Assembly: GCA_021413845.1 (NCBI GenBank)
Contig: JAIOPP010000079.1
Location: 1-33,940 of the forward strand
Reading direction: 5' to 3'
Length of the DNA stretch: 33,940 nt
Source: Planctomycetia bacterium
Lineage (GTDB): Bacteria > Planctomycetota > Planctomycetia > Pirellulales > PNKZ01
Part shown: positions 1-33,940 of the stretch, piece by piece
How the letters are laid out: every line of letters begins with the position of its first letter
Position numbering within the stretch: position 1 is the first letter of the stretch
The notes under the pieces: model-generated
Databases searched by the model: none
What the model saw: the letters and a program-made list of their open reading frames with translations, nothing else
What the model was told of the DNA's origin: nothing
Made by a program: the position numbers and the translations under genes

Positions 1-1231
1 ATAGCGCACCGATCCGGAGAGCCAGGCCGAGTTGTTCATCGGCCTTCGGGTCTACCGATTCGCCGCTCTCTTGAAACGTTCCCACCGGGGTATAGCCCGT
101 GCCGGTCACTTCGATTCGACGCCGGTCCAGCACGTAGACGCACACCGTCATTTCGTTCTTGGTCAAAGTCCCGGTCTTATCGGTGCAGATGACGGTCGTC
201 GCACCGAGGGTTTCGACGGCGGGGAGCCTGCGCACCAGCGCGCGCTTCCTCGCCATGCGCTGCATTCCTAACGCCAGCGTCATCGTAGCCACGGCGGGAA
301 GGCCTTCAGGCACTGCGGCGATGGCCAGCGAGAGCCCGATCTCCAACATGTGCCAGAAATCGGTGATACCCCGCAGCCACCCCGCCGCGACGATGATCGC
401 GCACAGAACCAGCACGACTAAGATGAGTATCTGACCAAGTCTCGCCAGTTTTTGTTCCAGCGGGGTATCGCGCGTCGTTGCCTCGTCGATCAGCGTGCCG
501 ATCTTTCCTACTTCCGTTCGCGCGCCGGTGGCCGTCACCAACATTCGCCCGCGTCCCTCCGTAATCGTCGTACTCAGGTATGCCATATTGATGCGGTCAC
601 CCAGCGCGGCGTCTTCGTCAGCGAGCTGTTCGGATGACTTAGTCACGGCGTGCGACTCGCCCGTCAGTGCCGCCTCTTCGATTTGCAAACGGACACTCTC
701 GACGATGCGACCATCGGCCGATACTCGCGCTCCGGCCGCTAAGATGATCAGATCTCCCGGCACCAACTCCGCCGCCGGAATTTCGCTCTGTCTCCCGTCT
801 CGAATCACATGGGCAACCCGCACGGCTTGTTTTTGCAAGGCGGATAGCGCCTGCTCCGCTTTCCACTCGGTCAAAAATCCGATGGCGGCGTTGATGATGA
901 TGACGACCAAGATCGCGATCGCCTCGATGATGTCGCCCATGGCGAAAGCGATCGCCGTGGCCGCGACCAGCAAAGCCACGATGAGACTTTGAAACTGCGC
1001 CAACAAGATATCTAAGGTCGAGCGCTGCTGAGCTCGGGCCAAAGTGTTGGGGCCATGCTCCGACAGCCTCCGGACGGCCTCGGCGCCGGAAAGTCCGCGC
1101 GTCGGATCGGACTTTTGCTGATCCTTCACAGCTTCGACGGACAGGGTGTGCCAATTGACTTCGTCGATTCGCCGTGGGACATGACCGGCGTTGGAATGAC
1201 CGCGCACTTCGTCGGGCTGACTATCGTTCAT
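1..1231 (-). CDS. Type II cation-transporting P-type ATPase (Ca2+/Na+-like, CtpF/PMR1 type), N-terminal part
   Basis: An ion pump of the inner membrane, driven by ATP through a phospho-aspartate intermediate. The 410 visible residues begin with a cation-ATPase N-terminal domain ([17 protein letters not shown]), then a TM pair, the actuator domain with TGES, a second TM pair holding PEGLP (typical of type II pumps, not of heavy-metal pumps, which have CPC), and the phosphorylation motif [13 protein letters not shown] with its Asp at residue 351 (bases 179-181). The gene runs off the left edge, so the nucleotide-binding domain and last TM helices are not seen. Start chosen at ATG 1229-1231, with a weak GGAAA upstream. 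It lies 122 bp downstream of the reductase gene on the same strand. The ion cannot be fixed from this part; Ca2+ is most usual, and mycobacterial CtpF of the same class belongs to the DosR dormancy regulon. Confidence 0.9.
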
Positions 1232-1353
1232 GCCGTTTTATTTCCAAACGTTATGTCGCGGCCGGTCGCACCGTCGGATTCCTCGCGGTGTGACGGCTAT
1301 CATAGCGTTAGGTCCTGTCAGGCAGTGCTTGCCGTTCGATGGAGCGTGCGGAA

Positions 1354-3057
1354 TCATCCGTCGCGCCGTATATTTATCGCTGTCGATGAAGTCGACCCTT
1401 CCGTCATCCTCTCGGGTGGAGTCGACATGTGGAGCAAATACGTCTTGTATCCGCCGCCCAGATTGGAAACGTCGAATCCCGCCTGCAGCAAGATTCTCGT
1501 CGCGAGATATCCTCGTTGTCCGACCTGACAGTAGGTGACGATCGGCCTCCCATGCGGCAGTTCCGCTAGCCGGCTTCGCAATTCATCGATCGGAATGCTA
1601 ACGGCGCCCGGAACGTGTCCGCCGGCGTACTCGGCCGGTGTTCGCACGTCGAGCACGAACGGCTTGTCCGCCGCGTCGTCGAGCGTCTCCCAATCCGTTT
1701 GCGGGTGATCTCCGCGGAGCAGGCCGCTTGCGACGAATCCGGCCATGTTGATCGGGTCTTTGGCGGAGCCGAACTGCGGTGCGTAAGCCAGTTCCATTTC
1801 TTCCAACTCGAACACGGTCAGGCAGGCCTGAATCGCCACCGCCAACACATCGATCCGCTTGTCGACGCCCGCACCTCCGACGGCTTGCGCACCCAACACT
1901 CGCCCCGTCGTCGGGTCGAAGATGAGCTTTAGCGTCATCGCTTCGGCACCGGGATAGTATCCGGCGTGATGTGCCGGATGGATGTAGATCTTACGGAACG
2001 GTTGGCCGTTTCGGCGGAGTGATTTTTCCGACGCGCCGGTGATCGCCGCCGTGTGATCGAAGAAGCCGAGGATCGCCGTTCCCTGCGTACCTCGGTACTT
2101 CATCGAACGACCGCAGACGTTGTCGGCGGCGATACGGCCTTGCCGATTGGCGGGGCCGGCGAGCGGCACCTGCGTCGGCGCGCCGAGGACGAAATCTGCG
2201 ACTTCGATCGCATCGCCGACGGCGTAGATGTTCGGATCGCTCGTCCGCAGGTATTCATCGACTTGAATTCCGCCGCGCGCACCGACCTTCAGACCCGCAT
2301 CGATCGCCAGTTTGTTTTCCGGTCGAACTCCGACTCCGAAGATCACTAATTGCGCCGGGAGTCTTTGGCCCGAGTTCAAGCAAACGACGAGCCCTTCCGG
2401 CGTCTGCTCGACCGCCTCGGCCGAGCATCCCAGCAGTAAGTCGATTCCTTTGCTCGCTAACCCTTCGACGATGGGCGTCGTCATCTCCAGATCGAACGGC
2501 GCCAGAATCTGTCCGTTTCGCTCGACGACGGTCGTCGCTATGCCGCGACGGACGAAGTTCTCCGCCAGTTCCAAGCTGATGAAACCACCACCGAGGAGAA
2601 CGGCTTGCTTCACGCCCTGGTCGACGTGCATTTTGATCCGATCCGTGTCTTCCAGGTTTCTCAGCGTGAAGACCCCGCGCAGATCCAGGCCGGGAATCGA
2701 CGGTCGATACGGGGCCGCACCGGTTGCGAGAATCAGTTTGTCGAATGACTCGTCGTACTGTCGACCCGATGCAAGGTCTCGAACTCGAACCGTTTTCGCC
2801 GAACGGTCGATCACGTCGACCGACGATAGGGTTCGGACATCGAGTCGAAATCGAGTCCGGAGCAACTGGGGCTTAGCGACTAGGAGCTTTTCTCGGTCCG
2901 CGATCTCGCCGCCGATGTAGTACGGCAAGCCGCAGTTGGCGAACGACACATCCGGCCCGCGCTCGAACAAGATGATCTCGGCATCCTCCGACAGTCGCCG
3001 AGCACGAGCTGCCGCGGAAGCTCCGCCTGCCACTCCACCAACGATGAGCAGTTTCAA
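1354..3057 (-). CDS. cdr: CoA-disulfide / persulfide reductase with C-terminal rhodanese domain (CoADR-Rhd)
   Basis: A flavoprotein disulfide reductase of 567 residues using NAD(P)H to reduce CoA disulfide, CoA persulfide or polysulfide in the cytosol. Visible parts: FAD-binding GGVAGG at residues 7-12, the single redox cysteine Cys42 in FANCGLPYYIGG (hallmark of the CoADR/NADH oxidase/Npsr group), a second nucleotide-binding motif (VLLGGGFISLE), and a C-terminal rhodanese domain with LDVRTPAEYAGGHVPGA and active-site Cys510 in YCQVGQRGY. The fused rhodanese points to sulfane sulfur as substrate, as in Bacillus CoADR-Rhd and Shewanella Npsr. I place the start at TTG 3055-3057 because AAAGGA stands 9 nt before it and the Rossmann fold begins at once; an upstream ATG at 3126 would add 23 atypical residues. 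It follows the metal ATPase within the ars cluster, which suggests thiol redox repair during metalloid stress (inference). Confidence 0.92.
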   Translation of the reverse strand: MKLLIVGGVAGGASAAARARRLSEDAEIILFERGPDVSFANCGLPYYIGGEIADREKLLVAKPQLLRTRFRLDVRTLSSVDVIDRSAKTVRVRDLASGRQYDESFDKLILATGAAPYRPSIPGLDLRGVFTLRNLEDTDRIKMHVDQGVKQAVLLGGGFISLELAENFVRRGIATTVVERNGQILAPFDLEMTTPIVEGLASKGIDLLLGCSAEAVEQTPEGLVVCLNSGQRLPAQLVIFGVGVRPENKLAIDAGLKVGARGGIQVDEYLRTSDPNIYAVGDAIEVADFVLGAPTQVPLAGPANRQGRIAADNVCGRSMKYRGTQGTAILGFFDHTAAITGASEKSLRRNGQPFRKIYIHPAHHAGYYPGAEAMTLKLIFDPTTGRVLGAQAVGGAGVDKRIDVLAVAIQACLTVFELEEMELAYAPQFGSAKDPINMAGFVASGLLRGDHPQTDWETLDDAADKPFVLDVRTPAEYAGGHVPGAVSIPIDELRSRLAELPHGRPIVTYCQVGQRGYLATRILLQAGFDVSNLGGGYKTYLLHMSTPPERMTEGSTSSTAINIRRDG

Positions 3058-3138
3058 AATCAAGAATCCTTTAGTACGAACAGCCGTTGCTCTTATCCAG
3101 ATCTCGATCGAATCCGTGTCGTCCATCTCGCGTCGAAC

Positions 3139-5007
3139 TCAGCCTGATTCGCCAAGATCCTGCCGATACGCCAGAAGTCGCAGCGAGTTTAAGATGACGA
3201 CCAACGTGCTTCCTTCGTGAAACACGACGGCCGGTCCGATGCGAGCGAATCCGAGCGTGGTTGCGGCGCTCAGTACGACGATCGTCCCCAGCGCGATCAC
3301 CAAGTTTTCGGCGATGATCCGACGCGCGCGGCGCGACAGACCAATCGCAAACGGCAGTTTCCCGACATCGTCTCCCATCAGCGCGACGTCCGCGGTTTCC
3401 AGCGCCGCGGCCGTTCCGGCTCCTCCCATTGCGATCCCGACGGTTGCGTTAGCCAGCGCCGGAGCATCGTTCACGCCGTCGCCGACCATCACGACTTGGT
3501 CGTGCGTCTCGAGGAGTTCGCGAATCGCCGCGACCTTGTCTTCCGGCAGCAAGCCGGCCCGAATGTGGTCGATGCCGATTTCTCGACCGATCGCTTCGGC
3601 CACTCCTTTGTTGTCGCCGGTCAACATGATCAGCGTTTCGATCCCCAACTCGCGCAACCGGTTAAGCGTCTGCCGAACGTGCGGGCGCGGAGCATCGGCC
3701 AGCCCGACGGCCCCGAGCCAGCGCCCGCCGTGACGAACGACCATCACGCTTCGACCACGCTGTTGAAGGTCCGCCACCATTCTGTTCAGCACCTCGGGAG
3801 CGGCCGCCGGCTCTCCTTCAAACATCCGCAGGCTGCCGATCTCCACGACTTTTTCTTCGACGGTCGAACGCACGCCGCGCGCCGTCACGCTTTCGACGTC
3901 GGAAGTCTCCGGCAGTTCGATATGATCCGCCTCAGCTCGCCGCACGACCGCGGCGGCCAACGGATGCTGCGACCGCCGCTCGACCGCCGCCGTAATCCGC
4001 AGCAACTCCGCTTCCGAGATGCCGGCCATCGGCAGCAGATCGGTCACTTGCGGCTTGCCGGCGCGGACCGTTCCATCGACCGGGATCCGCTGAGCCGGGT
4101 GGACGATCACCGTCTCGCCGAGAACTTCTTGCTCGATTCCGTCTCGTTGCACGATCGCCTTCGCCGGCGCGAGATCGGAGAGTGCGCGAATCGCATCTCG
4201 GGCTCGTCCGAGGGCGTAGTGCTCCAGCGCATGCGCCAGGGAGAACAAGAACAACAGAAACGCACCTTCCACCCATTCTCCCATCGCCGCCGCCCCGACG
4301 GCGGCGAGCAACATGAGCAGGTCGATGTCGAAGCGAAAGCTCCGTTTAATCAGTCCTCCGAATAGATGTCGGAGGAGGTCGAAACCGCCCGCCAGGTAGG
4401 CGGCGAGGTAGAGTCCGATCGCGACTTGATGAGGAATCCCGAATCGGTTCTCACCGACCCAAGCCGCAGCGAGCAGCAGGCCGGTCGCCAAGCTCATCAC
4501 GAATTCTCGGTTGCGACCGATCCAGCCGTCGTGTTCGTGATCGTGTTCCGGCTCGCGCGGCGTTCGGCTTGCGTAGCCCAGCTCTTGAAGGGCAGCTTGC
4601 AACTGAGCTACCGAGGTGTGCGAGCGCTCGAACTCGACTCGTACGCGCTGCGCCGGAATGCTCGCCGAGACGCCGACCACGCCGGGCATCGCCCGGAAGG
4701 CGGCTTCGATTCCCGCGGCGGCATCTTCCGCCCCGACGGCGCGAAGCTCGAGCAGCGCGTGACCGTAACGATCGTGGATCTCGGCGCCGGCGGATCGGGC
4801 GACCCGCTCGACTTGCGCTAAGCTGAGCACGTCCGGATCGTAGTGCAGACACAAGCTCGCCGGACGACCGTCGTCGTAAACGACATGGCCGCGCGTGATG
4901 CCGCGCTCTCGGCCGAGCCGTGATTCGAGTCGGGCCACGCATGCGTCCCGTTCGTCCGGGAGGTCAGGCAGCACCAAGCGCAGTTCGATGCGAGTCTTCT
5001 CGGTCAT
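3139..5007 (-). CDS. Heavy-metal (P1B, CadA/ZntA-type) P-type ATPase lacking its catalytic core by an internal in-frame deletion
   Basis: By family this should export Zn2+/Cd2+/Pb2+ across the inner membrane. The 622-residue product starts with two HMA-like ferredoxin folds without CXXC and a His-rich HDHEHD, then four TM helices, the beginning of the actuator domain (RIPVDGTV), and then jumps directly to GKPQVTDLLP, which in intact relatives follows the DKTGTLT motif. So TGES, the TM pair with the metal-binding CPC, and DKTGTLT are all absent, roughly 150-170 residues, while HP (SQHPLA), TGDNKG, GDGVNDAP and the last two TM helices remain in frame. Without the phosphorylated Asp it cannot work as a pump as read here. 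The junction lies near 4055-4070. Start at ATG 5005-5007; it is 10 bp after arsA, so probably the same operon. A truncated but expressed protein, a decayed gene or an assembly deletion are all possible. Confidence 0.85.
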   Translation of the reverse strand: MTEKTRIELRLVLPDLPDERDACVARLESRLGRERGITRGHVVYDDGRPASLCLHYDPDVLSLAQVERVARSAGAEIHDRYGHALLELRAVGAEDAAAGIEAAFRAMPGVVGVSASIPAQRVRVEFERSHTSVAQLQAALQELGYASRTPREPEHDHEHDGWIGRNREFVMSLATGLLLAAAWVGENRFGIPHQVAIGLYLAAYLAGGFDLLRHLFGGLIKRSFRFDIDLLMLLAAVGAAAMGEWVEGAFLLFLFSLAHALEHYALGRARDAIRALSDLAPAKAIVQRDGIEQEVLGETVIVHPAQRIPVDGTVRAGKPQVTDLLPMAGISEAELLRITAAVERRSQHPLAAAVVRRAEADHIELPETSDVESVTARGVRSTVEEKVVEIGSLRMFEGEPAAAPEVLNRMVADLQQRGRSVMVVRHGGRWLGAVGLADAPRPHVRQTLNRLRELGIETLIMLTGDNKGVAEAIGREIGIDHIRAGLLPEDKVAAIRELLETHDQVVMVGDGVNDAPALANATVGIAMGGAGTAAALETADVALMGDDVGKLPFAIGLSRRARRIIAENLVIALGTIVVLSAATTLGFARIGPAVVFHEGSTLVVILNSLRLLAYRQDLGESG

Positions 5008-5017
5008 CGTGAGTGCT

Positions 5018-6802
5018 CTAAACCTCGATCGAGACGGGAGCCGCGGGGGAAGTCGAAGCCAGCGCCTTGAGCGCTTCATATCCCGTCGGCGGAACGATCT
5101 GCCAGGGTACGAGCGCCACTCGCTGGACCGAACTGCGTACGCGCTCGATATGCTTAAGTTCTTCGGCCGCTCGTACTGCCAAGAGCGCATCGCGTGGCTT
5201 GGCGGCGGCCAGCGACGAATTGATCACCCAAGCCCACGGCTCGATTCCCGCGCGCCGCAGATCGGCCTCGAGCGACTCCGCTTCCAAGACCGGCGTCGTT
5301 TCCGGAAGCGTGACGATCAGCATCTTGGTCTGCTTGGGATCTTGAAGCTGCATCATCGGAGTGCGCGCATGGACGCCGGGGGCCAAGTTGCGAACCACGT
5401 CCCGGTGATATGCTCCGGTCGCATCCAGCAACAGCAGTGTGTGGCCCGTCGGCGCGGTGTCGATCACGACGAACTTCTTGCGCGACTCGTGCATCACACG
5501 GGAGAACGCCTGAAACACGGCGATCTCTTCCGTACAAGGAGATCGCAAATCCTCTTCAAGCAATGCCTTGCCGGCGGCATCGAGGTCCTTCCCCTTGGTT
5601 TCGAGCACGCGCCGCCGATAGTTCTCGCTTTCGACATGCGGATCGATGCGACTCACTTCGAGGCCGGCCACGTTCGACTCGACGGTCATCGCCAGATGCG
5701 CCGCCGGATCGGTCGTCGTAAGATGGACCGCATGACCGCGCGCAGCCAGCCCCACGGCGATGGCGGCGGCGATCGTCGTCTTGCCGACGCCTCCTTTGCC
5801 CAAGACCATGACGAGCCCATGTTCGTCGCGCTCGATTTCGTCGATCAACTGAGCAAGCCGCGGCAACGCCGGGGCTGCACGCTCGGTTCGATCACCGGCC
5901 TGCGCTTCAACCGCGATGGCTGGTGCCAGCAGCGCGCGAAGCGCCGCGACACCGACGAGATTGCGCGGCTGAAGTGCGACCTGCTCGGTCGGAAGCCCGG
6001 CCATTAGTTTCGAGGTATGAGCCAGCGCGTCCTGCTCGCGGGCGATCATGGCTTTGGCCAAGGGATCGTCGCTCCCGGTGTCGGGCATCACCCCGTTGAC
6101 GATGAGTCGCTGGTTCTTAATCCCCAGGGAAGCCAACTCGCCGCTGGTCCGTTCGGCTTCCTTCAAGGCGCCGAGTTGGGGCCGAGTGACTAAGACGAAC
6201 GAGGTATGCTCGGCGCTTGCCAACTCGGCGACGGCCTGCGAATAGCGCTCGCGCTGCTTCGCTAGGCCGGAGAGAGGCCCCAGGCACGACGCTCCGCTTT
6301 GATTGTCTTCGAGAAAGTTCGACCAGGCGGTCGGCAGTTGCAGCAGTCGCAGCGTGTGTCCGGTCGGAGCCGTATCGAAGATCACGTGCTCGAAGCCGGC
6401 GGTCGACATGCCGCCGGTCAGTAGCTCGGTGAACTCGTCGAACGCCGCGATCTCCGTCGTGCAGGCTCCGGAGAGCTGTTCTTCCATTCCCTTGACGACC
6501 TCCGGCGGCAAAGCATTTCGTACCGGTCCGACGATCCGATCGCGATACGCTTGCGCCGCGGCTTCGGGATTGATATTGAGAGCGAAGAGTCCCGGAACGG
6601 CGACGATCGCCGTCGGCACCACTTCGCCGATCTCCACGCCGAAGACTTGCCCCAAGTTCGAGGCGGGATCGGTACTCACCAAGAGCACTCGCTTGCCCCG
6701 ATCGGCTAAGGCTACGGCGACGGCACAAGCCATCGAAGTCTTGCCGACACCCCCTTTGCCGGTGAAGAACAGGTTACGCGTCGGGGTGTCTAGGAACTTC
6801 AT
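5018..6802 (-). CDS. arsA: Arsenite-stimulated efflux ATPase ArsA (two-domain)
   Basis: Cytosolic ATPase that drives an arsenite/antimonite permease (ArsB or Acr3). The 594 residues form two homologous halves with P-loops GKGGVGKTS at 15-23 and GKGGVGKTT at 335-343, and DTAPTGHT signal motifs at 143-150 and again in the second half. The three metalloid-binding cysteines of E. coli ArsA (113, 172, 422) are matched by Cys114, Cys173 and Cys423, so arsenite is a well-supported ligand. Start: ATG 6800-6802 is preferred over ATG 6811, because AAGGA sits 8 nt before it and the product then begins MKFLDTPTRNLFFTGKGG, like E. coli ArsA; the AAGG is too close to the first ATG. It lies 69 bp after arsD and 10 bp before the metal ATPase. 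No permease gene is found in the window. Confidence 0.96.
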   Translation of the reverse strand: MKFLDTPTRNLFFTGKGGVGKTSMACAVAVALADRGKRVLLVSTDPASNLGQVFGVEIGEVVPTAIVAVPGLFALNINPEAAAQAYRDRIVGPVRNALPPEVVKGMEEQLSGACTTEIAAFDEFTELLTGGMSTAGFEHVIFDTAPTGHTLRLLQLPTAWSNFLEDNQSGASCLGPLSGLAKQRERYSQAVAELASAEHTSFVLVTRPQLGALKEAERTSGELASLGIKNQRLIVNGVMPDTGSDDPLAKAMIAREQDALAHTSKLMAGLPTEQVALQPRNLVGVAALRALLAPAIAVEAQAGDRTERAAPALPRLAQLIDEIERDEHGLVMVLGKGGVGKTTIAAAIAVGLAARGHAVHLTTTDPAAHLAMTVESNVAGLEVSRIDPHVESENYRRRVLETKGKDLDAAGKALLEEDLRSPCTEEIAVFQAFSRVMHESRKKFVVIDTAPTGHTLLLLDATGAYHRDVVRNLAPGVHARTPMMQLQDPKQTKMLIVTLPETTPVLEAESLEADLRRAGIEPWAWVINSSLAAAKPRDALLAVRAAEELKHIERVRSSVQRVALVPWQIVPPTGYEALKALASTSPAAPVSIEV

Positions 6803-6871
6803 GATGCTCATCCTTGTAAGTAGATCGAATCCATCGGCGAAGAGTTCTCGACGATCCGTTTCCGTAGCGAT

Positions 6872-7243
6872 TTAGCAACTCTTCGATCCGCTGCAGCAAC
6901 CGCCCGGCCTGTCGACGACCTGAATTGCGACGGGAGGGTGAACGGGCTCCAGCCACGCCATCAACGCGTCGCGCGCGGGGTATCCGTTCTGACTGACGAG
7001 CCGACCCTCGACGACGATCGCCGGCAGGAAGTTCGTGCCTTGAGTCGACAGCAACTTGTGGATGATCGGGTTTTCGACGAACGCCGTCGGCTGCTGAGCC
7101 AAGTTGTAGCGCTCGACGCGGTACCCTTGTGATACGAGCCAGGCGAGATCGGCCGCGAATCGGGGTAACACCGGATCGATGTCCGTTCCGCACACGCCGG
7201 TCGAGCAGCACATCGGTTTGTCATAGATCTGAATCGTCTTCAT
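6872..7243 (-). CDS. arsD: Arsenite metallochaperone ArsD
   Basis: Binds As(III)/Sb(III) in the cytosol and passes it to ArsA, raising the pump's affinity. The 123-residue product has the ArsD signature with Cys12, Cys13 and Cys18 (YDKPMCCSTGVCG), the three cysteines needed for transfer to ArsA, and a vicinal pair Cys116-Cys117 plus a final Cys123 near the C terminus (GGCCSGSKSC), also common in ArsD. Length matches the family (about 120). A strong AGGAGAG precedes ATG 7241-7243. It stands between arsR and arsA, the usual order arsR-arsD-arsA. ArsD may also act as a weak repressor of the operon (known of the E. coli family member). Confidence 0.96.
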   Translation of the reverse strand: MKTIQIYDKPMCCSTGVCGTDIDPVLPRFAADLAWLVSQGYRVERYNLAQQPTAFVENPIIHKLLSTQGTNFLPAIVVEGRLVSQNGYPARDALMAWLEPVHPPVAIQVVDRPGGCCSGSKSC

Positions 7244-7325
7244 GGTTCTCTCCTATCGGTCGGGATATTTCGGAAGAGCGGCGCAGGCGAATGTCGATCG
7301 CCTGGCTTGAAGGTCGTGCGAAGCG

Positions 7326-7658
7326 CTATAAGCTCGCGATCAACTTCTTGAGTTCCTTGAGCTTCGCCGGATGGATGCAGTAGCAGACCTTAGGCCCGTC
7401 CACTTCTCCTTGGATCAATCCGGACTCCTTGAGAATTTTGAGATGCTGCGAGACGGTCGACTGAGCGAGCGGCAGCCGATCGACGATCTCACCGCAGATG
7501 CACGCCTTGCGGCTGATCAAGAGCCGTAAGATTCGCACCCGCGCCGGATGGGCCACGGCCCACGCCAACTCGGCTAACCGCTCTGCCGACTCATCGTTTG
7601 GAAGCGCTACGGCCTCGTCGTCGCAGCATTTCATTTTGGCTTTCCGCACGGCCGCCAT
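7326..7658 (-). CDS. arsR: ArsR/SmtB-family metalloid-responsive repressor
   Basis: A winged-helix repressor expected to leave its operator when As(III) binds. The 110-residue product has the helix-turn-helix [19 protein letters not shown], and Cys pairs at 11-12 (KCC), 53/55 (CIC, in the first helix of the DNA-binding motif, the position of the classical ArsR CxC) and 92/94 (CYC); the CIC/CYC arrangement is common in a widespread ArsR branch. Start uncertain: ATG 7656-7658 (110 aa) or ATG 7632-7634 (102 aa); neither has a strong ribosome site, and the reading frame is open further upstream but with unlikely sequence. It is the first gene of the minus-strand ars cluster, 82 bp before arsD, as expected for self-regulation. 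Confidence 0.9.
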
Positions 7659-7681
7659 TGATCGATATCCCGGATTACAAA

Positions 7682-7727
7682 ATCGTCTATCTACGATAAA
7701 CGATATCGGCGAAACGCAACGAATCAA
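7682..7727 (-). promoter_or_regulatory. Candidate arsR promoter and operator
   Basis: On the minus strand TTGATT (bases 7722-7727) is followed after 16 nt by TATCGT (7700-7705), a weak sigma70-type pair. Overlapping the -10 is an inverted repeat ATCGT-N6-ACGAT (7682-7697), with a second ACGAT at 7700-7704. A dyad over the -10 just upstream of arsR is where an ArsR operator is expected. Inferred from position and symmetry only. Confidence 0.35.
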
Positions 7728-7834
7728 GTAGATGATCCGCCGGGACCTTTGCATTTCGTGAGCCGTAATCTCCAAAATCGAGATTTGTGGCGGCGAACGC
7801 CTAAAGATTACTGCGGCCGAGTGCTCTGTGACCG

Positions 7835-7851
7835 GATTGCACTGTGCAATC
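7835..7851. promoter_or_regulatory. Perfect 17-bp palindrome, possible regulator site
   Basis: GATTGCAC-T-GTGCAATC, arms of 8 bp around one base. It lies between arsR and the small-gene cluster and could serve either direction. It shares the GTGC/GCAC half-site theme with palindromes at 13545, 24988 and 27020. Binding protein unknown. Confidence 0.4.
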
Positions 7852-8230
7852 TCGCCACATGTATGAGCGTAATCGCTCGTACGTCCATTGGCAGAGTCAT
7901 CCGGATAAGACTCCGTGTTCGTGCATACGGAATCGTCGCTTAGGTTCGTCGCTCGCAAGTTTTGAATATCGCAGCGTATGGCCGGACAAGTCGGAAGGTG
8001 ACTTTGATCCTTCTCGAAATCATCGCGGTATGAATCCTGACGATTCGGCCCCTATATCGGAATTCGACGGATATTGGGTTGAGCGGCACGACAAGTGCCC
8101 TAACTACGGCATCGGCGCGAACTCTTCGCATTACGTCAGTGGCCGCTGCGATGAGTCGTACTAGGACCATCGCTTTTTCAGCGACACCATCTCTCGCGGA
8201 CGCGCGATTTCTTCTACAGAGGCATGTGCC

Positions 8231-8425
8231 ATGATCCCTACCGCCATCAGTATCGTCGGAGCCGTAATCCTCCTGTTGGACGCGTTCGCCATCGTGAGCG
8301 TGTTGCTCGGGAGCACTTCGGTGATGCGCAAGCTGATGTGGATCGCCGTGATCCTCTTGCTGCCGTTCGTCGGCATGCTCCTTTACTTCCTGATCGGCCG
8401 GAGCGTCTTCGACGCTCAGGTGTGA
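8231..8425 (+). CDS. Small membrane protein, PLD-nuclease N-terminal (PLDc_N) domain
   Basis: A 64-residue inner-membrane protein made of two hydrophobic helices, residues 5-25 and 36-56, with the family pattern of a charged turn, W-I-A, then LLLPFVGMLLYFLIGR. This matches the PLDc_N domain that precedes cardiolipin synthases but also occurs alone in short proteins of unknown role. AGAGG stands 8 nt before ATG 8231. First of five small plus-strand genes with gaps of about 60-110 bp, all of kinds often found near stress genes. Confidence 0.8.
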   Translation: MIPTAISIVGAVILLLDAFAIVSVLLGSTSVMRKLMWIAVILLLPFVGMLLYFLIGRSVFDAQV

Positions 8426-8486
8426 GAGGGACCGGCATTCATGACGTCGACCTCAGACTCTTCAGCCTAAGAACAGGAGCAACCTC

Positions 8487-8714
8487 GTGCCTCATCACCA
8501 CCACAAACATGCGTTCGTTTCGCCGACCGCACCCGCTCAAACATCGAACACCACGCCAACCGTCGAAGGCGAGCAACCTTGCGACGACCGACCGATGACT
8601 GAAGAGGCGATTCGACTCTGCGCTTATCGCAAATGGGAGAGCGCCGGAAAGCCGAGCGGCGACGGCGTCGAGTTCTGGTTGGCAGCCGAGCACGAGTCGG
8701 CGACGGCACAATAA
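8487..8714 (+). CDS. DUF2934 domain protein
   Basis: 75 residues starting with GTG at 8487, supported by AGGAG 8 nt upstream. After a His-rich start (MPHHHHKHAF) and a Ser/Thr/Pro-rich stretch comes the DUF2934 pattern: TEEAIRLCAYRKWESAGKP, then a short gap and the closing FWLAAEHE. The domain is a small helical unit of unknown function found in plant-associated proteobacteria and planctomycetes. The His-rich head could bind metal, but that is a guess. It follows the PLD-N gene by 61 bp. Confidence 0.8.
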   Translation: MPHHHHKHAFVSPTAPAQTSNTTPTVEGEQPCDDRPMTEEAIRLCAYRKWESAGKPSGDGVEFWLAAEHESATAQ

Positions 8715-8809
8715 GGCTCGCGAGTCGAGGACTCTGCGGGCCAAGGTGCTCCCCGTATTCGGTTGGCGCACGAGACGTTTTCGTCATTATCAAATCAAGG
8801 AACGAACCC

Positions 8810-9241
8810 ATGCGTCGAATCACCATCTTTGCGCTGCTTCTCGCCGGCTCTTTCGCCGCGCTCGGTTGCGAACAAAAGTCGCCGCCGACTCCGGTCCAGG
8901 ACACGGCTGATCAGAAGGCCGCCGAGGCGAGGGCGAAGACTAAGGAAGCGGCCGACGCGACCGTTGCGGCTGCCCAGGCTAAGCGAGACGAGTACGCCGG
9001 CGCGATGCGAAAGCAGTTGGACGAACTCGACGTTAAGTACGCCGAGTTGAAGGATCGCGCCGCGAAAGCAGAAGATGAGTTAAAGAAGGACCTCGACAAG
9101 AAAGTCGCCGCGGCCAAGGTGAAGCGGGATGCCGCCGCCGAAAAGCTCGAAGAGCTTAAGACGGCGAGTGCCGATCGGTGGGAGAAGATCAAAGACGGGG
9201 TCGGCAATGCGTTCGACGATCTCAAGAAGGCCTTTGAGTAG
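8810..9241 (+). CDS. Small coiled-coil lipoprotein
   Basis: A 143-residue envelope protein: a signal sequence MRRITIFALLLAGSFAAL with lipobox FAALGC (lipid Cys at about residue 20), then almost entirely Ala/Lys/Glu/Asp heptads predicted as one long coiled coil to the end. Start ATG 8810-8812 is chosen over the far upstream frame start because AAGGAAC lies 7-8 nt before it and a clean signal peptide follows. Probably anchored in a membrane with a rod-like domain in the periplasm; similar lipoproteins act as spacers or in desiccation response, but no function can be assigned. It lies 95 bp after the DUF2934 gene. Confidence 0.85.
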   Translation: MRRITIFALLLAGSFAALGCEQKSPPTPVQDTADQKAAEARAKTKEAADATVAAAQAKRDEYAGAMRKQLDELDVKYAELKDRAAKAEDELKKDLDKKVAAAKVKRDAAAEKLEELKTASADRWEKIKDGVGNAFDDLKKAFE

Positions 9242-9302
9242 TCGCGGCGTCAACGACGCATCACGATCGGCCCGAACCAACGAACAGCGAAAGAAGAACT
9301 CC

Positions 9303-9695
9303 ATGCACGGCTTCGTGAAAGACATCGAAAAGCTCGCCGTCGAGAATACTGACTTTCGGCGCGTGCTCTACACGGCTAAGCACTGCCAACTCGTCCTGAT
9401 GGCACTCAAGCCTAAGGAGGAGATCGGGGCGGAGGTCCACAAGCTCGACCAGTTCTTTCGCGTCGAGGCGGGCAGCGGCGAAGCGGTTCTCGATGGCGTC
9501 CGAACGGCGATTCGGGCCGGCTTCGCGGTCATCGTGCCGGCAGGAGCGAATCACAACATCATCAACACGGGCGATGTTCCGCTCAAGCTCTACACGGTTT
9601 ACTCGCCGCCGAACCATCGCGACGGCGTCGTCCATCCGACACGCAAAGATGCCGAGGCCGACGACGAGCACTTCGACGGCAAGACTACGGAATAA
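9303..9695 (+). CDS. Cupin-domain protein
   Basis: A 130-residue single-domain cupin. The first motif is represented by EIGAEVHKLDQFFRVEAGSGE (metal ligands His and Glu in atypical spacing: H-x3-Q-x4-E) and the second by VPAGANHNIINTGDVPLKLY (P-x-G-x3-H-x3-N). Such proteins are often called cupin or mannose-6-phosphate-isomerase-like and may bind a metal and a small ligand. Start ATG 9303 is backed by a purine-rich AAAGAAG stretch about 8 nt upstream. Located 61 bp after the lipoprotein gene. Substrate unknown. Confidence 0.85.
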   Translation: MHGFVKDIEKLAVENTDFRRVLYTAKHCQLVLMALKPKEEIGAEVHKLDQFFRVEAGSGEAVLDGVRTAIRAGFAVIVPAGANHNIINTGDVPLKLYTVYSPPNHRDGVVHPTRKDAEADDEHFDGKTTE

Positions 9696-9807
9696 CGCCC
9701 CTACGGATTGCGCGTCGGCGAACGAACATCATTGAGGCTGAAGGAGGTCGCCCGCCGGCTCGTGGCCGACGCGACGCCGACTTCGGATTCTTGCAGGAGA
9801 ACGCATC

Positions 9808-9975
9808 ATGCTTCGCTGGGCTTTGATCTTCTTGTTGGTTGCGTTGGTAGCGAGTGCTTTGGGCATGTGGGGACTCGGCGGAATCGCGATGGAAATCGCT
9901 CGAATTCTCTTCTTCGTCTTACTGGTTCTCTTGATCGTCTCCCTGATCAGCGGGCGACGAGGGCCGGTCAACTAG
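9808..9975 (+). CDS. DUF1328 small membrane protein (YtjA family)
   Basis: A 55-residue protein with two hydrophobic helices separated by the family-typical GLGGIAMEIARILFFVLLVL segment and ending ISGRRGPVN. DUF1328 proteins are tiny inner-membrane proteins of unknown function, common in stress-related gene sets. Clear AGGAGA 8 nt before ATG 9808. Last of the five-gene small cluster, 112 bp after the cupin gene. Confidence 0.85.
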   Translation: MLRWALIFLLVALVASALGMWGLGGIAMEIARILFFVLLVLLIVSLISGRRGPVN

Positions 9976-10302
9976 CTCTCCGCACCGAAACAGCTCCGTT
10001 CGACGATTCTACCGGCGGCTTCCGAGTCCGCTCCGGAGCCGGCACGCAATGCGTTCGAGCAGCGAGCCCCTATTTCGGCATTACTTGGCATATCGATCGA
10101 ATTCGTGCGGGAGTCGCCGGCGGCGCCGGTAGGTTGAGATTTACCTCGCGAAAGTGCGTTTCGAGAAGCCGTAGTCACTCGATCGTTACTGCCCAGATCA
10201 GGCACGCCCACGCGGGGCGCCCGGCCCATTTCGCCGCACGCAACGACCACCACAAAGTCATCGACATCGGCCGCGAAGTCGTCGGCCGGCGCGCAGTTTG
10301 CG
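9976..10302 (+). other. Region without recognisable gene
   Basis: About 330 bp after the DUF1328 gene. Frames stay open across it, but none has a start, codon pattern or domain I can support. It may include the eroded upstream part of the kinase gene that follows. Confidence 0.5.
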
Positions 10303-10329
10303 ATGCATTTGGCGGTCAGCGTTACGTCT

Positions 10330-10600
10330 CGGCGAGTGAAGGGTGCCGCAGGGAAATCAAGGTATTTAATCCTCGGCAGCTACGCGATGCTCGACAAGAT
10401 CGGGGCCGGCGGCATGGGTCAAGTGTTTAAGGCCCGGCATCGTCGTATGGATCGCTTAGTGGCGATCAAGATGTTGGCGACCGTAATGAGAACGGATACC
10501 AGACGGACAACTCGTGCAGGGACGACATCTACTTGCTCGGATGGTTTCGATGTCCGCAGGGGGATACCACCGACTAGCACAGTGCTAAATCGAAGTCGGA
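10330..10600 (+). pseudogene. Remnant of a planctomycete Ser/Thr protein kinase gene
   Basis: From about 10340 the plus frame reads the N-lobe of a Hanks-type kinase: GKSRYLILGSY, the glycine loop GAGGMGQVFKARHRRMDR and the ATP-binding lysine in LVAIKML (Lys codon 10468-10470). Homology then stops at about 10488. In another frame, bases 10519-10541 read RDDIYLLG, which resembles kinase subdomain IX (DIYSLG). Everything between (catalytic loop HRD, DFG) and all after is missing, so the gene has suffered at least a large deletion and a frameshift. The N-lobe assignment is firm; the subdomain IX piece is tentative. Confidence 0.7.
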
Positions 10601-11112
10601 GACATTCGAACCGCTTCGTGCAAGATCCGCACGGACGACGGACTGGCCGGGACCGGAACATCGACATGCTCCATGAGACGGCTCCATTCCTTCCCTAAGT
10701 GGAGGCCGATTGACCTCACATCTGTCCGACGAATCGTGGCTAAATGAAAATGAGCGAATCCGCACGGGGATGGGATCGGAAATGGCATCAGCGGCCGAAG
10801 CTCGGTTCAAATGCGGCCGCTTCGTGGCGTGAATGTGCGGGTTTGAGAGCGAGCCGAAACACGGCATATAACCTGCTCTTAGTAAGAGGACTCCGCAAGC
10901 CGCGAACTATCTCGGCTAGTTTACAATCTTCACGCTAAGCACCGCTGAGGTATTCGGAGAGGCACTTTTTGCTGCCATAGCACCAGCCGAACTCAAGCAG
11001 GCTTCGCTGTGCCGCAGGGACCGACACAAAAACCTGAGAAGATCGACTTCAACCCACCCCACGTCCGGTGATCGCCGACGAGAATCGAATCCACGAACGT
11101 CGAAAGTAAGAT
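10601..11112 (+). other. Region without recognisable gene
   Basis: About 510 bp between the kinase remnant and the RND gene. Short open frames on both strands lack domains and ribosome sites. It must contain the promoter of the RND gene, but no convincing -35/-10 pair stands out. Confidence 0.5.
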
Positions 11113-13446
11113 TTGCTGGGACTTAGTCAAGAATCGCGTTTTCGCCGATTTCGCTGGTGGATCGTCGCTGCGGCGCTCATCTCCTTGGTGCCGGCGGTCC
11201 ATTGGGCGCTCTTGTCCCTGCGCACCAGTGCCAACAAGGATACCGATTGGCTGCCGCCGACGAACTCGGAGATCCGGCAACTCACTTGGTTTCACGGGCT
11301 GTTCGAGGGTGATGAAGTTCTCGTCGTCAGTTGGGAAGGATGCACGCTGGACGACCCGCGTCTCGATGCCTTGGCCGAAGCGGTCGTCGAGCCGCTACCG
11401 GGTATCGAGGATCGTACGCAAGTTTGGTTCTCGTGGGTTCGGACCGGACGATCCGTCTTGAACGAATTGACGACGGAGCCGTTGTCGCTGACTCGCCGGG
11501 AAGCGTTGCGACGCATGGAGGGTTGGACCGTCGGTCCCGACGGCCGTCAGAGCTGCGCGCTGTTGAAAGTGAGCGCGGCGGGAAAGAACGACCGCCATTC
11601 GGCCGTGGCGGCGGTGAAGTACGCGGCCCGAGAACGATGCGGACTCCTTCCGGAGGAGTTGCGAATCGGCGGATCGACGTTCGACAGCGTCGCCATCGAC
11701 ACCGAAAGCAAGGCCTCGCTCCGAATCCTCCTAGCGATATCTATGGCGGCTGCAATCGTCACGTCGATGGCGTTCATTCGCAGCCCACGACTCGTCTGTC
11801 TGATCCTCGTGACCGCCGCTCTTTGCGAAGCCTGGAGCTTGGCGATCGTTCGGCTCTCGGGCACGAACATGGATTTGGTCTTGGTGATGATGCCCATCCT
11901 GGTCGGCATTCTTGCGGTGTCGGCCTCGATTCACCAGTTGAACTACTACCTAAACGAATGCGAGCAGCGAGGCCTCGACGGCGCACCGGCTCGAGCCCTG
12001 CGTAACAGTTGGAAACCGGCGGCGTTCTCGTGCTTCACGACATCGCTCGGCTTGTTGTCACTCCTGATCAGCGACGTAGCGCCGGTCCGCAAGTTCGGCT
12101 TGTTCTCGGCGATCGGCATCGCAGTGAGTCTCGTCTTCATATTCTTTTTTCTCCCGGCCGCGCTGGAGTGTTGGCCGGCGGCGGCTCGTTCCGGTTCCCC
12201 CGGCTCACCGAGCGCCGAACGCGCACTGAGCAGGCGCGCCTACCGCAGGTCGTGGGCCCGGCTCTTCGCTCGCGGCTCCGTACGTCATTACGGCCGAATT
12301 CTCGCGATCTGCGTCCTTGCAACACCGCTGCTGATCTACGGCACGGAGCGAATTCGCACCTCCGTGAAATTGCAGGATATGTTCAGTCCGCACTCGACCG
12401 TCACGAAAAACTATCTGTGGCTCGAGTCAAACGTGGGCCCGTTGGTTCCCGTAGAAATCGTCGTCCGATTCGACGTTCGTTCGACTTCGACGCTGGCGGA
12501 TCGCATGAAGCTGGTCGAACAATTGCGTACGACGGTCGATGCCATCGACAAGGTCGGGGCCACGATCTCGGCCTGCACGTTTACCCCGCCGCTTCCCGTC
12601 GGCGGAGGGGCGCGACAAGCCGCCGAACGTCGCATCATCCTACGCAAGCTCGAAGCAGCTAAACCGCGACTCACGGCGCTGCACTACTTGGCGACGACCG
12701 CCGATGCCGAGTTCTGGCGCGTGAGTGCCCGTGTCGAGACATTCAACGATCTGGACTATGGGGAGTTACTCGATCAGCTTCGCTCCGCCATAGGACCATT
12801 GATCGCCGCGGCCGACAAAAAGACCGGCGAGGATGTTGAAGTCGTCGTCACTGGAGGTATTCCTGCCATTTACGTCGTGCAGCGACAACTGCTCTACGAT
12901 CTACGCAGCAGTTTCGGCGCGGCATTCCTCTCCATCGCCTTGGTGCTGAGCGTCGCCCTACGTAGCGTTCGAGCGGGGCTGGTCACGATGATTCCGAACG
13001 TCATGCCCGTCTTGGTCGTATTCGGCATCATGGGGTTGGCCGGCGTCGTCGTCGATCTCGGCTCGATGATGACCATCAGCACGGCTCTAGGCATCTCGGT
13101 CGACAACGAGTTGCATTTCTTTCATTGGTTTCGCCGATCCCTAAACCAAGGGCGAGGACGTCGTCGTGCGCTCCTCAGCGCCTATCGACGATGCGGACGC
13201 CCAATGGCGCAAACGGCCGTGATTTGCTGCCTCGGGATGCTCGTCTTCATGTTCAGCCCCTTTACGCCCGTTTCACACTTCGGCTCCCTGATGTCGTCGT
13301 TGATCGCGTTGGCAATGCTCGGCGATCAAATCCTGCTCCCGGCTCTCTTGGTCAGCCCTTTGGGCTCGTTCTTTCAGCAGCGGACCAAGACGGGCGACAA
13401 TAGGCGCGAAGGAACTCCACAAACACCGACACCGATCAAAGAGTGA
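11113..13446 (+). CDS. MMPL/RND-family membrane transporter
   Basis: A 777-residue inner-membrane protein of the MMPL branch of RND exporters, usually proton-driven and often moving lipids or hopanoid-like molecules. Layout: TM1 (about residues 14-36), a large periplasmic loop, a bundle of about five TM helices (about 198-350), a second TM helix and loop from about 400, and a last TM bundle (about 600-760), i.e. two pseudo-repeats. Each repeat has its conserved TM4-like segment: VMMPILVGILAVSASIHQLN and TALGISVDNELHFFHWFRR, where Asp is the expected proton carrier in the second. Start is TTG 11113, with only a weak AAGTAAG ahead, so the exact start is uncertain. No membrane-fusion or outer-membrane partner is adjacent. 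Confidence 0.88.
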   Translation: MLGLSQESRFRRFRWWIVAAALISLVPAVHWALLSLRTSANKDTDWLPPTNSEIRQLTWFHGLFEGDEVLVVSWEGCTLDDPRLDALAEAVVEPLPGIEDRTQVWFSWVRTGRSVLNELTTEPLSLTRREALRRMEGWTVGPDGRQSCALLKVSAAGKNDRHSAVAAVKYAARERCGLLPEELRIGGSTFDSVAIDTESKASLRILLAISMAAAIVTSMAFIRSPRLVCLILVTAALCEAWSLAIVRLSGTNMDLVLVMMPILVGILAVSASIHQLNYYLNECEQRGLDGAPARALRNSWKPAAFSCFTTSLGLLSLLISDVAPVRKFGLFSAIGIAVSLVFIFFFLPAALECWPAAARSGSPGSPSAERALSRRAYRRSWARLFARGSVRHYGRILAICVLATPLLIYGTERIRTSVKLQDMFSPHSTVTKNYLWLESNVGPLVPVEIVVRFDVRSTSTLADRMKLVEQLRTTVDAIDKVGATISACTFTPPLPVGGGARQAAERRIILRKLEAAKPRLTALHYLATTADAEFWRVSARVETFNDLDYGELLDQLRSAIGPLIAAADKKTGEDVEVVVTGGIPAIYVVQRQLLYDLRSSFGAAFLSIALVLSVALRSVRAGLVTMIPNVMPVLVVFGIMGLAGVVVDLGSMMTISTALGISVDNELHFFHWFRRSLNQGRGRRRALLSAYRRCGRPMAQTAVICCLGMLVFMFSPFTPVSHFGSLMSSLIALAMLGDQILLPALLVSPLGSFFQQRTKTGDNRREGTPQTPTPIKE

Positions 13447-13755
13447 CGGCCGGAGACCTATCACCTCGTCCTTCGAGGCACTCTCTAAAGAAACAGCCGC
13501 AACTCCGGCGGCTCGCAGCTACGGAGTAGCGAGCGATAAGTGTGCGTGTGCGACGAAATCGCACACGGCTGTGCGATGCGACACATCGCGCGGCGCCGCC
13601 TCGCTCAAACTAGTCGCCGCAAAGTCTCCGCTAACGACTTTTCGTCACAGGACGGCAAGACCTTTTGAACGGCGCTCTCCGGGCATGCGTTTTGCTTCAC
13701 TCAATGAGAGAAGTACTACCGGCTCACCACAGCCGGGGCGATGGAGAATTTGACG
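13447..13755. other. Intergenic region upstream of the secreted-protein cluster
   Basis: 309 bp with no supportable gene. Its main feature is the 23-bp dyad at 13545-13567, followed by a weaker TGTG...CACA copy at 13570-13585. Confidence 0.5.
13545..13567. promoter_or_regulatory. Perfect dyad with 9-bp arms, possible regulator site
   Basis: Arms CGTGTGCGA and TCGCACACG around a 5-nt spacer. It lies about 190 bp before the secreted-protein gene at 13756. Similar GTGCG/CGCAC dyads occur at 24988-25001 and 27020-27033, all between genes. Regulator unknown. Confidence 0.45.
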
Positions 13756-14772
13756 ATGTTGAAGTATCGCTTTGCGATTCCGGCCGCGATGCTCGTCGTA
13801 GCGGGCGCCTGCCTAGGAGCGGTCGATCGTTCCGCGGCAGCCGCGCCTCCTCCCGCAGCGCGCGACACGCCGCAAGGCGAATTGCACAACGTGGTGGCGA
13901 AAGTCATCTACCCTAACCGCATCGATCCAAACGGCCTCAGGGATCCGAGCATTCAGGCCGAGTTGGAGCCGGGGCCGTTTACGATTCCGAAGGGCTACGT
14001 GTTCACGAAGTTGAGGTACCACTTCGCCGATCCAAAAACGGGATTCGAACACGATAAGGTCACAGCCACGACGATTTATTCCGTGACGGAACATCGGTAC
14101 GTCAGGGAAGCCAAAAACAATCCGGACATCGTCCTACCGGCAGGCGAATACAAGGTCGTCTGCGGCGGCTTGCCCGAGGCGACCGGCGTCTTGACCTACA
14201 CGCTCATTCGAGAGGACTTGGTCGACCAACCCACAGTGCCGAAAGTCGCCGTCGCCGGTGAACGGATCGTCGATGTTGAAACGTGGGTGGCGACACCAAG
14301 GGTTCCCGACTACAACCCGAAGTTTAAGGCGACCTATCGCATTCGCGGCGGCACGGTGACCGGCACGATCGATCAATTGGTCGAGCCGCCGAAATACGAC
14401 AACGGAGTAACTTGCGATCCGTTTCCCACCAAAGGGACCTTCAGCGGCCAAATGGTCGGTAATGTTATTACCGGCAAATGGGAAATAAAGACGGGCGCTC
14501 ACAAGATGCATTTCTCGGCCATTGTAGGCAGCGATTATCCGAATCACGATCGCACCGACACATCGTCGCGAACTTCGGAAACTCGCTTAGTCCTTAATCC
14601 CGACGGGACTCTCAGCCAAAGCGAGAAGGGGTCGGGAGTATCGGAGTGGACCTGGGGTCCGACCGCACCGAAATCCATCGCGAACCAACGGAGTTCGAAT
14701 CGGTACGACTTTGAGATACCGGGCAAAGACTTTCCGGAACCGCTGCAAGGAACTTGGAAAGACCGACGCTAG
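13756..14772 (+). CDS. Exported protein of unknown function
   Basis: 338 residues with a Sec signal peptide (MLKYRFAIPAAMLVVAGACL, cleavage probably after the Ala-rich stretch near residue 30). The mature part looks all-beta: two regions rich in short strands, the second (about 200-260) with TGTIDQLVEP, GTFSGQMVGNVITGKWEI and similar, reminiscent of lipocalin-like or carbohydrate-binding barrels but not assignable. Two cysteines occur in the mature part. Start ATG 13756 is preferred over ATG 13741 because GGAG lies 9 nt before it and the signal peptide then has the right shape. First of a co-directional group of secreted proteins; the next gene starts 44 bp after it. Confidence 0.75.
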   Translation: MLKYRFAIPAAMLVVAGACLGAVDRSAAAAPPPAARDTPQGELHNVVAKVIYPNRIDPNGLRDPSIQAELEPGPFTIPKGYVFTKLRYHFADPKTGFEHDKVTATTIYSVTEHRYVREAKNNPDIVLPAGEYKVVCGGLPEATGVLTYTLIREDLVDQPTVPKVAVAGERIVDVETWVATPRVPDYNPKFKATYRIRGGTVTGTIDQLVEPPKYDNGVTCDPFPTKGTFSGQMVGNVITGKWEIKTGAHKMHFSAIVGSDYPNHDRTDTSSRTSETRLVLNPDGTLSQSEKGSGVSEWTWGPTAPKSIANQRSSNRYDFEIPGKDFPEPLQGTWKDRR

Positions 14773-14816
14773 ACGGCTCTTTCGAATCCATCAGGCCACA
14801 GTAGGAACCAATTCCC

Positions 14817-16139
14817 ATGAATCGGACGACATCGAACGCGTTTCTACTCTCGGTGACGATCTGCCTGCTCATGGCGCCGGCCGATCTCCGCGGCCAAACA
14901 CCTCGCGCCAACGACGCTAAGCCGACCTTCACCGCGGCGCAGAAAGAAGCCCTGGCCGCTCTTTATGGACACGGCGGGATCTTGATTCAGTTCGACGAGC
15001 GACGCCCGGGATCGCCCGTGACGGCCGTCGACTTCGCCGGACATCCCGAGTTTCAAGACGACTGGTTGCAGCACTTGTTGCCGTTCCCCGAACTGACGAC
15101 GGTACGTTTAGCGAAGACGGCGCTCACGGATGCGGGACTCAACCAACTCAAACAACTCCCCAAGCTGACGGAGTTGATCTTAAACGATACTGCGGTCACC
15201 GATGTCGGTTTGATCAGGCTCGCCGACTGCAAAACCCTGAGTACTCTGGCGGTCAGCGGAACACGGGTGACCGAAGCAGGAACAACTGTGCTACGCCAAG
15301 CGTTGCCGCAACTCAAGATCATCACGGGGCCGCCGAAAGAGTCGACGAGACTCGCCGTCAACGACGGCTCAGCGACGATCAGAGCGGAAGGCGTCAAGCT
15401 GTTCTCGGCAGCCGAGATCAAAAAATGGCGGGAGCGGCTGACGGAACTGGGGCAGATTCCGCTGGAAACGCCGAACGGTTGGTCGAAGAGCCGTGTGGAG
15501 CCCGCCAAGTTGCTGACGGTCTTTCCGGAGTTGAAGGTGCGGGAAGGATACGTACTGCGGGCCTACCTGTTTAAGGAAGATGCGAACTCCAACGGTTTCG
15601 TCTGGGCGTTACCGGCCGATGCCGAGTTTCCGGCGCCGGATGATTGCCCCCGACTAGAATCGCACTTCCTTAAGCCACCCAAGCCCTTCGACGCGCTGGA
15701 CGACATGATGGAGGTGATCGCAGGGGACGATTCCCCGGAGTCATATCTCCACGCCTCACTCTTACGTCGCGAACTCAAAGAGTTCGCGGGCGGTTGGCAC
15801 GGAATCCAGTGGGGCATGAATACGGTGCTCGATGATTCACCTTGGAATCAACCACCTCGCAGCGACGAAGAATCGATGGCGATGTATCCGGAAAGCAAAC
15901 CGGAAGAATGGAAATGGATCGCACCACGACCGGAGAATTGGAAACCGGAAGTGCGATTGGAAAGGGACAAAGCGATCGTGACGTTTTATAGCTACACGCC
16001 GCTCTCTTTCGAACTCGACAACGGTGAAATGGAGAAAGAACGGATTATCCGCCATATCGAAACGTATCGGCGGGGCAAATACCGACCCTTGATCGTGGAA
16101 AAGAAGCTGGCTGAAGGACCGAATGCGGTTGCGCTTTAG
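14817..16139 (+). CDS. Exported leucine-rich-repeat protein
   Basis: 440 residues with a signal peptide (MNRTTSNAFLLSVTICLLMA, probable cleavage near LRGQ-TP). Residues about 60-160 form LRRs of the planctomycete type: LTTVRLAKTALTDAGLNQL, LTELILNDTAVTDVGLIRL, LSTLAVSGTRVTEAGTTVL, each about 23 residues. The rest (about 190-440) is a mixed alpha/beta domain rich in Trp (EEWKWIAPRPENWKPEV) with no family I recognise. LRRs suggest protein-protein contact in the periplasm or at the surface. TAGGAA stands about 10 nt before ATG 14817. It is followed after 54 bp by the 67-residue gene. Confidence 0.82.
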   Translation: MNRTTSNAFLLSVTICLLMAPADLRGQTPRANDAKPTFTAAQKEALAALYGHGGILIQFDERRPGSPVTAVDFAGHPEFQDDWLQHLLPFPELTTVRLAKTALTDAGLNQLKQLPKLTELILNDTAVTDVGLIRLADCKTLSTLAVSGTRVTEAGTTVLRQALPQLKIITGPPKESTRLAVNDGSATIRAEGVKLFSAAEIKKWRERLTELGQIPLETPNGWSKSRVEPAKLLTVFPELKVREGYVLRAYLFKEDANSNGFVWALPADAEFPAPDDCPRLESHFLKPPKPFDALDDMMEVIAGDDSPESYLHASLLRRELKEFAGGWHGIQWGMNTVLDDSPWNQPPRSDEESMAMYPESKPEEWKWIAPRPENWKPEVRLERDKAIVTFYSYTPLSFELDNGEMEKERIIRHIETYRRGKYRPLIVEKKLAEGPNAVAL

Positions 16140-16193
16140 CAAGACACGGGCGGAATCAATCACAATTCCCCAAACGAACAGAGAGGCAATGTC

Positions 16194-16397
16194 ATGACTT
16201 TGATCGACTGGTTACGACGACTCGGAATTCTAAGATTCGGAAGCGAATCGGGCGTGTACCACAATGCCAAGGAGCGCCCCGCGAGTTTCCAAATGGATGG
16301 TGTTTTCAATTCGGAGAAGGATGTCATAAATCTCGACAAACGTCCTGCGCCGCCGAATCAGCCCGCCGCCGATTCCCAGGCAAAGCGCAATCCGTAG
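16194..16397 (+). CDS. 67-residue protein, paralogue of the protein at 26753
   Basis: A short protein with a conserved head MTLIDWLRRLGILRFGSES, a YHN/ERP middle and an acidic DVINL segment, then a Pro/Ala/Gln tail. The head is an amphipathic helix of about 14 residues that may lie on a membrane. The same plan, with over half of the first 47 residues identical or similar, is found in the 69-residue protein encoded at 26753, and that conservation supports both as real genes. AGAGAGG sits 7 nt before ATG 16194. It follows the LRR gene by 54 bp. Not recognised; function unknown. Confidence 0.75.
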   Translation: MTLIDWLRRLGILRFGSESGVYHNAKERPASFQMDGVFNSEKDVINLDKRPAPPNQPAADSQAKRNP

Positions 16398-16621
16398 TTC
16401 CGAGCGGTGATCGGTCCCCGCGAAACCGTTCCGTCTTCTAATTAATTCCCTTGCGACTTCCTCCTCAAAGGTGAGCGGAATCAGGGCGACTGATTCATTC
16501 GGCGTTTTCCGGCATAACGTGCGGCAATCCTTTTCGTCAGCAGTTGAGAACGGCAAATCAGCTTCGCTCTGAATGAGTTTCCGACGATCGCATGAGCGTC
16601 TTTTTCGACAGTGAAACAACG

Positions 16622-18610
16622 ATGAACAAAATGCGGTTCGGAATACCTTTCCTCATCGTACTGTTCATGGCGAGCCTCGGCGCGACGCCTGCGCGGCTGC
16701 TGGCCTATTCCCCCGAGCGTGACGATTTGCTCGGGGATTACTCGGGCACGGTCGAGGTGCAGGAGATCGTCTCAGACGCTGCAGTGGACAAGGACGATTC
16801 CCTGACCGCTCTCTATCGCATCCTCAAGGGCCGGAAGTTCCAGTTGGGGATGAAGCTCACGAAACAAGACGACGGGTCGCTCGCCCTCAAGATGGGCGAA
16901 AAGGGTCAACCGTTGAATTTCGTGATTCCCGTGCGCTATGCCGATTCGGGGAGCCTAACAGGCAAGCGTCGTGAGCAACGACCGGAAGAAGAGTTGGTTG
17001 CCGATTATGAATTGATCGACGTCAGCGCGACGTTTGAGCCTGATCCATTGGACGCTACCCCGCCGCTGGATCGGCTGGTTCGACTCAAAGGCACCATCCA
17101 GTTAACGGTGCTTGAAGCTAAAGTCGAGAAAAGCCGGAAGATTCGTTTCGCTCTTACTGCAATATCGACCACCAATCGAGGACCGGACCCGAACGATCCC
17201 ACGGATGACCCGCGTTTCGGCGAAGACACCGGCGCAAACATTTCCGACCTGAGTCGCGAAGTAGAGATTCATCGGTGGAAGGACGGCGCCTGGGACTTCG
17301 CCGAGTTCGTCCATCCCAACACGCGTCTCCGCTGCGGCGACAAAGTAGTCGTAGGCGAGAATAGCCACGCGCTGATTTCTTTCGCCGACGGCTCGACCCT
17401 CATGGTTCGGCCCCGACCCAACGACGATCAGGCGGCGGTCATCATCACCCTGCCGCCGAAAAGCGGAACGCAGGTCGACCTCTTGCTAGGTCGGCTCAAG
17501 GTCAACATCAAGAAAATCATCGCGGGCGAAGCCATTGAAGTGAAATCGCAGCAGGCTGTGATCGGCACGAAGGGAACCGTCTTCGAGGTTGAGGCGACCG
17601 CCGACGAAACCTTCTGCAAAGTGAGCGAGGGGGCCGTCACGGTGCGGCACCGCAAAACCGGTAAGACGATGACCGTCTCCGCGGGGCAGAAGGTTACCGT
17701 GAGCGGAATCGGTTTAGGTGCGATCGAATCCTATGATCCGGCGAAGGAGCCCTTCCCGGAACCGGACTCGACACCATCCGCGTCGCGGTACGCCCATCCG
17801 GGCGGCGTGTATATGTTGCCTCTGCCGACGGGATGGCACGTGCTGCCCGGAATGCGTAACAAAGTCGCTGATCACGGTAGCGATACTCTGAAAGACGCAT
17901 CGGGAAAGCTCGTCGTCATCGTCCGTCGCCAGGCCGACACGGTGGATAAACCCGAGGTGGTCCTCCATCGCTGGCTGTCGGCAACGATGTCCGTCGACAA
18001 ATCCTTGCTCGATCCGCAGTTCAACAATCTTCGCGTCTCGCGAGTCGCTTTCGGGGCGTTGAAGGGCTTACGTCTAACCTATGCAGTGAGCGGTGAACAG
18101 GTCATCTCTCGGATGGCTCTGGTGAATGAGGGCCGATGGTGCGTAATCAACACCATCAGCCCGGCGGAGTACGGCACGGCCGACTTCCCCGCCCCGATGC
18201 GCGAACTGCTGAACGGTTTGGAAGCTCTCCCGATACGCCGCAGCGAGTCTTCCGGAGACAGTACCAAACTCCTGGGGAAGCTACTCGCCCAACGGGATAC
18301 GCTGGAGGGCTTAACCCGTGATTTGGGACTCACGGTCTACGAGCGAGGCGTGGTGGTCCATGATCATCGCCGGGGTATTGACCAAGTAGTACGCGTCGGC
18401 GGCGGCGAGTTTCCCCTTCTAGCCGGCGCCGAAGGTTTCCTTCGTAGGGACCCTGCTCTACTCCCTAAGCTTAGCGAAGCACTGACACCGGAGGTCACCG
18501 TATTCGATTATCGAGTCGGCGTGCAGATTTTCCGCGGCGGAGTCGCAGTGCATGATCCCCAAGAATCGCTGATCTGGCAGATGGATCATCCCCAGCGTGC
18601 GACGGAGTAG
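16622..18610 (+). CDS. Exported FecR-domain protein
   Basis: 662 residues with a signal peptide (MNKMRFGIPFLIVLFMASLG). The first part (about 30-210) is a beta-rich domain of unknown type. A FecR domain follows at about 215-365, seen in ALISFADGSTLMVRP, LLLGRLKVNIKK, VKSQQAVIGTKGTVFEVE and VSAGQKVTV. The C-terminal half contains a LPLPTGWHV...-type domain and two similar modules around YERGVVVHDHRRGI and FRGGVAVHDPQESL. In sigma-factor systems FecR domains sit in anti-sigma factors; here there is no partner sigma gene or TonB receptor and no N-terminal anti-sigma domain, so a structural envelope role is more likely. Start ATG 16622 is preferred over ATG 16592 because the signal peptide begins there, though no strong ribosome site is visible. 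Confidence 0.85.
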   Translation: MNKMRFGIPFLIVLFMASLGATPARLLAYSPERDDLLGDYSGTVEVQEIVSDAAVDKDDSLTALYRILKGRKFQLGMKLTKQDDGSLALKMGEKGQPLNFVIPVRYADSGSLTGKRREQRPEEELVADYELIDVSATFEPDPLDATPPLDRLVRLKGTIQLTVLEAKVEKSRKIRFALTAISTTNRGPDPNDPTDDPRFGEDTGANISDLSREVEIHRWKDGAWDFAEFVHPNTRLRCGDKVVVGENSHALISFADGSTLMVRPRPNDDQAAVIITLPPKSGTQVDLLLGRLKVNIKKIIAGEAIEVKSQQAVIGTKGTVFEVEATADETFCKVSEGAVTVRHRKTGKTMTVSAGQKVTVSGIGLGAIESYDPAKEPFPEPDSTPSASRYAHPGGVYMLPLPTGWHVLPGMRNKVADHGSDTLKDASGKLVVIVRRQADTVDKPEVVLHRWLSATMSVDKSLLDPQFNNLRVSRVAFGALKGLRLTYAVSGEQVISRMALVNEGRWCVINTISPAEYGTADFPAPMRELLNGLEALPIRRSESSGDSTKLLGKLLAQRDTLEGLTRDLGLTVYERGVVVHDHRRGIDQVVRVGGGEFPLLAGAEGFLRRDPALLPKLSEALTPEVTVFDYRVGVQIFRGGVAVHDPQESLIWQMDHPQRATE

Positions 18611-18814
18611 TGAAACACCGCCGCACCAAGACCGTTCCTCTCCGTTGTGGAGCGCTCGACGCATCCACCGCGTGTGTCGTCCGATTCCAGAGCAAACGCG
18701 TGTGGTTAGCAAAGAGCGCCAAGATTCGTTCGACGACGCAGAGACTCTGGGATGAGTATGGTACTCCGATCCAATTCGCCTCGGCGATTTCGCGGAATGG
18801 AGTTCGGTCGCGGT

Positions 18815-19984
18815 CTAATCGGCGACGATCGGGATGCCTGCCGCTCTGCCGCGCTCCAGAATCCGTTCAAGCCCCGGCAGCGCGACGATATGGAATTGCG
18901 TGCCGTTACGAAGGTTGAGCTCCAGCCCCGGCGTTTGTGCGCGGCCGAACAGCAGGAGTTGCGAAATCAACAGTGGGCTGCGAAGCAACAGGCCGGCGAT
19001 CCAAAGAACGCGTCGCAGCCCCGCCGGCATTTCTCGGACGATCGGTCGAATTGAAGCGATCTCCTCGAAACGGATCGTGATGTCGTGCCGCCAAGTGACA
19101 TCTCTCAAGCCGTCGGACATCAACACGACTTGGCGTACCGCTTGTCCGGCTGCAATGAACAAGACCGACGAAGCGAAACCGGCGAGCGACCACATCACCA
19201 ACGTCGCGAAGCCGAAGCCGTCGAAACCAAAGTCGAGCAGACTAGCCGGCTTCCCTCGAGCGGCGACGATCAAGAGCGGCAGGGCGAAGAAGATGATGGT
19301 GAGCGCAGTGCCGATCATGTCGGCCAAGATGATGCTTGCGCGCGGAAAGACCAATGCATCGAACGCAATCTTGCGAGGCCTGGGCGGCAGCACATAAGCC
19401 AGAAGGGCGAGCAGCACAAGGTAGCGTGCAGAGCCGCGAAGTGGATTGCGAAGAGGGACCGGCACGGACTCCCAGCCGTGGTCGCTTGGGTCGAGCACCA
19501 TTAGTCCGGCGATTCTTGGGGTCGAATCCTTCGTCCAGCGCAGATAAACGAATTTGCCGCCTGATGTGTTCGCCGCCGCAGAGTCCTCCGTCGCCTGCGC
19601 AGTGGCCAGCCAGTCGAGCACCTCGGCGAGCGGTGTGGTATCCAGTGTATAGAAGCAACCTTCCGCCACCGAGTCGGAGGGGACGTCTGCCGGCTGTACG
19701 CATTTCCAAACCTCTTCCCACTCGGGTCCGACGACATCCTTCACACGCCCTTGCAAATGACGATCGAGGAACACGGCGATCGGCAACATCGCACGCTCGT
19801 CCCGCAACACCGATTCGGCCAGTCGCGTCGCACCGATCGCGGCATGCGGGGCATATGCCTGCTCGTACCAGTCGGCCGGGTCTTCAACGACGACACGAAC
19901 GACGGCATGCGGAGCATAGACATAGGTCGCGACGGCGGCACCGAGCAGCACCGACACGATGACGCGTCTGAGGAGTTCGATCAC
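18815..19984 (-). CDS. Multi-pass membrane protein with a C-terminal PH-like segment
   Basis: 389 residues, about five TM helices: one at the N terminus (VIELLRRVIVSVLLGAAVAT), then a periplasmic domain of about 140 residues, then hydrophobic helices near YLVLLALLAYVL, ILADMIGTALTIIFFALPLL, LVMWSLAGFASSVLFIAAG and IAGLLLRSPLLISQLLL. The segments ITIRFEEIASIRPIV and LELNLRNGTQFHIVALPGL fit the strands of a bacterial PH-like fold split by a TM pair (inference). Start: GTG 19982-19984, since its GTGA overlaps the TGA stop of the upstream gene by 4 bp and AAGGAAG lies 7 nt before it, a clear case of translational coupling; ATG 20032 would overlap the upstream gene by 52 bp. Last gene of the five-gene operon. 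Confidence 0.78.
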   Translation of the reverse strand: MIELLRRVIVSVLLGAAVATYVYAPHAVVRVVVEDPADWYEQAYAPHAAIGATRLAESVLRDERAMLPIAVFLDRHLQGRVKDVVGPEWEEVWKCVQPADVPSDSVAEGCFYTLDTTPLAEVLDWLATAQATEDSAAANTSGGKFVYLRWTKDSTPRIAGLMVLDPSDHGWESVPVPLRNPLRGSARYLVLLALLAYVLPPRPRKIAFDALVFPRASIILADMIGTALTIIFFALPLLIVAARGKPASLLDFGFDGFGFATLVMWSLAGFASSVLFIAAGQAVRQVVLMSDGLRDVTWRHDITIRFEEIASIRPIVREMPAGLRRVLWIAGLLLRSPLLISQLLLFGRAQTPGLELNLRNGTQFHIVALPGLERILERGRAAGIPIVAD

Positions 19985-21930
19985 GGCTCGCTTCCTTGCG
20001 ATACGCGATAGCGAATCGGCGAGACGAGCCACGTTTCGCCGCCGTCGCGCGAAATGACGAGTCCGTTCGGCCCACCCGCGAGAATCGTCGCGTCATCGAC
20101 GACGAGCACGCAACGCAAACGTCCGAAGCCGAATCCGGACAAAGGGCGCGGCACCCAAGTTCCGATGTCTTGTCGAGTTAAAAGATCCGTGCGCGGTACG
20201 GCTGCTAAAAGTCGGCCGTTGGGGAGAGCGAAGACTCGCTCGTACGACGACAGGATGGTGTCGCGCCCGACGACTTCGAGCGGCATCAGTTCGGCATCGA
20301 TGGAGGCCTTGCGAAACAAGCCGTTCATTCCCGCAACCGACAGAACACCTTGGCGATCTAACGCAGCATGGAAGGCGCCGTAGGCGAAAAAATGAAACAT
20401 CCACGTGCGGCCCCGGTCGACGGAATGATAGAGCCCGCGGTCGGTGCCCAATGCCGCGCGGCCCGACGTATCGGCGGTCAGAAAATAGAAATATCGATCG
20501 CCGGCCTGACCCGGCGCACGTTGACCGCGGAATTCGGCTTCCTTCAGAGACGATTCGCGGCGCGGCGAGCCTCCCCGCGGCGTGTCGGTCGGCCAACTCC
20601 ATGTGGTGCCGAAATCGGTCGAGCGCAGAAAGCCGAACGACGCCTGTTCTCCTGCGAGCCCCGCTAAGAGCGTCCCCTCACCTGCATCGGCTAGGTACGT
20701 CACGTCGTGCGGACCGTCTGGAAGCGGTACGGCGCGCCACGTTGCGGCGTTGTCGGTCGACGTGAACAGGCCTTCCGTAGTTCCCGCGAATAGCGACTCG
20801 CCCACGGACAAAAGCACCGCCGAATCGCGCCAAGGAACCTTGGGCATCGCACGCCAGTTTCGTCTGTCGTCGGATGAGACGACGATCGGCCCCGACTCCA
20901 ACGCGGCAACAATTCGACCGTCGCCGGTGCGGGCCAACGAAGCGACGACCGTGCGCATGGGTATGGATGTCCACGATCCTGCCGAGGTATCGACCGCATA
21001 GACACCTTGGGCTTCCGTGCCGACCAATACTTTTCCGGAGTGCGGCAAAACGGCGGTGACGCCGAGCGAAGACGTATCGCTGCCGATCGATCGCCATGTT
21101 TTTGCATCAGTCTTTCGTTTGAAAAGACCATGACGGTGCGTGCCTGCAAAGATCTGGCCGTCGCCTGCAACGGCGAGAGTTTGCACGATCTCACAAGGCG
21201 CGAGGCCCTCGCTCTCAGACCGCCAACGTCCTTCGCCGCCTCGCCGATATACGCCGGCACCATGGGTCCCTACCCAAACGTCGCCGTTCGCGGCGATCGC
21301 CAGACAGAGTACGGCACACTGAGGAAGTCCTTCACCGGCTCGCTCCCATGTTGCGCCGGAATCGTGCGAACGAAACACGCCGCCGCTGAAGGTCGCAGCC
21401 CAAAACGTCTTGTCAGAGGCCTTCGCCAACGCCGTCACATGCAATCGCTTAAAGTCCAGCTCGACTTCGCGCCAAGTTTCACCTGCGTCGTCGCTTCGAA
21501 ACACGCCTTCCGTCCAAGTCCGGGCTAAGACGGTTCGTTCGTCTACCCAACATAGAAACATCAGGCGGCCTTCGCGCGAAATCTTGCGCAGGCCTTCGGA
21601 TTTGACCGGCGTCCAAGTGTCGCCGCGGTCTGCCGAGGTCGAAAGCCACGTCGTCGTGCCGACCCAGAGTCGTCCGCTCGGATCGACGTCGAGGAAATAG
21701 ACCGGACGGTTCGGCAAGCCGCCGCCGACGTTGCTCCAGGTTTCTCCTCGATCGCTTGATCGATAGAGGCCGCCGCGTTCATTCGTTAAGAGGAACAGGT
21801 CGCTGCCGACGGCGCGAATGGAAAGCACCGCAGGCTGCGGCGCGTCTGCCGACATCGCGCGAGGAGTGCCGCACACAAGCGTGACGAGGCCTAACAACGC
21901 CTGCAGCCATACGAGTTTCGCACCGCTCAT
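19981..21930 (-). CDS. Exported Asp-box (BNR) beta-propeller protein
   Basis: 649 residues with a signal peptide (MSGAKLVWLQALLGLVTLVCG). The whole mature chain is beta-propeller: at least eight Asp-box motifs S-x-D-x-G-x-T-W are visible (SSDRGETW, SADRGDTW, SDDAGETW, SHDSGATW, STDNAATW, STDFGTTW, SVDRGRTW, SRDGGETW) and about three decayed ones. Such propellers occur in sialidases, sortilin/Vps10, Ycf48 and GH74 xyloglucanases. I cannot identify catalytic residues, so binding or assembly is as likely as hydrolysis. Start ATG 21928-21930, with GAGG 7-8 nt before it, gives a proper signal peptide. It is coupled to the next gene by the 4-bp GTGA overlap and lies 32 bp after the PDZ gene. Confidence 0.87.
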   Translation of the reverse strand: MSGAKLVWLQALLGLVTLVCGTPRAMSADAPQPAVLSIRAVGSDLFLLTNERGGLYRSSDRGETWSNVGGGLPNRPVYFLDVDPSGRLWVGTTTWLSTSADRGDTWTPVKSEGLRKISREGRLMFLCWVDERTVLARTWTEGVFRSDDAGETWREVELDFKRLHVTALAKASDKTFWAATFSGGVFRSHDSGATWERAGEGLPQCAVLCLAIAANGDVWVGTHGAGVYRRGGEGRWRSESEGLAPCEIVQTLAVAGDGQIFAGTHRHGLFKRKTDAKTWRSIGSDTSSLGVTAVLPHSGKVLVGTEAQGVYAVDTSAGSWTSIPMRTVVASLARTGDGRIVAALESGPIVVSSDDRRNWRAMPKVPWRDSAVLLSVGESLFAGTTEGLFTSTDNAATWRAVPLPDGPHDVTYLADAGEGTLLAGLAGEQASFGFLRSTDFGTTWSWPTDTPRGGSPRRESSLKEAEFRGQRAPGQAGDRYFYFLTADTSGRAALGTDRGLYHSVDRGRTWMFHFFAYGAFHAALDRQGVLSVAGMNGLFRKASIDAELMPLEVVGRDTILSSYERVFALPNGRLLAAVPRTDLLTRQDIGTWVPRPLSGFGFGRLRCVLVVDDATILAGGPNGLVISRDGGETWLVSPIRYRVSQGSEP

Positions 21931-21962
21931 CTCAGCGCCTCGTAAGAAGTGAAGCCGCGTGC

Positions 21963-22427
21963 TTATCTGAAGTCCGACCGCAAGTCGATCGACATCAGAT
22001 ACGAGTCGGGCGGGCGAGCGCCGCATTTTTCGTCCGACGGGACCTCATGCGGAAGCGCGGTGCTCTTGCGTACCAATTGACCATTTCTGACGTTGATGAG
22101 GATGACGGATGGCCGCTGACCGGAGCAGCGGAGCGCCTGGTAGTAGCCTTCCAGCGAAGTGAAACGCATCGTGTCGATCGCGATCAGGATGTCGCCTCGC
22201 TCGAAGCCCATGCGCGCCGCGGGCGTCCCGGCTTTGACCGAGTCGATGCGCAGTCCGCGATTCGGCACCCCATCGGGCGCCGGGACGGCGGCCTGCGGTC
22301 CTAATGTGACGATCGTTCCCTGAAACCCAAGCTTCGGCGTCTCGGCGGCTTGGATCGTGGTTGCGAATGTCAACAGAGAGCACGCCGTGATATAGGGAAG
22401 CAATCGCAACGGTTCAATGAGCGGCAT
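21963..22427 (-). CDS. Exported PDZ-domain protein
   Basis: 154 residues: a signal peptide (MPLIEPLRLLPYITACSLLTFATTIQAA) and one PDZ domain (about 35-125) with GLRIDSVKAGTPAARMGFERGDILIAIDTMRF, cited in part as GTPAARMGFERGDILIAID, the typical circularly permuted bacterial PDZ signature. No protease domain is attached, so it probably binds C-terminal tails or peptides in the periplasm, perhaps of its operon partners. A strong GGAGA stands 6 nt before ATG 22425-22427. It is the third gene of the operon, 109 bp after the anchored cohesin gene. Confidence 0.87.
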   Translation of the reverse strand: MPLIEPLRLLPYITACSLLTFATTIQAAETPKLGFQGTIVTLGPQAAVPAPDGVPNRGLRIDSVKAGTPAARMGFERGDILIAIDTMRFTSLEGYYQALRCSGQRPSVILINVRNGQLVRKSTALPHEVPSDEKCGARPPDSYLMSIDLRSDFR

Positions 22428-22536
22428 GAAAGTTCTCCTGGAATTTATGGTTCAGAGTTCGAGACTTCGCGTCCGTCCGTCCTACGATTCCTTGTCGAGC
22501 GTCACGGTCCGGCGACATGGATTCCGAAACAGGGTC

Positions 22537-23160
22537 TTAGTGTTTAGACGACTTCCGCAGCAGCGCGGCCATCGCCGCGACAAACAGTAGCGCAAAGGCT
22601 GCGATGTACACATACCGATACTTGTCCGGCGATGCCGACGGTGGCGCCGCCGTGTCGTTGGCGATGTCGGGCTTCTCCGGCGCGGCAATCATTGGAACGG
22701 CATTTCCCGGCGCCGCCGACGTCGCCAGTTCGAACCCGCCGGCCTGATCCCACGCGCGCACATTTGCGAAGCGGATGCCGGTCGGCTCAGTTTGGTTACC
22801 GATCCATTCAAAATCGGCTCGATAGATTTCGCCCGTCCCTTTAACGTCTTCTCCGCCGGCGAAAGCGATCTTCGCCCGTCCCGGCTCGAGGAGATTGGCA
22901 TCGATGAGCGTGCCGCTCGCAAGATGTCCCGCGTCGCCGCCGACCCAACGCAATCGCGCCGGATCGTAGAGCAACTCCCATTGAGCCGCTCCGACCGTCA
23001 CTTCAGCTGTAACCACGATCGGAACGGTAACGGTCGATCCGGCAGTCGCTCCAGTGCCTCCAGTCGTCACATGGAACTGGGCTGCATGAAGCGGCGCAGC
23101 GGTCCACAGACACAGGATCACCGGGAAGATCGAACCAAGACGAGTCTGTCTGAGGTACAT
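22537..23160 (-). CDS. Membrane-anchored cohesin-domain protein
   Basis: 207 residues: a signal peptide (to about AAPLHA), a single cohesin-like domain (about 28-160) and a C-terminal TM helix (YVYIAAFALLFVAAMAALL) followed by the basic tail RKSSKH, i.e. a type I membrane anchor with cytoplasmic stop. Cohesin features: GSTVTVPIVVTAEVTVGAAQ, WELLYDPARLRW, GRAKIAFAGGEDVKGTGEIY. A PAPS-rich linker lies between. Cohesins bind dockerins, and a dockerin is encoded in the gene just upstream. The ATG at 23158-23160 is taken as start; the TTG directly before it is also possible. 19 bp separate it from the upstream gene. Confidence 0.82.
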   Translation of the reverse strand: MYLRQTRLGSIFPVILCLWTAAPLHAAQFHVTTGGTGATAGSTVTVPIVVTAEVTVGAAQWELLYDPARLRWVGGDAGHLASGTLIDANLLEPGRAKIAFAGGEDVKGTGEIYRADFEWIGNQTEPTGIRFANVRAWDQAGGFELATSAAPGNAVPMIAAPEKPDIANDTAAPPSASPDKYRYVYIAAFALLFVAAMAALLRKSSKH

Positions 23161-23179
23161 CAACGCACCCTGGTGAGAG

Positions 23180-24757
23180 TTACTTGCCGACGACTTTTTG
23201 TAAAATCAGGCGGGCATCGTTCGAGGTCACTTTGCCGTCGCCGTCGGCGTCTGAGGATTTCTTTTCAGGAAGGAGTTTGACCGACATCTTCAGTGCAGCC
23301 AGCGCATCACCGGCCGTCAGAGTTCGATCGCCGTCACTATCACCGGGAATACCGCCGGCTTCGTCGAGAATGAGAATGGCGCCGACAATGCTGTCGGCAT
23401 CCAACGTCGCGCCGTCGAGGCGATTCGCTGTGGAAACGGTGACCGTCAGTTCGGTGCGATCGCCGGGCTTGCCGATGATCTTGAAAGGGACGTGAGCGAG
23501 AATTCCAGAATCGCTCAACGCTTTGTTGCCGGCGATGCCGATTCGAGCCTGACCCGCCTCGCCCGCATTCGCCTCGAACAGAACATTACCGAGGACGTTT
23601 CCACGAACGATCTTCCTGTCCACCAGTGCGACGGCTGAGGAGTAACTGACGGTGACATTGAGATTAGCGAGGCCGTCGGGATTGAGTAGATAAACGGGGA
23701 CGGTGATCACTTCACCCGGTTTCCCCTCGCGTTGTCCAGCCTGGATCGTGAAGCGTGTGACATTCGCGGGTTCCGGACCGGCCGTCGATGTGCCTGGCGT
23801 CGATGTGCCCGGCGACGGTGTGGTGGGCGACGGCGTGCCTGGCGACGATGTGGTGGGCGACGATGTGGTGGGCGACGGGGTGCTTGTCGTGGCGCCGATT
23901 GGCTTGGCCGTAGTACCGGGAACCGCGGACCATCCTTCCCAACCGATTCCGCCTTCACCCACTGCCCAGCCTTCTCCGTGGGTGCCGTCCGGTTTGATTT
24001 CGACGACGTTCACCCCTTTCTTCTGCTTGCCGTCCTTCGCCGTGGTCGTGATCCAATCGATGTAGACCTTGTTGCCCTTTACTTTCGCCGTGCCCGTGAT
24101 GTTGTCGTACCCCTTCTCGACGACCTTGTACTCGCCGGCCACTCCCGTCGGGGTGAAGGTGAGCGTCGCGTTCGCCTCGCCGTGGTACCACTTACCCGTC
24201 ACATCGACCTGAGGGGCGGGGCCGGGCTGCGAACTGATCTTGTCGAACGGGATGAAGGTGAGTTTCAACACCTGGTTTGCCGCGAACTGTTCGCCTCGGC
24301 CGCTGATTTGGAATGCCTGCCAGCGGTGAGGGGCCACGAGCGCGACCCGCAGGTCCAGGGGGCTTTCACGGTTCGCACATAACCAATGCTGTTCGAAAGT
24401 GTACCGTTGTCCCGGAATGCCGGGATCCGGGGTGCGTTTCTGGTAGATCCCTTTGCCGATGACGAAGTTTCGGCCGTTGACTTCTTCAGGAAGTATCATG
24501 CCACCCTTGACGCCCTCGTAGTACGGCTCTCCTGCGTAGAACAGCATCAGCATTCCCGCTTTTGACAGGCTGAATTCCTGCTTCGCGGCTTGAACCGGGT
24601 TCTTCTCGTCGTATGGCCGCGTCGTGGAGTCCACCTTGAGATCGGCCAGATCTCCACCCTGCCCCAAAACGGGTTGGGCACCGAGCGGAGCGAGCATGCT
24701 GATGAACATCAGAATGCGCACGGTTCGTCGGTAAGATTGAAATATGGAACGGGGCAT
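23180..24757 (-). CDS. Exported protein with both a cohesin and a dockerin domain
   Basis: 525 residues. Order: signal peptide (about 1-33, ending VLGQ-GG); N-terminal domain about 34-185 of unknown fold; a beta domain about 185-280 (DVTGKWYHGEANATLTFTP, GYDNITGTAKVKG); a Pro/Thr/Ser/Gly linker of about 35 residues; a cohesin (about 325-460: GKPGEVITVPVYLLNPDG, LNVTVSYSSAVALVD, GQARIGIAGNKALSDSG); and a C-terminal dockerin of two Ca2+-binding repeats, DSDGDRTLTAGDALAALK and DADGDGKVTSNDARLILQ. No catalytic domain is seen, so this is a scaffold-like or matrix-like protein. ATG 24755-24757 has GGAG 6 nt before it; the TTG at 24769 is less likely. First gene of the operon. Confidence 0.88.
   Translation of the reverse strand: MPRSIFQSYRRTVRILMFISMLAPLGAQPVLGQGGDLADLKVDSTTRPYDEKNPVQAAKQEFSLSKAGMLMLFYAGEPYYEGVKGGMILPEEVNGRNFVIGKGIYQKRTPDPGIPGQRYTFEQHWLCANRESPLDLRVALVAPHRWQAFQISGRGEQFAANQVLKLTFIPFDKISSQPGPAPQVDVTGKWYHGEANATLTFTPTGVAGEYKVVEKGYDNITGTAKVKGNKVYIDWITTTAKDGKQKKGVNVVEIKPDGTHGEGWAVGEGGIGWEGWSAVPGTTAKPIGATTSTPSPTTSSPTTSSPGTPSPTTPSPGTSTPGTSTAGPEPANVTRFTIQAGQREGKPGEVITVPVYLLNPDGLANLNVTVSYSSAVALVDRKIVRGNVLGNVLFEANAGEAGQARIGIAGNKALSDSGILAHVPFKIIGKPGDRTELTVTVSTANRLDGATLDADSIVGAILILDEAGGIPGDSDGDRTLTAGDALAALKMSVKLLPEKKSSDADGDGKVTSNDARLILQKVVGK
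23791..23880. repeat. Six 15-bp tandem repeats coding the Pro/Thr/Ser linker
   Basis: Six imperfect 15-bp units of the form TGSYSGGCGWCGRTG lie in frame inside the cohesin-dockerin gene and encode five-residue units such as TTSSP, GTPSP and GTSTP. In-frame units allow linker length to vary by slippage without breaking the gene. Not a CRISPR: no spacers. Confidence 0.85.
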
Positions 24758-25054
24758 GGAGCACTCCAAAAATTCGCGATTGAAACACCGTGTTCGCCGT
24801 CTCGTGAACCAAGCAGATTAAGTGGTCGGAGGTCACACGACTCTCGGCGGTCCGAGTCTTTCGCAATTACCGGACCGTAAATTCGGCGTTATCAGGTTCC
24901 AGTGCCTTTATCGCCGCAATCAACGCCGATTTCGATATCTGCGCGACGATGCTTGTTCCACGTGCGAAGCCGATGACATGCGTCGTTGTGCGATTTCGCA
25001 CGATCGGTAATGCGGATGAGCGCACCTTTTGCGAGTTCACCGGAGATGTTTAAT
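24758..25054. other. Intergenic region upstream of the cohesin-dockerin operon
   Basis: 297 bp between two minus-strand genes; it should carry the operon promoter. No clear sigma70-type pair was found. It contains the GTGCGA dyad at 24988-25001. Confidence 0.5.
24988..25001. promoter_or_regulatory. Perfect dyad GTGCGA-TT-TCGCAC, possible regulator site
   Basis: Six-bp arms around TT, about 230 bp upstream of the cohesin-dockerin operon. Same half-sites as at 13545 and 27020. It could also be the terminator region of nothing known; no poly-T follows. Regulator unknown. Confidence 0.4.
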
Positions 25055-26536
25055 TCAGATAACCGGCGCGGTGAGGCGTGCGTGAGAATCTCGCCGCCCT
25101 TCGACGAAGCATCGCTCGATCAACCGGCGGGCGGCCCGGATGGTTCCCTCGACGTGATCGAAGTCGAACAGTCCGCCGGAATAGAACGTACGTCGGTCGC
25201 CTTGTTTACGACCCCATTCTTGAAGCAGCCCGGCGGATAAGTCGTCCGCGCCCACGTGGCGAAAATAGGGTGCGACATCGTAGTAAGACTCGCCTGGAAG
25301 GATCCGACCCCCGAGGGCCGAGATGCAATCCTCCACCGCTCGGCGAAACTCCTGCTCCTCGCCGTCGCGCGGTTCACCCTCGGCGAGCCGTCCGGAGAAT
25401 GCGACCGATTCACAGTCCGGATGCAGTCGGAGCATGATCATCGGCAGACCGCGATCAGGTATGGGAATGTGAATGACGATCGGCTGGGTCTTCGGTAGTC
25501 CTTCGACTTCGTAAGACACGACGGCATAGCGAATCGTTCGGACTCGATCTAACAATCGCAGTTCCTCCGCGTCGAAATCGATTCGATCTCGTAACTCTCG
25601 AGCGGTTAGCGGACATGTGAGCACGAGATAGTCGAACTCCGCGGTATCGACGGTCGTTTCTTCGGCATCGAGGATGCCGGCTGAATGAGAATACGTGATC
25701 CGGATTCCGTCGGAGCGGCGTTCGATACGTTCGATCCGGGCGTTCAAGCGAACGTCGAGGTCCCACGCGACGCGCTCCCAGAATCGTTGATATCCCTGGC
25801 GAAAGCAGCTGCAGACTAAGGCTCTCGGGAGAAACCGACTTCCCGGCGCCACAGTCAGCAATGTCGCCAGAAAAGCCCGAAGCGTCATGTAACGCAGACC
25901 GTATGCGGCGGGAAGCTCGTCGAGCGATCCGTAGCCGAACGCGGTGAGCGGTATCTCGAACAAGCGAGACAACCCGATGAGACCGTTATCGCTAAGCCAG
26001 CGAGCGAATGATTTCTTCAGATCGTTTCGTTCTACGACGTCCGCGCTCCAATCCGAATCTCGAAACAATCTTCGCAGACGAAATCGCTTTCGAACGTAAC
26101 GGCCGCAAAGGCCGAGGAAGCGTAGGAAATCGATCCAAGACGTCGAGCCGACGAAATACTCGATGAGTTTGCGAAGCCGAATCGATTTGTTCGCAGGATC
26201 GAACGTCATTCCGTCCGCGCCGCCGAACGATTCCAATTCAGCTCCGACTTCGCGAGCAAGACGCTTGACCTCATGAAAATCGGGGCTCACGAACGTAGCC
26301 CCCAAATCGAACGCCAGTTGATGTTCGGTGACCGTCCGACATTGGCCGCCGACGCGGTTATGCCTTTCAAGAATCGTCACATTGCGAAAACCGTGCTGAC
26401 GCAGGAAGTGAGCCGTCGACAGGCCGCTTGGTCCTGCGCCCACGATTGCGATTTTCGCGTCGCGGTCGATCGCTCCCTTAACTCCTGCTTCGGAATGGTC
26501 GGCCGAATGCGAACGGGCGGCATGAATCGGGGGCAA
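25055..26536 (-). CDS. FAD-dependent oxidoreductase, amine-oxidase / protoporphyrinogen-oxidase-like
   Basis: 493 residues. The dinucleotide-binding fold starts at about residue 28 with IAIVGAGPSGLSTAHFLRQ, then the Glu that binds the FAD ribose in ILERHNRVGGQC, and the C-terminal FAD motif is near FYSGGLFDFDHVEGTIRAAR, which matches the closing G-D...EG..AA pattern of amine oxidases and phytoene desaturase/PPOX-like enzymes. The middle is Arg-rich and unlike known members, so the substrate (amine, porphyrin, carotenoid or lipid) cannot be named. The start is taken as TTG 26534-26536 with GAGGAA about 8 nt before it; a later start is possible since the first 27 residues look non-conserved. 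It is transcribed toward the cohesin operon but separated by about 300 bp. Confidence 0.85.
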   Translation of the reverse strand: MPPIHAARSHSADHSEAGVKGAIDRDAKIAIVGAGPSGLSTAHFLRQHGFRNVTILERHNRVGGQCRTVTEHQLAFDLGATFVSPDFHEVKRLAREVGAELESFGGADGMTFDPANKSIRLRKLIEYFVGSTSWIDFLRFLGLCGRYVRKRFRLRRLFRDSDWSADVVERNDLKKSFARWLSDNGLIGLSRLFEIPLTAFGYGSLDELPAAYGLRYMTLRAFLATLLTVAPGSRFLPRALVCSCFRQGYQRFWERVAWDLDVRLNARIERIERRSDGIRITYSHSAGILDAEETTVDTAEFDYLVLTCPLTARELRDRIDFDAEELRLLDRVRTIRYAVVSYEVEGLPKTQPIVIHIPIPDRGLPMIMLRLHPDCESVAFSGRLAEGEPRDGEEQEFRRAVEDCISALGGRILPGESYYDVAPYFRHVGADDLSAGLLQEWGRKQGDRRTFYSGGLFDFDHVEGTIRAARRLIERCFVEGRRDSHARLTAPVI

Positions 26537-26752
26537 AGGGGAGGTTCCTCAGGTTTGTCGGCGATCGGCGGTTTGTACACGCGCCATCTCCGAAAGGCAG
26601 GCGAAACGTCTCGTCGGATTTGCGTTCCTCCATCTCGCTTCGAACCCCGCCGTCGCTTCCGGCGCGTGAATTGCAAAACAACCCGAGAGGTTGAGAGTTG
26701 AAGGCCGGTGTCGGTCGTAAAGCGTTTCCGTCGTATTTGCAAAGGTGATGCC

Positions 26753-26962
26753 ATGACGTTGCTTGATCGGTTGAGAAAGCTCGGCGTTCTTCGTTGGGGT
26801 GGAACTAAGGCTGTTTATCGCAACTCACTGGAGCGGCCGCATGAGTTGCAGGACACCGGCGTACTCGACGCGAAACATGACTTGATCGATGATCGGAGCG
26901 GATTCAAGTCGCAGCGCGACCGATCGGATCCGGCAAATCATCGCGACGATCGGGCGAAGTGA
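26753..26962 (+). CDS. 69-residue protein, paralogue of the protein at 16194
   Basis: Begins MTLLDRLRKLGVLRWGGTK, followed by a Y-R-N/ERP middle (AVYRNSLERPHELQDTG) and DAKHDLIDD, and a charged tail. It aligns without gaps for 47 residues with the 67-residue protein at 16194 (MTLIDWLRRLGILRFGSES), so the two form a small family. ATG 26753 is chosen because AAAGGTGA lies 5 nt before it and the family match begins there; the frame is open back to 26708. No domain recognised. It stands alone between the FAD enzyme and Hsp20. Confidence 0.75.
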   Translation: MTLLDRLRKLGVLRWGGTKAVYRNSLERPHELQDTGVLDAKHDLIDDRSGFKSQRDRSDPANHRDDRAK

Positions 26963-27019
26963 GCGACGGTATTTTGCGGTGCGCCGCGACGAAACGGTGA
27001 GCCGCTTCGCACGTTTACA

Positions 27020-27033
27020 TGTGCGGTCGCACA
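27020..27033. promoter_or_regulatory. Perfect dyad TGTGCG-GT-CGCACA, possible regulator site
   Basis: Six-bp arms around GT, preceded by another CGCAC half-site at 27008-27012, about 365 bp before hsp20. Same half-sites as at 13545 and 24988. Confidence 0.4.
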
Positions 27034-27335
27034 CCTTTGCCGCGATGTCCTAAGCTGCTCGAAAACGGCTTGGGCCCGCCGTCCGTCGTGTTGAGACTAT
27101 CTGATTCAGGCCAATCGACGACATGCTTCGCGGCCGAAGAGGTGACCTTTCCACGGCGGCACGCGACATGCATCCGGCAAGGTCGAAGCTGAACGAGATG
27201 AGGCGCAGGAAGCCGCCTGGGCGGCGCCGGGCGGCGTCGAAGTCGACAATCAACTTCGCGTCATGTTGTAAACCACCGAATGACCACCGACTGCGGTCAC
27301 CACGGGGCGACCGTTTGGATCGGCGTCCGAACCAC

Positions 27336-27378
27336 GATTCCGTCGCGGTAACGGAATCACTTTCGTAACACTTGTTAC
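27336..27378 (+). promoter_or_regulatory. Two adjacent dyads in the hsp20 leader
   Basis: GATTCCGT and ACGGAATC arms (8 bp, loop of 7) at 27336-27358, followed by GTAAC-ACTT-GTTAC at 27365-27378, ending 20 bp before the hsp20 ATG. They match neither CIRCE (TTAGCACTC-N9) nor HAIR (CTTGAGT-N7). Either an operator or RNA hairpins that affect translation. Confidence 0.45.
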
Positions 27379-27398
27379 CTAAACTACGAGAACTTTCC

Positions 27399-27800
27399 AT
27401 GTCGACCGCTTTGACCTCTCGCGTCTCACAAGCCCTGCGTCCGTTGTTCAATCGTGACCCCTTCGGCAGTTTGCAACAGGAGATGGACGACCTGCTGACC
27501 CGCTTCAAGCTGGATTTCAACGGTGACGGAAACCTTGCCGAGATCGTCCCTTCGCTCGACTTCTCGGAAACCGACGATGCCTATCAAATCCGGATGAACG
27601 TGCCCGGCGTCAAGGCCGACGAGGTCAACATCGAAGTGGTCGGCGATACGATCCGCATCAGCGGCGAACATAAGGAAGAGAAGCAAGAGAAGGGAACAAC
27701 CTACCATCGGGTCGAACGCCGCAGTGGGTCGTTTGCCCGCTCGCTCATGCTTCCTGTGGCGATCAAACAAGACGAGGTCGCGGCGGAATGCAAGGACGGC
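27399..27800 (+). pseudogene. Hsp20-family small heat shock protein, broken 3' end
   Basis: Small heat shock proteins hold unfolding proteins in the cytosol. Residues 1-134 read as a normal class A Hsp20: N-terminal arm DPFGSLQQEMDDLLTRF, then the alpha-crystallin domain with MNVPGVKADEVNIEVVGD, TIRISGEHKEE and FARSLMLPVAI up to AECKDG. In intact members this is followed by GVLTVTLPK and an I-x-I tail needed for oligomers. Here the frame continues with Arg-rich sequence (SRPRRRNAQGARLVRSPRRR), without stop, into the BON gene. The break at 27800 is therefore a frameshift, deletion or junction. ATG 27399 follows GAGAA by 7 nt. As read, a fused 281-residue product is possible but unlikely to be a working Hsp20. 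Confidence 0.8.
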
Positions 27801-27914
27801 AGTCGTCCTCGACGCCGAAACGCTCAGGGCGCGCGCCTGGTTCGCTCTCCTCGGAGGCGAGCCAGGCGTGCCGCTGCCCCGTCTCGTTCATGCATATCAT
27901 GGAGAACTTCCGCT

Positions 27915-28244
27915 ATGGCGCTTTCGCCGCCTGAAGGACAAGCCATCATCAAAGTCCTGATCGTCCGTCGCGATCGAAACGAGGCTTCGGAAGATTCACC
28001 GGCCGACGGCATCGCCGAGATCGCCGAAGAACGACTGCGAGCGATGGGATATCCTGAACTTCGTCGCGTCAACTGCTCGTGCTGCGAAGGAATTCTGATC
28101 CTGCGCGGACGCGTGACTTCCTACTTCTTTAAGCAATTGGCGCAGGAAGCTTTGCGAGCTCTACCCGGCAAGCGATCGATTCTCAATCACGTCGAAGTCG
28201 CACAAGGCGAAGTCGCAGAGTGTCCTACTTCGATGATCACCTAA
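27915..28244 (+). CDS. BON-domain protein
   Basis: 109 residues starting at ATG 27915, with GGAGAA about 8 nt before it. The BON domain spans about 30-100: IAEERLRAMGYPELRRVNCS, then EGILILRGRVTSYFFKQLAQ and a closing ILNHVEV. BON domains bind phospholipid or other surfaces and are common in osmotic-shock and stress proteins (OsmY). There is no signal peptide, so it is probably cytoplasmic; short BON proteins like this are frequent in planctomycetes. The C-S-C-C cluster in the middle is unusual for BON and might bind metal. It lies in the same frame as the damaged hsp20, with no stop between. Confidence 0.8.
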   Translation: MALSPPEGQAIIKVLIVRRDRNEASEDSPADGIAEIAEERLRAMGYPELRRVNCSCCEGILILRGRVTSYFFKQLAQEALRALPGKRSILNHVEVAQGEVAECPTSMIT

Positions 28245-28364
28245 CGATCAGAAGTACTCACACGTCGCAGCTGGTTATGTTCCCGATTCATTCATAGATC
28301 ACCTTATCGAATCCGGACGTGTTCGGTACAAGCCGTCACGCCGACATTTCTCGGAGAGCCGCTC

Positions 28365-28439
28365 GTGAAAGCTCAGCTCATCTTAGTGCCGATCGATTTC
28401 TCCCCGACCGGCTGCACCGCCTTGACCTGCCCCCCTTAA
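28365..28439 (+). pseudogene. 5' fragment of a universal stress protein (UspA) gene
   Basis: GTG 28365, with GGAGAG about 6 nt before it, opens VKAQLILVPIDFSPTGCTAL, the first beta strand and ATP-loop start of UspA-family proteins (LVPIDFS). After 19-20 residues the frame enters the palindrome at 28423 and stops at TAA 28437-28439. The other 120 or more residues are not on the far side of the palindrome. So the gene was cut off at exactly the palindrome border. Confidence 0.8.
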
Positions 28440-28943
28440 ACGAGTCCGGTCGTCAGTCGTAGACTGACGACCGGACTCGTTTAAGGGGGGCAGGTCACGG
28501 GCCACGAGTGCTTCGAGTTCCTGGCGAACTTCCTTCGACGCCTTGCCGGCGTACTTCTTCACGGCGCCGAGAAAGTCGGCATCGGCAGCGAGCATTCGCT
28601 TTGTGGCGACCGACACGTTCCTACCCGGAATCGCCCGGCCCCGTTGGCGGACATCGTCGACGGTTGCGGAACCCGCGGACGCGATTGCCTTGACGCCGTC
28701 GCTCAGACCGTCGAAGACCTCGCGCAAGACATTGCGGCTCGAAGCCGGGATGCTCTTGTCGACGGTCTCCACGGCTCCTTCGAGGACTTCTTGGACCAAC
28801 TTAGGCACGTCGCTCAACGAGAGTTTGCGATCGCGGAATGCGGCGATCGATAGCGCGCGGACGCGATCTCGCACCGCAGCGCCTTCGGCGGCCTCTTTCG
28901 CACCAGCCTTGGTGTGGCGAGCGCCGGTCTTTTTCGTAACCAT
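28383..28943 (-). pseudogene. Helical, basic-headed protein of unknown function, C terminus replaced
   Basis: From ATG 28941-28943 the product starts MVTKKTGARHTKAGAKEAAE, a Lys/Ala-rich head like histone H1 tails, and continues as mostly helical sequence (SLSDVPKLVQEVLEGAVETV, KRMLAADADFLGAVKKYAGK) with phasin-like composition. Native sequence ends around ELEALVAR (bases 28498-28505). The remaining residues to the stop at 28383 are encoded by the palindrome and by the opposite strand of the usp fragment, so they are not original. GGAAA lies about 10 nt before the ATG; TTG 28958 is a less likely start. The gene faces the usp fragment, and both lost their 3' ends at the palindrome. Family not recognised with certainty. 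Confidence 0.65.
28423..28497. mobile_element. 75-bp perfect palindrome, 35-bp inverted repeats with a 5-bp core (MITE-like)
   Basis: Arms 28423-28457 and 28463-28497 are exact reverse complements; the core is CGTAG. The outer tips read TGACCTGCCCCCC, resembling the TGAactGcCCCC tips of IS3-family elements, and point outward, so this would be a miniature element consisting of little but its two ends. No target duplication is evident in the flanks. It separates a 5' usp fragment from the 3'-truncated gene on the other strand. Transcribed, it would form a very stable hairpin. Confidence 0.8.
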
Positions 28944-29072
28944 GGTTTGGGTTTCCAAGGGGTAAATGAACTGACTCGTCGGTGACGTGAACTAAAATCT
29001 TCGTCGCACCGATGCCTTTGAGCACGAGAATCCGAGAGGGGGACCGATCGGCCGGCTTCGTTCGAAGTCCAA

Positions 29073-29699
29073 CTAACCGGAGAAAATCCTTCGCAGCCAG
29101 TGTGCGATCCGATGGTTCGGATTCGACACCGCTTGAGAGCTCGAAGGCCTCGCATCACCGGCGGCCGTATGCCCGGTGATACTCTTGATTTTGATCCGAT
29201 AATAGATGGGTTCGAGCGATGTGGTCGGGTCCTGTCCGGGACGCGTTGTCCAGACGTCGCTTCCAGGCTGCCACCACATCGGGAGAGTATTAAGCGCAGT
29301 CCACGCTTCCCGCCGTCCATCGTCGAATGTCGGCTGACGGGGTTCGGCGGCCGCGGTGACCGCGACGACATTTCGCGGATGCTCCGGAGCCCGAAGCCGC
29401 ATCGTCTCCGTCTCGAGAGCCGCCGGCAACTCCTCGTAGACTCCGATCACGATGACGCTGACCCATTGGTCGTAGGCTACAACCTCGTCGAATTCGACAC
29501 AGACCAGTGGATTGGCGCGCATCCAATCGACCTTACGGCCCCGTGTCGTGAAACCATAAAGACTTTCTGAAGCTTCATGGTAAGCAAGATGCGTGGGGAC
29601 GATGTACGGCTGGTTTTCGTGCGCGCACGCCAATCTTGCCAGCTTCGCTCCGGCCAATACTTTGAGGCACGCCGTCCGGTCCATCTCACGAATCACCAT
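29073..29699 (-). CDS. PNPOx-like flavin (split-barrel) protein
   Basis: 208 residues of the pyridoxamine-5'-phosphate-oxidase-like split-barrel superfamily, close to NimA-type and DosR-regulated Rv-type proteins. Seen: MDRTACLKVLAGAKLARLAC (start helix and first strand), PYIVPTHLAYHEASESLYGF and TTRGRKVDWMRANPLVCVEF, the usual order of FMN-contacting segments. The C-terminal 60 residues (from about 150) are an extension with PTFDDGRREAW and IYYRIKIKSITGH. It probably binds FMN, F420 or haem; the substrate is unknown. ATG 29697-29699 is chosen over the ATG 29876 frame start because GAGG stands 7 nt ahead and the family match starts there. Confidence 0.85.
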   Translation of the reverse strand: MVIREMDRTACLKVLAGAKLARLACAHENQPYIVPTHLAYHEASESLYGFTTRGRKVDWMRANPLVCVEFDEVVAYDQWVSVIVIGVYEELPAALETETMRLRAPEHPRNVVAVTAAAEPRQPTFDDGRREAWTALNTLPMWWQPGSDVWTTRPGQDPTTSLEPIYYRIKIKSITGHTAAGDARPSSSQAVSNPNHRIAHWLRRIFSG

Positions 29700-30340
29700 C
29701 GTATATCCTCTTTTCTCGATACCTATCGACGACGTGGCGAACGGCTCGTTAGCGAAGCCCAGGGCTCGCTCCGCAAGCCACTCCGCTCGCAGGATCAATG
29801 ATGGCATGCGAAACCGTGAGGTCGGTTTCATAGTCTGTCTAGATCCGCGACGTGAACTCGAAGACCTGATCAGCAACTCTTGGGCCGACCGATCCCGATT
29901 CCCCGTAAGCGAAAACGCCGCGACTTCTCATGGGATCGTGATTTCGAAGCTCTGGCGCGGAACGAAGTCGCGATCAATCGCGGTTCGATGGACGCGAAAG
30001 GTTGATGGCCGCGGACCGCCGCCGCGCGTCGCTGCAGGCGCCTCGTCGATGAGCGATCGAATCGGAACGCCGGAGCGACCCGCCGTCGGATTGATTCAAG
30101 ATGTGCGGATTCGGTCATTCAAGCGGAGGTTGCGTGCGAATCGGCGCGCATACCGAACCCTTTGTCGGTCGTTATTCGCACCGCTGAATTGATTCGGGCG
30201 TGCTCAACCTGCTTATCGAACGGGATTTAGCTTCGATTCCATACCCATGGCCGAGCGAATGTCGTCGCGCCGATCAGACGCGGTATCGGCATTGCATAAG
30301 GAAGACGTCGGAAGTCGCATTCAAACAATCGAGGTGGTCT
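29700..30340. other. Intergenic region without recognisable gene
   Basis: 641 bp between divergent genes (PNPOx-like on minus, 1039-residue protein on plus). Open frames (29593-30192 plus, 29870-30118 minus) are Arg/Ser-rich and lack domains or ribosome sites. It should hold both promoters; none is convincing by eye. Confidence 0.55.
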
Positions 30341-33300
30341 ATGTTCAGCGATCGGACGCAAGTCAAGGATGCTCGTCAACCTGTCGGTCCTTGTGGAGTG
30401 GTCCGGGCGACCTTGGTCTTGGCGACGTGGGCGTCGCTCGTCGCATTCGTTTCGCCTACGGTGGCCGCCGACTTGAAGTGGAACGATGCGCCGGTGGTGG
30501 GCTACGCGCGTGTCGCGCCGCTCGATCGCTTGCAGCGAGACCTATCTTTCTTAGGTGAAAACGTCGACGGCGGGAAATCGATCGGCGGCGTGAAAGACGC
30601 GATCATGGAACTCTCCGCCGGTATCGATGCCGCCCGGCCTGCAGGGCTCGTCGTTTATGCCGATGATTCGTTGAACATCGTTGCTTTCGTACCGCTGAAG
30701 GATGAGGAGAAGCTGTTCGCCGCACTTCGCTCGCGGTTCGGCTGGGAGTTCCGCCGCGGCGACGACGGAATCTATCGCGGCGGCAATGTCAACGTTGCGG
30801 CGCGCGTCTCGGGCTCATGGCTGTTCGTAACGGGAGCGACGCATGCCGCGCGACTGTCGAAGGTTCCCGAGGATCCGATGCGGTTGTTCGAAGGCTTGGA
30901 TCCGACCGTCACGGCTCAAGCAGGGATGATGCTCGACCAATTGCCCGCCGAATTAAGAAAGACTTTCGACTCCCTGATCTTGGAGTCGTGTGCGCCGGCC
31001 CAGAGCGGCGCTGCGGCGGGCTCGTCGAGCACCGAATGGATCGGCCCTCTCACTAAGCAGTTGCTCTCGGATACCCGACGCTGGGAGTTCGAACTGCAAT
31101 GCCTCCGCCCGGTCGAGCAGTTTCATGTGACGTCGCGGCTGGTCCCCGTGAAAGCGAGCAAGCTCGAAAGTTGGATCGAAGCGGCCGCTCAACGCCCCTC
31201 GATGTTCGAACATCTGGCTTCCGAAAATGCCGCCGCGGCGATCATCTCTTCGCTGGCGCTCGACGCCGCGACGATCGAGCCGTTGCTCCGTGCTTGGGAC
31301 GAGCAGGCTGCGAAGGCGCGAGCCGCCGCACCGTCGCCCGAATCGCCGCAAGCCGAGCTGCGCGCGCTCGGCGTCTTGGTCGCTCAGACCCTGGAGGCCG
31401 TGACCACGACTTTGCGAAAGGGAGAACTCGACGGCGGCGTCGTGCTCGAACGACAAGGCCAAGGACACCTCAACGTGCTGGCCGGAGGCACGCTCTACGG
31501 CTCGCGCGCCATTCAGGAGAAAGCGCTCGAAGTCGCCCAAATGCTTCAGCCGCAAGAAGGGTTTCGCGCCTTGAACTGGGCTGTGTCGCAAAACGGCGAT
31601 GTCTCGCTCAACCAGCTTCAACTCCCGATGAAAGACGAGAACGCTCGCCGAATCTTCGGTGAGTCGCTGTATGTGGTGATCGGCTTCGGTCCCGACAGGC
31701 TCTATTCGTCGCTCGGAGACGAAGAAGCTATCGGGAAGCTCTCGCTCGCCGTCGATCGCTCGCGCGAAGACCGCCCGTCGCGCGGCGAGCCGCTTCGCGT
31801 GACGTTGCGGATGGCTCCGTTCACGGCCTTGCTGAACGACTTCTCCGACAAGAAGTCGGCTTCCGACGGGCAGATTCGTTCCATGGCCGAGCAAATCGCG
31901 CCGTACAAGAAAAACGATACGCTTGCCTTCACGGTTCGGGCCGGCGAGGGAGCGTTGGAGAGTCGGTTGCGAATCGATATGGGAGTCTTGCGGATGTTGG
32001 CTTCGTCGATTCCGAAACCCGGCGCGCCGCCGCGCCCCGAAACAGGCGTGCCCACCTCACCTCCGGCGGCCGGCGGTTCGAATCTTGCGTTGCGACCCGC
32101 GCCCGGCGATCGCTTTCAGATCCAGTTCGATACCGATTCCGAAGTGAAGACCAAGATCGACGCCGCCGAACGGGTCGATCAAGGCAAATACTCGACGCTC
32201 TACGACTTCCGCGTGCTCGAAGCCCGACCCGACGGCGCGGTGCGGCTCGAAGCCGTGCTCAAGCGGGCGATCATCAAGAAGACCGGGGCCGACGGCAATT
32301 CGTCGTTCGATTCCGCCGCGAAGGGCGCTCCTGAGAAAATGACCGCGGAAACGGTGCTGTATGCGGCCATGGTCGACGAGCCGTTCCAAATGACCGTAGC
32401 GGCCGACGGCTCGCTGGGCGAGTTCGGCGGCTTGGCCGAAGCGGTCCAGCGAATGGTCGATAACAAGTTACAGCCCCCCGCGAACGAGCGTGCGCAAGCG
32501 CAAGCCTTCGTCGAACAGTCGTTCAATGCCAACGCTCTGCGGGATAGCCTCGGTCGCGCCTTCGAGTTCTATCCCGGCAAGTCAGTCTCCGAGGGAGATC
32601 GTTGGAGCCGGACGACCGAAAACTTCTCGGGCATCGATTTCTTCTTAGACAATAAGTATCAGCTGAAATCGCTTGCGGCGAGCGAAGCGGTGATCTCGGT
32701 GCGGGCTCAAGTCCGCGAGAAGGAAGCCGATGCCGCCGCGCCGATCCGCTGGGAAGTCTTGGGAACTCAGACCGGCACGATCAAGCTTCGCCCCCAAGAC
32801 GGCCGCTTGCTGTCGTCCGAGTATGTCCTGAAGTTCGACGCCGAAGCGACGCTGAAGATGGACGGCAAGACGGTCGTCCGTCCGGTGACGTCGACGATCA
32901 AAATGACGATCGGTCCGCCCGCCGCTCCCGCAGCGGGCCGTGCCGCAGTCGGAAACGCAGCGGAACGAGAACTGTGGCGGCACGCCGGCGGCCACTTCGC
33001 CGACCACGGTTCCGGGAATTGGGTCGAGCGGAGTCAGAACGGCAGCTTCGATCTGCAAGAAGTCGAGCGGAGCCCGCAGCACATCGAGCTTGTTTCCAAG
33101 AGCGGCACCGGAACACGCGTCCGCCTGTTCGCAGGGCAATCGGACATTCTCCGCCGGGGGCAAGGCCCGTGGACCCGGCAATACAACGGCGATTGGGCGG
33201 CCGCACCGGCGGCGGAGCAACGCGTCTTCTGGAGTCACCCGCAAGGATTCTTCGATCAGGTTGCCGAGGGGAAGTGGCTCGAAAGGAGCGCTAACGGGGC

Positions 33301-33460
33301 GTTTCACTTCGTCGAAGCGGCGCGGACCGATGACTACGTCGAACTGCGAAACATGCAAACCGGAACACTTGTCCGCCTGTTCGGCGGCCGTTGCGAACTG
33401 AAGGGCGAAAAGCAAAGCGAGTTCACGACCCGTTATCAGGGTGAATGGAAAGCCAGATAA
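30341..33460 (+). CDS. Large exported protein with two C-terminal tandem repeats
   Basis: 1039 residues. After ATG 30341 (GAGG 6 nt upstream; the open frame extends to 30200) comes a long signal region with hydrophobic ATLVLATWASLVAFVSPTVAA, so it is exported. The main body (about 50-570) is alpha/beta with a repeated layout typical of planctomycete proteins of unknown function; a Pro-rich linker (PGAPPRPETGVPTSPPAAGG) leads to a domain (about 580-860) with RPAPGDRFQIQFDTDSE, and then two similar modules of about 80 residues. I do not recognise a family. It starts 640 bp from the PNPOx-like gene and is followed by ppsA after 146 bp. Confidence 0.8.
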   Translation: MFSDRTQVKDARQPVGPCGVVRATLVLATWASLVAFVSPTVAADLKWNDAPVVGYARVAPLDRLQRDLSFLGENVDGGKSIGGVKDAIMELSAGIDAARPAGLVVYADDSLNIVAFVPLKDEEKLFAALRSRFGWEFRRGDDGIYRGGNVNVAARVSGSWLFVTGATHAARLSKVPEDPMRLFEGLDPTVTAQAGMMLDQLPAELRKTFDSLILESCAPAQSGAAAGSSSTEWIGPLTKQLLSDTRRWEFELQCLRPVEQFHVTSRLVPVKASKLESWIEAAAQRPSMFEHLASENAAAAIISSLALDAATIEPLLRAWDEQAAKARAAAPSPESPQAELRALGVLVAQTLEAVTTTLRKGELDGGVVLERQGQGHLNVLAGGTLYGSRAIQEKALEVAQMLQPQEGFRALNWAVSQNGDVSLNQLQLPMKDENARRIFGESLYVVIGFGPDRLYSSLGDEEAIGKLSLAVDRSREDRPSRGEPLRVTLRMAPFTALLNDFSDKKSASDGQIRSMAEQIAPYKKNDTLAFTVRAGEGALESRLRIDMGVLRMLASSIPKPGAPPRPETGVPTSPPAAGGSNLALRPAPGDRFQIQFDTDSEVKTKIDAAERVDQGKYSTLYDFRVLEARPDGAVRLEAVLKRAIIKKTGADGNSSFDSAAKGAPEKMTAETVLYAAMVDEPFQMTVAADGSLGEFGGLAEAVQRMVDNKLQPPANERAQAQAFVEQSFNANALRDSLGRAFEFYPGKSVSEGDRWSRTTENFSGIDFFLDNKYQLKSLAASEAVISVRAQVREKEADAAAPIRWEVLGTQTGTIKLRPQDGRLLSSEYVLKFDAEATLKMDGKTVVRPVTSTIKMTIGPPAAPAAGRAAVGNAAERELWRHAGGHFADHGSGNWVERSQNGSFDLQEVERSPQHIELVSKSGTGTRVRLFAGQSDILRRGQGPWTRQYNGDWAAAPAAEQRVFWSHPQGFFDQVAEGKWLERSANGAFHFVEAARTDDYVELRNMQTGTLVRLFGGRCELKGEKQSEFTTRYQGEWKAR
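32969..33457 (+). repeat. Two 85-residue tandem modules in the large exported protein
   Basis: Module 1 starts ELWRHAGGHFADHGSGNWVE and module 2 VFWSHPQGFFDQVAEGKWLE; matched positions include the W, the H/P-x-G-x-F, W-x-ER-S-x-NG-x-F and R-V/L-RLF-x-G. The period is 255 bp (Trp codons at 32975 and 33230). The pattern suggests a small beta domain, possibly binding ligand or surface. Module 1 has a longer end than module 2. Confidence 0.8.
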
Positions 33461-33606
33461 GCCTGTACGACTCCTGCAAGTAGTTCAGTAGGGCCCGTAC
33501 CCAACCGACCTTGTCGATTCTCCTATCGGCCGCCGTTCAAACTGCGTTAATGAAACGTGAACGAGTAACGACCTTCAAAATGTTTGCCACGCCGAGGATG
33601 TAGAAC

Positions 33607-33940
33607 ATGACCGCCATCGCTACCGAATTCATCAAACGCTTCGCCCAGATCGGCATCGAGGACATTGCGAGCGTCGGCGGGAAGAACGCCTCGCTCGGGG
33701 AAATGGTTCGCGAACTGGTACCGCGAGGAATCCGCGTACCCGACGGCTTCGCCGTCACGGCCGAAGCCTACCGTTACTTCCTCACGGCGAATCGGCTCAA
33801 CGACGAAATTCGCCGCGAACTCGGCGCACTCGACGTCGGTGATGTCGCCGCTCTGCAACGGTGCGGCAGCCGTGTGCGACAACTGATTCTCGACGCGACT
33901 TTTCCCGACGACCTGCGGCAGGCGATCGTCGAAGCGTACG
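33607..33940 (+). CDS. ppsA: Phosphoenolpyruvate synthase, N-terminal part
   Basis: Cytosolic enzyme making phosphoenolpyruvate from pyruvate and ATP, releasing AMP and phosphate, for gluconeogenesis. The 111 visible residues show the start of the PEP/pyruvate-binding (ATP-grasp) domain: VGGKNASLGEMVRELVPRG, then IRVPDGFAVTAEAYRYFL. The catalytic His and the C-terminal barrel lie past the window edge. ATG 33607 has GAGG about 9 nt upstream. Pyruvate phosphate dikinase shares this domain, but the spacing of GGKNASLGEM and VPDGFAVTAEAY fits PpsA better. It is often found next to USP and Hsp20 genes in stress clusters. Confidence 0.9.
   Translation, partial: MTAIATEFIKRFAQIGIEDIASVGGKNASLGEMVRELVPRGIRVPDGFAVTAEAYRYFLTANRLNDEIRRELGALDVGDVAALQRCGSRVRQLILDATFPDDLRQAIVEAY

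Follow-up and report, generated by a model that had tools for sequence, protein, structure and literature searches.

A perfect palindrome between two truncated genes in a Planctomycetia bacterium is probably a deletion scar of two oppositely facing IS3-family insertion sequences

The window analysed here is a stretch of 33,940 nucleotides in which two convergent genes end at a palindrome. On the plus strand lies the 5' stub of a usp gene (28365..28422), which starts with GTG at 28365, runs for 20 usp codons and then continues with codons from the tip of an insertion sequence (IS) until a TAA stop inside the repeat, at the 25th codon. The full-length usp of contig C141 matches the DNA over 28348-28424 (77 bp, 84% identity), and this match and the translation together confirm the original prediction that the gene ends after 20 codons. 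On the minus strand lies a DUF6781 gene without its 3' part (28498..28943; PF20572, E 1.5e-14), which starts with ATG at 28943. Up to the IS tip its product keeps to a paralogue from contig C47 (96% over 146 residues); beyond it the two diverge, in line with the 3' truncation that had been proposed for the opposite-strand gene. The C47 paralogue is a 270-aa frame, about 100 residues longer than the gene in the window. The DUF6781 frame remains open through the palindrome to 28383, indicating a cut gene with a foreign tail. DNA similarity to the paralogous C47 block begins at 28496, and the limits of the usp similarity (28424) and the DUF6781 similarity (28496) are each at most 2 bases from the IS tip. 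On the far side of the usp stub, a single plus-strand frame (27372-28244) encodes an HSP20 domain without its last part (profile positions 3-79 of 102) that runs into a BON domain. This frame may represent another fusion or deletion scar of greater age.

The sequence between the two genes, 28423-28497, was recomputed as an exact inverted repeat of 75 bp, with 35-bp arms and a 5-bp core, CGTAG, exactly as originally predicted. A further pair forms between the first and last bases of the core (C and G), which allows an alternative reading of 36-bp arms around a 3-nt core. The predicted RNA fold of the palindrome has an energy of -77.4 kcal/mol compared to a mean of -24.2 for 200 dinucleotide shuffles (z = -17), which excludes a chance origin. 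The tips of the palindrome, TGACCTGCCCCCC, point outward, and the same tips delimit IS copies at other sites in the genome. The flanking tetramers are GCCT and CGGG, with no 4-bp duplication in common. The unit occurs once in the 7.08-Mb, 167-contig draft genome, and among the 21 left-end and 13 right-end places of the IS no other pair of ends lies as close together.

Both arms of the palindrome were identified as left ends of one multicopy IS3-family insertion sequence. A genome-wide check for the same 35-bp ends returned the exact left end, with zero mismatches, at 16 other places, as well as one related full copy. The first 50 bp are common to all 16 of these left ends, each of which continues into the start of OrfA. 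The distance to the contig end is 138-141 bp in 15 of the 16 and 214 bp in the remaining one, as expected where a multicopy IS breaks a short-read assembly. Three further places match with one or two mismatches, namely the start of the full-length related copy of 1,266 bp (C1:59498), the start of a copy with OrfB broken off (C1:88175) and a left-end-like fragment (C6:15417). Since the multicopy IS is assembled at its ends alone, with the OrfA start visible, its transposase was assigned via the related full copy, whose OrfA and OrfB contain HTH_Tnp_1 and rve/rve_3 domains, as expected of an IS3 element with an HTH in OrfA and a DDE integrase core in OrfB. OrfB of this copy matches the IS3 family transposase model NF033516 with an E value of 1.4e-73, and the earlier guess that the tips are IS3-family ends was therefore right. 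Terminal inverted repeats of the IS3 type, which begin with TG and are accompanied in this family by a target duplication of 3-5 bp, are present at both ends of the multicopy IS, with the tips TGACCTGCCCCC.

Thirteen places were found to carry the right end of this element, which reads TGACCTGCCCCCACGCGTGATACC and so on. It has its first 12 bp in common with the left end and is divergent thereafter, which identifies both palindrome arms as left ends and means that a single IS cannot give the observed product. An internal deletion of a single IS was rejected for the same reason. The IS407 subgroup of IS3 is characterised by a 4-bp duplication together with a subgroup transposase; the multicopy IS shows the 4-bp duplication, a trait that does not by itself imply assignment to the subgroup. 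The left end was matched in 5 of 57 genomes including its own, with none of the three congeners among the matches. In the right part of the IS3 element in the stretch C1:58500-62500 (L053), IS positions 1166-1216 form an inverted repeat whose exact arms are 19 bp long (TCAAGCTTGGTCTTTTCGC), and a similar inverted repeat is present in the right ends of the multicopy IS. It is possible that this repeat serves as a terminator or as a second deletion site.

The position of the join could be narrowed to a few bases. The intact left end has a hairpin of its own at IS positions 26-50, GGTCGTCAGT-CGTAG-ACTGACGACC, and positions 1-75 form a quasi-palindrome in which 42 of 75 positions equal the reverse complement, including 22 of 25 in the hairpin. 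The palindrome corresponds to left-end positions 1-50 fused to the reverse complement of positions 25-1. When left-end positions 1..x were followed by the reverse complement for x+1..75, the palindrome was reproduced for x = 39-50 only (x = 0-75 tested), which places the switch in the right arm of the hairpin and gives the core the orientation of the usp-side copy. The palindrome can thus be divided into the left end of IS copy 1 on the usp side, covering positions 1-39 and part of the core CGTAG (28423..28461, plus strand) and identical to the 16 other left ends; an 11-bp stretch common to both copies, GACTGACGACC, with the join inside it or at its edge (28462..28472); and the left end of IS copy 2 on the DUF6781 side, which is the exact reverse complement of positions 1-25 (28473..28497, minus strand).

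When the 16 left flanks were paired with the 13 right flanks, four pairs shared a tetramer, compared to a mean of 1.07 at random offsets, with 47 of 2000 controls reaching four. Three of these four pairs rebuild a long open frame. A Pfam match crosses the rebuilt join in two of them (GmrSD_N and cytochrome CBB3), and rebuilding the third brings back a PAS-HisKA-HATPase order. Together, these results show that the multicopy IS makes 4-bp target duplications, and the unlike flanks of the palindrome therefore point to two separate insertions. As 12 of the 16 other left flanks are without a partner among the 13 right flanks found, the missing partner at the palindrome is not in itself proof of a deletion. 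The genome also still holds an arrangement of the kind that could give rise to such a product. Both ends of contig C102 (36,163 bp; L076, L077) carry an IS right end, so that an inverted IS pair with left ends outward is present, 36 kb apart. One side of C102 joins contig C44 through AATT with a continuous kinase gene, and the other side probably joins C157 through CGAT, where the tetramer and not a gene provides the match. If both of these copies are complete, a deletion at their left-end hairpins would yield a palindrome like that in the window.

Window positions 28496-33940 have a paralogous block in the same assembly (contig C47, L114, 3201-8215; 78% and 91% DNA identity), which could be a segmental duplication or, possibly, come from a second organism in the bin. 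The gene order on C47 is usp, a kinase gene that we take from its sequence to be of the UbiB/ABC1 type, and then a convergent DUF6781 gene. DUF6781 was found in 4 of 117 genomes, the present one included, and the other three keep the kinase-DUF6781 pair; the convergent arrangement is retained in C47 and in genomes G002, G003 and G006. A usp gene beside this pair had no match in the fetched stretches of G002, G003 and G006, and the ancestral gene order is accordingly taken from C47 only. The genome analysed here is an estimated 99.6% complete and contains two DUF6781 genes, and a search of it for a second UbiB/ABC1-type kinase returned one such kinase, that of C47. None of the 17 Usp matches in the assembly is a C-terminal part left orphaned at a contig end; two are partial but sit in long frames that hold another Usp domain. 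Comparison of 15 distinct right-end flanks of 300 bp with the C47 usp, DUF6781 and kinase genes gave no convincing match (best E 0.25). A search for the ancestral or empty site in 20 genomes, the present one included, returned distant HSP20/BON matches only.

Collectively, these results make it very probable that the palindrome is the scar of a deletion between two oppositely facing IS copies, located in usp and in the DUF6781 gene, with loss of the DNA between them. In separate events, usp and the DUF6781 gene would each have received a copy of the multicopy IS3-family element, the two copies facing opposite ways with their left ends outward. Because the copies are inverted, their terminal hairpins would act as direct repeats that agree at 22 of 25 bp and are exact over 11 bp at the join. 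Slippage of a nascent strand, or recombination of these repeats, could then lead from an arm of one hairpin into the corresponding arm in the second copy. The two IS bodies would be lost with their right ends and with the intervening DNA, which would have comprised the remainder of usp, the end of the DUF6781 gene and probably a kinase gene of the UbiB/ABC1 type, and only the two fused left-end segments (1-50 and the reverse complement of 25-1) would remain. We infer that two ancestral insertions took place and in which order, what DNA was lost, and that slippage is more likely than RecA recombination. Of the alternatives originally put forward, that of two copies that recombined and left only their ends is supported by the finding that both arms are left ends, whereas one insertion with a flanking deletion is insufficient because the left and right ends share only 12 bp. 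A deletion between two IS copies accounts for two truncated genes in this genome without any new element. The locus is most likely a tidy natural example, ordinary in kind, and not a new system.

We also scanned a collection of 85k genomes, which may not include the present one, for TGACCTGCCCCC and its complement spaced 36-64 bp apart. The scan returned 22 short outward-tip stretches (L139-L160) from several phyla, with no room for a transposase. Perfect arms of at least 19 bp are present in 6 of the 22, a right-end-like string in 9 by a crude motif test, and a flanking direct repeat of 3-5 bp is absent in 21, the exception being L145, which has a 4-bp repeat. A perfect left-left palindrome was found in none of the 22 stretches. 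In appearance they are a mix of miniature or deleted elements, and they give no direct support for left-left scars being recurrent.

The main rival to a genuine deletion is an assembly or library artefact, in which two IS-left-end loci were joined by chimeric molecules through template switching at the terminal hairpin. The assembly, a draft in 167 contigs, does break at nearly every copy of the multicopy IS, and chimeras form readily at hairpins. However, the join holds sequence that is absent from the other left ends and that plain repeat overlap cannot produce, and a plain repeat-overlap merge by the assembler was rejected on this basis. Chimeric reads would, moreover, need to outnumber the true ones on both sides, and the leftovers expected of two separate loci (an orphan usp remainder, a second kinase, a right-end flank matching the C47 usp, DUF6781 or kinase gene) were not found in the searches described above. 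We therefore regard an artefact as unlikely, while giving it some weight.

Far less weight falls on an insertion or evolution of the palindrome as a single unit, be it a miniature element (MITE) or a functional regulatory sequence. In its favour, the hairpin is highly stable, and short outward-tip pairs with no transposase do occur elsewhere, as in the 22 stretches above, L145 with its flanking 4-bp direct repeat among them. Neither of the traits by which a MITE is recognised, several copies and target duplications, was found for the palindrome, which is present in a single copy between GCCT and CGGG, and a simple insertion leaves unexplained why both neighbouring genes lack their ends. It is slightly less probable still that the transposase joined two left ends in a circle-type reaction of an inverted IS pair. 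IS3-family elements move via circles with abutted ends, and an inverted pair does offer two left ends; but abutted ends would meet tip to tip, whereas the palindrome has outward-pointing tips and is fused 25-50 bp into the ends. Transposase end joining is contradicted by this orientation and was rejected.

The hairpin at which the deletion appears to have occurred may have a role in the element itself. The left ends of the multicopy IS and its related copies are predicted to fold with the IS tip base-paired to the region that holds the ribosome-binding site and start codon. Hairpin-bearing left ends with a covarying inner stem were observed in L009, L014, L025, L053, L123 and L126. In a small alignment fitted around the hairpin, made of five left ends chosen and trimmed by hand and leaving out a divergent C4 copy that folds differently, 98% of the inner-stem cells are paired and 4 of 10 pairs have changes on both sides. 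The covariation score was reached by 0 of 500 shuffles and the number of double-change pairs by 5 of 500. Because the covariation exceeds that of the shuffles, the leader structure is probably selected. By analogy with other elements, it plausibly silences the transposase on read-through transcripts. Such silencing is known for IS10, and the accessible part of a report on ISPpu9 describes a 5'-leader structure that limits transposase translation (PMC8450116). That the leader hairpin doubles as a deletion hotspot, at which IS pairs with outward left ends are erased together with the intervening DNA and leave a palindromic scar, is a speculative proposal that we think unlikely to hold. If true, self-erasing IS pairs would be a general and overlooked route of genome reduction.

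The palindrome is a natural case in which deletion between two inverted IS copies can be followed to the terminal hairpins at base resolution. Deletion of this kind is known mainly from Tn10 and Tn5 in the laboratory, where nearly precise excision is independent of RecA and transposase. The pattern of the scar also offers a searchable signature of IS-pair deletions, namely two identical outward ends, unlike flanking tetramers and a truncated gene on either side. The literature searched yielded no description of a left-left IS3 palindrome, which is weak evidence of absence as subscription papers were mostly outside its scope. As in the nearly precise excision of Tn10 and Tn5 (Foster et al. 1981 Cell 23:215; Collins et al. 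1982 Gene 19:139; both as cited or discussed in the accessible parts of PMC5991714, PMC1762429 and PMC12524634), the DNA between inverted IS copies is lost through a join at short repeats near the outer ends, here at positions 39-50 within a 22-of-25 bp repeat, and a short symmetric remnant built of the two outer ends is left, here two left ends with their tips outward. In Tn10 and Tn5, however, both outer ends lie in one target with one duplication, whereas here they lie in different genes and host DNA and gene parts were lost; the element is also of the IS3 family, in contrast to the IS10 or IS50 of these transposons. The palindrome further resembles quasipalindrome-associated template switching, as far as the accessible text of PMC7202029 and PMC8794818 describes it, in that a switch between hairpin arms makes an imperfect inverted repeat perfect, but the switch here would be to the other IS copy without return, resulting in a deletion rather than in arm correction. 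With the IS-associated deletions without target duplications described in the accessible part of PMC11708052 it shares IS ends, the lack of a duplication and the loss of adjacent DNA. The usual deletion of that type keeps a full IS copy, whereas here two left ends alone were retained.
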